Below are positions 1-64,000 of a stretch of DNA of 64,000 bases, piece by piece. The position numbers were made by a program, and so were the translations under genes. Source of the DNA: Brachybacterium alimentarium (lineage in GTDB: Bacteria; Actinomycetota; Actinomycetes; Actinomycetales; Dermabacteraceae); assembly GCF_002332425.1 (NCBI RefSeq), contig NZ_NRGS01000017.1:62001-126000 (forward strand), written 5' to 3'. Every line of letters begins with the position of its first letter. Position 1 is the stretch's first letter. Under the pieces are notes generated by a model that searched no databases, was not told where the DNA came from, and was given only the letters and a program-made list of their open reading frames with translations.

Positions 1-15
1 GGTTGCCCTGACCTC

Positions 16-33
16 CGGGGGCCGGCGCCCCCG
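16..33. terminator. GC hairpin at window start
   Basis: CGGGGGC at 16-22 pairs with GCCCCCG at 27-33 around a CGGC loop. There is no T run. It probably ends a gene lying left of the window, but that gene is not visible. Confidence 0.35.
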
Positions 34-118
34 CGCTCACCCATGGTCACCGACTCCGACTTGACGTCGTGGGACCGGGCGGGCACCCGAACAGAATTCG
101 ACTTTTCAGGAGACGACA

Positions 119-316
119 GTGGCTTCTTCCACGTGTGACATCTGCGCCAAGCACCCGAGCTTCGGCAAGAGCGTTTCCCACTCGCACCGCCGTACCTCGC
201 GTCGTTGGAACCCGAACATCCAGTCCGTGCGCACTGTGATCAACGGGACCAGCAAGCGCGTGAACGTGTGCACCTCCTGCCTCAAGGCGGGCAAGGTCAG
301 CACGCTCGGCGCCTGA
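119..316 (+). CDS. rpmB: 50S ribosomal protein L28 (CxxC form)
   Basis: Ribosomal protein L28 of the large subunit, 65 residues, within the normal family size. The GTG start at 119 follows AGGAGA by a normal spacing. The protein opens with a CDIC pair and has a second CTSC pair near residue 54, so this is the form predicted to bind zinc in a four-cysteine site. The basic stretch [14 protein letters not shown] is the usual L28 RNA-binding core. Actinobacteria often carry a second, cysteine-free L28 that takes over under zinc starvation; no such copy is in this window. The gene stands alone and is followed by a strong hairpin at 355-391. Confidence 0.95.
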
Positions 317-354
317 GCGGGAACGACCGACAGACCAGGACCGTCAGGTCCTTC

Positions 355-391
355 CGTATGAGCCCTCACCCTTCGGGGTGGGGCTCATACG
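355..391 (+). terminator. Terminator of rpmB
   Basis: An 11 bp outer stem (355-365 with 381-391) and a 5 bp inner stem close a TTCG tetraloop at 372-375, with one bulged T at 366. It lies 39 bases after the rpmB stop. The run that follows is cttctcc, so it is not a perfect U-tract, but the hairpin is very stable. Confidence 0.75.
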
Positions 392-429
392 CTTCTCCGG
401 ATGCGCATCGCCGGACGACGATGATCGGG

Positions 430-470
430 TGCGCATGACCGGATCCGCGTGATCGGTTGCGCATGACCGG
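430..470. repeat. Three 14-nt tandem units upstream of the peptidase gene
   Basis: Imperfect units of TTGCGCATGACCGG, with related copies starting near 430, 443 and 457; a more distant copy (ATGCGCATCGCCGG) lies at 401-414. The last unit sits just upstream of a possible -10 box, TATCCT at 478-483, about 30 bases before the ATG at 513. Repeated sites in this position could bind a regulator; this is inference only. Confidence 0.5.
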
Positions 471-512
471 GCCGGGATATCCTCGCTTCCACGCTGCCCC
501 CGAGGAGATCCC

Positions 513-1259
513 ATGCCTGCATCCGCCCCCACCATCCTCGCCACCAGCGCGGGGTACCTCCCCCACCCGCGTCTGCGGTTCCGCTTCGGGCCGATGATGG
601 CCTTCGCCGGGCAGCTCAGCCGTGAAGCGCCCGAGAGCGACCGCGACGGTGCGATCAGGATCTGCCACCTCGGCACGGCCTCCGGGGACGATCGCAGCTT
701 CCAGCGGGACATGGAGGAAGCGGCTCGGGAGGCCGGGTACGCGCTGCATCACCTCAGCCTGTTCTCGATGCCGAACGTGGAGGATGTCGAGGCCTATCTG
801 CGCAGCTTCGACATCATCTGGGTCAACGGCGGCTCGGTGGTGAACCTGCTGGCCGTGTGGCGCGCCCACGGGCTCCCCGAGATCCTGCACCGGCTCTGGC
901 AGGAGGGCGTGGTGCTCGCCGGCGTCTCCGCCGGCTCGATCTGCTGGTTCGAGGGCGGGGTCACCGATTCCTTCGGCCCGCAGCTGGCCCCGGTCACGAA
1001 CGGCCTCGGCTTCCTGCCTGGCGCCAACGGGGTGCACATGGACTCCGAGGCACGCCGACGGCCGTTGATCCGGGAGCTGGTGGCGGACGGCACGCTCGGC
1101 GCGACCGTGTGCACGGACGACGGCGCCGGGCTGCTCTACCGCGGCACCGAGCTGATCGAGGCGGTCTCCGAGCGGGACGGCGCCGGAGCGTCATGGATCG
1201 AACCCGACGGATCCGGCGGCGTCCTCGAGCGCGACCTGACGGTGCGGCGTCTGGGATGA
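513..1259 (+). CDS. Peptidase E-like protein (family S51)
   Basis: A 248-residue cytoplasmic protein of the S51 class, relatives of which are serine dipeptidases that release N-terminal Asp dipeptides, or act like cyanophycinase. The family nucleophile lies in GVSAGS, Ser139, and the preceding loop NGGSVVNLL (residues 105-113) is the conserved family signature. A further conserved block is CTDDGAGLLY near residue 200. The ATG is preceded by GAGGAG. The gene is monocistronic, bounded by hairpins at 355-391 and 1261-1296. Length and motifs fit the family well; the exact substrate cannot be told from sequence. Confidence 0.8.
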   Translation: MPASAPTILATSAGYLPHPRLRFRFGPMMAFAGQLSREAPESDRDGAIRICHLGTASGDDRSFQRDMEEAAREAGYALHHLSLFSMPNVEDVEAYLRSFDIIWVNGGSVVNLLAVWRAHGLPEILHRLWQEGVVLAGVSAGSICWFEGGVTDSFGPQLAPVTNGLGFLPGANGVHMDSEARRRPLIRELVADGTLGATVCTDDGAGLLYRGTELIEAVSERDGAGASWIEPDGSGGVLERDLTVRRLG

Positions 1260-1260
1260 C

Positions 1261-1296
1261 GATGCCCGCGACGCCTCGAAGGGCGACGCGGGCATC
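1261..1296. terminator. Bidirectional terminator
   Basis: GATGCCCGCG at 1261-1270 pairs with CGCGGGCATC at 1287-1296. It sits between the convergent peptidase and alcohol dehydrogenase genes, starting 2 bases after the peptidase stop. Confidence 0.7.
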
Positions 1297-1316
1297 TCAC
1301 GTCACGTCACGTCACG
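1297..1316. repeat. Pentanucleotide tandem repeat (TCACG)x4
   Basis: Four perfect copies of TCACG directly follow the terminator hairpin and precede the 3' end of the alcohol dehydrogenase gene. It is non-coding. Confidence 0.8.
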
Positions 1317-1339
1317 TCAGATCAGCGTGAGCACGAGGC

Positions 1340-2416
1340 TCAGGCGACCTCGGCGTCCTCGAACGTGGCGGTGTCGACGACGGCGCGGAAGAACACCTCG
1401 CCGGCGACCACCCGGTCGTAGGTGGCGTCGGCCTCGTCGATCCCGATCGTCTCGATCTGGGCGGCGATGCTGTGCTCGGCGCAGAAGTCGAGCATCTCCT
1501 GGGTCTCGGCGATGCCGCCGATGTTGGAACCGGCGAGCACCTTGCCGCCGCCGATCAGGGAGCCGAAGCCGAGGGACTGGGCCTCGGGCGGAAGGCCGAC
1601 CACAGCCATCACGCCGCGCGGCTTCAGCAGGCCCAGGTACTTGTCGACCGGGATGTCGGCGCTGATCGTGTTGAGGATCAGGTCGAACTCCCCGCGGTGA
1701 TCGGCGTAGAAGCCGTCCTCCGTGGTGGCGAGCATCTGCCTCGCCCCCAGATCGATGGCGAGCTGCTCCTTCTTGCGTGAACGCGAGAGCACGGTGACGT
1801 CGGCGCCCATGGCGGCGGCGATCTGCACACCCATGTGGCCGAGGCCGCCCAGGCCCAGCACGGCGACCTTCTTGGGGGCGCCGTCCTTGGTCTCCGCGGC
1901 GCCCCAACGGGCGAGCGGCGAGTAGGTGGTGATGCCCGCGCACAGCAGCGGTGCGGCGAGGTCGAAGTCGAGGCCGTCCGGGATGCGGCACACGAAGCGC
2001 TCGTTGACGACGACCTTCTCGGAATAGCCGCCCTGGGTGATCGAGCCGTCGACGTCCGTGGCGTTGTAGGTGCCCACGTTGCCCTCGAGGCAGTTCTGCT
2101 CGTCGCCCTGGCGGCACTGCTCGCAGCGGCCGCACGAGTCGACCATGCAACCCACGCCCACGCGGTCGCCGATCTTCCAATCCGTCACGCTGTCGCCGAC
2201 GGCGGAGACCACGCCGGCGATCTCGTGGCCCACGGTGAGCGGGAAGTGCGCCTCGCCCCACTCGTTGCGGATGGTGTGGATGTCGCTGTGGCAGATGCCG
2301 GCGGCCTTGATGTCGATGACGACGTCATCGGCGCGCGGGTCCCGGCGCTCGATGGTGGCGACCTGGAAGGGCTGATCGGGGCCGGTCTTCTGCAGTGCCT
2401 TGACGGTGAACGGCAT
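1340..2416 (-). CDS. Zinc-dependent NAD(P) alcohol dehydrogenase (CAD/YahK type)
   Basis: A 358-residue medium-chain alcohol/aldehyde reductase. Catalytic zinc ligands are visible in CHSDIH near residue 42 and in the GHE motif near residue 64; the structural zinc site is CGRCEQC followed by a fourth Cys in QNC. The nucleotide-binding turn is GLGGLGHMG near residue 192. This layout matches the cinnamyl-alcohol dehydrogenase / YahK / mycobacterial AdhC branch, which reduces aldehydes, usually with NADPH. Start ATG at 2416 has AAGGAG eight bases upstream. It lies 47 bases downstream of thiL on the same strand but is probably unrelated functionally. Confidence 0.9.
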   Translation of the reverse strand: MPFTVKALQKTGPDQPFQVATIERRDPRADDVVIDIKAAGICHSDIHTIRNEWGEAHFPLTVGHEIAGVVSAVGDSVTDWKIGDRVGVGCMVDSCGRCEQCRQGDEQNCLEGNVGTYNATDVDGSITQGGYSEKVVVNERFVCRIPDGLDFDLAAPLLCAGITTYSPLARWGAAETKDGAPKKVAVLGLGGLGHMGVQIAAAMGADVTVLSRSRKKEQLAIDLGARQMLATTEDGFYADHRGEFDLILNTISADIPVDKYLGLLKPRGVMAVVGLPPEAQSLGFGSLIGGGKVLAGSNIGGIAETQEMLDFCAEHSIAAQIETIGIDEADATYDRVVAGEVFFRAVVDTATFEDAEVA

Positions 2417-2463
2417 GGATTCTCCTTCGGTTCGGGGGCTGCCCGTGAGGGGCTGACCTCAGA

Positions 2464-3462
2464 TTAGGCCTTGCCCTCGAAGTGGTCGAAGCCCGTCCCA
2501 GGGATCTGGGCACCATCGAGCAGGACGCCGTGATCGGTCTCTCCTGCGGCGTCCCGCACCTGTCCGATGGCACGGAAGCCCTCGGGCACCGCCTCGGGCG
2601 GGAAGGTCGCGAGCATCGCATGTTCCTCTCCCCCGTGCAGCACCCATTGCCAGGGGTCCTCGCCGAGCAGCTCGGCGAGGGGCATGAGGGAGGAGGCGTC
2701 GGAGGAGAGGACTGCGCGGTCCAGGTCCAGGACCACTCCCGAGGCGCGAGCGATCCGGGTGCCGTCCCGCACCAGCCCGTCGGAGAGATCCATCATCGAC
2801 GTCGCCCCGCGGCCGGCGCCCCAGCCGAGCGCGAGGTCCGGTTCCGGGGCATCGTGCCAGGCGACGAGGTCCGCATGGTCGCCCGCACCCTCGATGCGTC
2901 CCTCGTGCACGTGGATGCGGCCGGACAGCACGAGCGCGAGCCCGGCGGCCGAGCGGCCCAGCTGCGGCGAGCCGATCGTGAGCACGTCCCCGGCCCGGGC
3001 GCCGGAGCGCAGCACGGGCTCCTGGTCCTCCGGCAGCGCTCCCAGAGCGGTGACCGTGAGCGTGAGCTGCTCGGCACTGCCCAGGTCTCCCCCGACCACC
3101 CGGGCCCCGTCGGCCTCGGCGCGACGGGCGATGCCGATCGTGATCTCCTCGAAGACGGAGGCCTCGGTGCGGTGGGGCGCGGACAGCGCGACCACCAGAG
3201 CGACCGGTCGGGCACCCATCGCCGCGACGTCGGCGAGGTTCTGCACGGCGGCCTTGTGACCGATCCAGCGCGGCATCGTGGTGCGGAACAGGAAGTCGTG
3301 GCCCTGGACGAGGGTGTCGGTGGTGACCACCATCCTCGGCGAGGGCAGGCGCACCACCGCGGCGTCGTCCCCGGGACCCACCTCCACGCGGGGATCGGTG
3401 GACAGGTGCGGGAGCATGCGGGCCAGGAGCCCGGCCTCCCCGAGATGCGTGTCGCCGGTCAT
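2464..3462 (-). CDS. thiL: Thiamine-monophosphate kinase
   Basis: A 332-residue enzyme that phosphorylates thiamine monophosphate to thiamine diphosphate with ATP, the last step of thiamine cofactor synthesis. The N-terminal signature GPGDDAAVV and the TTDTLVQGHDF segment, followed by an AVQNLADVAAMGA helix, are characteristic of ThiL in the AIRS/PurM-like ATPase superfamily. A start at 3462 (MTGDTHLGEAG) gives the normal family length; the reading frame stays open further upstream, but the extra 88 residues look like noise and would overlap the divergent lipoprotein gene. The spacing of 63 bases to that gene suggests a shared divergent promoter region. Confidence 0.93.
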   Translation of the reverse strand: MTGDTHLGEAGLLARMLPHLSTDPRVEVGPGDDAAVVRLPSPRMVVTTDTLVQGHDFLFRTTMPRWIGHKAAVQNLADVAAMGARPVALVVALSAPHRTEASVFEEITIGIARRAEADGARVVGGDLGSAEQLTLTVTALGALPEDQEPVLRSGARAGDVLTIGSPQLGRSAAGLALVLSGRIHVHEGRIEGAGDHADLVAWHDAPEPDLALGWGAGRGATSMMDLSDGLVRDGTRIARASGVVLDLDRAVLSSDASSLMPLAELLGEDPWQWVLHGGEEHAMLATFPPEAVPEGFRAIGQVRDAAGETDHGVLLDGAQIPGTGFDHFEGKA

Positions 3463-3525
3463 GCTCCCAGTGTGCCCGACCGCTGGTCCCGGCCCGGACG
3501 CAGGCACGGCAGGTAGCCTTCCCCC

Positions 3526-4020
3526 GTGCTCCGCTCCCGCCTTCCCGCTCTCGCCGCCACCGGGCTGATGACCGTGACCCTCGCCTCGTGCGGCACCGTC
3601 GAGGTCCCCGCCGGCCCCTCCGCGACGGATCCCGTCTGCGCGGACATCCTGCTCGCCGCCCCGGAGCAGGTGCTGGGCATGGACCGGGTGGAGACGTCGA
3701 GCCAGGGCACCGCGGCCTGGGGCCACGGCGAGGACGCGGTCGTGATGCGCTGCGGGGTGACCCCTCCGGGTCCGACCACCGATCTGTGCACCACGCTCGA
3801 GGACGCCAACGGGGTGCAGGTGGACTGGGTGGTCCGCGAGCTCGAGGACGATGTCTTCCTGTACACGACCTTCGGACGCGACCCCGCGATCGACGTCTCG
3901 GTGCCGCGGTCCGCCGCACCGGATCAGCCCTCGGGCGCAGCGCTGGACCTCGCCCAGGTGGTCAGCCGGAACATCGAGGCGACCGACTACTGCGTGGGCC
4001 CCGGCGACGAGGAGGAGTAG
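3526..4020 (+). CDS. DUF3515 lipoprotein
   Basis: A 164-residue predicted lipoprotein. A signal peptide (residues 1-20) ends in the lipobox LASC, with Cys22 as the lipidated residue. The mature part carries the DUF3515 pattern, including CADILLAAP, MRCGV and DLCTTLE; four or five cysteines outside the lipobox may form disulfides. The family is actinobacterial, with no known activity, and is commonly found beside thiL and ddl as it is here. The start is GTG at 3526. The 3' end converges on ddl with only nine bases between. Confidence 0.85.
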   Translation: MLRSRLPALAATGLMTVTLASCGTVEVPAGPSATDPVCADILLAAPEQVLGMDRVETSSQGTAAWGHGEDAVVMRCGVTPPGPTTDLCTTLEDANGVQVDWVVRELEDDVFLYTTFGRDPAIDVSVPRSAAPDQPSGAALDLAQVVSRNIEATDYCVGPGDEEE

Positions 4021-4029
4021 CCCGCGAGG

Positions 4030-5145
4030 TCAGCGGGCGCCGAGACGCCTGCCACGGGCCTGCTCGATGAGCCCGGCGAGCAGGTCGGCGTAGGAGAGCC
4101 CCATGTTCTCCCAGAGCACCGGGAACATCGAGTAGGGCGTGAAGCCGGGCATCGTGTTGACCTCGTTGACGAGCACGCGCTGATCCTCGGTGACGAACAC
4201 GTCCACCCGCGCCAGCCCCTCCAGGCCGAGCACCGTGAACGCGCGCGAGGCCACCTCGCGCACCTCCTCGAGGACGGCGTCCGGCAGGCCGGCGGGGACG
4301 TCGATGCACACGGTCCCCTTGCCGAAGTACTTCGCCTCGTAGTCGTAGAAGTCGAGATCCTCACCGATGCGCACCTCGCCGGGCACGGTGGTGCGCACCT
4401 CGTACGTGTCCACGCCCTGCAGCACGCCGCACTCGACCTCGCGGCCGGCGACCATCTCCTCGATGAGCACCTTGGGATCCTCGGCGAAGGCCCCCTTCAT
4501 CGCGTGCTCGAGCTGGGCCGGATCGTCGACGCGGCTCACCCCGAGGCTCGAGCCGGCGCGGGCAGGCTTCACGAACCAGGGCAGCGGGTGGTGTCGCTCC
4601 AGGTGGGCCATGACCTCGTCGGCGCCCTCGGCCCACCGGTCCTCGTGGACCACGATCCCGGGGGCGGAGGCGATGTCGGCCGCGCCCAGGAGCTGCTTGG
4701 CGGCGGCCTTGTCCATGCAGCCCGCCGAGGCGAGCACGCCGGAGCCCACGTAGGGGATGTCGAGCATCTCGAGCATGCCCTGCACGGTGCCGTCCTCGCC
4801 GTAGGCGCCGTGCAGCAGCGGGAAGACCACGTCGATCTCGGCGAGCGGGGAGACGACCCCGTCGACCACCTGGCGCAGCATGCTGCGGGTCCCGGGCCGG
4901 TGCCTCGTGGCCGGCAGGAGCACCTCGGGCCCTTCCGGGGCGACCTCAGGGGCACGCCCGTCCACGAGGGTCCAGTCCGACGGATCGTCGGAGACATGCA
5001 CCCAGCCGCCCTCGCGGGTGATGCCGATAGCGACCACGTCGAAACGGTCTCGGTCGATCGCGGACAGGATGCCGCCCGCGGTGACGCACGAGATGCCGTG
5101 CTCGCCGCTGCGGCCGCCGAACAGGAGGGCGACGGTGGTTCTCAT
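4030..5145 (-). CDS. ddl: D-alanine--D-alanine ligase
   Basis: A 371-residue ATP-grasp ligase that joins two D-alanines for peptidoglycan precursor synthesis in the cytoplasm. The N-terminal LLFGGRSGEHGISCVTA block, the central LLHGAYGEDGTVQG block, FVKPARAGSSLGVSRV (ATP-grasp lysine) and the C-terminal NEVNTMPGFTPYSMFP metal and substrate motif are all present. A start at 5145 (MRTTVALLFGG) matches the family; the frame is open for another 40 codons upstream but that part overlaps gpsA. It follows gpsA by 13 bases, so the two are probably co-transcribed. Confidence 0.95.
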   Translation of the reverse strand: MRTTVALLFGGRSGEHGISCVTAGGILSAIDRDRFDVVAIGITREGGWVHVSDDPSDWTLVDGRAPEVAPEGPEVLLPATRHRPGTRSMLRQVVDGVVSPLAEIDVVFPLLHGAYGEDGTVQGMLEMLDIPYVGSGVLASAGCMDKAAAKQLLGAADIASAPGIVVHEDRWAEGADEVMAHLERHHPLPWFVKPARAGSSLGVSRVDDPAQLEHAMKGAFAEDPKVLIEEMVAGREVECGVLQGVDTYEVRTTVPGEVRIGEDLDFYDYEAKYFGKGTVCIDVPAGLPDAVLEEVREVASRAFTVLGLEGLARVDVFVTEDQRVLVNEVNTMPGFTPYSMFPVLWENMGLSYADLLAGLIEQARGRRLGAR

Positions 5146-5158
5146 ACCTGCAGGATAT

Positions 5159-6148
5159 TCATTCCGGGCGCACGCCGCGCGCCAGCAGGGCCGTGGTGAC
5201 CTCGTCGATGCGGGCATCGTGATCGACGACATCGACGACGGCCGACGCGATGGGCATGTCCACACCGAGCCGTGCCGCGAGATCGGAGACGGCGCGGGCG
5301 GTCGCGACCCCCTCGGCGGTCTGCCCCACCTCGGCGGCGGCGGCCCGCACGTCCAGGCCGCGGCCGAGGGCCAGGCCCAGGCGGTGGTTCCGGCTGAGCG
5401 GCGAGGAGCAGGTCGCGACCAGGTCGCCCAGACCGGCCAGGCCCGCGAAGGTCTCGCGGCGCCCGCCGAGGGCGACGCCCAGACGAGTGATCTCCGCGAG
5501 GCCGCGGGTGATCAGGCTCGCCGTGGTGTTGTGCCCGTGGCCGAGCCCGGTCGCGGCGCCCACGGCGATCGCGATCACGTTCTTCACGGCGCCGGCGATC
5601 TCGACCCCGACCACGTCGGTCGAGGTGTAGGCGCGCAGGTACGGGGCCTCGCACCAGGTCGCGAGCACCGAGGCCAGCTCCTCGGAGTCCGCGGCGACCA
5701 CGCTCGCGCAGGGGCGGCGCTGGGCGATCTCGCCGGAGAGGTTCGGGCCGGAGAGGACGCCGATCCGCTCGAGCTCCGCCTGCCCGGCGTCGGCGATGAC
5801 CTCGGTGATGCGACGGTCGGTGCCGTGCTCGATCCCCTTCGTGAGCGAGAGGACGGGCACCGGCGGGAGCACCGGCCACCCGGCGAGGGTGGAGCGCATC
5901 GACTGGGCGGGGATCGCGAGCACGATCCCGTCGGCGCCCTCGAGTGCGTCCTTCACGGACGAGGTGGCGTCGATGCCGGCGGGCAGCTCGTGGTCGCCGA
6001 GATAGGCGCTGTTGCGGTGCTCCTCACGGACCTCCCGGGCGACCTCCTCACGGCGGGCCCACAGGGTCACGTCGGCGCCGCCGTCGGCGAGCACCTGGGC
6101 GAAGGTGGTCCCCCAGCTTCCGGCGCCGAGCACTGTCAGTCGTGTCAT
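5159..6148 (-). CDS. gpsA: Glycerol-3-phosphate dehydrogenase [NAD(P)+]
   Basis: A 329-residue enzyme reducing dihydroxyacetone phosphate to sn-glycerol-3-phosphate, the backbone for phospholipids. The Rossmann motif is LGAGSWGTTFA at residues 5-15; ALTKGIE-like LSLTKGIE, GPNLSGEIA and AVKNVIAIAVG (with the catalytic lysine) follow in the usual order. The start at 6148 overlaps the plsC stop as ATGA, so translation is coupled to the acyltransferase gene that uses its product. Confidence 0.95.
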   Translation of the reverse strand: MTRLTVLGAGSWGTTFAQVLADGGADVTLWARREEVAREVREEHRNSAYLGDHELPAGIDATSSVKDALEGADGIVLAIPAQSMRSTLAGWPVLPPVPVLSLTKGIEHGTDRRITEVIADAGQAELERIGVLSGPNLSGEIAQRRPCASVVAADSEELASVLATWCEAPYLRAYTSTDVVGVEIAGAVKNVIAIAVGAATGLGHGHNTTASLITRGLAEITRLGVALGGRRETFAGLAGLGDLVATCSSPLSRNHRLGLALGRGLDVRAAAAEVGQTAEGVATARAVSDLAARLGVDMPIASAVVDVVDHDARIDEVTTALLARGVRPE

Positions 6149-6948
6149 CTCTGCCTCACGGGTCGATAGCCGGGCTGCGGCCTGCCCACTTCGGGGCGAT
6201 GGGTGTCGGTGCGGCCGTCGTGCGGGACGGCCGGGGGCTGCTCGTCGCGGATCTCGCCGAGCAGGGTGGTGATGCGTGCCATGAGCTCCTCGGTGCTGCG
6301 GATCGCGGCCTGCTGGGTGCTCTCGCCCTCGAGGTGGGAGACCGTGAACGGCTCCCCCACGCGCACCTGGAGGCGGCGGCCCGGGCGGGGACGCGGGAGC
6401 GGTGAGCCGACGGGCCACAGCGCCCGCCCGCCCCAGCTCGCGATGGGCAGCAGGGGTGCACCGGTCTCCAGCGCGAGGCGTGCCGCGCCGTAGCGGGCGC
6501 GCATCGGCCACAGGTCCGGATCCCGCGTGTAGGTGCCCTCGGGGAACACCATGAGCAGCTCGCCGCGGCCGAGGGCGGCCCGTGCGGCGTCCAGGGCACC
6601 GCCTCCCCGGGAGGTGCCGCGCAGAACGGGAATCTGGCGGGCGTGGCGCAGCAGCAGGCCGAGCCCCGGCACGCGGAACATCGCCTCCTTGGCCAGGAAG
6701 CGCGGAGCGATGCCCGAGGCCTGGAGCAGATGGCCGTACGAGAGGGCGTCGAGCGGGCCCAGATGGTTCCCGCACGCGATGATCCCGCCGTTCTCGGGAA
6801 GATTCTCCCGGCCCTCCCAGGAGGGCCGGGTCAGCAGGCGCAGGAGCGGGCGCAGCGGGATCTGGGCGAGACCGATGACGAGCCCGGCCCGGCGTGCGGG
6901 CGGACGAGCGGTGCCCACATCCCAGCTGCGCCGCAGGGAGATGCTCAC
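6145..6948 (-). CDS. plsC: 1-acyl-sn-glycerol-3-phosphate acyltransferase (PlsC family)
   Basis: A 267-residue membrane-associated acyltransferase that adds a second acyl chain to lysophosphatidate. The catalytic HxxxxD box is NHLGPLD (near residue 62), and the substrate box is FPEGTYTRD (near residue 135). It has a hydrophobic N-terminal segment around residues 22-40. The start is GTG at 6948, inside a GTGA overlap with the upstream unknown gene. Placed between gpsA and murA, it belongs to an envelope and phospholipid gene run. Confidence 0.9.
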   Translation of the reverse strand: MSISLRRSWDVGTARPPARRAGLVIGLAQIPLRPLLRLLTRPSWEGRENLPENGGIIACGNHLGPLDALSYGHLLQASGIAPRFLAKEAMFRVPGLGLLLRHARQIPVLRGTSRGGGALDAARAALGRGELLMVFPEGTYTRDPDLWPMRARYGAARLALETGAPLLPIASWGGRALWPVGSPLPRPRPGRRLQVRVGEPFTVSHLEGESTQQAAIRSTEELMARITTLLGEIRDEQPPAVPHDGRTDTHRPEVGRPQPGYRPVRQR

Positions 6949-7535
6949 CGTGGTGAGGAGGAGGAACGGCCCAGCGCCTTGCGAGTGGCCTGCCCCGTCA
7001 CGGCCCGCATCGCGGATCCGCCCTCCATCGTGCGTCGCCGCAGAGTGGTGGGGGCCCGACGGGCGAGCGTGTTCACAGCGGCCGCATGCATCAGTCTGCG
7101 CGGGGCGAAGGCGAGCCGGCCCCGCACCGAGCGGAACTTCACCGCGGTGGTGATCTGGAGCAGCTCGCCGCCCGGCAGCAGCGCCACTCCGATGCGGACG
7201 CTCATCTTGTCGTCGTCATCCACGATCAGCGCCTCGGCGCCCACCACCTCGTCGGCCACGAACTCCTTCTGCGGCGGCGGCACCATGTCGAACAGGCGGA
7301 TCGCCTCATCGCGCAGGGCGCGCGCCCCGCGCGTGGACAGCGGAGTGTTCTCGTGGGAGAAGATCGCGTCGGCCCAGGCCCGAGGATCGGGCTCGTCGAC
7401 TCCGGCGGTGGGGACGATGACGACGTCGCAGTAGTCCGGGATCGGGATGTCGCGCAGCGCGAGCGACCTCCCGGCCGTGGCGGCCGAGCCCGTGTGCGGT
7501 GCGGATCCCGTCGGGCGATCGATCTCTGCGCTCAT
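6945..7535 (-). CDS. Conserved hypothetical, DUF2867-like
   Basis: A 196-residue soluble protein of unknown role. I see a segment near residues 31-40 (DIPIPDYCDVVIVP) followed by a WADAIF stretch, and a later LPGGELLQITTAVKFRS strand pattern; these resemble DUF2867-type ligand-binding folds, but the match is by eye only. The last 30 residues are basic and serine-rich. It overlaps the plsC start by four bases (GTGA) and begins 46 bases after murA ends, so it is part of the murA-plsC-gpsA-ddl run. Confidence 0.7.
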   Translation of the reverse strand: MSAEIDRPTGSAPHTGSAATAGRSLALRDIPIPDYCDVVIVPTAGVDEPDPRAWADAIFSHENTPLSTRGARALRDEAIRLFDMVPPPQKEFVADEVVGAEALIVDDDDKMSVRIGVALLPGGELLQITTAVKFRSVRGRLAFAPRRLMHAAAVNTLARRAPTTLRRRTMEGGSAMRAVTGQATRKALGRSSSSPR

Positions 7536-7581
7536 GATCTGCTCCCTCAGCTCGCGATGGATGGTCGGCCTGCCGGCACCG

Positions 7582-8898
7582 TCAGTTCTCCCAGAACTCG
7601 GCGCCGAGCGCCGTGAGCTTCTCCCGGAAGGATTCGTAGCCGCGGTCGATCAGATCGATCCCGCGGATGGTGGATTCTCCCTCGGCCCCCAGGGCGGCGA
7701 CCAGGTAGGAGAAGCCGCCTCGCAGGTCCGGGACGGTGATGTCCGCGGCGTGGAGCGGCTTCGGGCCGGAGACCACGGCGGAGTGGTTGTAGTTGCTGCG
7801 GCCGAAACGGCAGCTCGAACCGCCCAGGCATTCGCGATAGACCTGGATGTGGGCACCCATCTCGTTCAGTGCCGAGGTGAAGCCGAGCCGGTTCTCGTAG
7901 ACCGTCTCGTGGACGATCGAGATGCCGTCGGCCTGGGTCAGCGCGACTACGAGGGGCTGCTGCCAGTCGGTCATGAGGCCGGGATGCACGTCCGTCTCCA
8001 CCGCGATCGCCCGCAGCGGGCTGCCGGGGTGGAAGAAGCGGATGCCCTCCTCGGTGATGTCCAGCCCGCCGCCCACCTTGCGGAAGATGTTCAAGAACGT
8101 GGCCATCGGCTTCTGCTCGGCGCCGCGCACGAACACGGAGCCCTTGGTGACCAGGGCGGCGCATGCCCAGGAGGCGGCCTCGATGCGGTCGGGCAGGGCC
8201 ACGTGCTGGTAGCCGCCCAGGCTCTCCACGCCCTCGATCGTGATGGTGCGGTCGGTCTGCAGGGAGATCAGCGCGCCCATCTTCTGGAGCACGGCGATGA
8301 GATCCTCGATCTCGGGCTCCACCGCGGCGTTGGTCAGCTCGGTGATCCCCTGGGCGCGCACCGCCGTCAGCAGCACCTGCTCGGTGGCGCCGACGCTGGG
8401 GTACTCGAGGTGGATCTTGGTTCCGTGCAGGCCATGGGGCGCCGTGATGTAGATGCCCAGCTCGCGCTTGTCCACGACGGCGCCGAAGTTCCGCAGCACG
8501 TCGAGGTGGTAGTTGATCGGACGGTCGCCGATCCGGCAGCCGCCGAGGTCAGGGATGATCGCTTCGCCCAGACGATGCAGCAGCGGGCCGCAGAAGAGGA
8601 TCGGGATCCGGGAGCTGCCGGCATGGGCGTCGATGTCGACCACATGGGCCCGCTCGACGTTCGAGGGATCCATATGGATCGTGCCGGCGGCGACGTCGCG
8701 CTCGACCTTCACCCCGTGGATCGAGAGCAGCTCGGAGACGATCTGCACGTCACGGATGTCCGGGACGGACTGCAGGACGCTCGGCCCCTCCCCCAGCAGC
8801 GCTGCCACCATGGCCTTCGAGACCAGGTTCTTCGCCCCGCGGACGGTGATCTCGCCGTCGAGGGGACGACCTCCGCGCACATGGAATGTCGAGCTCAT
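7582..8898 (-). CDS. murA: UDP-N-acetylglucosamine 1-carboxyvinyltransferase
   Basis: A 438-residue enzyme that transfers enolpyruvyl from PEP to UDP-GlcNAc, the first committed step of peptidoglycan synthesis and the target of fosfomycin. The catalytic cysteine is retained in the loop LGGCRIGDRP near residue 120, which predicts fosfomycin sensitivity at this site. The early RGAKNLVSKAMVAALL block (near residue 20) and the closing DLRGGFSYLVAALGAEG motif are typical of EPSP-type inside-out barrels. It is slightly longer than most MurA. The upstream region contains TAGGAC as a weak ribosome site and a TATGGT -10-like box near 8955. Confidence 0.94.
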   Translation of the reverse strand: MSSTFHVRGGRPLDGEITVRGAKNLVSKAMVAALLGEGPSVLQSVPDIRDVQIVSELLSIHGVKVERDVAAGTIHMDPSNVERAHVVDIDAHAGSSRIPILFCGPLLHRLGEAIIPDLGGCRIGDRPINYHLDVLRNFGAVVDKRELGIYITAPHGLHGTKIHLEYPSVGATEQVLLTAVRAQGITELTNAAVEPEIEDLIAVLQKMGALISLQTDRTITIEGVESLGGYQHVALPDRIEAASWACAALVTKGSVFVRGAEQKPMATFLNIFRKVGGGLDITEEGIRFFHPGSPLRAIAVETDVHPGLMTDWQQPLVVALTQADGISIVHETVYENRLGFTSALNEMGAHIQVYRECLGGSSCRFGRSNYNHSAVVSGPKPLHAADITVPDLRGGFSYLVAALGAEGESTIRGIDLIDRGYESFREKLTALGAEFWEN

Positions 8899-8968
8899 AG
8901 TGTCCTAGCTTTGCTGAACAGGCGTCAGGGACGCCCGGTGTTCTGACCGGGTCACCATACCGGAGCGT

Positions 8969-9017
8969 GCTGAAGGGGCATCGCATCCCGGATCACAGGT
9001 CGCGATGCCCCTTCAGC
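8969..9017 (-). terminator. Terminator of leuCD
   Basis: A perfect 16 bp stem (8969-8984 with 9002-9017) with a 17-base loop. It lies 43 bases downstream of the leuD stop, between leuD and the murA promoter region. Confidence 0.8.
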
Positions 9018-9059
9018 GCGGGCGGATGCCGGAGGATCTCAGGCGGTTCCGGCGTGGGC

Positions 9060-9674
9060 TCAGGCGGTCTCGGCGTTGCGCGCCGGGAGGGTCTTGGGCA
9101 TCCAGGCGGGACGCTTGGCCTCGAAGTCCGTGATGTCCTGCTCGTAGCGCAGGGTGAGGCCGATGTCGTCCAGCCCCTCCATGAGGCGCCAGCGGGTGTA
9201 GTCGTCGACCTCGAAGCGGAAGGTGGCCTCGCCGGCGTGGGCCTGACGGTTCTCGAGGTCGACGGTCACCTCGGTGCCCGGCTCCTGCTCGAGGATCTTC
9301 CACAGCTGCTCGAGATCGTCCTCGGACAGGATGCCGGCGACGAGGCCCTGCTTGCCGGCGTTGCCCCGGAAGATGTCTGCGAAGCGGCTGGAGAGCACGG
9401 CCTTGAAGCCGTAGTCGCGCAGCGCCCACACGGCGTGCTCACGGGAGGAGCCGGTGCCGAAGTCGGGACCGGCGACCAGCACGGAGCCGTTCTTGTAGGC
9501 GGGGCGGTTGAGCACGAAGTCCGGGTCGTTCGTGCGCCAGGCGTTGAACAGACCGTCGTCGAATCCGGTCTTCGTCACTCGCTTGAGGTAGACGGCCGGG
9601 ATGATCTGGTCGGTGTCGACGTTGCTGCGGCGCAGCGGGACGCCGATGCCGGTATGGGTGGTGAAGGCTTCCAT
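9060..9674 (-). CDS. leuD: 3-isopropylmalate dehydratase small subunit
   Basis: A 204-residue swivelling-domain subunit that joins LeuC to isomerise 2-isopropylmalate to 3-isopropylmalate. The [12 protein letters not shown] block, [17 protein letters not shown] and [10 protein letters not shown] are diagnostic. The same enzyme pair usually also processes citramalate in organisms with CimA, whose gene is present at 23.4 kb. The start at 9674 is 14 bases after the leuC stop, indicating one operon. The open frame continues upstream through leuC, but only this start gives the known N-terminus. Confidence 0.96.
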
Positions 9675-9688
9675 GACGGTGCTCCTGA

Positions 9689-11128
9689 TCAGGCGACGGG
9701 CTGGAGGTCGGACGGCGCGGTCGGGACGCCCAGATCCGACGGGGAGGACAGCGTGCCGCGCACCGCGGTGGCGGCGGCGACGACCGGGGACACCAGGTGG
9801 GTGCGCCCGCCCTTGCCCTGGCGGCCCTCGAAGTTGCGGTTCGAGGTGGACGCCGCACGCTCCCCCGGCGCGAGCTGGTCGGGGTTCATGCCCAGGCACA
9901 TCGAGCAGCCGGCCTGGCGCCACTCGGCACCGAAGTCGAGGAAGATCTGGTCCAGGCCCTCCTGCTCGGCCTGCACGCGCACGCGAGCGGAGCCGGGCAC
10001 GACCAGCACCCGCACATCAGGATTCTTCTCGCGCCCCTCGAGCACGGAGGCGAAGGCGCGCAGGTCCTCGATGCGACCGTTCGTGCACGAGCCCATGAAG
10101 ACGGTGTCGACCTTGATCTCCTTCAGCGGAGTGCCGGGCACGAGATCCATGTACTCCAGGGCGTTCTCGGCGGCGGTGCGCGCATTGTCGTCGGTGAAGT
10201 CCTCGGGCGCGGGGACGGAGGCCGACAGCGGCAGGCCCTGACCGGGATTGGTGCCCCAGGTGACGAAGGGCTCGAGGTCGTCGGCGTCGATGTGCACCTC
10301 GGCGTCGAAGGTCGCGTCATCCTCGGAGCGCAGGGTCCGCCAGTACTCCACGGCCTCGTCCCAGTCCGCGCCGCGGGGTGCGTGCGGGCGCCCCTGGACG
10401 TACTCGAAGGTGGTCTCGTCCGGCGCGATCATGCCGGCGCGGGCGCCCGCCTCGATCGACATGTTGCAGATCGTCATGCGGCCCTCCATGGAGAGCTTCC
10501 GGATCGCCTCGCCGCGATACTCGAGCACGTAGCCCGCGCCGCCACCGGTGCCGATCTTCGCGATCACCGCGAGGATGATGTCCTTCGCGGTGACTCCGGG
10601 CTTCAGCGTGCCGTCGACGGTGATGGCCATCGTCTTGAACGGGGTCAGCGGCAGCGTCTGGGTCGCGAGCACGTGCTCGACCTCGCTGGTGCCGATGCCG
10701 AAGGCGAGCGCTCCGAAAGCGCCGTGGGTCGAGGTGTGCGAGTCGCCGCACACGACGGTGATGCCCGGCATGGTCAGTCCCAGCTGCGGGCCCACGACGT
10801 GCACGATGCCCTGGTCGAGATCCCCGAGGCTGTGGATGCGGACGCCGAACTCCTCGGCGTTGCGACGCAGGGTGTCGATCTGGGTGCGCGAGGTGATGTC
10901 CGCGATCGGCTTGTCGATGTCGATCGTCGGGGTGTTGTGGTCCTCGGTCGCGAGCTGCTGATCGAGGCGGCGAGGCGCGCGCCCCTCCTGCCGGAGACCG
11001 TCGAAGGCCTGCGGGCTGGTCACCTCGTGCAGGAGCTGGAGGTCGATGTACAGCAGGTCAGGTTCGCCGTTCTCTCCGCGACGGACCACGTGATCCGCCC
11101 AGACCTTCTCCGCGAGGGTCCCCGCCAT
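9689..11128 (-). CDS. leuC: 3-isopropylmalate dehydratase large subunit
   Basis: A 479-residue aconitase-family enzyme carrying the [4Fe-4S] cluster. The cluster ligands lie in MGSCTNGR and in [11 protein letters not shown] (three cysteines in total), and the [30 protein letters not shown] region is the standard family core. A start at 11128 ([10 protein letters not shown]) fits the family length. It is transcribed divergently from the IclR regulator, and the intergenic region at 11129-11293 holds an operator-like inverted repeat. Confidence 0.96.
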
Positions 11129-11258
11129 GTCGATCCTTCCCTGCGCCCACCATCGGGACGCGTACCGTCGGCGCCCCGGTTCGGGGCGACTGCAAGCTGT
11201 GAGGCGCTCGGGGTGCGAGCACAGCAGCCATCGTGCGCGGGTCCACGACCCGACGCAC

Positions 11259-11287
11259 TTGCGTCTCACCAAATAAGACGGCAGTAT
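11259..11287 (+). promoter_or_regulatory. Promoter and operator between leuCD and the IclR gene
   Basis: TTGCGT at 11259-11264 and CAGTAT at 11282-11287 are spaced by 17 bases and would start transcription at about the A of the ATG at 11294, giving a leaderless mRNA. An inverted repeat CGTCT-N9-AGACG (11262-11280) fills the -35 edge and the spacer. LtbR/NdgR-type IclR proteins are known to bind the leuCD control region and their own promoter, so this is the best operator candidate. Confidence 0.5.
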
Positions 11288-11293
11288 CGGAGC

Positions 11294-12028
11294 ATGGACA
11301 ACACTTCGGAGGAGAACGGCAGCGGTGTCGGCGTGCTCGACAAGGCCGCGGTCGTCCTCGGCGCCCTGGAAGCAGGCCCTGCGACGCTCGCCCAGCTCGT
11401 GCAGTCGACCGGACTGGCCCGACCGACGGCCCATCGCCTCGCGGTGGCCCTCGAGTTCCATCATCTGGTCTCCCGCGACATGCAGGGACGGTTCATCCTG
11501 GGCCCGCGCCTGGGGGAGCTCGCGGCCGCGGCGGGCGAGGACCGCCTGCTCGCCGCCGCCGGCCCGGTGCTCGCCGCCCTCCGAGACCACACCAGCGAGT
11601 CCGCACAGCTCTACCGCCGCCAGGGCGATCACCGCATCTGCGTGGCCGCGGCCGAGCGCCCGATCGGCCTGCGGGACTCGGTGCCGCTGGGCTCCGCCCT
11701 GACCATGAAGGCCGGTTCCGCGGCGCAGATCCTCCTCGCCTGGGAGGAGCCGGACCGCCTGCATCGCGGACTGCTCGGCGCCCGCTTCACCGCCACCCAG
11801 CTCTCGGCCGTGCGTCGTCGCGGATGGGCGCAGTCCATCGGGGAGCGCGAACCCGGCGTGGGCTCGGTCTCGGCGCCCGTGCGCGGCCCGAACGGACGGG
11901 TCGTCGCGGCCCTCAGCATCTCCGGCCCCATCGAGCGCATCACGCGCCAGCCCGGGCGCCTGCATGCAGCGTCGGTGATGAGCTCCGCGAATCACCTCAC
12001 CGAACTGCTGCGCCGCGCAGGATCCTGA
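11294..12028 (+). CDS. IclR-family regulator, LtbR/NdgR type
   Basis: A 244-residue transcription regulator. The N-terminal winged helix (residues about 10-70, [19 protein letters not shown]... [16 protein letters not shown]) is followed by an effector-binding domain, with the IclR-like [19 protein letters not shown] and [25 protein letters not shown] blocks. Divergent placement next to leuC is the conserved arrangement of LtbR in corynebacteria and NdgR in streptomycetes, which repress leucine and other amino-acid genes. There is a CGGAG only two bases before the ATG, too close for a normal ribosome site, so leaderless translation is likely. Confidence 0.9.
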
Positions 12029-12067
12029 CGGACCTCCGCCCGTTCGGCCGCGCCCGCCCGGTCGCGG

Positions 12068-12922
12068 TCAGTCGCGTTCGATCCACACCGGTGTGTTCGC
12101 GAAGCGCAGCACCGTGACCAGCTGTCGCGGGGCAGAGACCGGCCTGTCCGGCCCGTGCATGCGCTCCCCTGCGACCACCATCATGCTCGCGCCCTCGCTG
12201 GCGCGCACGAGTTCTCTGGCGCTCGCCCCACCGGCCACCGTGACGTCCTGCACGTAGACGCCCGGATGGGACAACGAGATGCGTTCGCTCGTCGCCGCGA
12301 GGATCTCCTGCGCCTGTTCGGTCGCGGTCTCGGCCCGCACCACGAGGTGGATATCGCGCTCGTAGGCCTCGGCGAGGTCTGCGGCCCGGGCGAGGACGTC
12401 GTCATTGCTGCTGTGGTGCACGAGCCCGATCGGGCCGTCGCTGTCGATCTGCCCGCGCACGACCACGACGGGGCAGCGTGAGCGCGCGGCCAGCGCAAGG
12501 CTCTTGGAGCCGACGATCAGTGTCAGCAGCCGGCCCAGGCCGCGGCCCCCGACGACGATCACCTCGGACTCCTCGCTCGCCGCGACGAGCACGGGGACCG
12601 CGTTGCCGTCCACGATCTCCGAGGTGATCGGCAGGGAGGGCTGTTCCTTCCGGGCGATGGCCAGGGCATCGTCGATGAGCCCGTGGGCGGCGTTGCGGAT
12701 CCCCGAGCCGGTCATCCCCGGGATCGGGTCGGTGTTCACGTCGAGCTCGGTCCACACGAACGCGTGGAGGAGATGGAGGACGCCACCGATGCGGGCTGCG
12801 TGCCGGGCCGCCCAGCGCACAGCGAGATCGGATTCATCGGCGTCGAAGACGCCCACGGTCACCCTCGGCGGAGAGTTCGACGGCGAACTCGACGAGGGTC
12901 CAATTGGCGTGACGTGCGTCAT
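12068..12922 (-). CDS. Tandem universal stress protein
   Basis: A 284-residue protein with two UspA domains. Domain one (residues about 20-155) starts RVTVGVFDADESDLAVRWA and ends with the ATP-binding signature GGRGLGRLLTLIVGSKS then CPVVVV. Domain two (about 165-284) keeps the fold but its final loop (GERMHGPDRPVSAP) lacks the glycine-rich ATP motif, so it is probably a degenerate partner. A start at 12922 (MTHVTPIGPSS) avoids a long serine-rich low-quality extension. It converges on the IclR gene with 39 bases between. Confidence 0.85.
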   Translation of the reverse strand: MTHVTPIGPSSSSPSNSPPRVTVGVFDADESDLAVRWAARHAARIGGVLHLLHAFVWTELDVNTDPIPGMTGSGIRNAAHGLIDDALAIARKEQPSLPITSEIVDGNAVPVLVAASEESEVIVVGGRGLGRLLTLIVGSKSLALAARSRCPVVVVRGQIDSDGPIGLVHHSSNDDVLARAADLAEAYERDIHLVVRAETATEQAQEILAATSERISLSHPGVYVQDVTVAGGASARELVRASEGASMMVVAGERMHGPDRPVSAPRQLVTVLRFANTPVWIERD

Positions 12923-12960
12923 GCACCGACAGTACTCCGCAGTGCAGCAGGATTCCAGGG

Positions 12961-13008
12961 AACCGAGGAACCGGAGAGGCGGAGAACCGAGGAACCGGAA
13001 AGCCGGAG
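12961..13008. repeat. 24-nt tandem duplication
   Basis: Two 24-base units beginning AACCGAGGAACCGGA, at 12961-12984 and 12985-13008, differ at two positions. Each unit itself contains the half-repeat AACCG. It is non-coding, between the tRNA terminator and the stress protein gene. Confidence 0.75.
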
Positions 13009-13042
13009 CACCTGAGCTCGACGATGGGACAGACGGAAACAG

Positions 13043-13074
13043 AAAAGGAGCCAATGTCCGAAGACATCGACTCC
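13043..13074 (-). terminator. Rho-independent terminator of the tRNA operon
   Basis: On the minus strand a 12 bp stem (13063-13074 with 13047-13058, two G-U pairs) closes a TTCG tetraloop and is followed by TTTTCTGTTT. It lies just downstream of the last tRNA-Glu. Confidence 0.85.
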
Positions 13075-13081
13075 TGGTCCG

Positions 13082-13154
13082 TACCCCGTACCGGATTTGA
13101 ACCGGTGTTACCGCCGTGAGAGGGCGGCGTCCTAGGCCGCTAGACGAACGGGGC
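13082..13154 (-). tRNA. tRNA-Glu (CTC), copy 1
   Basis: A 73-base cloverleaf. The acceptor stem GCCCCGT pairs with ACGGGGT including the G1-U72 pair seen in actinobacterial tRNA-Glu; the anticodon loop is CTCTCAC, anticodon CTC; the T arm is CCGGTTCAAATCCGG. CCA is not encoded. It is the last gene of the Gln-Glu-Glu operon. Differs from copy 2 at one base, 13127. Confidence 0.95.
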
Positions 13155-13182
13155 CTGCGCATGATCCGTGGATCCTGCGTCG

Positions 13183-13255
13183 TACCCCGTACCGGATTTG
13201 AACCGGTGTTACCGCCGTGAGAGGGCGACGTCCTAGGCCGCTAGACGAACGGGGC
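13183..13255 (-). tRNA. tRNA-Glu (CTC), copy 2
   Basis: Same as copy 1 except for one base at 13228, which turns the first anticodon-stem pair (27-43) from C-G into a U-G wobble. The anticodon loop and all other arms are unchanged, so it should be functional. Twenty-eight bases separate it from copy 1. Confidence 0.95.
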
Positions 13256-13288
13256 GCGGACTGCACGACTCCGAAGAGCCGCGTAGCG

Positions 13289-13360
13289 CTGGGGTACCAG
13301 GACTCGAACCTAGAACGACGGTACCAGAAACCGCTGTGTTGCCAATTACACCATACCCCA
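13289..13360 (-). tRNA. tRNA-Gln (CTG)
   Basis: A 72-base cloverleaf, first of the operon. The acceptor stem is TGGGGTA with TACCCCA, including the weak U1-A72 pair typical of tRNA-Gln; the anticodon loop is TTCTGGT, anticodon CTG. No CCA is encoded. A TAGACT -10-like box lies at 13381-13386, about 20 bases upstream. With gltX next door and gatCAB at 45.6-48.9 kb, this tRNA is probably charged first with Glu and then amidated. Confidence 0.93.
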
Positions 13361-13497
13361 TGGTCAAAGCACGTTTTTGAAGTCTACCGGAGATTCTCCG
13401 CGGTGGTTTCCGCGGCCTTTCCGGGCTGTACTCGCTTGCCGTACCGAGGTAAGACTCTACCGGGTCTTCTGCGACAAGACAAAGCGAGAGGGCCCCT

Positions 13498-13535
13498 GGG
13501 CGCTGTGAGCCTGAGCACGCGGACTCACAGCGCCC
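13498..13535 (-). terminator. Terminator of gltX
   Basis: A perfect 12 bp stem (GGGCGCTGTGAG at 13498-13509 with CTCACAGCGCCC at 13524-13535), eight bases beyond the gltX stop. It separates gltX from the tRNA operon. Confidence 0.8.
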
Positions 13536-13543
13536 AGAACCGC

Positions 13544-15073
13544 TCAGGCCGCGGCGGCGAGCCGGTCGCGCAGAGCGCGCAGGCGCGCCAGGGAGGACGC
13601 CTTGCCCAGCAGCTCCATCGACTCGAACAGGGGCGGCGAGATGCGCCGCCCGGAGATGGCGCTGCGCAGCGGGCCGAAGGCCAGGCGCGGCTTGATGCCC
13701 ATCTCCTCCACGATGGCCTCACGCAGGGCCGGCTCGAGCGCTGCCGCGGTGAACGAGCCCTCGGGGACGGCGTCCGCCTCCTGGATCGCCCGGTCGAGCA
13801 CGCCGACGGGATCATCGCCGAGCTTCTTCAGCGCGTCGTCCTGGACCACCAGGTCCTCGTCGGCGGTGAAGAGGAAGCCCAGCAGATCGGACGCCTCCCC
13901 CAGCAGGTTCATGCGGGTCTGGACGAGCGGGGTGGCCGCGGCGACCAGGGCGCGCTGTTCCTCGGTGACCGACTCGCCCAGCACGCCGCCGGACTGCAGG
14001 TACGGGATCAGACGCTCGGCGAGATCCTCCTCGGGCAGCAGCCGGATGTGATCGGCGTTGATGGCGGTGGCCTTCTTGATGTCCACGCGCGCCGGGTTCG
14101 GATTCACGTCGGAGGCGTCGAAGCGCTCCACCAGCTGCTCACGGCTGAAGATGTCCTCGTCCGCGCTGTAGCCCCAGCCCAGCAGGGCGAGGTAGTTGAC
14201 CATGCCCTCGGGGGTGAAGCCCTGCTCGCGGTACAGGAACAGATTGGAAGCGGGGTCCCGCTTCGAGAGCTTCTTGTTGCCGTCGCCCATGACATAGGGA
14301 AGATGCCCGAACTCGGGCACGCGCTCGGCGACGCCGATCTCGATCAGCGCCCGGTACAGGGCGATCTGACGCGGGGTGGAGGACAGGATGTCCTCGCCGC
14401 GCAGCACGTGGGTGATCCGCATGAGCGCATCGTCGATGGGGTTCACCAGCGTGTACAGGGGCTGCCCGTTTGCGCGCACCACCACGAAGTCGGGCGTGGA
14501 GCCCGCACGGAAGGTGATCTCCCCGCGCACCATGTCCTGGAAGGTGAGGTCCGTATCGGGCATGCGCAGGCGCCAGGTGGGCTCGCGGCCCTCCGCACGG
14601 AAGGCCGCCTTCTGCTCGTCGGTGAGGTCGCGGTCGTAGCCGTCGTACCCGAGCTGCGGGTCGCGTCCCGCCGCGCGATGACGCTCCACGATCTCCTCAG
14701 CCGTGGAATAGGACTCGTAGATGTGCCCGGAGTCCTTCAGCTTCGCGATGACGTCCTGATAGATGTCCGCTCGCTCGGACTGACGATAGGGGCCGTGGGG
14801 CCCGCCGACCTCCACGCCCTCGTCCCAGTCGATGCCGAGCCAGCGCATGGCGTCGAGCAGCTGGTGGTAGGACTCCTCGCTGTCGCGCGCGGCGTCGGTG
14901 TCCTCGATGCGGAAGATCAGCTTGCCGCCGTGATGGCGGGCGTGCGCCCAGTTGAACAGGGCGGTGCGCACCATGCCCACGTGCGGGGTGCCGGTGGGGC
15001 TGGGGCAGAACCGCACCCGTACCTCGTCGGTGGTGGCGGTCGATGCAGAGGCCTGGGCCGGAGTGGTGGTCAC
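13544..15073 (-). CDS. gltX: Glutamyl-tRNA synthetase
   Basis: A 509-residue class I synthetase that charges tRNA-Glu, and in organisms with GatCAB also mischarges tRNA-Gln. The HIGH motif is read as HVGM (residues 31-34) inside [14 protein letters not shown], and the KMSKS loop as KLSKRDP near residue 270. The C-terminal half is the all-helical anticodon-binding domain. The first 17 residues are Thr/Ala-rich and look like an unstructured extension. It starts 49 bases downstream of the fumarylacetoacetase-family gene. No glutaminyl-tRNA synthetase is visible in the window. Confidence 0.95.
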
Positions 15074-15122
15074 GCGGAATGCTCCTGGGGGTGGGGAGGG
15101 CTGAGTGGTGCGGGTGGCCGGG

Positions 15123-15899
15123 TCAGCGGCGCACGACGGGATTGGTCAGGGTGCCGATCCCTTCGATGGTGATGTCGATGCTCGAGCCGGAGTCGACGGT
15201 GCGCACTCCCGCCGGGGTGCCGGTGAGGACGATGTCTCCGGGCAGCAGGGTCACCACGGTGGAGATCTCGGCGATGAGGTCCGCGACCGAACGGATCATG
15301 TCGGCGGTGGTCCCGTCCTGGGCGACCTCCCCGTCCACGCTCGAGGAGATCGCGAGGCTCGCGGGGTCGAGGTCGGTCTCGATCCAGGGTCCGATCGGGC
15401 AGGACGTGTCGAACGCCTTGGCGCGGAACCACTGGTCCTCGGCGCGCTGGGAGTCCCGAGCGGTGAGGTCGTTCGCGCAGGTGTAACCCAGGATCACGTC
15501 TGCGGCGTCGTCAGCGGCGACGTCCTTGGCCATGGTCTTGATGACCACGGCGAGCTCGGCCTCGAGGCTGAGCTCCTGGCTGTAGGACGGGATCGTCACG
15601 GGATCGCCGGGGCCGACGACCGTGGTGTTGGGCTTGAGGAAGAACAGGGCCTGGTCAGGCACTTCGTTGCCGAGCTCGGCGGCGTGGGCGGCGTAGTTGC
15701 GACCCACGCACACGACCTTCGAGCGGGGGATGACAGGGGCGAGCAGGCGCACGTCGTCGAGCGGGACGATCGTGCCGTTGGGGCGGATCTCGGTGTACAG
15801 GGGGTCCCCGGTGATCCCGTAGACCATGTCCTGGCCGTCCTTCTCCTGGACGATGCCGTACATGGGGTCGTCACCGGTGGTGAATCGTGCAATGCGCAT
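15123..15899 (-). CDS. Fumarylacetoacetate hydrolase family protein
   Basis: A 258-residue member of the FAH superfamily, which contains hydrolases, decarboxylases and oxaloacetate tautomerases acting on 2-oxo acids. [12 protein letters not shown] (near residue 67), the metal-ligand segment EAELAVVI (near residue 115) and [10 protein letters not shown] are the usual blocks, ending in [12 protein letters not shown]. The start at 15899 ([11 protein letters not shown]) gives a standard short bacterial form; longer in-frame extensions are not supported. It is often found beside gltX in actinobacteria, for reasons unknown. Substrate not assignable from sequence. Confidence 0.88.
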
Positions 15900-16077
15900 G
15901 TCGTCAAGTCTAGGCGCAGTCGATCCTGACGCCTTCGGCCCGGTGACCTTCGGGCTGGAGACGCCTTCGGCGACGTGACCGTCGACGCCGAGGGCGCTCC
16001 CGTCCCGCTTCCGAGGGATCTCCCGCTCCCGCCACCCAGGTGTTCCGGAATGTGGTCGCCCAGGGAGAACTCGCCGA

Positions 16078-16620
16078 TCAGGTGCTGGCCGCGGGCAGGA
16101 GCATCGAGCGGATCCGCAGCTCGGCCTCGGTGCGCGTGATCCCGTCGTAGAAGTCCCGCACCAGTGGATGACCGAAGGTCGAATCCGGGACCAGCAGCGG
16201 ACGCATCTCACCGCGTGTGATCACCTGCACCGGCACGGACAGCGGGTTCGCGTAGCCGGGGAGGGCGGTGGCCAGCTGCCCCGCGTAGTCCTGGGCGTGA
16301 TGCGGGTCGTCGTAGTGCTCGACGTAGTCCAAGTAGCTTCCCACTCCGATCTGCACCCACGGTCCGTACTCCAGAGAGATCGTCTCGCCGATGATCGGCA
16401 GGGGCAGGATGGCGCGTACGAAGCAGTCGGACCGGGTGCCGCGCTCGATCACGCACAGATCATCGGTGGCCTGAGCGCTCATGCGACGAGAGCGGGTGTC
16501 CAGGTCGAGGTAGGGGTCGGGCCGGCGGAACCCGAGCGCAGGCCAGGGATCCGCCTGGCTCCCGTCGGTGCCCTGATGGTGCTCCCCGCAGTACGCGCAG
16601 TCGTAGTCGATTCCGGTCAT
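16078..16620 (-). CDS. DUF2199 protein
   Basis: A 180-residue protein matching the DUF2199 pattern: an N-terminal CAYCGEHH cysteine pair (residues 8-15, probably metal-binding), a PDPYLDLD segment, then DDLCVIERGTRSDCFVRAILPLPI and a GPWVQIGVGSYLDY block. The function of the family is unknown. It is monocistronic, transcribed away from the glycosylase-like gene. The 178 bases between it and the FAH gene contain no convincing ORF, only GC-rich short inverted repeats. Confidence 0.8.
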   Translation of the reverse strand: MTGIDYDCAYCGEHHQGTDGSQADPWPALGFRRPDPYLDLDTRSRRMSAQATDDLCVIERGTRSDCFVRAILPLPIIGETISLEYGPWVQIGVGSYLDYVEHYDDPHHAQDYAGQLATALPGYANPLSVPVQVITRGEMRPLLVPDSTFGHPLVRDFYDGITRTEAELRIRSMLLPAAST

Positions 16621-16808
16621 CTCTGGCTCCTCGCCGTGGTCCTGCTGGTCCGGTGCCCACCGTAGGAAGCGCTCGGCGGCGTATCCCGGCCCCGGAGCGC
16701 AGTGTGGATGACCACCCTCTGGGGAGGAGAGGCACGACCGTCCGCGTCGCCCGCTCGTACGACTCGTACGATGGGCTCATCCGCCGTCACCTCGGGAAGG
16801 AGCAGGCC

Positions 16809-17894
16809 ATGAGCTCGTCCACGCAGGCCATGAGTTCGTCCACGCTCGAATCCCCCGCGCGCGTGCTCTCCGCCGAGGAGGCCTCCCGAGCCCGCCTCGA
16901 GCACGAGGAGCGCGCCGATGCCCTGACCGCCGCACATCGGGAGCGGCGTCTGCGCGGGCAGAAGCACCCGGTCGAGGACTTCCTGTTCACCTACTACCCC
17001 TTCTCCCCCGCGAAGCTGCGCCGATGGCATCCGGGGTGGGACGTCGCCTATCCCGTCACGGCGGACATCGACTCGCGCGGCGCAGCGCTTATCACGGATG
17101 TCGACGACGCCGCGCATCGCTCCTGGTACCTCGACTACCTCGATGCCCCGCCCGCGGACCGTCCCGGCGCCGGCAGCAGGGACACCGCCGAGGGCACTGG
17201 CAGCACCGCCGGCCATGACGGCCGCCTGCCGCGCCAGGACGCCGATGTGCTGCCGCGTCAGAAGGCCGATGTGCTGCTGCGCCGGGCCGACGTCGAGAGA
17301 TATCGCCGTGACCGCGCCTCGGCGCTGAGCTTCATGAGGCGCCTGCTCTCCGCGTCTTCGCTGAGCAGCCGTCGGCCGCAGTTCGGCTGTTTCGGGCTGC
17401 ACGAGTGGGCGATGGTGCACCGCGTGCAGGAGGGCGAGCAGCGCCACGAAGATCTGCCTCTGCGGCTGAGCCAGGCCGAGACAGACCAGGTCGTCGAACG
17501 GGAGAATCTGGTGTGCTCCCATATCGACGCCTTCCGCTTCTTCACCCCGTCGGCCGCTCCGCGCAACGCGATGCAGCCCACGCGTGAGACCCAGGTGGAG
17601 CTCGACAACCCCGCCTGCCTGCATGTGGGGATGGACCTCTACAAGTGGGCCATGAAGCTGACGCCGCTGATCCCCTCGGGCCTGGTGCTGGACTGCTTCG
17701 AGCACGCCCGGGAGACCCGCGTGCTGGACATGGAGGCGAGTCCTTACGACGTGCGGCCGCTCGGCTACGGGGTGGTGCCGATCGAGACCGCCTCCGGAAA
17801 GGCCGAGTACGTGCGCCGCCAGCGCGGGCTCGCGGAACGGGCCGATGCGCTGCGCAGCAGGATCCTGGACCATCTGCCTCCGGCCATCGACTGA
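16809..17894 (+). CDS. Putative 3-methyladenine DNA glycosylase (orphan actinobacterial family)
   Basis: A 361-residue protein of a family that actinobacterial genomes label 3-methyladenine DNA glycosylase, though I see no helix-hairpin-helix or other known glycosylase motif. The KHPVEDFLFTYYPFSPAKLRRWHPG segment near residues 55-80 is the family hallmark, with further blocks GLHEWAMVHR and NPACLHVGMDLYKWAMKL. The start at 16809 follows GGAAGGAG. A tandem MSSST repeat at the N-terminus gives a second possible start at 16830. A linker around residues 115-165 carries an in-frame 24-nt repeat (17226-17294). Confident gene, uncertain function. Confidence 0.75.
   Translation: MSSSTQAMSSSTLESPARVLSAEEASRARLEHEERADALTAAHRERRLRGQKHPVEDFLFTYYPFSPAKLRRWHPGWDVAYPVTADIDSRGAALITDVDDAAHRSWYLDYLDAPPADRPGAGSRDTAEGTGSTAGHDGRLPRQDADVLPRQKADVLLRRADVERYRRDRASALSFMRRLLSASSLSSRRPQFGCFGLHEWAMVHRVQEGEQRHEDLPLRLSQAETDQVVERENLVCSHIDAFRFFTPSAAPRNAMQPTRETQVELDNPACLHVGMDLYKWAMKLTPLIPSGLVLDCFEHARETRVLDMEASPYDVRPLGYGVVPIETASGKAEYVRRQRGLAERADALRSRILDHLPPAID
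17226..17294. repeat. 24-nt in-frame tandem repeat in the glycosylase-like gene
   Basis: Two 24-base units at 17226-17249 and 17250-17273 followed by a 21-base partial unit encode LPRQDADV, LPRQKADV, LLRRADV. They lie in a linker between the two conserved halves of the protein. Confidence 0.8.
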
Positions 17895-18064
17895 CCCCTC
17901 GACCCCACCGGCGGCCATGCCAGCGACCGTGCCCTCGACCCCGCCCTCCACCGGACCAGCGACCGTTCCGTGACCCTGTCGTCCACCGAGCCATCTGCCG
18001 AGCGAGCGGCGATGCGGCCGATCGGCGGGAGCGCGCCGTCGGAGGACCCTGGCAGACTGGACCC

Positions 18065-20623
18065 ATGCCTCTCCTGACGCCGTTCCTGCCCGAGCACACC
18101 TCACACACCGCTCAGGACACGATCGTCGACGGATTCATCGAGTCCCAGGAGGCCGTGGGGCGCGAGCTGTATCCGCACCAGGAGGAAGCGCTGCTGGCGA
18201 TCGCGGCGGGCGACCATGTGATCGCCGCGACGCCCACCGGATCGGGCAAGACCACGATCGCGTTCTCCGCGATCTTCGCCGCGATGGCCCGCGGGGAGCG
18301 CTCCTACTACACCGCCCCCATCAAGGCGCTGGTCAGTGAGAAGTTCTTCGATCTGGTGAGCCAGTTCGGCGCGGAGAACGTGGGCATGATGACGGGCGAT
18401 TCGTCGGTGAACCACGACGCCCCGATCATCGTGTGCACGGCGGAGATCTTCGCGAACCATGCCCTGCGCGAAGGCGCCGGGAGCGACGTGCGCCTCGCGG
18501 TGATGGACGAGTTCCACTACTACGGGGACTCCCAGCGCGGCTGGGCCTGGCAGGTGCCGCTGGTGGAGCTTCCGGACTGCCAGTTCGTGCTCATGAGTGC
18601 GACGCTCGGCGATGTCACCACCTTCGCTGACGATCTCGAGGAGCGCACCGATCGTGACGTGACGGTCATCGACGACGCCCCCCGGCCGGTGCCCCTGGAC
18701 TTCCGCTGGTCGCTCGAACCGCTGCCGGACACCATCTCGACGATCCTGCAGGACCGCGACGCCCCGGTCTACATCGTCCACTTCACCCAGAAGGATGCGC
18801 TGGAGCAGGCACAGGCCCTACTCGGCCAGAAGATCCTCTCGGGCGAGGAGAAGGAGCGGATCCGCGAGATCATCGGCGACTTCCGCTTCTCCAAGGGCTT
18901 CGGGCAGATCCTCTCCAAGCTCGTGCGCGAGGGCATCGGCGTGCACCACGCCGGCATGCTGCCGAAGTACCGCCGACTGGTCGAGAAACTCGCGCAGTCC
19001 GGCCTGCTGAAGATCATCTGCGGCACCGACACGCTCGGCGTGGGCATCAACGTGCCGATCCGCACCGTGCTGCTGACGGGGCTGGCGAAGTTCGACGGGA
19101 AGCGCACACGCCTGCTCAACGCCCGGGAGTTCCACCAGATCGCCGGCCGGGCGGGCCGTGCGGGGTACGACACCGTGGGCCACGTGGTCGTCCAGGCGCC
19201 GTCGTGGACCATCGACTTCGAGCGGGAGCTGGCCAAGCAGCGCGCCCGGGAGGAGTCCGGGAAGACCTCCAACAATGCGAAGAAGCGCAAGAAGGAGCCC
19301 AAGCCGCGCATCCCCGATGGCGCAGTGTCGTGGTCCGAGGCGAACATGACCAAGCTGGTCGAGAACGCCCCGGAGCCGCTGCGTCCGCATCTGAAGATCA
19401 CGGCAGGCATGGTCCTCGCGCTGATCTCGCGTCCCGGCGACGCCATCGCCTCAGGACGGCACCTGATCATGACCAGCCACCAGACCCGCACCCAGAAGCT
19501 CAAGCTGGTCAAGGACGCGGTGGAGATCTTCCGCGGCCTGCAGGACGCCGAGATCATCGAGGTGCTCGAACAGCCGGATCATCTGGGCCGACGGATCGCG
19601 CTGGTCGAGGACCTGCAGCTGGACTTCACGATGAACCAGCCGCTGGCCCCCTTCGCCATCGCGATGATCGACACCCTCGACGAGGAGTCCGAGAGCCTCA
19701 CGATGGACACCGTCTCGATCATCGAGGCGATCCTCGAGGACCCCCGGCAGATCCTGCTGGCCCAGCAGAACGCCGCCAAGGGCGAGCTGCTCGCCGAGCT
19801 CAAGGCCGACGGCGTCGAGTACACCGAGCGCATGGCGCAGTTGGACGAGGTCACGTGGCCCAAGCCCCTCGAGGAGGATCTCGAGGCGGCGCTGGAGATC
19901 TATGCGAAGAACCGTCCGTGGGTGCGCGTCGAGGACCTCTCCCCCAAGTCCGTGGTGCGCGAGATCCACCAGACCGGCCAGACGTTCAGCGAGTTCGTGC
20001 AGCGCTACGGGCTGCAGCGCTCCGAGGGCATCGTGCTGCGCTACCTCTCCGACGCGTACCAGGCGATGCGTCGCACCATCCCGCAGGAGCTGCGCACCGA
20101 GGACCTCGACGACCTCATCGAATGGCTCGGTGTGCTGGTGCGCGGCATCGACTCCTCGCTGCTGGACGAATGGGAGGCGCTCTCGCACCCGGAGGAGGCC
20201 GAGGGTGATGCCGCCAGCGACCTGCGGCCCACCTCTCCGCGCGGGCTCTCCGCCCAGACCAAGGTGCTGCGCACGATGATCCGGGCCGCCATGTGGCAGC
20301 GCGTCGAGCATTTCGCCTTCGAGCGTGAGGCACGGCTGGCCGAGCTCGACGGCGCCTCCGGCTGGGATCGTGCCCGGTGGGCCGAGGCGATGGACGAGTA
20401 CTACGACACCTATGACGACGTCGGCATCGACGGCCCGGCGCGCTCGCCGCAGCTGCTGCAGATCACCGAGGAATCCAAGCTCTGGCGCATCCGCCAGGTG
20501 CTCTCGGATCCTGACGGCAACCACGACTGGGCGATCGAGGCCGAGCTGGATCTCGAGGCCACCGATGAGGCCGGCGAGCCCGTCCTGGCGATCACCCACG
20601 TGGGGGACATCGCGGACCGGTGA
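18065..20623 (+). CDS. DEAD/DEAH-box helicase with DUF3516 (Ski2/Mtr4-like)
   Basis: An 852-residue superfamily 2 helicase. Walker A is TPTGSGKT (residues 56-63); the Walker B box is DEFH (148-151); a helicase C domain carries HHAGMLPKYRRLVEKLAQ and FHQIAGRAGRAG (motifs V and VI) near residues 300-365. The remainder is the C-terminal DUF3516 region typical of actinobacterial proteins annotated as RNA helicases. A basic stretch KKRKKEPKPR near 405 sits between the two. By family it probably unwinds RNA, but substrate is unproven. The ATG at 18065 is chosen because the open frame upstream is non-coding in character. Followed by repeats and a terminator. Confidence 0.9.
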   Translation: MPLLTPFLPEHTSHTAQDTIVDGFIESQEAVGRELYPHQEEALLAIAAGDHVIAATPTGSGKTTIAFSAIFAAMARGERSYYTAPIKALVSEKFFDLVSQFGAENVGMMTGDSSVNHDAPIIVCTAEIFANHALREGAGSDVRLAVMDEFHYYGDSQRGWAWQVPLVELPDCQFVLMSATLGDVTTFADDLEERTDRDVTVIDDAPRPVPLDFRWSLEPLPDTISTILQDRDAPVYIVHFTQKDALEQAQALLGQKILSGEEKERIREIIGDFRFSKGFGQILSKLVREGIGVHHAGMLPKYRRLVEKLAQSGLLKIICGTDTLGVGINVPIRTVLLTGLAKFDGKRTRLLNAREFHQIAGRAGRAGYDTVGHVVVQAPSWTIDFERELAKQRAREESGKTSNNAKKRKKEPKPRIPDGAVSWSEANMTKLVENAPEPLRPHLKITAGMVLALISRPGDAIASGRHLIMTSHQTRTQKLKLVKDAVEIFRGLQDAEIIEVLEQPDHLGRRIALVEDLQLDFTMNQPLAPFAIAMIDTLDEESESLTMDTVSIIEAILEDPRQILLAQQNAAKGELLAELKADGVEYTERMAQLDEVTWPKPLEEDLEAALEIYAKNRPWVRVEDLSPKSVVREIHQTGQTFSEFVQRYGLQRSEGIVLRYLSDAYQAMRRTIPQELRTEDLDDLIEWLGVLVRGIDSSLLDEWEALSHPEEAEGDAASDLRPTSPRGLSAQTKVLRTMIRAAMWQRVEHFAFEREARLAELDGASGWDRARWAEAMDEYYDTYDDVGIDGPARSPQLLQITEESKLWRIRQVLSDPDGNHDWAIEAELDLEATDEAGEPVLAITHVGDIADR

Positions 20624-20655
20624 GCGGTGACCGGTGAGCGGTGAGCGGTGAGCCT
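20617..20655. repeat. 7-8 nt tandem repeat (CGGTGAG)
   Basis: About five irregular units of CGGTGAG / CCGGTGAC overlap the helicase stop codon and run into the intergenic region. Confidence 0.7.
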
Positions 20656-20703
20656 GAGCGGTAGGAAGTGCCCTAGGAAGTGCGCAGCGAGCAGTACGGG
20701 GTT

Positions 20704-20779
20704 CGTTGACCACGACGCGGGTCGTTGGACAGCACGCGGGGCGTTGGACAGCACGCGGGGCGTTGGACAGCACGAGGCC
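20704..20779. repeat. Four 19-nt tandem units
   Basis: Units of CGTTGGACAGCACGCGGGG begin at 20704, 20723, 20742 and 20761. The two middle units are identical, the first and last are degenerate. The last unit runs into the terminator hairpin. No spacers, so this is not a CRISPR array. Confidence 0.85.
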
Positions 20780-20807
20780 GGCGCCCCCGAGAGGGGACGC
20801 CGGCCTC
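20774..20807. terminator. Bidirectional terminator between helicase and peptide genes
   Basis: GAGGCCGGCG (20774-20783) pairs with CGCCGGCCTC (20798-20807), and CCCC/GGGG continue the stem after one mismatch to close a GAGA loop. It serves the helicase on the plus strand and the peptide gene on the minus strand. Confidence 0.8.
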
Positions 20808-20837
20808 GGTCATCGTGGGGAAGCGGTCAGTGCCCGA

Positions 20838-21056
20838 TCACCAGGGATTGACCTCGATGCTCTTCCAGGGGTTCACCTCGATGTGCTTCCAAGGATTCAC
20901 CTCGACCTGCGGGTTGACCTCCACGGCAGAGGCGAGACCGGCGCCGCCCATCGTCAGCGCAGCGGCGAGCGCCGCACCGCCGGCCAGACGGGCTCCTAGG
21001 CGCAGCCTGGCCCTGCGGGGAGTACGGGGGAACTGCGCTTCTCTCGTCAGACTCAT
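20838..21056 (-). CDS. Small secreted VEVNPW-repeat peptide
   Basis: A 72-residue precursor I do not recognise. Residues 1-22 are basic (TPRRARLRLGAR), residues 23-44 form a hydrophobic export signal ending in the cleavage-type site ASA, and nearly all of the predicted mature chain (28 residues) is a repeat: VEVNPQ, VEVNPWKH, IEVNPWKS, IEVNPW. There is no cysteine. The start at 21056 has AAAGGTG upstream; a longer frame to 21311 crosses a terminator and is not credible. It lies 211 bases downstream of a secreted protease gene on the same strand whose export signal is similar (GGLAFAAALSLGGAGLATA against GGAALAAALTMGGAGLASA). The ordered signal and repeat argue that it is real. Function unknown; a secreted peptide ligand, antimicrobial or protease substrate are all possible. 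Confidence 0.7.
   Translation of the reverse strand: MSLTREAQFPRTPRRARLRLGARLAGGAALAAALTMGGAGLASAVEVNPQVEVNPWKHIEVNPWKSIEVNPW
20841..20924 (-). repeat. 24-nt repeat coding VEVNPWKx
   Basis: Residues 45-72 of the peptide precursor: units of 18, 24, 24 and 18 bases with the core (V/I)EVNP(W/Q). The DNA copies share CAGGGGTTCACCTCGATG-like sequence on the plus strand but have diverged at silent sites, suggesting that the protein motif is under selection. Confidence 0.85.
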
Positions 21057-21216
21057 GATCCGCACCTTTCGCGTACCGGGACCGGATCCCAGCACTATGT
21101 GCTCCGAAGAGTACTGACAGTTGTCCACATCACACAAGGGCGATCCGCGGATGCGCTCATCAGCGCGGCGTGCTGCGGACGCCTGCGGTGAGCGGCAGCG
21201 GCAGCGGACGAGCGGA

Positions 21217-21244
21217 CGGCCGGCGCCTTCACAGACACCGGCCG
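21217..21244 (-). terminator. Hairpin after the protease gene
   Basis: CGGCCGG (21217-21223) pairs with CCGGCCG (21238-21244) around a 14-base loop, 24 bases beyond the protease stop. It has no T run. Confidence 0.5.
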
Positions 21245-21267
21245 CCCGACGAAGAGGTCCGCGCGGA

Positions 21268-22281
21268 TCAGGCCGCAGCGGCCTCGTCGTAGACCTGCTG
21301 GGCGACGTCACCGAGGTACGGGCCGTACATGACGTTCGGCTGCGAGTTGTAGCCGAAGCTGTTCACGGAGATCTGGTAGCCGGAGGGGCCGTCGCCCACG
21401 AACCAGGGGCCACCGGAGGAGCCACCGGTCATGTCGCAGTCGATGCCCTGGTCATCGGATCCGCCGAGGGTGTCATCGGAGCCGGTGTCCTGGCACTGCT
21501 CGAGGCTCTCGCCGTCGAACGGGCTGGCGGCCGGGTAGCCGAAGGACGTGTAGAGCGCACCGCGCTCGGTGTTGAACTCGATCCCGGAGGCGCCGACGGT
21601 GTCCGCGAGCGAGGCGCTGCCGCTCTCGGGCTCGACGACCGCGAAGGCGACGTCGTAGTCGAGATCCTCGGAGCTGATCCACTGCTCGGTCGAGAACAGG
21701 TCCGAGGCGCTCCACAGGCCGTACGGGGTCTCGCCCTGGTCGTAGCCGGGAGCGAACACCCAGTTGCTGGCCCAGGCGCCTGCCTCGTTCGTGCAGTGCC
21801 CCGCGGTCGAGACGGTCGAGCCGTTGTCGGAGGCGACGGAGTTGCCCGAGCACACGTAGTCGGTGCCGTTCACGGTGAAGAAGACCTTGCCGATGTGGTC
21901 GGTGTCTGCCGCGGCGGCGGGCTGGGCCTCGGCGCTGCGGGCGGTCTCGGCCTGCGGGGAGGCCTCGGCGGCCGGGATCCGTGCGGTCTCGGAGCTCTCG
22001 ACCTGACCGTCCGGGGCATCGGCCTCGTCGACGAGGTCGTCGGCAGGGGTGGCGGCCTGCATGCGCTCCTCGGTCCAGTACCCCACGGCCGCATCCTGCT
22101 CAGCAGTCGAGAGGGTCGTGGTCTCCAGAGCGCTGTCGCCGGTCGGATCGGCGGTGGCGAGCCCGGCCCCTCCCAGGCTCAGGGCGGCGGCGAAGGCGAG
22201 TCCCCCTGCCGTCCTGATGCCACGGCGAAAGCGTGCCGGGCGGTGTCTGCTGTCGTCCTGATCATCCGGGGAGAAACTCAT
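21268..22281 (-). CDS. Secreted trypsin-like serine protease
   Basis: A 337-residue exported protease. Residues 1-45 hold a basic region (RFRRGIRTAGG) and a hydrophobic export signal ending ATA; a poorly conserved pro-region follows to about residue 125. The chymotrypsin fold then shows the triad: His in TAGHC, Asp in the DYDVAFAVV strand, and Ser in TGGSSGGPW. Paired cysteines flank the His and Ser sites. Such proteins resemble the glutamyl-endopeptidase and streptogrisin-like secreted enzymes of actinobacteria. The gene is alone in front of the repeat-peptide gene, with a palindrome at 22383-22398 about 100 bases upstream. Substrate unknown. Confidence 0.88.
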   Translation of the reverse strand: MSFSPDDQDDSRHRPARFRRGIRTAGGLAFAAALSLGGAGLATADPTGDSALETTTLSTAEQDAAVGYWTEERMQAATPADDLVDEADAPDGQVESSETARIPAAEASPQAETARSAEAQPAAAADTDHIGKVFFTVNGTDYVCSGNSVASDNGSTVSTAGHCTNEAGAWASNWVFAPGYDQGETPYGLWSASDLFSTEQWISSEDLDYDVAFAVVEPESGSASLADTVGASGIEFNTERGALYTSFGYPAASPFDGESLEQCQDTGSDDTLGGSDDQGIDCDMTGGSSGGPWFVGDGPSGYQISVNSFGYNSQPNVMYGPYLGDVAQQVYDEAAAA

Positions 22282-22382
22282 CGCGGGGTCCTTTCGGAGG
22301 GGAACGGGAACGGTCTGAGGAGGACCGCGCGACCACGCTAGACGGTGTGATCCCCTTCACGCCACTGCTGTGAGAGCGCTTA

Positions 22383-22398
22383 GTGACCGTCCGGTCAC
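22383..22398. promoter_or_regulatory. Palindrome GTGACCG-TC-CGGTCAC
   Basis: Perfect 7 bp half-sites separated by two bases, a size and symmetry common for TetR-family operators. It lies about 100 bases upstream of the protease start and overlaps the 3' end of the small ORF at 22395. A transcription-ending hairpin for that ORF is the alternative reading. Confidence 0.4.
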
Positions 22399-22664
22399 TC
22401 CTGCTGCGGCGAGTCCTCACCAGTCGCTGCATATCCGTTCTCGCAGGTGGGCTCGGGCTTCTCCGAATCGAGCGCCCGCTCCTCGCTCGCGGCGACACGT
22501 CTCTCAGGATCTTCCTGACCGCTCGGTAGGGTTGTGGGGTGCGGGGCCTTGCGAAGGGCGGGAATCGCGTTCCGACGGCGCTGCGGGGTCCAGTGCTCGG
22601 CGGCCGAGGAGATGCCCTCGTCGTGCTCGCGCGCGGTCGGATCCTGGGATCGTCGGGCGGTCAT
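22395..22664 (-). CDS. Small hypothetical protein
   Basis: An 89-residue frame with mostly G or C at the third codon position, a GGAG eight bases before the ATG at 22664, and no overlapping gene on either strand. The product is hydrophilic, rich in Glu, Pro, Arg and Ser, with one cysteine, and no recognisable domain or export signal. Codon quality weakens in the last third. It may be a real orphan gene or chance; I lean slightly to real. Confidence 0.42.
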   Translation of the reverse strand: MTARRSQDPTAREHDEGISSAAEHWTPQRRRNAIPALRKAPHPTTLPSGQEDPERRVAASEERALDSEKPEPTCENGYAATGEDSPQQE

Positions 22665-22792
22665 ACGGCTGCTCCGGAGGCCTCGTTCGAGAGGCTCACA
22701 GAGGTGCGCGGGCCTGGGCAGAGCTGGAGTGTGTGTTCCATGCCCGTGAACCTACCAATCGCCCGTGTGGTCACCCTCACGGCCGCTCCCGA

Positions 22793-23317
22793 TCACTCGA
22801 GGGAGTCGAGCTCCAGGTCGACCATGAGCTCCGCGGCGATCTGCTCGAGGGCATCGCGGATGCCGTCCTCGTCGGCGCCCCCGGCGAGGCGCACCTCGGC
22901 CTCCGCCTCGAAGAGCATGCCGCCGCCCTCGGGCGCTTCGCGGGTCCAGCTGCGCAGCCCGTCGATGGTCGCGCCCTGGGAGGTGAGCGCGGTGGTCACC
23001 TCGCGCACCATCCCGGTGCGGTCCTGGCCCAGCAGGTGCAGCTGCAGCGAGCGGCCCGTGGCCTCGTCGTCACCGCCGGCCCCGGCGCTGGCCACGACGT
23101 CGAGGCCGACCTGCTCGGAGAGGGTGGGGAGGGCGTCGAGGAAGGAGGGGGCGTGCTCGTCCGGCAGCTCCACCTGGACGATGCCGGCGAACTTCCCGGC
23201 GAGCAGGGCGAGCTGGCTGTCGACCCAGCTGCCTCCGTGCTCGTCCACGGCGGCGGCGAGGGCTGCGACGAGGCCGGGGCGGTCGTCTCCGATGGCGGTC
23301 AGCACGTAGGTCGTCAT
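22793..23317 (-). CDS. Tandem ACT-domain protein (GcvR-like)
   Basis: A 174-residue protein with two ACT modules: residues about 3-80 (YVLTAIGDDRPGLVAALAAAVDEHGGSW) and about 90-170 (LQLHLLGQDRTGMVREVTTALTSQGATI). This matches the glycine-cleavage regulator GcvR family, which binds amino acids and acts through protein contacts. It sits 59 bases downstream of cimA in a run of amino-acid genes, so a role in sensing glycine, serine or branched-chain amino acids is plausible. No DNA-binding domain is visible. Confidence 0.8.
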   Translation of the reverse strand: MTTYVLTAIGDDRPGLVAALAAAVDEHGGSWVDSQLALLAGKFAGIVQVELPDEHAPSFLDALPTLSEQVGLDVVASAGAGGDDEATGRSLQLHLLGQDRTGMVREVTTALTSQGATIDGLRSWTREAPEGGGMLFEAEAEVRLAGGADEDGIRDALEQIAAELMVDLELDSLE

Positions 23318-23376
23318 GGGCTCAGGCTAGCCCCTCCCCTGCGCGCCGGCAGGGCCTCTGCGGGATCATTGCGGGA

Positions 23377-24999
23377 TCAGATACCGGACTTGTAGAGCCC
23401 GTAGGTGTACGCGTCGAAGACGGCCTCCCACGAGGCTTCGATGACGTTGGGGCCGACGCCGACTGTCTGGAACTCGAGCCCGCGCCCGGAGGTGCGCACG
23501 AGCACCCGGGTGGTGGCGTCGGTGCCGTGCTGCGCATCGAGGATGCGCACCTTGAAGTCCTGCAGCTCGAACTCGTCGATCATCGGGAAGCGGTCGCGCA
23601 GAGCGGCCCGCAGGGCCAGGTCCAGGGCGTTGACCGGGCCGTTGCCCTCGGCGATCGCGACCTTGCGCTCCGGCTCCCCTGCGCCCGTGGCCACGAGCTT
23701 CACGGTGGCCTCGCTCTCGAGGGTGCCGTCGCGGCCCAGCTGGGACGTGGCCCGCCAGGACTCGACGTCGACGTACTGCGGCACCTCGCCGAGCTGATCC
23801 AGCAGGAGCAGCTCGAAGGAGGCGTCGGCCGCCTCGTAGGAGTAGCCGGCCGCCTCGCGCTGCTTGATCGTGGCCGCCAGGCGCGAGAGCAGGTCCTGGT
23901 TGCCGGCGAGGTCGAAGCCCAGCTCGCGGCCCTTGAGCTCGATCGAGGCCCGGCCGGCCATGTCGGAGATGATCATGCGCATGTCGTTGCCGACGTCACG
24001 GGGATCGATGTGCTGGTAGAGATCCGGGTCCACGCGGATCGCACTGGCATGCAGACCGGCCTTGTGGGCGAAGGCGCTCGCCCCGACGTACGGGGCGCGG
24101 TGGCCGACGGGCATGTTCACGATCTCGCCGATGGCCTGCGCGATGCGGGTCATCTCGGAGAGCACGTCGGGGTCGACGAGCTCCATCCCCATCTTCAGCT
24201 GGAGGTCCGCGACCAGGGTGAGCAGGTCGGCGTTGCCGGTGCGCTCCCCGTAGCCGTTCACGCACCCCTGGACGTGGGTGATGCCCGCGCGGACCGCCGT
24301 CAGTGCGTTGGCGACGGCGCAACCGGAGTCGTTGTGGGTGTGCACGCCCAGCCGCGCGTTGCCGTGGCCCACGGCCGCGAGGCGACCGCGCAGGTCCTCG
24401 ATGATCTCGGTGACCCGGTGCGGGAGCATCCCGCCGTTGGTGTCGCACAGCACGACCACCTCAGCGCCGGCGTCGAAGGCGGCGGCCACGACGGAGGTCG
24501 TGTAGTCGCCGTCGTGCTCGAACCCGTCGAAGAAGTGCTCGGCGTCGACGAAGACCTCGCGTCCCAGGCCCGTGAGGTGCTCGGCGGTGTCGCGCACCAT
24601 CGCGAGGTTCTCCTCACCGGTGGTGCGCAGTGCCCCGCGCACGTGACGGATATCGGACTTCGCGACCAGGGTGATGGTCGGCGCCTGGGAGTCGACGAGC
24701 GCCGCCACCTGCGTGTCCTCCGCGACCGCGACACCGGCCTTGCGCGTTGCTCCGAAGGCGGCCAGACGTGCGGTGCGCAGCTCGAGCTCGGTCGCCGCCC
24801 GGGCGAAGAACTCGGTGTCGCGCGGCACCGCCCCGGGCCATCCGCCCTCGAGGTAGGTCACCCCGAGTTCGTCGAGGAGCCGAGCGACGGCGAGCTTGTC
24901 CGCCACCGAGAGGGTCAGGCCCTCCTGCTGGGAGCCGTCCCGCAGGGTGGTGTCGTAGATGTGGAAGGCGGCCAGCGGAGCAGTGCGCGGTGCGTTCAT
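23377..24999 (-). CDS. cimA: (R)-citramalate synthase, LeuA-like
   Basis: A 540-residue enzyme predicted to condense pyruvate and acetyl-CoA into citramalate, the entry to isoleucine without threonine. The HMGL-like TIM barrel begins IYDTTLRDGSQQEGLTLSV; the metal site HTHNDSGCAVANAL and GYGERTGNADL follow, with a C-terminal LeuA-dimer regulatory domain. Length and spacing match the long citramalate synthase clade rather than LeuA. The ATG at 24999 is seven bases from the ilvE stop, so it belongs to serA-leuB-ilvE-cimA. LeuCD, LeuB and the ilv enzymes needed to finish the pathway are all in this window. Confidence 0.9.
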   Translation of the reverse strand: MNAPRTAPLAAFHIYDTTLRDGSQQEGLTLSVADKLAVARLLDELGVTYLEGGWPGAVPRDTEFFARAATELELRTARLAAFGATRKAGVAVAEDTQVAALVDSQAPTITLVAKSDIRHVRGALRTTGEENLAMVRDTAEHLTGLGREVFVDAEHFFDGFEHDGDYTTSVVAAAFDAGAEVVVLCDTNGGMLPHRVTEIIEDLRGRLAAVGHGNARLGVHTHNDSGCAVANALTAVRAGITHVQGCVNGYGERTGNADLLTLVADLQLKMGMELVDPDVLSEMTRIAQAIGEIVNMPVGHRAPYVGASAFAHKAGLHASAIRVDPDLYQHIDPRDVGNDMRMIISDMAGRASIELKGRELGFDLAGNQDLLSRLAATIKQREAAGYSYEAADASFELLLLDQLGEVPQYVDVESWRATSQLGRDGTLESEATVKLVATGAGEPERKVAIAEGNGPVNALDLALRAALRDRFPMIDEFELQDFKVRILDAQHGTDATTRVLVRTSGRGLEFQTVGVGPNVIEASWEAVFDAYTYGLYKSGI

Positions 25000-25006
25000 C
25001 GTCGCC

Positions 25007-26098
25007 TCAGACCAATCGGGTGAGCCAGCCATGACGGTCGGGGATCCGGCCGTACTGGATATCGGTGAGCTCCTGGCGCAGCGAGAGGGTGATCTCCCCG
25101 GAGCCGCCGTCGCCGACGCTCCAGGTGCCGCCGTGGGCGCGGAACTCGCCGATCGGATTGATCACGGCGGCGGTGCCGCACGCGAACATCTCGGTGATCT
25201 CCCCGGAGCCGAGCTGCTCGAGCAGCTCGCTCATGACCAGCTTCTGCTCGACGACCTCGAGCCCGCGGTCCTCGGCCAGGCGCAGGATCGACTCGCGGGT
25301 CACGCCCTCCAGGATCGATCCGGTCAGGGACGGGGTGAGGAGACGGCCGTCGCGGGTGATCGCGAAGACGTTCATCCCGGAGAGCTCGTCGATGCTGGTG
25401 TGCGTCTCGGAGTCCAGGAAGAGGACCTCGTCGGCCCCGTGCTCGGCGGCCTCGTCCTTGCCCAGCAGCGAGGAGGCGTAGTTGCCGCCGCACTTGGCGG
25501 CGCCGGTGCCCCCGGCGCCGGCACGCGCGTACTCATCGGTGATCCACACGACGAGCGGCTGCACCCCGCGGGGGAAGTACGGGCCCGCCGGGGAAGCGAT
25601 CACGTAATAGTCCACTGCGTGGGAGGTCCGCACCCCGAGGAACTCCTCGGAGGCGAACATGAACGGGCGCAGGTACAGCGACTCCTCGCTGGTGGCCTCG
25701 GGCACCCAGGGCTCGTCGGCCGCGACGACGGCCTTCAACGACTCCAGGAAGTCCTCGACGGACAGCTCGGGCAGGGCGAGACGACGGGCGGAGCGCTGCA
25801 GACGCTCGGCGTTGCGCTCCGGCCGGAAGGTCCACACGGAGCCGTCGGCGTGCCGGAACGCCTTGAGCCCCTCGAAGATCTCCTGCCCGTAGTGCAGCAC
25901 CGCGGTCGCGGGCGAGAGCGAGAGCGGCCCGAAGGGGATGACCTCGGATCCTCCCCAGCCGTTCTCCCGGGTCCACGAGGCGTGGGCCATGAAGTCGGTG
26001 TAGTACCTGCCGAAACCGGGGTCGGCGAGGATCTGGGCGCGCTCGACATCGCCGATGCGGCGGGTCCGGTCGGTCTGGGTGAACTGCAGCGCGCTCAT
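25007..26098 (-). CDS. ilvE: Branched-chain amino acid aminotransferase
   Basis: A 363-residue PLP enzyme of fold type IV that makes or degrades leucine, isoleucine and valine by transamination with glutamate. Family blocks are FEGLKAFRHADGSVWTFRPERNAERL, the PLP lysine in AAKCGGNYASSLL, and SLTGSILEGVTRESILRLA with GTAAVINPIGEF near the end. It lies 40 bases downstream of leuB and directly before cimA. Confidence 0.95.
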   Translation of the reverse strand: MSALQFTQTDRTRRIGDVERAQILADPGFGRYYTDFMAHASWTRENGWGGSEVIPFGPLSLSPATAVLHYGQEIFEGLKAFRHADGSVWTFRPERNAERLQRSARRLALPELSVEDFLESLKAVVAADEPWVPEATSEESLYLRPFMFASEEFLGVRTSHAVDYYVIASPAGPYFPRGVQPLVVWITDEYARAGAGGTGAAKCGGNYASSLLGKDEAAEHGADEVLFLDSETHTSIDELSGMNVFAITRDGRLLTPSLTGSILEGVTRESILRLAEDRGLEVVEQKLVMSELLEQLGSGEITEMFACGTAAVINPIGEFRAHGGTWSVGDGGSGEITLSLRQELTDIQYGRIPDRHGWLTRLV

Positions 26099-26138
26099 GG
26101 GGGCTCTCCTCGAAGTCGAGTCGGTCAGGTGGATGGTG

Positions 26139-27218
<1,080 letters not shown>

Positions 27219-27246
27219 GGCGTGGGCTCCGATTCTGCGGGGGATG

Positions 27247-28854
27247 TCAGTACACGAGGTCGACGGCGTGGATCGAGTGCGCGCCGATGCTCGCACCCAG
27301 CTCCTCGGCGAACTCCCGGTCGATGGACTCGTCCAGATCCAGGACCACGAGGGCCTCGGAGCCCTGGACGTCGCCCGCCCGGGAGACCTGCATGCCGGCG
27401 ATGTTCACGCCGGCCTCGCCGAGGCGGAGGCCGTACTGGCCGATCAGGCCGGGGCCGTCCTCGTAGCGGATGATCAGCAGGTGGTCGCTGAGGGGGACGT
27501 CGAGGGCATGGCCGACGACCTCGGTGAGCTTGTGCTCCTGGTCCACGCCGCTCAGCGTGCCGGATACCGAGACGACCTCGCCGCTGCGCAGCGTGCCGCG
27601 CACGGTGACCACGTTGCGGAAGCGCTCGGTGTGCTCATCGGTGACGAGCTGCACGGTGATGCCGCGCTCCTCGGCCAGCACGGGAGCGTTGACATAGCTG
27701 ACCTGCTCGGTGACGACGTTGCGGAAGAGGCCGCGCAGCGCGGAGAGCTTCAGGGCCGTCACATCGCGGGTGGCGAGCTCGCCGTGCACCTCGATGTCGA
27801 GCAGCTCGGGGGCCTCCCCCGCCAGCACGGTGAACAGCTGGCCGAGTCGGTCGGCGAGGGCCACGCCCGGGCGCACCAGGTCGTCGATCGCGCCACCGGC
27901 GACGTTCACGGCGTCCGGCACGAGCTCGCCGGCCAGGGCGAGCCGCACGGACTTGGCGACGGCCACGCCGGCCTTCTCCTGCGCCTCGGCGGTGGAGGCA
28001 CCGAGGTGCGGGGTCAGGGTGATGTTGTCGAGCTCGAGCAGGCGCTTGGCGCTCTCGGAGCTGGCGGGCGGCTCCGAGGAGTAGACGTCCAGGCCCGCGC
28101 CGGCGATACGGCCGCTGCTGAGCGCCTCGTAGAGCGCCTCCTCGTCGATCAGGCCGCCGCGAGCAGCGTTGACGATGTGCAGGTTCGGCTTCGCGAGCGC
28201 GAACTGCTCGGCGCCGATGAGCCCGGTGGTCTCGGGCGTCTTGGGCATGTGCACGGTGACGATGTCCGCCTCGCGCATCAGCTCGTCGAGCTCGACCACC
28301 CGGGCGCCGAGCTCGGCGGCGCGTGCGTGGTTCACGTAGGGGTCATAGGCCAGGAGGGTCACGCCGAAGGGACGCAGGCGCTCGGCGACCAGCTGGCCGA
28401 TGCGGCCGAAGCCCACCACGCCGACGGTCTTCTCCAGCAGCTCGACACCGGTCAGCTGCTTCCGCTCCCAGCGGCCTGCCTTCACGGAGGAGTCCGCGCG
28501 GCCGAGGTTGCGCAGCGAGGAGAGGATCAGCGTGATCGCGAGCTCGGCGGCGGAGACGATGTTGGAGGTCGGCGCGTTGATGACCATGACGCCGGCGTTG
28601 GTCGCACCGGGCACGTCCACGTTGTCCAGGCCCACGCCCGCACGGGCGACGACCTTCAGGTGGTCGGCTGCGGCATAGACCTCGGCATCGACCTGGGTGG
28701 CAGAGCGCACCAGGAGTGCGTCCGCATCCTTGACAGCGGCCAGCAGCGCGGCACGGTCGGTGCCGTCCACGTTCTTGACCTCGACCTCTGACCCCAGGAC
28801 CTCGACGGTCGCGGGCGACAGCTCTTCTGCAATGAGCACGACGGGACGCGTCAC
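27247..28854 (-). CDS. serA: D-3-phosphoglycerate dehydrogenase
   Basis: A 535-residue enzyme starting serine synthesis by oxidising 3-phosphoglycerate. It has the long actinobacterial layout: substrate and Rossmann domains ([13 protein letters not shown] near residue 150, catalytic [14 protein letters not shown] near 285), an allosteric substrate-binding domain, and a C-terminal ACT domain ([25 protein letters not shown]) that normally binds serine. The GTG at 28854 is fixed by GGAGGAG seven bases upstream. First gene of the serA-leuB-ilvE-cimA run, with a promoter candidate at 28915-28947. Confidence 0.95.
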
Positions 28855-28914
28855 GGAAACTCCTCCAGTACGGATGGTTGTCGTCGCACGCATCCTCGAG
28901 GGCGACGGGTACCG

Positions 28915-28947
28915 GGACAGCTTAGACCGCTGTCCGCCATACGGTCA
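28915..28947 (-). promoter_or_regulatory. serA promoter with inverted repeat around the -10 box
   Basis: On the minus strand TGACCG (28942-28947) and TAAGCT (28919-28924) are spaced by 17 bases. An inverted repeat GGACAGC-N7-GCTGTCC (28915-21 and 28929-35) brackets the -10 box. A bound repressor would block the promoter. The rest of the 337-base gap (28855-29191) shows only a weak TAACAT box (29080-29085) for the Stealth gene. Confidence 0.5.
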
Positions 28948-29191
28948 CGGAGGTCACGGGATGAGACGGGATCCTGGACCAGTGGACCGGTGAACCGTCG
29001 AGGCTGGGGCGTGCTCCTCGGTGCGCCTCCATCCGTCACTTGGCCGGAGGCCCGTGGCAGGAATCCTTCTCCCCCCTGGTAACATCGCCGGGCCTTGAGC
29101 CGCGAGCGGTCGTTCGCCCTCGAGGATCTCCCGCCCTTCGGATGCGAGGTTGAGCGGAGCCCACGGAGAAGTACACCTCAGGAGGAACCGC

Positions 29192-30859
29192 ATGGCGCGG
29201 ATGGTCCGACGGATCGGACATGCCCGAAAGATCGTGGAGAGAACTGTGCGGCGCGATCTCCGCCGACGGAAAGTCCGCCAGTCCGACGCTTCGCTCCGCC
29301 TTTTCTCCGCACGGACTCGGCACGCGTTCGACGCACTCGCGCCGCACTTCGAGCGCGAGCTGCCCGCAGTCGATGTGCCCATGAAGTCGCCCGAAGCTTT
29401 CCGTAGTGATCTGCGCGCAGAGGTGGCGAAGCTGTTCGAGCTGCGAAATATCCCCTTCCTGCCCCATCGGTCACTGTCCGTCTCCGACATCGTCTTCGGC
29501 GTGCGCGAGGACGACTGGGAAACGATGTTGACTGCCCTGCGGCACAGCGGACTCGAGATGCTCTACGGCGGCAGTTCACGACGCTCACACCCTTCTCGTC
29601 CCCTGTATGTGGACTCGATGGACATCGAGGCCTTCCGGACCTCACGAGTCTTGTACCTGCTGCGTCCTGCCGTCGCGCGCCACGACGGCATCGCGGTGAA
29701 GCGGTTCGGTTTCGACTGCGCAGTGCGGATCGAGCGATGGAGCACTGGGAAGCCAGGAACTCCGAACGAGGACGCCGTCGTGCCGCGCCTGGGATCCCCG
29801 CGTACGGGATACATCGCCACGTCAGCCTTCAGCCCGCTGATCGATCCGCCCCAGCACGTGCTCGATGCCCGCGAGCCGCTGCTCGCAGATAACCTCATGG
29901 AGATCACCTTCCCGATCGATGTGGTCTACACCTGGGTAGACGGCACCGATCCGGCCTGGATCGCCCGTAAGCGCTCGGTCCTCGATGCGCTCCACGGTGA
30001 GGAGATGTCCGACGACGCCGCATCGGATCTGCGCTTCATCGCCCATGACGAGCTGCGGTATTCGCTGCGAGCTCTCGAGATGTACGCCCCCTGGGTGCGA
30101 CACGTCTATCTCGTCACCGATCAGCAGCGCCCGCCGTGGTTGCGGGAGGATGATCCCTGGATCACCGTCGTCGACCACACGGAGATCGCTCCCGAGGGCA
30201 CCGCGCTGCCGACTTTCAACTCTCAGGCGATCGAGGCGAACCTCCACCGCATCGACGGTCTCAGCGAGCACTTCCTGTACTTCAACGACGACGTATTCCT
30301 CTCCTCGCCCGTCGTCCCCGAGCTGTTCTTCGGGCCTAACGGAATCGCCTCGATGTATCTCTCGAAGGCCCAGGTGGCTGGCGGCGCGCCGGTGCTCGGC
30401 GAACCCGCGTCGGACTCCGCAGGGAAGAACGCTCGCACTCTAGTGCAGGAGGTCTCGGGACGCCGGGTGAGCCGCAAGCTCTTCCACACCCCGTTCCCCC
30501 TGCGTCGTTCGATCTCCAACGAGATCGAGAAACGCTGGCCCGAGGTGGTCCGGCAGACCCGCCTGTCGCAATTCCGTCGGCTCGAGGACGTCACCCTCTC
30601 CGGCGCTCTGCATATGAACTACGCCTATGCCACATCCCGAGCGGTCACTCGGAGCATTCGCTACCGGTACGTGAACATCGGAGCCGCGAACGCTCCGCAG
30701 AAGCTCGAGTCCCTGATGACGGACCGGCATGAGCTCCAGACGTTCTGCCTCAACGAGTCCTCGCAGGACCTCTCCCCCGCACGCGTCGATGCGCTGGTCC
30801 GAAGCTTCCTGCGGCGACGGTTCCCCGACATGGGCTCGTTCGAGATCCCGGGACGCTGA
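29192..30859 (+). CDS. Stealth-family capsule polysaccharide phosphotransferase
   Basis: A 555-residue enzyme of the Stealth family, which transfers hexose-1-phosphate to build phosphodiester-linked surface polysaccharides. All four conserved regions are readable: CR1 IDVVYTWVDGTDPAW (near residue 248), CR2 RFIAHDELRYSLRALEMYAPWV through YFNDDVFLSS, CR3 around HTPFPLRRS with KRWPEVVRQTRLSQFR, and CR4 FCLNESSQD. The N-terminal 240 residues are a variable domain with a basic start. The ATG at 29192 follows AGGAGG. It stands alone with no other capsule genes nearby, and its base composition is visibly lower in GC than its neighbours (25 A/T in 29401-29460), suggesting acquisition by transfer. 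Confidence 0.92.
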   Translation: MARMVRRIGHARKIVERTVRRDLRRRKVRQSDASLRLFSARTRHAFDALAPHFERELPAVDVPMKSPEAFRSDLRAEVAKLFELRNIPFLPHRSLSVSDIVFGVREDDWETMLTALRHSGLEMLYGGSSRRSHPSRPLYVDSMDIEAFRTSRVLYLLRPAVARHDGIAVKRFGFDCAVRIERWSTGKPGTPNEDAVVPRLGSPRTGYIATSAFSPLIDPPQHVLDAREPLLADNLMEITFPIDVVYTWVDGTDPAWIARKRSVLDALHGEEMSDDAASDLRFIAHDELRYSLRALEMYAPWVRHVYLVTDQQRPPWLREDDPWITVVDHTEIAPEGTALPTFNSQAIEANLHRIDGLSEHFLYFNDDVFLSSPVVPELFFGPNGIASMYLSKAQVAGGAPVLGEPASDSAGKNARTLVQEVSGRRVSRKLFHTPFPLRRSISNEIEKRWPEVVRQTRLSQFRRLEDVTLSGALHMNYAYATSRAVTRSIRYRYVNIGAANAPQKLESLMTDRHELQTFCLNESSQDLSPARVDALVRSFLRRRFPDMGSFEIPGR

Positions 30860-30932
30860 AGAGCGGCCCGACAACGTAACAGCATCAGGTCACCCCGACC
30901 GGCGACCGGGAAGCACGATGCACGGACAACAA

Positions 30933-30963
30933 CGGCGGGTGCACCTCGAAGGTGCACCCGCCG
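30933..30963. terminator. Bidirectional terminator
   Basis: A perfect 14 bp stem (30933-30946 with 30950-30963) and a three-base loop sit between the convergent Stealth and ilvC genes. Confidence 0.85.
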
Positions 30964-30982
30964 TCGCGGTCAGGGGGGTCGA

Positions 30983-32083
<1,101 letters not shown>

Positions 32084-32148
32084 CTATCGCCGGTTGTCTT
32101 GAAGAGTGAGAGGTCGTCTCTGGATTCGGGACGATCCGCTCGTGCTGG

Positions 32149-32718
32149 TCAGCCCAGCAGGCTGCGATCGGTGATCGCCCGCCCGCCGCGGCCGATGGCG
32201 ACCTCGCCGGACTTCACGATCTCGCGGACGCCGAAGGACTCGAGCATCCCCAGCAGCGCGGAGAGTTTGTCCTGCGTGCCGGTCGCCTCGATGGTCACGG
32301 AATCGGCGGCCGCGTCGACCACCTTCGCCCGGAACATCTGGACGATCTCCAGCACCGAGGTGCGGCTGGAGTTGTCCGCCGTCACCTTGATGAGGATCAG
32401 CTCGCGCTGGACGGTCTGCCGTGCGTCGAGCTGGACGATCTTGAGGACGTTCACCAGCTTGTTGAGCTGCTTCGTGATCTGCTCGAGCCGACGCTGATCC
32501 ACGTCGACGACCACGGTGATCCGGGAGATCTCCGGGTGCTCCGTCGGGCCGACGGCGAGCGAGGAGATGTTGTAGGCCCGCCTCGAGAACAGGGCGGTGA
32601 CGCGGGTGAGCACACCGGGCTTGTTCTCGACGAGCACCGAGAGGGTCTGGCTCTGCGGCGTCATCACGTAGTCCGTGGTGCTCGCCGGGGTGTTCTGGGT
32701 GGACTGGTTGGCGCTCAT
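32149..32718 (-). CDS. ilvN: Acetolactate synthase small subunit
   Basis: A 189-residue regulatory subunit. The N-terminal ACT domain (LSVLVENKPGVLTRVTALFSRRAYNISSLAVGPTE) binds valine for feedback control, and the C-terminal half completes the second ferredoxin-like domain. The first 20 residues are an unconserved Thr/Ser/Gln tail. The start at 32718 is two bases after the ilvB stop, so translation is coupled. Confidence 0.96.
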   Translation of the reverse strand: MSANQSTQNTPASTTDYVMTPQSQTLSVLVENKPGVLTRVTALFSRRAYNISSLAVGPTEHPEISRITVVVDVDQRRLEQITKQLNKLVNVLKIVQLDARQTVQRELILIKVTADNSSRTSVLEIVQMFRAKVVDAAADSVTIEATGTQDKLSALLGMLESFGVREIVKSGEVAIGRGGRAITDRSLLG

Positions 32719-32720
32719 GT

Positions 32721-34478
32721 TCAGATGTCCCTCTCCCACTCGGGGCTCATGCCCTGGGCGATCTGGATCTCGTCGTTGGAGACCCCGGCCGGCACCATGG
32801 GCCACACCATCGCGTCGGCGCTCACGGTGAAGTCGACGATCACCGGGCGATCGTTGATCTCCATCGCCTGGGCGATGGTGGCGTCGATGTCCTCGTCGCG
32901 CTCGCAGCGCAGCCCGACCGCGCCATAGGCGTCGGCGAGCTTGACGAAGTCGGGGATGCGGCGGGTGCCGTGCCCGGTGTTCAGGTCGGTATTGGAGTAG
33001 CGCTGGTCGTAGAACAGGTTCTGCCACTGGCGCACCATGCCGAGGCTGGAGTTGTTGATGATCGCGACCTTGATCGGGATGTCGTTGATGACGCAGGTGG
33101 CGAGCTCCTGGTTGGTCATCTGGAAGCATCCGTCGCCGTCGATGGACCACACGACCTTGTCGGGCTGGCCCACCTTCGCACCCATCGCCGCGGGCACCGA
33201 GTAGCCCATGGTCCCGAGGCCACCGGAGTTGATCCAGGTGCAGGGGTGCTCGTACTTGATGAACTGGCTGGACCACATCTGGTGCTGGCCCACGCCCGCC
33301 ACGAAGATCGAGTCCGGGCCGGAGATCGCGCCGATGCGGGAGATGACCTTCTGCGGGGCGGTGAAGCCGTCCTCGGTCTCGGTCCAGCCCAGCGGGTAGT
33401 TGTCCCGCAGCATCGACATGGTGTTCCACCATGCCTCGTAGTCCCGCGGGTCGTCCTCGGCGAGGCGCTCGCGCAGCTCGGCGGTCATCGCACGGGCCAC
33501 CTCCGCTGCCTGGCCGACGATCGGCACCTGAGCCTCGCGGTTCTTGGAGATCTCCGCAGGGTCGATGTCCGCATGGACCACCTTCGCCCCCGGGGCGAAC
33601 GACTCCAGGACACCGGTCACGCGGTCATCGAAGCGCGCTCCGATGTTCACGATCAGATCCGAACGCTGCAGCGCGGAGACCGCGGAGACGGCGCCGTGCA
33701 TCCCGGGCATGCCGAGGTGGTTGGGATGGGAGTCGGGCAGCGCGCCGCGCGCCATCAGCGTGGTCACGAACGGCGCACCGGAGACGTCGATCAGCTCGCC
33801 GACCTCTTCGCTGGCCCGACCGCGCAGCACGCCGCCGCCGAGCAGGAACACGGGGCGCTTGGCCTCGAGCAGGAGCGAGACGGCCTCGCGGATCTGCTTG
33901 CTGTGCGGACGCGGGTCCGGGCGGTAGCCGGGCAGGTCCAGCCCCTCGGGCCAGACAAACTGCGTCATCCCCTGCTGGGCGTCCTTCGTGACGTCCACGA
34001 GGACGGCGCCCGGGCGGCCGGTCGAGGCGATGTGGAAGGCCTGCTTGATGACCTTGGGGATCTCGTCGGCGTCCGAGACCAGGAAGTTGTGCTTGGTCAC
34101 CGGCATCGTCATGCCGACGATGTCCGCCTCCTGGAAGGCGTCGGTGCCGATGAACTGGGAGCCGACCTGACCGGTGATCGCGACCAACGGGATGGAGTCC
34201 ATCTGGGCGTCGGCGATCGCGGTGATGAGGTTGGTGGCACCGGGGCCGGAGGTGGCGAGGCACACGCCGACCTTGCCGGTGGCGTGGGCGTAGCCGCTCG
34301 CGGCGTGTCCCGCGCCCTGCTCATGGCGCACCAGGATGTGCCGAATGTCCTCGGCATCCATCAGGGGGTCGTAGGTGGGCAGGATGCAACCGCCGGGAAG
34401 GCCGAAGACGACCTCGGCCCCGGCGTGCTTGAGGGACTCGACCAGCGCCTGAGCGCCGGTCATCTGCTGTCCGTTCAT
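32721..34478 (-). CDS. ilvB: Acetolactate synthase large subunit
   Basis: A 585-residue TPP enzyme that forms acetolactate or acetohydroxybutyrate, the first common step for valine, leucine and isoleucine. The catalytic glutamate sits in [15 protein letters not shown], the FAD/substrate region is in the middle third, and the TPP/Mg motif is [16 protein letters not shown] to [12 protein letters not shown]. The ATG at 34478 has AAGGAG eight bases upstream. Expression is expected to respond to branched-chain aminoacyl-tRNA through the leader at 34579-34680. Confidence 0.97.
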
Positions 34479-34578
34479 CGGAACTCCTTCGTCGTCTCGG
34501 ACGGTGGGCAAGGCGGTGAACTGCTCATGCGGACTGCGGTCCCTCCCGGATCGCTCCGCGCCCAGGAACGAGGACACG

Positions 34579-34611
34579 AAAAAGCCCCTCCGCCTGGGGC
34601 TAGGGAGGGGC
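34579..34611 (-). terminator. ilvBNC attenuator terminator
   Basis: On the minus strand GCCCCTCC (34604-34611) pairs with GGAGGGGC (34584-34591) around a 12-base loop and is followed by a run of U (34579-34583). An alternative GCCCC/GGGGC pairing (34596-34600 with 34584-34588) uses the same 3' arm. Upstream, a second hairpin pairs the leader stop region (34641-34651) with 34610-34620, 11 pairs with one mismatch. This arrangement is that of a ribosome-controlled attenuator. Confidence 0.85.
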
Positions 34612-34641
34612 GCGGTTGACGTCTCGATGAAACGAACGGGG

Positions 34642-34680
34642 TCAGCCGCGCTCGGTAACTACGAGAATGATCGTCTGCAT
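34642..34680 (-). CDS. ilv leader peptide ([12 protein letters not shown])
   Basis: A 12-codon ORF with five consecutive Ile-Ile-Leu-Val-Val codons, ending 31 bases before the attenuator hairpin. It senses shortage of charged Ile, Leu or Val tRNA by ribosome stalling. There is no ribosome-binding site; a TACTGT -10 box at 34688-34693 would start the transcript at or next to the ATG, so it is probably leaderless. Too short for normal gene finders. Confidence 0.85.
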
Positions 34681-34687
34681 GCCACAC

Positions 34688-34693
34688 ACAGTA
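34688..34693 (-). promoter_or_regulatory. Likely -10 box of the ilv leader transcript
   Basis: TACTGT on the minus strand ends eight bases before the leader ATG. No good -35 hexamer is visible at 16-18 bases. Confidence 0.45.
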
Positions 34694-34772
34694 GAGCCTT
34701 CCCAGTGGCACAGGCCATCCGTCCGGATCGCGAGACGATTCGTCCACCGCTGACTGTGGGCCCGCCCGTCGG

Positions 34773-34820
34773 CCCGTTCATTGACCCGTTCGTCAACCCG
34801 CTCGTCGACCCGCTCATCGG
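34773..34820. repeat. Four 12-nt tandem units
   Basis: Units CCCGTTCATTGA, CCCGTTCGTCAA, CCCGCTCGTCGA, CCCGCTCATCGG lie in the divergent gap between the ilv leader and the sulfite reductase gene. On the plus strand they would read as PFID-PFVN-PLVD-PLIG, but no convincing gene contains them. Confidence 0.75.
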
Positions 34821-34891
34821 CTCCTCGCCAACCCGCTCGGGCGGCGCCGTGCCGCCTCGCCGCCGTCGGGCCGCGCCGGCAGTGCTTTCCA

Positions 34892-34927
34892 TGACACGGC
34901 GTCACATTGGGCCAAAGTAGTTGTAAT
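34892..34927 (+). promoter_or_regulatory. Candidate promoter and palindrome of the sulfur operon
   Basis: TGTAAT (34922-34927) is a good -10 box; GCGTCA (34899-34904) lies 17 bases upstream. The -35 overlaps a near-perfect palindrome TGACACGGCGTCA (34892-34904), a possible operator for a sulfur regulator. If this promoter is used, translation of the reductase should start at 34956 rather than 34926. Confidence 0.45.
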
Positions 34928-36791
34928 GACCCACATAAGCCGTCATGATCGCCGTATGCCCCGAGTCGATAACGCCGAGACCACTGTGACCGCTGAGCCG
35001 ACCGCGGCCGCCACGACCACTGCGACCACTGCGACCACTGCGACCACTGCGACCACTGCGACCACTGCGAGCGAACCTGCCGGCTCCTCAGTGCAGACCG
35101 CCCCTGCTCGGGCGCGCCCGTCCCGCTCGGGCAAGCCGCAGGGGCAGTGGAAGGTCGACGGCACCGCACCGCTGAACGCCAACGAGGAGATCAAGGCCGC
35201 TGACAACGGGCTCAACGTGCGCGAGCGCATCGAGCGGATCTACGCTCCCGGCGGTTTCGACTCGATCCCCGATGACGACCTCCACGGTCGCTTCCGCTGG
35301 TGGGGCCTGTACACCCAGCGCAAGCCGGGCATCGATGGAGGGCGCACCGCACAGCTGGAGCCCCATGAGCTCGAGGACCGCTACTTCATGATGAGGGTGC
35401 GCACCGATGGCGCCGCGCTCAGCCCGCAGGCGCTGCGAGTGCTGGGCACCATCTCCACCGAGTTCGCCCGCGGCTCGGCGGACATCTCGGACCGGCAGAA
35501 CATCCAGTACCACTGGGTCGGGATCGAGGACGTCCCCGAGATCTGGCGACGTCTGGCCACGGTGGACCTCGAATCGACGACCGCCTGCGGCGACACCCCG
35601 AGGGGCTTCCTCGGTAGCCCGGTGGCCGGGATCGCGGCCGACGAGATCATCGATCCCACCCCGGTGATCACGGAGATCAAGCGGCGGTACCTCGGCGACC
35701 CCGACCTGGCGAACCTGCCCCGCAAGTTCAAGACCGCGGTCACCGGCCACCCCAGCCAGGACGTGGTCCACGAGATCAACGACATCTCCCTGGTCGGCGT
35801 GGTCCACCCCGAGCTGGGCCCGGGGTACGACCTGTGGGTGGGCGGCGCGCTGTCCACCACTCCCCGACTGGCCGAACGGCTCGGCGCCTTCGTGCGCGAG
35901 GACCAGGCGGCCGACGTCTGGCACGGCGTGGTGAGGATCTTCCGCGACTACGGCTACCGCCGGCTGCGGAACAAGGCCCGGCTGAAGTTCCTCCTGGCCG
36001 CCTGGGGCCCCGAGAAGTTCCGCGAGGTGCTGGAGAGCGAGTACCTCGGATACTCGCTGGCCGACGGGCCCGCCGCCGGTGCGCCCGTCGGCCCTGCCGA
36101 CCACGTCGGCGTCCACCCCCAGAAGGACGGCCGCGTGTATGTCGGCGCGACCACCACGGTGGGCCGCGTCGGAGGCGGGCTGCTGAGCGCCCTGGCGGAC
36201 CTGGTCGAGACGGTGGGTGCGGAGGCGGTCCGGCTGACACCGTTCCAGAGCGTCGTGGTGCTCGGTGTCCCCACCGACGGGGTCGATGAGCTGCTGACAG
36301 GGCTCGATCAGCTCGGACTCAGCACCCGTCCCAGCCCGTTCCGGCGCTCCACCATGGCGTGCACCGGGCTCGAGTTCTGCAAGCTCGCGATCGTCGACAC
36401 CAAGGACACCGCCGCACACACCATCTCGGTGCTGGAGGACCGGCTCCGCGACATCACGCCGCAGCTCGAGGACTCCATCAGCCTGCACGTGAACGGCTGC
36501 CCGAACTCCTGCGCCCGGATCCAGACGGCGGACATCGGGCTGAAGGGCCAGATCGTCACCACCGAGGAGGGGGAGCAGCTGCCCGGGTTCCAGGTGCACC
36601 TGGGCGGCTCTCTGGCCGCCCCCGGGCTCGAGCAGCCCCAGCTCGGCCGCACCCTGCGCCAGCACAAGGTCGCCGCCCGCGATCTCCCCGACTACGTCGA
36701 ACGCGTCGTGCGGCGCTTCGTCGGATCCCGAGCCCCCGGCGAGTCCTTCGCCGTCTGGGCCCACCGCGCCGAGGACGAGGAGCTGCGATGA
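34926..36791 (+). CDS. Ferredoxin-dependent assimilatory sulfite reductase
   Basis: A siroheme and [4Fe-4S] enzyme of 621 residues (or 611 from the ATG at 34956) that reduces sulfite to sulfide with six electrons. Cluster and siroheme cysteines are present as CTGLEFC (479 and 485) and CPNSC (525 and 529). Two nitrite/sulfite reductase half-domains flank them, with DISDRQNIQYHWVGIEDVPEIW in the first. A Cys-Tyr-type crosslink cannot be judged here. Residues 20-45 are a Thr-Ala repeat (35015-35068) not found in the core enzyme. First gene of the cys operon; its stop overlaps cysH. Assignment to sulfite rather than nitrite rests on this context. Confidence 0.93.
   Translation: MTHISRHDRRMPRVDNAETTVTAEPTAAATTTATTATTATTATTATTASEPAGSSVQTAPARARPSRSGKPQGQWKVDGTAPLNANEEIKAADNGLNVRERIERIYAPGGFDSIPDDDLHGRFRWWGLYTQRKPGIDGGRTAQLEPHELEDRYFMMRVRTDGAALSPQALRVLGTISTEFARGSADISDRQNIQYHWVGIEDVPEIWRRLATVDLESTTACGDTPRGFLGSPVAGIAADEIIDPTPVITEIKRRYLGDPDLANLPRKFKTAVTGHPSQDVVHEINDISLVGVVHPELGPGYDLWVGGALSTTPRLAERLGAFVREDQAADVWHGVVRIFRDYGYRRLRNKARLKFLLAAWGPEKFREVLESEYLGYSLADGPAAGAPVGPADHVGVHPQKDGRVYVGATTTVGRVGGGLLSALADLVETVGAEAVRLTPFQSVVVLGVPTDGVDELLTGLDQLGLSTRPSPFRRSTMACTGLEFCKLAIVDTKDTAAHTISVLEDRLRDITPQLEDSISLHVNGCPNSCARIQTADIGLKGQIVTTEEGEQLPGFQVHLGGSLAAPGLEQPQLGRTLRQHKVAARDLPDYVERVVRRFVGSRAPGESFAVWAHRAEDEELR
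35015..35068. repeat. Six 9-nt tandem units in the sulfite reductase N-terminus
   Basis: Six copies of GACCACTGC encode a Thr-Thr-Ala array in the unstructured N-terminal tail. The units are identical, a sign of recent expansion, and because they are multiples of three a length change would not break the frame. Confidence 0.9.
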
Positions 36792-37690
36792 CCCGCCGGA
36801 GCACCACCCATGTCCAGACCACCAGCGCCGACGAGCCCGCCCGGCCCGCCGCCGCCCGGACCTGCGATGCGACCACCGCCGCCGCTGATGCCCGGGCAGA
36901 CCCCGCCGCGCGCACGGCTGCTCTGCGGGCGCTCGCCGAGGAGGCCTCGGCGCGCTTCGCCGCTCTCGAGGAGACCCTGGCTCCCGATGAGCTCGCCGCC
37001 GCCGTCAGCGCCTGGGCAGCACACACCTTCGGCGCCGACCTCGCCGTCGCCTGCAGCATGGCCGATGCCGTGCTCCCCCACGTCGTCTCCCAGCACCTCC
37101 CCGGCGTGGACGTGCTCTTCCTCGAGACCGGATACCACTTCCCCGAGACCCTCCGGACTCGCGACCGCGTGGCGCGTGAGCTCGACGTGACGGTGGTCGA
37201 CGTGCTCCCCGAGCGCACGGTGCCCCAGCAGGATGCCGACCTCGGCGCCCAGCTCCACGACCGCGATCCTGCCGCCTGCTGCGCACTGCGCAAGGTGGAC
37301 CCGCTGCGCCGGGCACTGTCCGGCTACGACGCCTGGGTCACCGGGGTGCGCCGGGAGGAGGGCCCCACCCGTGCCGACACTCCCCTGGTCACCTATGACG
37401 AGGCCTTCGACCTGGTGAAGATCAACCCCCTGGTCACCTGGTCGTTCGGACAGCTCATGGGGTACTCCCATGACCACGGCCTGCCGGAGAACCCACTGCT
37501 GGAGCAGGGCTACCCGAGCATCGGCTGCGCGCCGTGCACTCGCGCCGTCGCCCCGGGCGAGGACCCCCGCGCCGGCCGCTGGGCCGACTCCGACAAGACC
37601 GAGTGCGGCCTCCACCCGGCCGGTGACTCCCCCTCCACCATCGCCCCTCTGTCCCTGCTCACCGTCGACACCACCCAGGAGCCCACATGA
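36788..37690 (+). CDS. cysH: Adenylylsulfate (APS) reductase
   Basis: A 300-residue thioredoxin-dependent reductase making sulfite. It carries the [4Fe-4S] cysteines expected for an APS (not PAPS) enzyme: C164-C165 in PAACCALRKV and C247, C250 in GCAPC, plus the catalytic Cys273 in TECGLH. The PP-loop like region is around VACSMADAV. This agrees with the absence of a CysC kinase in the operon. The first 45 residues are an Ala/Thr/Arg-rich tail. ATGA overlaps join it to the sulfite reductase and cysD genes. Confidence 0.95.
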   Translation: MTRRSTTHVQTTSADEPARPAAARTCDATTAAADARADPAARTAALRALAEEASARFAALEETLAPDELAAAVSAWAAHTFGADLAVACSMADAVLPHVVSQHLPGVDVLFLETGYHFPETLRTRDRVARELDVTVVDVLPERTVPQQDADLGAQLHDRDPAACCALRKVDPLRRALSGYDAWVTGVRREEGPTRADTPLVTYDEAFDLVKINPLVTWSFGQLMGYSHDHGLPENPLLEQGYPSIGCAPCTRAVAPGEDPRAGRWADSDKTECGLHPAGDSPSTIAPLSLLTVDTTQEPT

Positions 37691-38625
37691 CGACTCCGGT
37701 CCAGGACCCACACGCCGTGGACACCGCCCGCCGGCACCCCGACCTGCTCGATGCGCTCGAGAGCGAGGCCCTCCACATCATCCGCGAGGTGGTCGGCGAG
37801 CTCGAACGCCCCGTGATGCTGTTCTCCGGAGGCAAGGACTCCGTGGTGATGCTGCACCTCGCCGCGAAGGCGCTCTGGCCGGCGCCGGTCCCCTTCCCGG
37901 TGCTCCACGTGGACACCGGGCACAACTTCCCCGAGGTGCTGCAGTTCCGCGACGCTGCCGTGGAGCACTACGGCGTCCAGCTCTACGTCGCCTCCGTCCA
38001 GGACTACCTCGACGACGGCCGGCTGCAGGAGCGCAGCGACGGCACCCGAAACCCCCTGCAGACCCTGCCGCTGCTCGACGCGATCGAGGAGCATCGTTTC
38101 GACGCCGTCTTCGGCGGCGGCCGGCGGGACGAGGACAAGGCCCGTGCCAAGGAGCGCATCGTGAGCCTGCGCAACTCCTTCGGGCACTGGGATCCCAAGA
38201 ACCAGCGTCCGGAGCTCTGGGACCTGTACAACACCCGGCGTCGGCCCGGCGAGCACGTGCGCGTCTTCCCGCTGTCGAACTGGACCGAGCTGGACGTGTG
38301 GCGCTACATCGCCCGCGAGGGCATCGCCCTGCCGACGCTGTACTACGCCCATGAGCGGGAGGTCGTCGAACGCGACGGGATGCTCCTGTCCCCCGGAGAC
38401 TGGGTGCACCTCGGCGAGGGCGAGGAGTCCAGTGTGCGCACCGTGCGCTACCGGACCGTGGGCGACATGTCCTGCACCGGGGCCGTGGCCTCCACCGCCT
38501 GCGACGTCGAGGCGGTGATCGCCGAGGTCGCGGCGACCACGGTCACCGAACGCGGCGCCACCCGCGCCGACGACCGCCTCTCCGAGGCCGCCATGGAGGA
38601 TCGCAAGAAGGAGGGCTACTTCTGA
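37687..38625 (+). CDS. cysD: Sulfate adenylyltransferase subunit 2
   Basis: A 312-residue catalytic subunit of ATP sulfurylase, which forms APS from sulfate and ATP. The PP-loop is FSGGKDSVVM (residues about 42-51); FGGGRRDEDKARAKERI and PLSNWTELDVWRYI follow as in known CysD, and it ends in KKEGYF. Start overlaps the cysH stop (ATGA) and its own stop shares a base with the cysN ATG. Confidence 0.97.
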   Translation: MTTPVQDPHAVDTARRHPDLLDALESEALHIIREVVGELERPVMLFSGGKDSVVMLHLAAKALWPAPVPFPVLHVDTGHNFPEVLQFRDAAVEHYGVQLYVASVQDYLDDGRLQERSDGTRNPLQTLPLLDAIEEHRFDAVFGGGRRDEDKARAKERIVSLRNSFGHWDPKNQRPELWDLYNTRRRPGEHVRVFPLSNWTELDVWRYIAREGIALPTLYYAHEREVVERDGMLLSPGDWVHLGEGEESSVRTVRYRTVGDMSCTGAVASTACDVEAVIAEVAATTVTERGATRADDRLSEAAMEDRKKEGYF

Positions 38626-40016
38626 TGAGCACGACGACGATGAGCACCGAGCAGACCGGCGCCGGCACGGCCAGCACCACCGGGCCCGCGAGGACCGGGC
38701 CGACGACAGGGACGGCGACGGACGGCACGGCAGCGGGCCCGGTGACGCCGACCCTGCTGCGCCTGGCGACCGCCGGCAGCGTGGATGACGGCAAGTCGAC
38801 CCTGATCGGTCGGCTGCTGCACGACACGAAGTCCGTGCTGGCCGACCAGCTGGCGGCTGTCGAGGACGCGAGCCGACGCCGCGGCTGGACCGGCGAACTG
38901 GCGGACCTCGCGCTGTTGACCGATGGTCTGCGGGCGGAGCGGGAGCAGGGCATCACGATCGATGTCGCCTACCGCTACTTCGCGACCGCCGAGAGGTCCT
39001 ACGTGCTGGCGGACACCCCGGGCCACGTCCAGTACACGCGCAACACCGTCACCGGCGCCTCCACGGCCGACGTGGTCGTGGTGCTGGTCGATGCCCGCAA
39101 CGGGGTGGTCGAGCAGACCCGCCGCCATCTCGCGGTGGCGGCGCTGCTGCGGGTCCCCCACGTGGTCGTGGCCCTGAACAAGATCGACCTGGTCGAGGAT
39201 CCTCAGCGGGTCCACGAGCAGGTCGCCGCCGATCTGGCCGACGTGGCCCGGGCGCTCTCCGGCGCCGTGCCCCCGGTGGTCCCCCTCTCGGCGCTGCGCG
39301 GCGACAACGTCGTCCATGCCTCGGAGGAGACCCCCTGGTACGCGGGGCCGACGCTGCTGGCGCTGCTGGAGTCCCTGCCGCCGGCCCGCGACCTCCAGCA
39401 CGACGGGTTCCGGATGCCGGTCCAGCTGGTGATCCGTCCCCAGCACGGTGCCCGGGACGCCACGCACGTCGACTACCGCGGCTACGCGGGGCTCATCACC
39501 TCCGGGACGGTCGAGGTCGGTGACCGGGTGACCATTGCCGGATCCGGCCGCGCCACCACGGTGGCCGGGATCGATCTGGACCGCTCCGGCGTGCAGCGCG
39601 CCGAAGCAGGCCTGTCCGTCACCCTGCGGCTGAGCGAGGACGTCGACGTCTCCCGCGGGGATCTGCTCGCCGCCGGGGACGTGCCCTCCCCCAGCGACAG
39701 CTTCTCCGCCGTGCTGTGCTGGTTGTCCGAGCGTCCGCTGCGGGCGGGCTCCCGCGTGCTGATCAAGCACGGGACCCGCACGGTGCAGGCCCGTGTGACC
39801 GCGGTCCGGGATCGCCTGGACATCTCCACCCTCGAGCACGAACCGGCCGACCAGGCCGAGCTCAACGACCTCGTCCGCGTGGATCTGGACCTCGCCCAGG
39901 CCCTCCCCGTGGAGGCGTACTTGACCTCCCGGACGGGCGGCGCCTTCATCGTGATCGACCCTCAGGACGCCACCACTCTCGCCGCCGGGATGGTCGATGA
40001 TCCCGAGCGGCCCTGA
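38625..40016 (+). CDS. cysN: Sulfate adenylyltransferase subunit 1 (GTPase)
   Basis: A 463-residue EF-Tu-like GTPase that drives CysD. G1 is AGSVDDGKST (near residue 50), G3 is DTPGH, G4 is NKID. Domains II and III follow (the latter from about residue 355). It ends without an APS kinase (CysC) domain, again fitting the APS route. Residues 1-45 are a Thr/Gly/Ala-rich extension. Overlaps the TauE-type gene by 20 bases. Confidence 0.95.
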   Translation: MSTTTMSTEQTGAGTASTTGPARTGPTTGTATDGTAAGPVTPTLLRLATAGSVDDGKSTLIGRLLHDTKSVLADQLAAVEDASRRRGWTGELADLALLTDGLRAEREQGITIDVAYRYFATAERSYVLADTPGHVQYTRNTVTGASTADVVVVLVDARNGVVEQTRRHLAVAALLRVPHVVVALNKIDLVEDPQRVHEQVAADLADVARALSGAVPPVVPLSALRGDNVVHASEETPWYAGPTLLALLESLPPARDLQHDGFRMPVQLVIRPQHGARDATHVDYRGYAGLITSGTVEVGDRVTIAGSGRATTVAGIDLDRSGVQRAEAGLSVTLRLSEDVDVSRGDLLAAGDVPSPSDSFSAVLCWLSERPLRAGSRVLIKHGTRTVQARVTAVRDRLDISTLEHEPADQAELNDLVRVDLDLAQALPVEAYLTSRTGGAFIVIDPQDATTLAAGMVDDPERP

Positions 40017-40944
40017 GGCGGCCGTCGTGCTCCTGGAGCTGCTGCCCGCCGGGATTGCCGGCTTCCTCGCGCAGATGATCGACGGCGCCCTCGGGATGGG
40101 CTACGGGGTCACGTCGGCCTCGCTGCTGCTCGCGACGGGAATGGCTCCTGCCGTGGTCGCCGCGACCGTGAAGTTCGCCCAGCTGGGCACGACGCTCGCC
40201 TCCGGCGCCAGCCATTGGCAGGCCCGGAACGTCGACGGACGGATCGTGGCGAGGCTCGCGCTCCCCGGCGGGCTCGGCGCCCTGGCCGGTGCGACCGTGC
40301 TGTCCTCCCTGTCCCTCCAGGCCGCGGCGCCGGTGATGTCCGCTCTGCTGCTGATCCTCGGGATCCTGGTGATGGTCCGCTTCGTCACCCGGCGCAGCCG
40401 GCCGGTCACGACGGACGGTGCGAGCCCGCGGCGAGGGCTGCTGGTCCCGCTCGGCCTGGTCGGCGGTCTCGTCGACTCGACCGGGGGCGGAGGCTGGGGG
40501 CCGGTGGTGACCTCGACCCTGCTGACCTCCTCCCGCACGGCGCCGCGGACCGTGATCGGCTCCGTGGCCACTGCGGAGTTCGTGGTCACCGTCTGCGCGA
40601 GCATCGGGTTTCTGCTAGGGCTCGGTCTCGACCGGGTCTCGCTCGGGCTGACCCTCGCGCTGATGATCGGCGGCGTGCTCGCCGCGCCCCTCGCGGCACG
40701 GCTCGCCGGGCGACTGCCCGCCGGCATCCTCGGAGTGCTCGTGGGGAGCCTGATCATCACCCTGAACCTCGGGCCGACGCTCAGCGGTCTCGCCGTGCCG
40801 GCGCCGGCGCGGCTCGCGGTGCAGAGCGGAGCGGCGCTGGCGTGTCTCCTGCTCCTCGCCGCGGCGCTGCGCCGCCACCGGGCCTCACGCGCCCTGCCCG
40901 CAGGGGCTGACGAGGCTGTCCCCTCCTTGCCGGTTCCTTCCTGA
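39997..40944 (+). CDS. TauE/SafE-type membrane permease
   Basis: A 315-residue integral membrane protein with about eight hydrophobic segments. GFLAQMIDGALGMGYGVTSASLL near the start and the internal repeat GGLVDSTGGGGWGPVVTSTLL are the two family signatures. TauE/SafE proteins move sulfite, sulfoacetate or related anions. Placed after cysN it resembles the predicted sulfate importer CysZ of the Corynebacterium glutamicum cys cluster, so uptake of sulfate or export of toxic sulfite are the two options. Start is uncertain within about 30 bases because it overlaps cysN. Confidence 0.88.
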   Translation: MIPSGPEAAVVLLELLPAGIAGFLAQMIDGALGMGYGVTSASLLLATGMAPAVVAATVKFAQLGTTLASGASHWQARNVDGRIVARLALPGGLGALAGATVLSSLSLQAAAPVMSALLLILGILVMVRFVTRRSRPVTTDGASPRRGLLVPLGLVGGLVDSTGGGGWGPVVTSTLLTSSRTAPRTVIGSVATAEFVVTVCASIGFLLGLGLDRVSLGLTLALMIGGVLAAPLAARLAGRLPAGILGVLVGSLIITLNLGPTLSGLAVPAPARLAVQSGAALACLLLLAAALRRHRASRALPAGADEAVPSLPVPS

Positions 40945-40980
40945 TCGAGCTTCCCGTCCCGTCCTGATCGAGAGACCTCC

Positions 40981-42561
40981 ATGCCCTCCATGCCCTCCAC
41001 CGACCTCGCCCACGGCGACGCCCTGCCCACCGCCATGCTCGACCGAGGAGCCGTGGCCCTGATCGGGGGCGGACCGGGCGCGCTGGACCTCATCACCGTC
41101 CGCGGACTGTCGCTGCTGCGCCAGGCCGACGTGGTGATCGTGGACCGGCTGGGCCCCGTCGGCCTCACCGCGCTGCTCGGCCCCGAGGTCGAGGTGATCG
41201 ACGTGGGCAAACGGCCGGGCGCCCACACGGTGCGTCAGGACGGGATCGAGGAGCTGCTGGTGCGCAAGGCCCACGCCGGTCACCGGGTCGCCCGACTCAA
41301 GGGCGGCGACCCCTTCGTGCTCGGCCGCGGCGGCGAGGAGGTGCTCGCCTGCCGCGCCGCCGGTGTGCCGGTCCAGGTGGTGCCCGGGGTGACCTCGGCG
41401 ATCGCCGGTCCCACCGTCGGGGACGTCCCGGTGACCCATCGCGGCGCTGCGGTGGCGCTCCACATCGTCAACGCCCATGGAGATCTGGGGCCGGCGGATC
41501 TCGCGGCACTGCGGGACCCGGGCACCACGACCGTGCTCATGATGGGCGTGGAATGGCTGCCCCGACTGGTCGAGCAATCCCTGCTGAACGGCGTCGACCC
41601 CTCCACCCCCGTGGCGATCGTGCAGAGCGCGACGCTCACGGACCAGCGGGTCGTGCACGGCACCCTGGCCACCATCGAACGGGTGGCCGCAGACGCCGAG
41701 ATCTCCCATCCCGCGGTGATCACCGTCGGCCGGACCGCTGCCGCAGGCTTCCTGGACCCGTCCGCCTCCGGCACCGCGCTCCGTGGGCCCAGCCGAGAAG
41801 CCCCCGCCCCCGCCGTCGAGAGCGCGCGCCCGGCAGCGATCGCGGCGTCGGCCCCGGTCCTGATCGGCTGCGCGCACGGCACCCGGTCCCGGGAGGGACG
41901 CGACGTGGTGCGGGCGATCCTGCGACGCATCGGCGAACTCGTCCCCGGGATCCCCGTGCGCGAGGCTTATGTCGATGTGCAGTCGCCCGACGTGGCCGAC
42001 GCGGTCGCCGACCTCTCCGTGCCCGCGCCCGACGTGCGCACCCGCGAGGACGACGCCGCGCCGGCGGCCGTCGTCGTCCCGCTGCTGCTGTCCACCGGAT
42101 TCCATGTCAACCAGGACATCGCCGCCGCGGTCACGGGCCGGGAAGCGGCCGCCGGGGCGCCGCTGGGCCCCGATCCGCGCCTGGCCGAGGTCATGGCGCA
42201 GCGGCTCGCGGAGGCCGGAACCCACAGCGAGAACGCAGTGGTCATGGGCGTGGTCGGCACCCGGGATCCTGCCGGGCAGGCCATGGCCCACGAGATGGGC
42301 CGGGTGCTCGCCCGGCGTCTGGGCCGCGAGGTGAGCGTCGGCTTCCTCGCCGCGGCATCGCCCACCGTGGCCGAGGCCGTCGCGAGTCGGCGCGCCGCCG
42401 GCGCCCGCCGAGTCGTGGTCGCGAACTACCTGCTCGCACCAGGGCAGTTCACCAGCCAGCTCGAGGACGCCGGCGCTGATCTGGTCGCCGCTGCGCTCGG
42501 TGACCATCCGCTCGTCGCGGAGATCGCCGTGGACAGGTACGAGGCGACGCTCGGGGCCTGA
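40981..42561 (+). CDS. Uroporphyrinogen-III methyltransferase fused to a CbiX/SirB-type chelatase
   Basis: A 526-residue fusion for siroheme synthesis. Residues about 18-255 are SUMT (IGGGPGALDLITVRGLSLLRQADVV, RLKGGDPFVLGRGGEE, VVPGVTSAIAGP, PVTHRG), giving precorrin-2. An Ala/Pro-rich linker (about 255-285) leads to a CbiX-like domain with two candidate metal-binding histidines (GCAHGTRSREG and LLLSTGFHVNQDI), which would insert Fe2+ into sirohydrochlorin. The middle NAD step (precorrin-2 dehydrogenase) is absent here and must come from elsewhere or from a missing domain. Siroheme is the cofactor of the sulfite reductase at the head of the same operon, which explains its place. Confidence 0.9.
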   Translation: MPSMPSTDLAHGDALPTAMLDRGAVALIGGGPGALDLITVRGLSLLRQADVVIVDRLGPVGLTALLGPEVEVIDVGKRPGAHTVRQDGIEELLVRKAHAGHRVARLKGGDPFVLGRGGEEVLACRAAGVPVQVVPGVTSAIAGPTVGDVPVTHRGAAVALHIVNAHGDLGPADLAALRDPGTTTVLMMGVEWLPRLVEQSLLNGVDPSTPVAIVQSATLTDQRVVHGTLATIERVAADAEISHPAVITVGRTAAAGFLDPSASGTALRGPSREAPAPAVESARPAAIAASAPVLIGCAHGTRSREGRDVVRAILRRIGELVPGIPVREAYVDVQSPDVADAVADLSVPAPDVRTREDDAAPAAVVVPLLLSTGFHVNQDIAAAVTGREAAAGAPLGPDPRLAEVMAQRLAEAGTHSENAVVMGVVGTRDPAGQAMAHEMGRVLARRLGREVSVGFLAAASPTVAEAVASRRAAGARRVVVANYLLAPGQFTSQLEDAGADLVAAALGDHPLVAEIAVDRYEATLGA

Positions 42562-42590
42562 GACCGAGGGGTCCCGGGCCCCGAGCGTCG
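42545..42590. terminator. Bidirectional terminator after the siroheme gene
   Basis: CGACGCTCGGGGCC (42545-42558) pairs with GGCCCCGAGCGTCG (42577-42590), 14 perfect pairs. The left arm lies inside the end of the fusion gene. It separates the cys operon from convergent ilvD. Short repeats (GTCCGGAG, GGGTCGGACCAGCGG) fill the rest of the gap. Confidence 0.8.
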
Positions 42591-42673
42591 GGGGTGTCCA
42601 GAGCGTCCGGAGTGTCCGGAGCGTCCCGATGGTGCGGGTCGGACCAGCGGGCGACGGGTCGGACCAGCGGCGG

Positions 42674-44506
42674 TCAGTCCAGCGGGCGGCGGGTCGCCCC
42701 GTAGGTCGCCGAGCGCACCAGATGCGCGTACACCTTCAGCGCCTGGGAGACGACGCGATCACGGTTCACCGGCCGCCACGGCAGCGTTCCCTTCGCCTCA
42801 CGGCGCCGGGCGAGCTCTTCCTCGGGGACATCGAGCTCCAGCAGGCGCTTGTCGACGTCCATGATGATCGTGTCGCCGTCCTCGATGAGGCCGATCAGGC
42901 CACCCTCGGCCGCCTCCGGGGAGATGTGGCCGATCGAGACGCCGCTGGTGCCGCCGGAGAAGCGGCCGTCGGTGATCAGTGCGCAGGTCTTGCCCAGACC
43001 GCGTCCCTTGAGGAACGAGGTCGGGTAGAGCATCTCCTGCATGCCGGGCCCGCCCTGCGGGCCCTCGTAACGGATCACCACGACGTCGCCGGCCTTGACC
43101 GTCTTGTCGAGGATCTTCTGGACCGCCTCCTCCTGGGAGTCGCAGACCACTGCGCTGCCCTCGAAGTGGAAGAGGTCCTCGGTGACGCCGGCGGTCTTGA
43201 ACACGGCGCCGTCGCGGGCCAGGTTGCCCTTGAGCACGGCGAGGCCGCCGTCCTTGGTGTAGGCATGCGGGACCGCGCGGACCACGCCCTCCTCACCGTC
43301 GGTGTCCAGTTCGTCCCAGGTGTTCGTGGTGGAGAAGGCCTGCGTGGTGCGCACGCCGCCCGGGGCCGCGTGGAAGAGGGCCTCGGCCTTCTTCGAGGCG
43401 GAGCCGCCGCGGATGTCCCACTCCGCCAGCCAGCTGGCGAGGTCCGGGGAGTGCACCGTGTGGATCGTGTGGTCCAGCAGCCCGGCGCGGTCGAGCTCCC
43501 CGAGGATGGCGGGGATGCCGCCGGCACGGTGGACGTCCTCGACGTGCGCGGTGCCGTTGGGGGCCACCTTGGACAGCGTGGGCACCAGGCGGGAGATGCG
43601 GTCGATGTCATCGAGACCGAAGTCGACCCCGGCCTCGATCGCGACCGCGAGGATGTGCAGGATCGTGTTCGTGGAACCGCCCATGGCGACATCCATCGCC
43701 ATCGCGTTGGAGAAAGCGGCCTTGGTGGCGATCGCCCGCGGCAGCACCGACTCGTCGCCGTCCTCGTAGTAGCGCGTGGCCAGCTCGACGATCTTCCGAC
43801 CGGCCTCGAGGAACAGCTCCTTGCGGAACGCGTGGGTGGCGAGCGTGGTGCCGTTGCCGGGCAGCGAGAGGCCGAGCACCTCGGTGAGGCAGTTCATCGA
43901 GTTGGCGGTGAACATGCCCGAGCAGGAGCCACAGGTGGGGCAGGCATTCTCCTCCACCTCGGCGAGCTGCGCATCGGTGATGGAGTCGTCGGCGCTGAGC
44001 GCCATCGCATCGACCAGGTCGATCCGGTTCTCGGTGACACCCTCGACGGGCTTGCCGGATTCGGAGGGCCCGCCGGAGACGAAGATGACCGGGATGTTCA
44101 GGCGCATCGCGGCCATCATGTGGCCGGGGGTGATCTTGTCGCAGTTGGAGATGCACACCAGGGCATCCGCCGTATGCGCGTTGACCATGTACTCGATGGA
44201 GTCGGCGATGATGTCACGGCTGGGCAGCGAGTAGAGCATGCCGCCGTGGCCCATCGCGATGCCGTCGTCCACCGCGATGGTGTTGAACTCCTTGGAGATG
44301 CCGCCGGCCTCGGCGATGGAGCTCGCCACGAGATCGCCCATGTTCTTGAGGTGCACGTGACCGGGGACGAACTGGGTGTACGAGTTCGCGATCGCGATGA
44401 TCGGCTTGCCGAAATCACCGCTCTTCATGCCGGTCGCGCGCCAGAGGGCGCGAGCACCGGCCATGTTGCGGCCGTGGGTCGAGGTGCGGGAACGAAGCTG
44501 AGGCAT
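42674..44506 (-). CDS. ilvD: Dihydroxy-acid dehydratase
   Basis: A 610-residue iron-sulfur enzyme making 2-oxo acids for valine and isoleucine. Cluster cysteines are visible in [10 protein letters not shown] and in [19 protein letters not shown]. The start at 44506 ([26 protein letters not shown]) matches the E. coli N-terminus; an in-frame extension upstream is not needed. It stands apart from ilvBNC, divergent from an XRE-type regulator. Confidence 0.97.
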
Positions 44507-44546
44507 AGGGACATCTGACCACCCCGGACGCCCCGGCACCAAGACG

Positions 44547-44577
44547 CCGCCACTACTAGTGGTGGAACTGATAGTTT
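44547..44577 (+). promoter_or_regulatory. Operator-like palindrome and -10 box of the XRE gene
   Basis: An inverted repeat with 8-base arms and one mismatch (44547-44554 with 44558-44565; core CCACT-ACT-AGTGG) precedes TAGTTT (44572-44577), a fair -10 box 35 bases before the ATG. It lies in the shared ilvD/regulator gap and is a likely site for autoregulation. Confidence 0.5.
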
Positions 44578-44612
44578 TCACGCCAGGGACGACCTGCCGA
44601 CCAGGAGGCTGC

Positions 44613-45443
44613 ATGACCGATGGACCGCGCGCCGAGCTCGGCACTTTTCTGCGACGACGCCGCAACGAGGTCGTGCGGGCCGACTACGACCTGCCGCCCG
44701 TGGGCCGCGGGCGCACCACGGGCCTGCGTCGGGAGGAGATCGCGTTCCTCTCCGGGGTGAGCGTCACCTGGTACACGTGGCTCGAGCAGGGCCGGGACAT
44801 CAACCCCTCGCGCCAGGTGGTCGACGCGGTCGCCGTGAACCTGCGCCTGACCGAGGCGGAGCACGACTACGTGCTCGGTCTGGCCGGCTTCGCTCCTCCC
44901 CCGCGCCCCGTGCTCGCCGAACCCGCACCGGTTCCCTCGCACGTGCAGCATCTGCTGGACGCCCTCGACCCTGCCCCGGCCTTCGCGCTCACGCCGCACT
45001 GGGACATCGCCGCCTGGAACCGGGCGTACGAAGGACTGTTCCCTGCGGTCCGGGACGCCGAGGCGACCCAGCGGAACCTGCTGCAGTTCATCTTCACCGA
45101 CCCGTGGGTGCGTTCGATGCTCCCGGACTGGGAGCGCACCAGCCGGCAGTTCCTCGCCGAGTACCGTGCCGAGGCCGGTGGCCGGGCCGGCGGTCCGCAG
45201 CATGTGCGTCTGGTGGGGCACCTGCGGGCCGAGAGCGAGGAGTTCTCCCGCGCCTGGGACGCCCACGAGGTGGAGCGCTTCGCCTCACGGCGCCGGGAGT
45301 TCCTCCATCCGGTCGTGGGACGTCTCGTGTTCGAGCAGGTCAACGTCGTGCCGCAGGACGCACCGGATCTCCACGTCGTCTCCTACCTCCCGCTGCCCGA
45401 GGAGGGCACTCCTGCGGCGGCGGCGCGGCTGCTGGAGGGCTGA
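44613..45443 (+). CDS. XRE-family regulator with MmyB-type ligand domain
   Basis: A 276-residue DNA-binding protein. The helix-turn-helix (residues about 8-70, [13 protein letters not shown]... [25 protein letters not shown]) is followed by an MmyB-like PAS-fold domain ([20 protein letters not shown], then [20 protein letters not shown]), a family often controlling an adjacent oxidoreductase. No such partner gene lies beside it, since both neighbours (ilvD and gatB) are housekeeping. The ATG at 44613 has CAGGAGG upstream. Terminated by a very strong hairpin. Confidence 0.88.
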
Positions 45444-45522
45444 GCGCCTCCTCGTGCGCGGGCAGCGAGCCCGCGGGCTGCCGCGGGCTGCCGCAGGCTG
45501 CCGGGAGTCCTGGCAGGTCCGA

Positions 45523-45577
45523 GAGCACAGGAGCGCCCGGGGCCGCATGGTGACGGCTCCCGGGCGCTCCTGTGCTC
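45523..45577. terminator. Very stable terminator hairpin
   Basis: A perfect 19 bp stem (45523-45541 with 45559-45577) with a 17-base loop lies between the convergent regulator and gatB. A GCCGCGGGCT 10-nt repeat precedes it near 45465-45505. Confidence 0.85.
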
Positions 45578-45607
45578 CGGTAGCGCTGTGCTCCGGCGCG
45601 GATCCGC

Positions 45608-47122
45608 TCAGCTGACGCCGAGCTTCTCCATGATGATCTCGCGCACGCGGCCGGCGTCCGCCTGACCGCGGGTGGCCTTCATGATCGGGCCGATGAGAGC
45701 GCCGATGGCCTGGATCTTGCCGCCCTGGATCTTCGCGACCACGTCGGGGTTGTCGGCGATCGCCTGATCGACGGCGCCCGTGAGCACCGAGTCGTCCGAG
45801 ACGACGGCGAGGCCGTCCTTCTCGACGATCGCGGCCGGATCTCCCTGGCCACTCAGGACCTTGGTGAGCACCTGCTTGGCGATCTTGTCGTTGATCTTCT
45901 TCCCGTCGACCAGGCCCTGCAGCTCGGCGATCTGAGCCGGGGTGACGGCCAGCTCCTCCAGCTCGGAATCCTGCTCGCGGGCGACCCGCGCCAGCTCGCC
46001 CATCCACCACTTGCGGGCGCTCTGCGCGCTCGTTCCGGCGGCGACGGTCGACTCGATGAGGTCGAGGGCACCCGCGTTGATCGCATCGCGCATCTCGAGG
46101 TCGGTGAAGCCCCACTCGCCCAGCAGGCGGCGACGGCGCGCCGCCGGGAGCTCGGGCAGGCTGCCGCGGATCTCCTCGACCCATTCGCGGCTCGGAGCGA
46201 CGGGCACCAGATCCGGCTCGGGGAAGTAGCGGTAGTCCTCCGCGTCGGACTTCGGGCGGCCCGAGGACGTGCCCCCGGTGTCCTCGTGGAAGTGGCGGGT
46301 CTCCTGGATGATCTTCTCGCCGGCGTCGAGCACGCCCGCCTGACGGGAGATCTCGTAGCGCACGGTGCGCTCGATCGACCGGAACGAGTTCACGTTCTTC
46401 GTCTCGGTGCGGGTGCCGAGCTCGGCCTCGGGGTTCTCCCGCAGCGAGACGTTGATGTCGGCGCGCACGTTGCCGCGCTCCATCTTCGCCTCGGAGACGT
46501 CCAGCGCCCGGAAGATGTCGCGCAGGGTGCGCACATAGGCGGCGGCGACCTCGGGGGCGCGGCCCTTCGTGTTCGGGATCGGCTTGGTGACGATCTCGAC
46601 CAGCGGCACGCCGGCGCGGTTGTAGTCGACCTGCGAGTGGGTCGCACCGTGGATGCGCCCGGTGGAGCCGCCGACGTGGGTGTTCTTCCCGGCGTCCTCC
46701 TCCATGTGGGCGCGCTCGATCTCCACGCGGATGATCTCGCCGTCCTCCAGCTCGACGTCGACCCAGCCCTCGTAGCAGATGGGCTCGTCGTACTGCGAGG
46801 TCTGGAAGTTCTTCGTGAGGTCCGGGTAGAAGTACTGCTTGCGCGAGAACCGGCAGTTCTCGGCGATCGAGCAGTTCAGCGCCAGGCCGATCCTGATCGC
46901 GTATTCGACGGCCTTGTGGTTCACGACCGGCAGCGCGCCGGGCAGGCCCAGCGAGGTCGGGGTGATCGCCGTGTTGGGCTCGGCGGCGAAGATGTTGGGC
47001 GCGCCGTCGAACATCTTGGTGGCGGTGCCCAGCTCGACGTGGACCTCGATGCCGAGCACCGGGTCGAAGCGCGAGATGGCCTCGTCGTAGTCGACGAGTT
47101 CGATGTCGGTTGCTGCACTCAT
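45608..47122 (-). CDS. gatB: Asp-tRNA(Asn)/Glu-tRNA(Gln) amidotransferase subunit B
   Basis: A 504-residue kinase/transferase subunit that activates the mischarged tRNA and amidates it with ammonia from GatA. LGIEVHVELGTATKMFDGAPN near residue 25 and KQYFYPDLTKNFQTSQYDEPI, then RIHGATHSQVDYNRAGVPLVEIV, are the family core. The C-terminal helical YqeY-like tail binds tRNA. Its ATG shares one base with the gatA stop; a GTG one codon earlier is equally possible. Confidence 0.96.
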   Translation of the reverse strand: MSAATDIELVDYDEAISRFDPVLGIEVHVELGTATKMFDGAPNIFAAEPNTAITPTSLGLPGALPVVNHKAVEYAIRIGLALNCSIAENCRFSRKQYFYPDLTKNFQTSQYDEPICYEGWVDVELEDGEIIRVEIERAHMEEDAGKNTHVGGSTGRIHGATHSQVDYNRAGVPLVEIVTKPIPNTKGRAPEVAAAYVRTLRDIFRALDVSEAKMERGNVRADINVSLRENPEAELGTRTETKNVNSFRSIERTVRYEISRQAGVLDAGEKIIQETRHFHEDTGGTSSGRPKSDAEDYRYFPEPDLVPVAPSREWVEEIRGSLPELPAARRRRLLGEWGFTDLEMRDAINAGALDLIESTVAAGTSAQSARKWWMGELARVAREQDSELEELAVTPAQIAELQGLVDGKKINDKIAKQVLTKVLSGQGDPAAIVEKDGLAVVSDDSVLTGAVDQAIADNPDVVAKIQGGKIQAIGALIGPIMKATRGQADAGRVREIIMEKLGVS

Positions 47123-48627
47123 CACTTCGCTCCTGACGTGAGCTCGGGGGCCTTGGCCAGCAGGGGGCCTCCCCAGGAGTCCTCCAGCAGTGCCTCCAGG
47201 GCGCCGCCCACCCGGTAGAGGCGCTCGTCGGCGCGGGCCGGGGCGAGGAACTGGATGCCGGCGGGCAGGCCGTCCTCGGCGAGACCGCTGGGGATCGAGA
47301 TGCCCGGCGTGCCGGCGAGGTTCGCGGGAATGGTGGCGATGTCGTTCATGTACATCGCCATCGGGTCGTCGACCTTCTCGCCGAGGCGGAAGGCGACGGT
47401 GGGCGAGGTCGGCGAGGCGAGCACGTCGACCTGCTCGAAGGCGGCGGCGAAGTCGCGCTGGACGAGCGTGCGCACCTTCTGGGCGCTGCCGTAGTAGGCG
47501 TCGAAGTAGCCGGCGGACAGCGCGTAGGTGCCCAGCAGGATGCGTCGCTTGACCTCGTCGCCGAAGCCGGCGCCGCGGGTGGCCTTCATGACGTTCTCGG
47601 CGGTGGGGTGGTCCTCGGGGATCACGCGCAGGCCGAAGCGCATGCCGTCGAACTTCGCGAGGTTCGAGGACGCCTCCGAGGGCATGATCAGGTAGTACGC
47701 GCCCAGCGCGTAGCGGAAGTTCGGGCAGGAGACCCGCACGATCTCCGCGCCGGCGCGCTCCAGCTGCTCGAGGGACTCGGTGAAGCGGGCGCTGACCTCA
47801 GGGGCGAAGCCCTCGCCCTCGAGCTCCTCGATGACGCCCACGCGCAGCCCCTTGACGTCCTTGCTGCGGGCGGCCGCGGCGAAGGAGCCGACGGGATCGG
47901 TCAGCGAGGTCGAGTCGTGGGGGTCGTGGCCCGCGATCAGCTCGTGCAGGAGCGCCGAGTCCTCGACGGTGCGGGTCACGGGGCCGGCCTGGTCCAGCGA
48001 GCTGGCCATGGCGATCAGGCCGTAGCGGGAGACGGAGCCGTAGGTGGGCTTCACGCCCACGGTGCCGGTGACGGCGCCGGGCTGACGGATCGAGCCGCCG
48101 GTATCGGTGCCGATCGCGAGCGGGGCCTCGTAGGAGCCCACGGCCGCGGCGCTGCCGCCGCCGGAGCCGCCGGGGATGCGGTCGCGGTCCCACGGGTTGC
48201 GGGTGGGGCCGTAGGCGCTGGTCTCGGTGGACGAGCCCATCGCGAACTCATCCATGTTGGTCTTGCCGAGGATCGGCAGGCCGGCCTCGCGCAGGGCCGT
48301 GACCAGGGTCGCGTCGTAGGGCGGGATCCAGCCCTCGAGGATCTTGGAGCCGGCGGTGGTGGGCTGGCCCTCGGTGACCACGACGTCCTTGACGGCGATC
48401 GGCACACCGGCGAGCGCGTGCAGCTCCTCGCCGTCGGCGCGGCGGGAGTCGATGTCCCGAGCGGTGGCGAGGGCGGCGTCCTGGTCGACGTGGAGGAAGG
48501 CGTTCAGGTCGCCGTCGACGGCGCTGATGCGATCCAGGTGGGCGCGGGTGAGCTCCTCGGAGGAGACCTCGCCTGCGTTCAGCGCGGCCGCCTGGGCGGC
48601 GGCGCTGCGACGGATGATGTCGTTCAT
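47122..48627 (-). CDS. gatA: Asp-tRNA(Asn)/Glu-tRNA(Gln) amidotransferase subunit A
   Basis: A 501-residue glutaminase of the amidase-signature family that frees ammonia for GatB. The Ser-cisSer-Lys triad is readable: Lys in VPIAVKDVV, cis-Ser in [12 protein letters not shown] and the nucleophile Ser in [12 protein letters not shown]. The start at 48627 ([12 protein letters not shown]) is the usual N-terminus; a GTG four codons upstream has a ribosome site too close to it. It lies 19 bases downstream of gatC. Confidence 0.96.
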
Positions 48628-48646
48628 CGGTGGGGTCACTCTCCTC

Positions 48647-48943
48647 TCACTCCTCGCCCAGGATCTGCGGGACGGCGAAACGGCCGTCCTGCGCGTCAGG
48701 AGCGCCGGCGAGCGCCTGCTCCTGGGTCAGCGTGTTCTCGACGACGTCCTCACGGAAGACGTTGGTCATGGCAATGGGGTGGGACGTCGCGGGAACATCC
48801 TCGGTGGCGACCTCGGACACGGAGGCGACAGCATCCATGATGGAGTCGAACTCGCCGGCGAAGCGGTCGATCTCCTCATCGGTGAGCTGGATCCGTGCGA
48901 GGTCGGCGAGGCGTGCGACGTCATCTCGTCCGATCGAAGGCAT
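48647..48943 (-). CDS. gatC: Asp-tRNA(Asn)/Glu-tRNA(Gln) amidotransferase subunit C
   Basis: A 98-residue belt subunit that holds GatA and GatB together. The family sequence [22 protein letters not shown] opens the protein, and PTSHP-like [17 protein letters not shown] lies in the second half. The start at 48943 (MPSIGRDD) is chosen over an ATG three codons upstream. First gene of gatCAB. Confidence 0.94.
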
Positions 48944-48996
48944 GAGGCACATTCTAGGCGCTCGCCGACAGGGCGGGGACGACCGGCGCAGGCGGC

Positions 48997-49914
<918 letters not shown>

Positions 49915-49998
49915 CTGATCGATCGTAGTCACCTCCCCGGTAGACTTCCGCCCACCAGCCGAGGTCCCTGAGGCCGACTCCTGAAGGAAGGCGCCGTC

Positions 49999-50211
49999 AT
50001 GTCTGTCGACCCGAACGTCGATCACCACGCCCACGATCCCGAGGACGAGGACCAGCCCTCGGACGATCCGACGATCCGGGAGGCGCAGGAGCTCGAGGCC
50101 AAGATGCGCCGCGCGCTGGCGACCAAGGAAGATCCGCTGCGCGATGACGAATCCACGTCGGAGCGTCTGCGCCGTCTGGCCCGCGAGAACTCCGCCTCCG
50201 ACGACACCTGA
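49999..50211 (+). CDS. Small acidic hypothetical protein
   Basis: A 70-residue protein with a good GAAGGAAG ribosome site before the ATG at 49999. It begins with a His/Asp/Glu-rich segment and ends in a predicted amphipathic helix (REAQELEAKMRRALATKEDPL ... SERLRRLARENS). No cysteine, no export signal. It sits alone between the divergent GNAT gene and recQ. Function unknown. Confidence 0.72.
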   Translation: MSVDPNVDHHAHDPEDEDQPSDDPTIREAQELEAKMRRALATKEDPLRDDESTSERLRRLARENSASDDT

Positions 50212-50312
50212 GCCTCCCAGCGACCTCTCCTCCCCATCGGGGCCGGGACGGGTTCTGTCCACCACGGCGCTCTGCCAGCTCGCGCGTCGGCACGAGTTGC
50301 CACACTGGGGGC

Positions 50313-52565
50313 ATGGAACCCTCGCAGCCCTCCCCCGCCCCGTCCGACTCGGCACTGCACGACGAGGCGCAGCAGGCTCTGGCCGCGCTCACCGGGCGCC
50401 CCGATGCCGATTTCCATGCGGGGCAGTTCGAGGCGATCTCGGCACTCGTCGAGGAACGGCGCCGCGTGCTCGTGGTCCAGCGCACGGGATGGGGGAAGTC
50501 CGCCGTCTACTTCCTCGCCTCCCTGCTGCAGCGTCGCCGCGGCGCTGGACCGGCACTCATCGTCTCCCCGCTGATCGCGCTCATGCGCGACCAGGTCGCC
50601 GCGGCCGCGCGAGCCGGGGTCCGGGCCGAGGCGATCAGCTCGGCGAACCCCACGCAGTGGCAGGAGATCGAGCAGAGCCTCGCAGCCGATGAGATCGATG
50701 TGCTGCTGGTCTCCCCCGAGCGTCTGGTGAACCCCCGCTTCCGCGGAGAGCAGCTGCCCCGCCTGGTCGAGCGCTGCGGCCTGCTGGTGATCGATGAGGC
50801 GCACTGCATCTCCGACTGGGGGCACGACTTCCGGCCCGACTACCGCCGGCTGCGGGATCTCGTCGCGCAGCTCGGCCCGGAGGTGCCCGTGCTCGCCACC
50901 ACCGCGACCGCCAACAGCCGCGTGGTCGCGGACGTCGAGGAGCAGCTTGGGGTCATCGCGCAGGGCCCCGAGACGACCACCTCGGGGGTGCTGACGCTGC
51001 GTGGCCCGCTCACCCGGCGATCCCTGCGACTGGGCTCCCTGTCCCTGCCCGATGACCGGCAGCGGCTGGACTATCTGGTGCGCCACCTGGACTCCTTCGA
51101 GGGGTCCGGCATCATCTATACCCTCACCGTCTCCGCCGCGGAGGACCTGGCGACGCTGCTGAACCGTCCCGACCGGCCCGTGCGCGCCTACACGGGGCGC
51201 ACGGATGCCGAGGAACGCGCCCAGCTCGAGGCGGACCTCAAGGACAATCGGCTCAAGGCTCTCGCCGCCACGAGCGCGCTGGGCATGGGCTTCGACAAGC
51301 CCGACCTCGGCTTCGTGATCCATCTGGGCGCACCGAGCTCGCCGGTCGCCTACTACCAGCAGGTGGGGCGTGCCGGCCGTGCGACGGACACTGCTGACGT
51401 GCTGCTGCTTCCCGGGCGTGAGGACCGAGCGATCTGGGAGTACTTCGCCACGGCGTCGATGCCCTCGCAGGAGTCCGCGGCGCAGGTGCTCAGCGCTTTG
51501 GCGGAGTCCGGCTCCCCGCTGAGCACGCCGGCTCTCGAGGCGCGGGTGGACGTGCGCCGCACCGCGCTCGAGCTGCTGCTGAAGGTCCTCGCGGTCGACG
51601 GCGCGGTCGAGGCCGTGCGCGGAGGTTGGATCGCGACCGGTGCTCCGTGGCACTACGACGCCGAGCGGTACGAGAACGTGGCGCGCACTCGTCGCGAGGA
51701 GCAGCAGGCGATGCTCGCCTATGAGCGTCTCGGCGCGGACGGCCAGGGCCCCGAGGCGGTCGCTGCGGACCCGGCCCAGTGCAGGATGGTGTTCCTGGCC
51801 CGTCAGCTCGACGACACCACAGCCGTCCCCTGCGGCCGCTGCGACGTCTGCTCAGGACCCTGGTATCCCGCGGTCGACGCTCCGGCAGCGGCGGGCTCCG
51901 CGGCCGATACCCAGGTCGCCGCGCTGCTGGATCGTGTCGGCGTGCCGGTCGAGCCGCGTGCTCAGTGGCCGCAGGGCCTGGATCGTCTGCAGGTCACTCT
52001 CGACGGGAGCGCTCCTCCCAAGGGCCGCATCCCCGAATCCGAACGGGCCGAGGTGGGGCGCGTGATCGCGCGCATGTCGGATCTGGGATGGGCGGTCCCC
52101 CTGCGCGAGCTGCTGCGCACCGACGAGAACGGCCACCGCGTCGACGCCGAGGTGCCCGAGCGCATCGGCTCCCGGATCGTCGAGGTCCTCGCCGAATGGG
52201 ACTGGGCCCGGCGACCCGTCGGAGTGCTGGCCGTGCCCTCGGCCACGCGTCCGCATCTGGTGAGCTCACTCGCCTCGGGCATCGCGTCGGTCGGTCGGCT
52301 CGAGAATCTCGGTCAGCTCGGCCTCGCCCCCGAGGCGGCTCCTCTGAACGGGGCTCGCAACAGCGCCTTCCGGGTCGCCGCCCTCTGGAACCGTTTCGCG
52401 GTCACCCCGGAGCTGCAGCAGCGCCTGCAGGCCCTGGACGGTGCCCCGATCCTGCTGGTGGACGACATGATCGACACCCGGTGGACGATGACCATCGCCG
52501 CGCGCCTGCTGCGGCGCGCGGGCTCCGGTCCGGTGCTGCCGATCGCCCTCGCCCAGGAGGCGTGA
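50313..52565 (+). CDS. RecQ-family DNA helicase fused to a phosphoribosyltransferase-like domain
   Basis: A 750-residue superfamily 2 helicase. Walker A is RTGWGKS (57-63), the DEAH box is at 161-164 (DEAHCISDWGHDFRPDYRRL), and the QQVGRAGRA motif VI is near residue 345. The zinc-binding part is reduced to CGRCDVC (C507, C510, C513). After that come a region with no RecQ HRDC domain and, at about residues 645-745, a phosphoribosyltransferase fold with LVDDMIDTRWTM as the PRPP loop. Such RecQ-PRTase proteins are known in actinobacteria, with no defined activity for the C-terminal part. Recombination repair is the general role. Confidence 0.9.
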   Translation: MEPSQPSPAPSDSALHDEAQQALAALTGRPDADFHAGQFEAISALVEERRRVLVVQRTGWGKSAVYFLASLLQRRRGAGPALIVSPLIALMRDQVAAAARAGVRAEAISSANPTQWQEIEQSLAADEIDVLLVSPERLVNPRFRGEQLPRLVERCGLLVIDEAHCISDWGHDFRPDYRRLRDLVAQLGPEVPVLATTATANSRVVADVEEQLGVIAQGPETTTSGVLTLRGPLTRRSLRLGSLSLPDDRQRLDYLVRHLDSFEGSGIIYTLTVSAAEDLATLLNRPDRPVRAYTGRTDAEERAQLEADLKDNRLKALAATSALGMGFDKPDLGFVIHLGAPSSPVAYYQQVGRAGRATDTADVLLLPGREDRAIWEYFATASMPSQESAAQVLSALAESGSPLSTPALEARVDVRRTALELLLKVLAVDGAVEAVRGGWIATGAPWHYDAERYENVARTRREEQQAMLAYERLGADGQGPEAVAADPAQCRMVFLARQLDDTTAVPCGRCDVCSGPWYPAVDAPAAAGSAADTQVAALLDRVGVPVEPRAQWPQGLDRLQVTLDGSAPPKGRIPESERAEVGRVIARMSDLGWAVPLRELLRTDENGHRVDAEVPERIGSRIVEVLAEWDWARRPVGVLAVPSATRPHLVSSLASGIASVGRLENLGQLGLAPEAAPLNGARNSAFRVAALWNRFAVTPELQQRLQALDGAPILLVDDMIDTRWTMTIAARLLRRAGSGPVLPIALAQEA

Positions 52566-52629
52566 GCACCTCGGCGCTGCGGGTCCGCGCCGGCGATCTC
52601 GCCGACATGGGGCCCGCCGTGCCGTCGGA

Positions 52630-55338
<2,709 letters not shown>

Positions 55339-56463
55339 TCAGCCCGCGACGCGCTCCGCCCACGGCGGCGCGGCGCGCAGGAGCGATTCCAGGGCGTTCT
55401 CATCGAGCATGGTCGACAGCTCCGGCTGCGCTGAGGGATCGAGCCTGCCGGCGTGGACGTCGTGCGAGACGCCCGTGTTCGCCAGCAGGGTGCAGCCGGC
55501 CGCATCGGCGTCGGCGTATCCCATCTGGTTCCAGATGCCCAGAAGCTTCTCGAGCTCGGGGGCGAGCTTGCCGCCGGGGCGCGGATCGACGACGACCTCG
55601 AAGGAGCAGCCGGCCTCGCGGGCATCGGCGATCCCCTCCCACAGGGCGCGACCTCGGGGGTCCTCGAGCGTCGGCATGCGGCGCGGGCCGAGCGTCATCC
55701 TGCGCACGCCCGCATCGCGTGCGGCGCGCAGCAGCTCGAGATCTGCGCCGATCCCGATGGTGATCGAGTCCGCGCCCAGGCCGGCGTCCTCGAGCGCGAC
55801 GATCAGGCTGCGCCACAGCGCCCCAATCTCGGGAGCCGGGACGGCCGGGTAGGCGCGGCGACCGGACGGGGTGGGGATGCGCCCCTCGTGCACACCGGCG
55901 ACCGCGTCCTCACGCAGCAGCAGGTGAGGGCGCGCGCCCGGGACCCGCTCACGGACCTCGGTGAGGTGGTCGATGAGTCCCTCGGCCAGCAGCAGCGGCA
56001 GGTCGCGCACGGCGCCGGGATCACCGAGGGTGCGTTCGCCCGAGTTCAGGAAGGTGGCGCCGGCCAGGGTGACCGGGCCGAGCGCCGTCGTCATCAGCGG
56101 TCCCTCGTAGCCGAGCAGGGCGATGCGGGCGGCGTCCAGGAGCCGGTCGCGCAGCTCGCGGGCGTGCTGCCAGGCGCGCCCGATGCCCGGGCCCAGCCGC
56201 CAGCCGTAGCTGACGAGGTCGCCGGTGGTCTCGGCGAGCAGGGCCAGGGTGGCCGGCAGCAGGTGGTCGGTCTCGTCGGTGCCGAGCGCCGAGGGCAGGT
56301 AGAGCCGGGTCGCGATCTGCTCGTCGAGATCGTCGCCCAGCAGAGCGCGCAGGCGCATCAGCGCGGCCAGGTGCGGATCGTCGGGGAGCTCGAGGCGGAG
56401 CGTCTCGGCAGGGGTGGGCACTCGGAAGGTGCCGTCGCCCGTGAGGGTGACCAGTGTCGTCAT
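55339..56463 (-). CDS. Cobalamin-independent methionine synthase-like (Rv3015c type)
   Basis: A 374-residue TIM-barrel protein of the UROD/MetE-like superfamily. It corresponds in position to the conserved gene between mnmA and ligA of mycobacteria (Rv3015c). I see TRLYLPSALGT, PVTLAGATFLNSGERTLGD and HLLLREDAVAGVHEG, but not the full zinc ligand set of true MetE, so catalysis of methionine synthesis is doubtful. The ATG at 56463 overlaps the mnmA stop (ATGA), tying it to the tRNA-thiolation gene. Confidence 0.75.
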   Translation of the reverse strand: MTTLVTLTGDGTFRVPTPAETLRLELPDDPHLAALMRLRALLGDDLDEQIATRLYLPSALGTDETDHLLPATLALLAETTGDLVSYGWRLGPGIGRAWQHARELRDRLLDAARIALLGYEGPLMTTALGPVTLAGATFLNSGERTLGDPGAVRDLPLLLAEGLIDHLTEVRERVPGARPHLLLREDAVAGVHEGRIPTPSGRRAYPAVPAPEIGALWRSLIVALEDAGLGADSITIGIGADLELLRAARDAGVRRMTLGPRRMPTLEDPRGRALWEGIADAREAGCSFEVVVDPRPGGKLAPELEKLLGIWNQMGYADADAAGCTLLANTGVSHDVHAGRLDPSAQPELSTMLDENALESLLRAAPPWAERVAG

Positions 56464-57704
56464 GCGCGTCGCTCCAGGGTGGCGGCGGCGATCACACGGT
56501 CGCCGTCGTACAGGACGAGGGTCTGACCGGGCGCGACGCCTCGGATCGGGGTCTCGAGACTCACGCGGAGGCTCGAGTCGGCGGTGGGGGCGTCAGGGTC
56601 GGTGCCGGCCCCGGTGGCAGCAGCGCCAGTGGCAGTGGCCCCGGTGGCGGCGGCGCCGGTGGCAGCGGCGCCGGTGGCAGCACTATCGGCGGTGGCCCCG
56701 GCGGCAGCGCTATCGGCGGTGGTGGCGGGGACCGTGGCGTCGGTCGGGACTTCGAGCAGGCGGGCCGGGGTGGCCTCGCCATGCGCTCGGATCTGGGCGC
56801 GCACCTCGCGGCCGACGGACAGCGGCTCGAAGGAGATCACGTCGGTGGCGATGAGCTCGCGGGTGGACAGCAGCTCCGCCGCACCGACGACGACCTGGCG
56901 GGAGGAGGGGTCGATGTCGACCACGTAGCGGGGCGCGCCGTCGGCCGCGGGGTGCTGGATGCCCAGGCCCTTGCGCTGGCCGATGGTGAAGCCGTGGGTG
57001 CCCTGGTGGGAGCCGATCACGCTGCCGTCCGCGTCGAGGATCTCGCCGGGCGAGGCCCCGAGGTTGCGCTCGAGGAAGCCCTGGGTGTCGCCGTCGGCCA
57101 CGAAGCAGATGTCGTAGCTGTCCGGCTTGGTGGAGACGCCGAGTCCGCGTGCCCGGGCCTCGGCCCGCACCTCCTCCTTGGTCTCGTACTCCCCCAGCGG
57201 GAACAGCGAGCGGCCCACGGCGTCCGGACCCATCACGGCCAGGACATAGGACTGGTCCTTCGCCATGTTGCGGGAGCGGTGCAGGGACGGCGCGCCGTCC
57301 GGGCCGTCGGTGCGGATCGAGGCGTAGTGGCCGGTGCACACGGCGTCGAAGCCGAGCAGCCGGGCACGGTCCATGAGGGTGGCGAACTTGATCCGCTCGT
57401 TGCAGCGCACGCAGGGGTTGGGGGTGCGGCCGGCGGCGTACTCGGACAGGAAGTCCTCGACGACGAGGTCGTGGAAGTCGTCGGAGAGGTCCCACACGTA
57501 GTACGGGATGCCGATGCGGTCTGCGGCACGCCGGGCGTCGGAGGCGTCCTCGACGGTGCAGCATCCCCGGGAGCCGGAGCGGGTCTGGTCCCGGTTCTTG
57601 GACAGGGCCATGTGGACGCCGACGACCTCGTGGCCCGCCTCGGCCGCGCGGGCCGCGGCGACGGCCGAGTCGACCCCACCACTCATCGCTGCGAGCACCT
57701 TCAT
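56460..57704 (-). CDS. mnmA: tRNA 2-thiouridine synthase
   Basis: A 414-residue enzyme that thiolates U34 of tRNA-Glu, -Gln and -Lys. The PP-loop is MSGGVDSAVAA (residues 7-17); the catalytic cysteines are in NPCVRCNERIKF and SYDICFVADGDTQGFL. The start at 57704 has a near-perfect AGGAGGTGA ribosome site. It is about 45 residues longer than usual because of a low-complexity Ala-Thr-Gly insert in the C-terminal barrel (56611-56725). A TAGACT -10 box lies at 57737-57742. The sulfur donor is probably the cysteine desulfurase encoded 148 bases upstream. Confidence 0.94.
   Translation of the reverse strand: MKVLAAMSGGVDSAVAAARAAEAGHEVVGVHMALSKNRDQTRSGSRGCCTVEDASDARRAADRIGIPYYVWDLSDDFHDLVVEDFLSEYAAGRTPNPCVRCNERIKFATLMDRARLLGFDAVCTGHYASIRTDGPDGAPSLHRSRNMAKDQSYVLAVMGPDAVGRSLFPLGEYETKEEVRAEARARGLGVSTKPDSYDICFVADGDTQGFLERNLGASPGEILDADGSVIGSHQGTHGFTIGQRKGLGIQHPAADGAPRYVVDIDPSSRQVVVGAAELLSTRELIATDVISFEPLSVGREVRAQIRAHGEATPARLLEVPTDATVPATTADSAAAGATADSAATGAAATGAAATGATATGAAATGAGTDPDAPTADSSLRVSLETPIRGVAPGQTLVLYDGDRVIAAATLERRA
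56611..56725. repeat. 15-nt tandem repeat in mnmA
   Basis: Four 15-base units of CCGGTGGCAGCGGCG type (56611-56670) followed by two longer diverged units encode ATGAA/ADSAA repeats near the MnmA C-terminus. Confidence 0.85.
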
Positions 57705-57852
57705 CGTCCCGTCACCTCCTTGAATCGCACCCGAGAAGTCTACGGTCGCGCATGGTCCCGGGCAGGTGGCCCGAACGTGAGATGCGCCCCGGTAACAACC
57801 GGCCCGACGCCGGGGCCCGGTGCCGGGGGCAGGGCGCGAGCGGACCGGTGCG

Positions 57853-59103
57853 TCAGCCCAGGAGCGCGCCGACGGCCCGAGCCTTCTCCAGCGTGTCCGG
57901 CAGGGCGCGCAGCAGGAGGTCGACGTCGTGGTCGGTGCTGGTCCAGCCCAGGGAAAGGCGCAGTGCGCCCCGGGCGGTGGCGTCGTCGATGCCCATCGCG
58001 GCCAGCACGGGGCTGGCCTGGGTGACGCCGGCGGAGCAGGCGGAGCCGGCCGACGCGTCGATCCCGCGCTCATCGAGCAGGAACAGCAGGGAGTCGGAGT
58101 GCGCGCCGGGGAACACGACGTGCACGATGTGCGCCGAGCGCGGGGTGTCCTCGGCGAGGGTGAATCGGGCCGTGGGGTCGATCTCGTGGATCCCGCGACG
58201 CAGCCGCTCGGCGAGGGCGCGCAGCCGTCTGATCTCCTGGTCGCGATCGGACAGGGTCTCGCGCAGCGCGGCGGCGAAGGCTGCGGCGAGGGCGAGGTCC
58301 AGCGTTCCCGAGCGCACTTCGCGCTGCTGACCGCCGCCCGTGCTCACGGGCCCGAAGGGCACGTCGGGCTTGGCGACCAGTGCCCCGACCCCCACGGGGG
58401 CTCCGATCTTGTGCCCGGACAGCGTCATGAGGTCCACGTCGTCCCACGACCAGAAGGGGAACGCCCCAGCGGAGCCGTGCCCCAGGGCAGCACCGTGCCC
58501 CAGGTCAGCACCGTGTCCCAGGGCGGCACCGTGTCCCAGGGCCTGGACCGCATCGGTGTGCACGATGGTGCCGTGGGGACGGGCCTGCGCAGCCAGGGCC
58601 GCCGGATCCTGCATCGCGCCGGTCTCGTTGTTGACCAGGGCTGCGCTGAGCAGCCCTACGGCACCGTCGGCCAGGGCGGCCTCGACGCCCTCGGACCGCA
58701 GCATCCCCTGGCCATCGACCGGCAGCATCCGGGCCTCGAGAGCGGGTGCGAGCGACCGCGCCGTGGCGACCACGGCCGGGTGATCGGTGGCCGCCACCGC
58801 GACGGCGGTGCGGGAGGGATCCGCGGCGAGGATCCCGGTGGCCGCGCCGCGGATCGCGAGGTTGTCCGCCTCGGTCCCTCCGGATGTCATGATCAGCCAG
58901 CTGCGAGGCACTCCGAGCTGCTCGGAGATCGACTCCAGGGCGTCGTCGAGCACGGCTCGGGCGCGGCGTCCCGTGGCATGGGTCGAGGACGGGTTGCCCG
59001 GAGTCGCCGAGGCCTCGAGAAGGGCTTCCCGGGCCGCGGGACGCAGCAGGGTGGTCGCCGCATGGTCGAGATAGGCGCGCTCGGCGCCGACGTTGTTCAC
59101 CAT
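57853..59103 (-). CDS. Cysteine desulfurase (IscS/NifS class V aminotransferase)
   Basis: A 416-residue PLP enzyme that takes sulfur from cysteine for Fe-S clusters and tRNA thiolation. YLDHAATT opens the fold, SGGTEADNLAI and HTDAVQALG are present, the PLP lysine is in LSGHKIGAP, and the active Cys in SAGSACSAG. An insert of four GHG repeats (58463-58540) lies right after HTDAVQAL, next to the active site. It comes between the VWA operon (7 base overlap with the next gene) and mnmA, matching the iscS-mnmA order of mycobacteria. Confidence 0.93.
   Translation of the reverse strand: MVNNVGAERAYLDHAATTLLRPAAREALLEASATPGNPSSTHATGRRARAVLDDALESISEQLGVPRSWLIMTSGGTEADNLAIRGAATGILAADPSRTAVAVAATDHPAVVATARSLAPALEARMLPVDGQGMLRSEGVEAALADGAVGLLSAALVNNETGAMQDPAALAAQARPHGTIVHTDAVQALGHGAALGHGADLGHGAALGHGSAGAFPFWSWDDVDLMTLSGHKIGAPVGVGALVAKPDVPFGPVSTGGGQQREVRSGTLDLALAAAFAAALRETLSDRDQEIRRLRALAERLRRGIHEIDPTARFTLAEDTPRSAHIVHVVFPGAHSDSLLFLLDERGIDASAGSACSAGVTQASPVLAAMGIDDATARGALRLSLGWTSTDHDVDLLLRALPDTLEKARAVGALLG
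58463..58540. repeat. 18-nt tandem repeat in the cysteine desulfurase gene
   Basis: Units of GCCCCAGGGCAGCACCGT at 58479, 58497 and 58515, with degenerate copies on both sides, encode LGHGAA/LGHGAD blocks. Confidence 0.9.
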
Positions 59104-60050
59104 GGCTTGTTCGGATCCTGGTCGGTGTCGCCGGGCTCGTCGTCGCCCTCGCCGCCCTGCGCGCCCTTGTTGCGCTCCTCCAGCTCGTCGTCCTTCTTCT
59201 GCTGGTCGTCCGAGCCGTCCGTGGGGGCCTCCTCGTCGGGGCCATCGCCCTCGGGGTCCTCACGGGTGGGATCACCGGCGGGCGGAGGGCTGCCCTCGCC
59301 CTCCTGATCGCGGTCCGCAGGGTCGTTGCCGGCCTCCTCGTCGGCCTCGCGGCGCTTCTCCTCGACACGCTCTCCGTTCTTCTCGGTGGTCTCGGAGTCC
59401 TCGTTGCCGGTGCCCTCCTCGCCGCCGCCGGAGCCGCCTTCGCCTTCTCCCTCGCCGCCGCCGCCACCGCCGCCGCAGACCGCCAGCAGCTCCTCGGCCT
59501 CGTGGAGGCGATCGGCGCGCTTCTGCGCGTCCTCGATCTCGTCGGCCTGTCGCTCGATGGAGATCGCGAGGTTGTTGGCGATCTTGCACTGCGCGTGCAA
59601 CGGGGAGTTGAGGTCGCTGTGCTCGTCCCACTCGTCCATCGCGATGCGCAGCTCCTCCTCCGCCGCCTCGTTCTCCCCCTGCTGCAGCAGGGCCGTGCCC
59701 TTGGACAGATGCGGCAGGTAGGGCTCGAACCAGTTTGCGAGCTCCACGGGCGCCAGCCGTTCGATCGCCGCCGGATAGTCACCGCTGTCGTAGGCGGAGC
59801 GGTGACCGGCCTGCGTGATCGGCATGGACACGAACTTCACGGCGAGCAGCGCGAGCGCCAGGATCGGCAGCGCGAGCACCACGAACACGATGATCCGGGT
59901 GCGTCGCAGCCGGCGCACGTTCAGCCCGAAGTCCTTCGGGCTGCCGGAGGTGTCCTGCTCGAGCGCGGGCGGCATCGGGCTCGTCGCCGGCGACGGGCTG
60001 GGAGCGCTCGGGGCGGAGGGATCGGGCCCGGGGGCCGTGGGTGCACTCAT
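59097..60050 (-). CDS. Membrane-anchored TPR-like protein of the VWA operon (BatC-like)
   Basis: A 317-residue protein. A Pro/Ser-rich cytoplasmic N-terminus, one membrane segment (about residues 50-72), a short helical repeat region (about 85-185, with YDSGDYPAAIERLAPVEL and GTALLQQGENEAAEEELRIAM reading like two TPR units), then an acidic, glycine-rich low-complexity tail to the end. Position after two VWA genes matches the TPR component of Bacteroides-aerotolerance-type operons. No enzymatic motif. The function of such operons in actinobacteria is not settled. Confidence 0.75.
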   Translation of the reverse strand: MSAPTAPGPDPSAPSAPSPSPATSPMPPALEQDTSGSPKDFGLNVRRLRRTRIIVFVVLALPILALALLAVKFVSMPITQAGHRSAYDSGDYPAAIERLAPVELANWFEPYLPHLSKGTALLQQGENEAAEEELRIAMDEWDEHSDLNSPLHAQCKIANNLAISIERQADEIEDAQKRADRLHEAEELLAVCGGGGGGGEGEGEGGSGGGEEGTGNEDSETTEKNGERVEEKRREADEEAGNDPADRDQEGEGSPPPAGDPTREDPEGDGPDEEAPTDGSDDQQKKDDELEERNKGAQGGEGDDEPGDTDQDPNKPW

Positions 60051-61045
60051 CGCTGCGCTCCTGTGACGTCGTCCCGATCCAGCCGCCGAGGAAGCCGATA
60101 GGTCATCGCGCCGAGCTCCCAGATCAGGAGTGCGGCGAGCGGGATCGAGGCGACCCAGTACCAGTCCTCGAAGCTGGCCACGTCCCGCGCGGACTCCATC
60201 GGGACCGGGCGCAGCGTGATCCCCTCCATGGTGCCCTCGATCTCCGCCTCGGGGTCCTCCCGATGGAGATAGGGCACGCCCATCTGGTCGGCGATGGCCT
60301 GCAGCTGCTCCTCGTCGATCTTCGAGATGCCCTTCGCCCCGCTGGAGTCGGTGATGTACTCGCCGTCGGCGTCGCCGCCCTCGACCTTCATCGGTCCGCC
60401 CTCGGCGGTGCCGTAGCCGAGCACGCCGCCGCCGTCGGTGTAGCCGGCGATGGGGCTGAACGATTCCGAGTCCCGATCATCGGTGTTCTCGCCGTCGGTG
60501 AGGAGATAGACCAGGATCTGCGAGTCCGGGTCCTCCTTCCGGGTCGCTGCGAGCTGTCCCATCAGCGACTCCAGCGGGCGGTCGACGTTCGAGCCCTGGG
60601 AGTAGGCCGTCGGCTCCGTGGTGAGGGTGTCGATCCAGGAGCGGGCGGCCCCGGCATCCGTGGTCAGCGGCAGCTGCTGCGTGGCGGAGGAGTCGAAGGC
60701 GAGGATCGAGTAGCGCGACCCCTCGGTCATCCCCATGATCCGGGTCATGTCCGCCTTCACGCCCTCCAGGCGCGGCTGGCCGTCGGCATAGTCCTCGGCG
60801 TTCATCGAGCCGGTGCGGTCCACCACGAAGAACACGTTCGCGTTCATCCTCTGGGTCTGCTCGCTGTCCAGCGGGGTCACCGGGCGCAGGGCGACGGCGA
60901 GCAGCAGAACCACCATCAGCAGGCGACGCAGCCACGCGATCCGCTGGCGCGGCCGCCGGATCAGCAGCACCGCGCACAGCGCGAGCATCGCCGTGAACAG
61001 GGGGATCGTCGCCCACAGCGGCATCAGGGGCTCCAGGCGGATCAT
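60047..61045 (-). CDS. VWA-domain membrane protein (BatB-like)
   Basis: A 332-residue protein with two N-terminal membrane helices (about 10-25 and 38-57), a von Willebrand A domain (about 75-290), and one C-terminal helix. The metal site reads DRTGSMN, with Thr where most have Ser, so metal binding may be altered. Overlaps both neighbours by ATGA. Confidence 0.85.
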   Translation of the reverse strand: MIRLEPLMPLWATIPLFTAMLALCAVLLIRRPRQRIAWLRRLLMVVLLLAVALRPVTPLDSEQTQRMNANVFFVVDRTGSMNAEDYADGQPRLEGVKADMTRIMGMTEGSRYSILAFDSSATQQLPLTTDAGAARSWIDTLTTEPTAYSQGSNVDRPLESLMGQLAATRKEDPDSQILVYLLTDGENTDDRDSESFSPIAGYTDGGGVLGYGTAEGGPMKVEGGDADGEYITDSSGAKGISKIDEEQLQAIADQMGVPYLHREDPEAEIEGTMEGITLRPVPMESARDVASFEDWYWVASIPLAALLIWELGAMTYRLPRRLDRDDVTGAQR

Positions 61046-62064
61046 CGTGCCCTCCAGCCCAGCACCAGGATGCCGATCAGGGACAGGAACGTGAGCACGA
61101 ACCCGAACGTCGGATGGTCGGTGCGCACCACGGTGGGTTCGGCCCCCATCGCCTGGGCCTGGGACTTCTGGATCTGGTCGATGATCGACGGGATCGCCCG
61201 CGGGTCCGAGGACTCGTACAGGGAGCCGTCATGACCCTCGGTCGCGGAGCGCAGCTCCTCGAGGCACTCGGGGCCGCAGTCGTACGCGCCGGGATAGAAG
61301 GTGTACAGGTCGATGTCCCGCGCAGCGACGGCGTCGGCGGCCTCGTCCAAGGTGAAGATCGGCTCTCCGTTGACCTCGTTGTCGGTGGCGAAGATGATCG
61401 AGCGGGAGCGCTCGGTGTCCGCCTGGTCGAAGACCTGCCCGCAGGAGGCCAGGCCGTCGGGCACCACGGAGGCCTGGTCCGGGATCCCGCGCGTGCCCTC
61501 GACGAAGTCGACGTAGCTGCGCACCTTGTCCTCGGGATAGTCGCGGTTGCCGAGCCGGTACCCGAACTCGTCGAAGTCGATCGCCTCGGCGCCCTCCTCG
61601 AGCTGGCGCTGGATCAGGTCGTAGTCGTTGGTCAGCGGGAACACGGTGCGACTGGTCGAGTTGAAGATCGTCAGGGCCACCCGCTCCCCGTCGAAGGAGT
61701 CGACCATCTCGGCGAAGGTCGAGAGGATCTCGGTGTCGTACTCGTACATCGAGCCGGAGACATCCAGGCACAGCACGATGTCCCGCGAGGAGAACTCCGG
61801 GGTCTCGATCCGCTCGGTCGCGATCCGGCCCGAGAGCACGGAGGCGGAGACCACGGCGATCACGGCGATCCCGATCTGCAGCACCCGCAGCACCTTGGCG
61901 ACCCGCTGGGCGCGCACGAAGCTGGGGATGCGGTCGAGGTACTGGGAGTTGGCCACCAGCACCGGCGCCTTGCGCATCGCCCGGCGGTTCCAGAACGTGA
62001 TGCCCCAGACGGCGAGCGCGGCCAGCAGGAGCAGCAGGGTGACCCACCAGAAGGTCATGACCAT
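61042..62064 (-). CDS. VWA-domain membrane protein (BatA-like)
   Basis: A 340-residue protein with an N-terminal membrane helix, a second around residues 60-80, a VWA domain (90-310) with an intact metal site CLDVSGSMYEYD, and a C-terminal helix. The start at 62064 is favoured by GGGAGGTGA nine bases upstream; an ATG at 62058 would overlap the previous stop (ATGA). Partner of the next VWA protein. Confidence 0.85.
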   Translation of the reverse strand: MVMTFWWVTLLLLLAALAVWGITFWNRRAMRKAPVLVANSQYLDRIPSFVRAQRVAKVLRVLQIGIAVIAVVSASVLSGRIATERIETPEFSSRDIVLCLDVSGSMYEYDTEILSTFAEMVDSFDGERVALTIFNSTSRTVFPLTNDYDLIQRQLEEGAEAIDFDEFGYRLGNRDYPEDKVRSYVDFVEGTRGIPDQASVVPDGLASCGQVFDQADTERSRSIIFATDNEVNGEPIFTLDEAADAVAARDIDLYTFYPGAYDCGPECLEELRSATEGHDGSLYESSDPRAIPSIIDQIQKSQAQAMGAEPTVVRTDHPTFGFVLTFLSLIGILVLGWRAR

Positions 62065-62567
62065 CGTCGGATCACCTCCCGGGCGCGGCGCACGGAGTCC
62101 CGCAGCTCGGCGTCCGTGGACAGCGCGAAGTCGGGCTCGTACAGTGCCGCGATCAGCTCGCCGACGTCACGGGTGCGCGGATCCGCGGTCAGGGTGCCGG
62201 TGTCCTGGCTGGTCACGTCGTGGCCGGTGGTGCGGCGCACGAAGCGGCGCATCACGGCGGTGAGCTCGTGATGGCCGGGGCGGGCCTCCAGCTCCCCCGC
62301 GTCATGGCGGTCGGCGATGTCGTTGACGGCTCGCAGGAACTCGGCCTTCAGGGTGTCCACGTCGGTGGGGCGGCGCCGGTAGGCGACACGCTTCTCGATC
62401 GCCCGGGTGATCTTCAGGGTGGCGACGATCAGTGCGGTGATGACCAGCAGGCACAGCACTGCCAGGATCACCCATGCCACCGAGTACTGGGGCGGGGCGA
62501 TGATGTCCTTCGGCGAGGGGTCGGCCAGGAGCGCGCCGGCGCCGGTGAGCAGCTCAGACGCGGGCAT
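62055..62567 (-). CDS. DUF4381-like membrane protein
   Basis: A 170-residue protein with one strong membrane segment (about 30-52) and a soluble helical tail (about 70-170). It holds the position of the DUF4381 component between the DUF58 and VWA genes of MoxR operons; sequence similarity to that family is only by pattern. Overlaps both neighbours (14 and 10 bases). Confidence 0.75.
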   Translation of the reverse strand: MPASELLTGAGALLADPSPKDIIAPPQYSVAWVILAVLCLLVITALIVATLKITRAIEKRVAYRRRPTDVDTLKAEFLRAVNDIADRHDAGELEARPGHHELTAVMRRFVRRTTGHDVTSQDTGTLTADPRTRDVGELIAALYEPDFALSTDAELRDSVRRAREVIRRWS

Positions 62568-63450
62568 GGCGGTACTCCCTCGACCTCAGCATGGCGATCA
62601 TGTCCTCGACCACGGTGGTCTCGCCCTCGGTGATCATGTGGGTCACGTGCAGACGATCGAGCATCTCGGTGATGCCCTCGCGGCGAGCGCGGCGGTACGC
62701 CTCGACATCCTGGGCGACGCGCTTCGAGGAGCGGGACAGCGAGGCGATCTCGCGGGGACGGTCCACGTCGATCACCTCGTGGTCCAGCTCCGTGCGCTGC
62801 AGCGGGTCGGCGTCGGCGATGCGGATGACCATCACGTCGTGCCGTGTCGTCAGGCGCCTCAGCAAGGTGTAGTCCTCGACCACGGGATGCGCCTCATCGG
62901 TGATGATCGTCATCAGCGTGGAGCGCGAGGTGACGCGGAAGGCGCGCTCGAGCAGCCAGGAGGTGTCCGTCGCGGGGGCCGCCGGCGTGGCGGCCTGCTG
63001 GACGCTGCGCAGGAGCAGCTCGAGATGACCGTCGCTTGAGCGTGAGGGCAGCTGGATCGGGTGGCCCTCGTGGCCGCCCACCAGGCCCACGAGGTCGCCG
63101 TTCTTCTGGGCGAGGAAGCAGATCATCCCCGCCGCGAGGATCATCGCTTCCCGCTTGGACGTGCCGTCCGCAGCGGTCGCGGCCATGGCCGAGGAGGTGT
63201 CGGCGACGACCGAGAGGTGCCGCACCCGCTCCTCGTTGAACCGCCGGATCAGCGGCTCGCCGGAACGGGCGGTCGCCTTCCAGTCGATCTCGGAGATCCT
63301 GTCGCCGGGCTGGTAGTACTTCAGATCGTCGAAGTCCTCGCCGCTGCCCTTGAACAGCGAGCGGCCGCGGCCCTGGATGAGGCCGCGCGCTCGGTTCGAG
63401 GTGTGCAGATCGACCTGGGCCTTGACCCGGGTCAGCAACGAGGTCGCCAT
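62554..63450 (-). CDS. DUF58 protein of the MoxR operon
   Basis: A 298-residue soluble protein. The DUF58 signature is YQPGDRISEIDWKATARSGEPLIRRFNEE (near residue 46), followed by a VWA-like domain with VVADTSSAMAA as the reduced metal motif. MoxR ATPases are thought to act on such partners. The start at 63450 (MATSLLTRVK) is 37 bases after the MoxR stop. Confidence 0.9.
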   Translation of the reverse strand: MATSLLTRVKAQVDLHTSNRARGLIQGRGRSLFKGSGEDFDDLKYYQPGDRISEIDWKATARSGEPLIRRFNEERVRHLSVVADTSSAMAATAADGTSKREAMILAAGMICFLAQKNGDLVGLVGGHEGHPIQLPSRSSDGHLELLLRSVQQAATPAAPATDTSWLLERAFRVTSRSTLMTIITDEAHPVVEDYTLLRRLTTRHDVMVIRIADADPLQRTELDHEVIDVDRPREIASLSRSSKRVAQDVEAYRRARREGITEMLDRLHVTHMITEGETTVVEDMIAMLRSREYRHARV

Positions 63451-63487
63451 GGGGTGTCTCCGGTCCTTCGCGCCGTGCTCGGGCCGC

Positions 63488-64000
63488 TCAGGGCATCGGC
63501 ACGGCGTGGAACACCGCGTCGATGATCTGTTCGGGCTTGATGCCGCCGGCCAGGGCGTCGAAGGTGAGCACGAGGCGGTGCCGCAGCACGCCATAGCGCA
63601 TCGCCCGCACGTCATCGGGGGTGACGTAGTCGCGCCCGTGGAGCAGCGCATGCGCCTGTCCCACCCGCATCAGCGCCAGGGACCCTCGCGGGCTGGCGCC
63701 GACGCGCACGGACTGGGTGAGATTCGGGACCGGGCGGGGCCCCGAACCGCGGGTGGTGAACACCAGATCGATGATGTAGCGCTTGACGGCAGGGTCGACG
63801 TAGACCGCGTCCACCATCTCCTGCAGGAAGCGGACGTCCTCGAGGTCCACGGTGCCCACGGCCTCGCGCGGCCCGGTGAGGCTGCCCGATGTGGAGCGGT
63901 CGAGGATCTCGTGCTCCTCGCCGGGACGGGGGTACGTGAGGATCTCCTTCATGAGGAAGCGGTCCATCTGCGCCTCGGGGAGGACGTACGTGCCCTCCTC
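63488..64000 (-). CDS. MoxR-family AAA ATPase (C-terminal part, runs off the window)
   Basis: 171 codons of a MoxR ATPase; the 5' part lies beyond 64000. The frame is open to the last base and begins EEGTYVLPEAQMDRFLMK, the family sensor region, and contains GASPRGSLALMRVGQAHALLHGRDYVTPDDV, typical of the MoxR lid domain. It heads the operon with DUF58, DUF4381-like, two VWA proteins and the TPR-like protein. Walker A and B would be outside the window. Confidence 0.92.
   Translation of the reverse strand, partial: EEGTYVLPEAQMDRFLMKEILTYPRPGEEHEILDRSTSGSLTGPREAVGTVDLEDVRFLQEMVDAVYVDPAVKRYIIDLVFTTRGSGPRPVPNLTQSVRVGASPRGSLALMRVGQAHALLHGRDYVTPDDVRAMRYGVLRHRLVLTFDALAGGIKPEQIIDAVFHAVPMP

Follow-up and report, generated by a model that had tools for sequence, protein, structure and literature searches.

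Some genomes of Brachybacterium encode a family of small proteins in which an export-type signal, as read from the sequence, is followed at once by 3–13 copies of one hexapeptide, and codon comparisons indicate that these arrays are under purifying selection. The member described here lies in a window of 64,000 nucleotides from Brachybacterium alimentarium, by which we mean the whole stretch of DNA analyzed, and all window positions are counted from its first letter. These proteins are tentatively interpreted as precursors of a Sec-exported, multi-copy short linear ligand, a reading whose chances we would put somewhat below even. A preliminary description of the window had proposed an unrecognised secreted peptide made of selected hexapeptide units; the observation itself is confirmed by the present analysis and its interpretation is supported, translation and secretion being predicted from the gene's features.

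The locus comprises the following features.
18116..20623, plus strand: helicase-like neighbor gene, convergent with the peptide gene (name and start read from the sequence)
20773..20808, unstranded: 16-bp hairpin between the convergent peptide and helicase genes, without a T run (found by folding, z -4.1 for the stretch folded)
20838..21056, minus strand (complement): tandem-hexapeptide precursor coding sequence of 72 codons (72 aa), ATG to TGA, with the TGA stop at 20840..20838
20841..20858, minus strand: unit 4, IEVNPW, preceded by KS (20864..20859), its final residue being the C terminus
20865..20882, minus strand: unit 3, IEVNPW, preceded by KH (20888..20883)
20889..20906, minus strand: unit 2, VEVNPW
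20907..20924, minus strand: unit 1, VEVNPQ, adjoining the AxA motif
20925..21056, minus strand: predicted signal peptide of 44 codons with an ASA end, assigned by eye
21063..21069, minus strand: Shine-Dalgarno-like AAAGGTG, 6 nt 5' of the ATG
21268..22281, minus strand: serine protease neighbor with a signal-like N terminus, a frequent but not obligatory neighbor

The open reading frame translates as MSLTREAQFPRTPRRARLRLGARLAGGAALAAALTMGGAGLASA followed by VEVNPQ VEVNPW KH IEVNPW KS IEVNPW and the stop. The export signal ending in ASA that had been reported is recovered as a 44-residue predicted signal with the first unit directly after it, and the (V/I)EVNP(W/Q) units said to make up most of the mature chain cover 24 of its 28 residues. 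Tryptophans occupy mature positions 12, 20 and 28, so that the spacing of eight noted earlier holds in the window; it does not extend to the family, where W-ending units occur in 4 of 19 species (G000, G013, G026 and G027), the remainder ending mainly in Q, or in L in G025. Cysteine is absent from the window's mature chain, as had been stated, and from all 19 mature chains of the family. None of 100000 shuffles of the mature chain repeated a 4-mer as often as observed (four times), and a chance repeat was rejected on that count. Summed over the six pairs of window units there are 15 synonymous changes per 21.5 synonymous sites and 11 nonsynonymous changes per 86.5 nonsynonymous sites; none of the other 18 genes reaches the resulting pN/pS of 0.18, which makes this the least uniform array. 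The 16-bp hairpin is probably a terminator shared by the peptide and helicase genes; a consensus scan for promoters and terminators returned no call, the hairpin included. Elsewhere in the window, at 58471..58542 on the minus strand, there are four near-copies of ALGHGA, all four different at the DNA level, in a protein (57853..59103) which we take from its sequence to be cysteine-desulfurase-like.

Homologues consisting of a signal peptide and tandem units were identified in 19 of 38 Brachybacterium genomes, counting that of the window, which answers the proposal that repeat-bearing homologues be sought in close relatives. In all 19 (18 loci plus the window) the peptide gene adjoins and converges with the same helicase-like gene, which is present in 37 of the 38 genomes; the exception, G029, is 74% complete and its peptide status is not judgeable. 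Eighteen genomes carry the helicase and no detected peptide, and model searches of the genes beyond the helicase, listed for 17 of these, revealed no arrays. Mapped onto a 37-row helicase tree, the distribution of the peptide is explained by three changes, whereas each of 500 shuffles called for more, so that one gain and two losses provide a simple history. No arrays were found in nine genomes from other genera of the family, eight of which gave no match whilst G044 gave two weak matches (2.2e-4 and 5.1e-4) mainly to the signal-peptide part of the model. An order-level search of 396 genomes at E 1e-6 matched 13, twelve from the genus and one through a subtilase described below; at ranks above the family the searches covered samples of 394–396 genomes, and they would miss arrays with a different sequence. 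Tandem-unit matches in G532, G729, G054, G146 and G001 were judged by eye to be low-complexity or wrong-strand repeats, and one in G238 was dropped as a different protein. This G238 frame (L156, 530 aa from position 544), which by its sequence resembles a WYL-type transcriptional regulator, carries about ten EVETNP-like units in mid-protein and is another NP hexapeptide array.

The earlier view that the peptide belongs to no recognised family was borne out, with no Pfam family matched and two NCBIfam matches far under cut-off (E 0.085 and 0.2). Searches also returned no PDB match for the peptide and no phage or plasmid match, in a search from which very near records were possibly left out; together with the fixed synteny, this led us to reject an origin in a phage or other mobile element.

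The 19 mature chains are 28–85 residues long and contain 3–13 pattern-recognised units, 117 in total, with a consensus that is mostly (V/I)(E/Q)(V/I/T/A/G)NP(Q/W/L) and species-level words such as VEVNPW, VEVNPQ, VEINPQ, VQINPQ, IETNPL and IQGNPQ. Signal peptides, as read from the sequence, measure 41–44 aa in the 16 homologues with an assigned start codon, and in all 16 the chosen start is preceded by GAAAGGTG or a GAGAGGA-type site; a GTG start in G036 would make its signal 44 aa. One frame, that of G027, has no start codon near the signal peptide, so one of the 19 genes may have decayed or been misassembled. Each array was taken as the stretch between two stops, and a frame broken inside an array would appear merely as a shorter array. 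In 18 of the 19 genes the first unit is immediately preceded by an AxA motif; since this rule was used to place the site in 17, the junction is a description and not an independent prediction. In the remaining gene, from G036, the first unit begins seven residues past the aligned signal-end site. Fourteen chains end exactly on a unit (thirteen recognised plus a variant PEVNPQ in G007), whilst in the other five the final recognised unit stops 1, 1, 2, 8 and 8 residues short of the C terminus. The whole mature chain keeps a register of six in nine genes (L068, L071, L073–L076, L078, L081 and L084), all of which have the second hexamer exchanged for another word (KSTLRF, KPSVQF, VSSTKF, SASQRF, KAPAPH and others) with the register kept. 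A left-handed beta-helix or other solenoid, suggested by the period of six, was set aside as spacings of 7, 8, 10, 12 and 13 also occur.

Silent DNA differences with a conserved motif had been taken as a sign of selection on the peptide, and comparison of units supports this. Within genes, units differ with pN 0.021 and pS 0.389 (each gene weighted equally), and between genes with pN 0.163 and pS 0.442 (each pair weighted equally); none of 300 random reassignments of the 117 units to the 19 genes gave a pN under 0.137. The units were picked by pattern, which depresses pN both within and between genes. Orthologous arrays compared without picking units gave pN/pS values of 0.06, 0.11, 0.07, 0.17 and 0.10 in five comparisons. 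These drew on seven genes selected because their arrays agreed in length or register, and the third to fifth comparisons have genes in common and were restricted to 36 codons. The sister species G002 and G030 illustrate the pattern, every recognised unit being VQINPQ in the former and VEINPQ in the latter, with a within-gene unit pS (0.34 and 0.29, respectively) above the pS of the helicase between these species (0.216). G003 and G025 behave alike (0.41 and 0.43 vs 0.248 for the helicase); G036 and G028 show the opposite, with a helicase pS of 0.403 above within-gene values of 0.35 and 0.16.

Since silent divergence within arrays is about that between genes, most copies are not recent duplicates. 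The G002 array contains four identical DNA units in a row, and position-specific silent patterns were not significant in any of the three pairs of species compared (the observed value was equalled or exceeded in 1088, 308 and 1565 of 5000 shuffles). Position-specific patterns were consequently dropped as proof of non-recombining units, and exchange between units may contribute, given this local tract duplication and the lack of a significant positional match. Low pN and high pS within genes, together with a word that varies between species, point to the hexapeptide as an interchangeable unit under selection, and the units would act as copies of one word with or without exchange between them. 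Near-identity within a species and difference between many species suggest that some partner reads the word itself.

Arrays with a similar signature were encountered in a second setting. The Brachybacterium peptide model matched a 521-aa S8 subtilase in which FIETNPF repeats precede the catalytic domain; its genome, G090, belongs to a different family of the same order. Idealised units, and after them the G090 subtilase, served as queries against the order and class and yielded further subtilases. Tandem 6- or 7-residue arrays were found in 20 of 24 judgeable subtilase frames from 29 loci (L148, L149, L150, L153, L155 and L174–L196), situated 31–46 residues before the catalytic motif. Five of the loci came from the array search and are biased in this respect; the other 24 came from the search with the subtilase, a query that itself contains an array, and of these 19 were judgeable and 15 carried one. 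The units include NPFIET, NPLIET, NPFIAT, NPFMKT, NPFTRT, NPFSRT, NPYGRT, NPYHSG, NPFHAS and HPYDSS, many following a grammar N-P-(F/Y/L)-x-x-x, as well as APFTRG, GHPITG, VGYGDG, VPFGSG and others. The unit varies between genera and often between species, with four same-genus pairs sharing one, and IETNPL is common to the exported array of G025 and the subtilase of G144. Pooled subtilase units have pS 0.50 and pN 0.048, a pN that the search rule of at most one mismatch per unit limits by construction. As in the subtilases, Brachybacterium units are nearly identical within a protein despite strong silent divergence. The subtilases are proteins of about 500–600 aa, and none of the seven N termini seen has an obvious signal peptide, whereas the Brachybacterium protein consists of a signal and an array, and in the 72-aa window protein no subtilase catalytic domain follows the units. 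Given the wide variation among subtilase units, common descent is no likelier than convergence on one grammar. The gene after the subtilase matches TPR_12 over cut-off in G090 and G137 and under cut-off in G636, the three tested, and a Sigma70_r2 protein is encoded upstream in G090. A subtilase homologue occurs in 1 of the 38 Brachybacterium genomes, matching the catalytic part alone; with the linker uncovered, a subtilase acting in trans as the partner in Brachybacterium was rejected. We found no name for hexapeptide arrays in S8 linkers.

In the ligand reading that we favor, the chain would be exported and stay disordered, each hexapeptide would be functionally interchangeable, and one cognate partner would read the hexapeptides; all copies would then have to change together whenever that partner changes. 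An extracellular partner may be a surface, a protease cleft or, once short peptides have been released, a receptor. The most likely version, which is less certain than the general scheme, is that extracellular proteases would cut the array into short peptides serving as a species-specific signal, like multi-copy Phr propeptides, the often-adjacent protease being one possible, not necessary, processing enzyme. Most weight is placed on a processed exported ligand because the array starts and mostly ends on unit borders and because multi-copy propeptides are known in Bacillota. Counting against a signal, no receptor-like neighbor gene was seen in 18 peptide genomes (the G030 contig stops at the peptide), many units abut without an evident cleavage site, and arrays of the same signature lie inside large subtilases, where pheromone release is not an obvious role; since subtilases carry arrays, structural and protease-decoy readings are the more to be kept in play.

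The first of these, which we consider unlikely, is a multivalent structural or adhesive polypeptide, an extended chain punctuated by proline that would act as matrix, coat or spacer, with recombination keeping the copies alike. The freely variable copy number and chain length agree with this, as do the similar arrays between domains in subtilases, and recombination between units is compatible with the data. AlphaFold runs on six sequences likewise gave repeats without a fold (mean pLDDT 54), a low-confidence result that is not evidence by itself. Recombination sits less easily with silent sites that are nearly as divergent within arrays as between genes; a spacer, moreover, needs no start or end on unit borders, and the chains as read contain no sortase motif or C-terminal membrane segment.

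Gene context bears on the second, in which the hexapeptide would be a substrate-like decoy or pseudo-substrate filling the cleft of a serine protease, the neighboring one or another, and so regulating or protecting it, with the subtilase arrays as the same device in cis. The neighboring protease is related to PDB 3wy8 (serine protease) and 3cp7 (alkaline serine protease AL20), with Pfam trypsin scores under cut-off, and its signal peptide resembles that of the peptide (52% over 42 aa). Its gene is the peptide's immediate upstream neighbor in 9 of the 19 genomes and lies past the helicase in 5. Of the 14 largest clusters of genes in the stretch of up to 7.5 kb past the helicase, only those of the peptide and the protease are confined to peptide genomes, the protease being on the helicase's peptide side in 9 genomes with the peptide vs none without (uncorrected for kinship); farther out are ACT/cimA/ilvE-like or nitrate-reductase-like genes, with names partly read from the sequence. 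The protease gene appears decayed or misassembled in two genomes, being split over frames in L078 (G027) and represented by its C-terminal part alone in L075 (G031). This clustering, the resemblance of the signal peptides and the position of subtilase arrays shortly before the catalytic motif speak for a decoy. Against it, protease homologues occur in 22 of the 38 genomes, 14 with the peptide and 8 without a detected one, whilst 5 genomes have the peptide alone and 11 neither (Fisher p 0.099, uncorrected for kinship, and one protease-only genome, G029, being incomplete). Co-occurrence is thus not obligate, leaving the protease unsupported as an obligate partner, and the Glu of the unit is replaced by Gln in two species, G002 and G036. 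On balance we regard a decoy role as unlikely.

We consider it improbable that the protein gives rise to a modified peptide (RiPP) or is antimicrobial. Identical repeated cores after a leader occur in some RiPPs, and four species have Trp-ending units; on the other side, no conserved maturation or modifying enzyme was recognised by eye beside the peptide among the 14 largest gene clusters, the leader resembles a Sec signal, and 18 of the 19 mature chains are negatively charged (two only slightly), with Trp missing from 12 and Cys from all. Least credible of all is the view that the gene is dispensable and its repeat selfish or neutral, for although the family is limited to one genus and missing from half its genomes, with labile array length and a G027 frame that lacks a start codon, the low pN/pS of all five orthologous-array comparisons and the retention of ribosome-binding site, start and export signal speak against it.

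A broader proposal, which we put forward as a long shot, is that Actinobacteria use a private hexapeptide array as an unnamed device, in which near-identical copies of one word would change in concert with one co-evolving partner. It would be deployed as a free exported species-specific signal in Brachybacterium and in cis in TPR-linked subtilases, there as a possible pseudo-substrate or docking tag. If true, the peptide would be a candidate actinobacterial peptide-signal system outside RRNPPA, with a multi-copy exported peptide and species-specific units. Scrambled silent sites beneath a near-constant word offer a simple genome-wide test for partner-read short peptides, and the subtilase linkers with the same pattern suggest a wider phenomenon.

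Literature searches gave no match for VEVNPW, VEVNPQ, VEINPQ or IETNPL; for further unit strings, ETNPL alone was counted among the matches listed, with titles on other subjects, and no paper was found combining hexapeptide repeats, subtilase, linker and actinobacteria. PMC7159879 deals with trypsin and S8 peptidases as parts of conflict systems, and the terms 'tandem repeat', 'peptide repeat' and 'short peptide' are absent from its main text.

The closest comparison is with the RRNPPA propeptides (Phr, AimP, PapR and NprX), which as outlined in PMC9765709 and PMC11343458 share with the Brachybacterium protein a small exported precursor with a short repeated peptide, identical copies per precursor and a unit that varies between lineages. 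Multi-copy Sec-exported propeptides of Bacillota are described there with up to six (PMC9765709) and up to eight copies (PMC11343458), and in Bacillales systems the propeptide gene lies directly downstream of a TPR receptor gene (PMC9765709). By sequence, the Brachybacterium peptide is likewise a small exported propeptide with at least one copy of a short peptide. Unlike RRNPPA systems, it is actinobacterial, has up to 13 copies, an array directly after the signal and an NP core in most units, and no TPR receptor gene lies immediately upstream at the peptide loci. RNPP_C was matched in none of the 38 genomes, with a weak control (1 of 14 matched, none over cut-off), and an RNPP_C receptor was dropped as the partner; TPR_12 was found in 7 of the 38, 4 of them peptide-bearing, and not in the window's own genome (control 13 of 14). 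On the receptor features tested, the peptide thus falls outside RRNPPA and is not shown to be a member of the Phr family. Fungal pheromone and KEP precursors also join a signal peptide to tandem copies of a short peptide; they have Kex2-type dibasic sites between the copies, whereas Brachybacterium units often abut directly.
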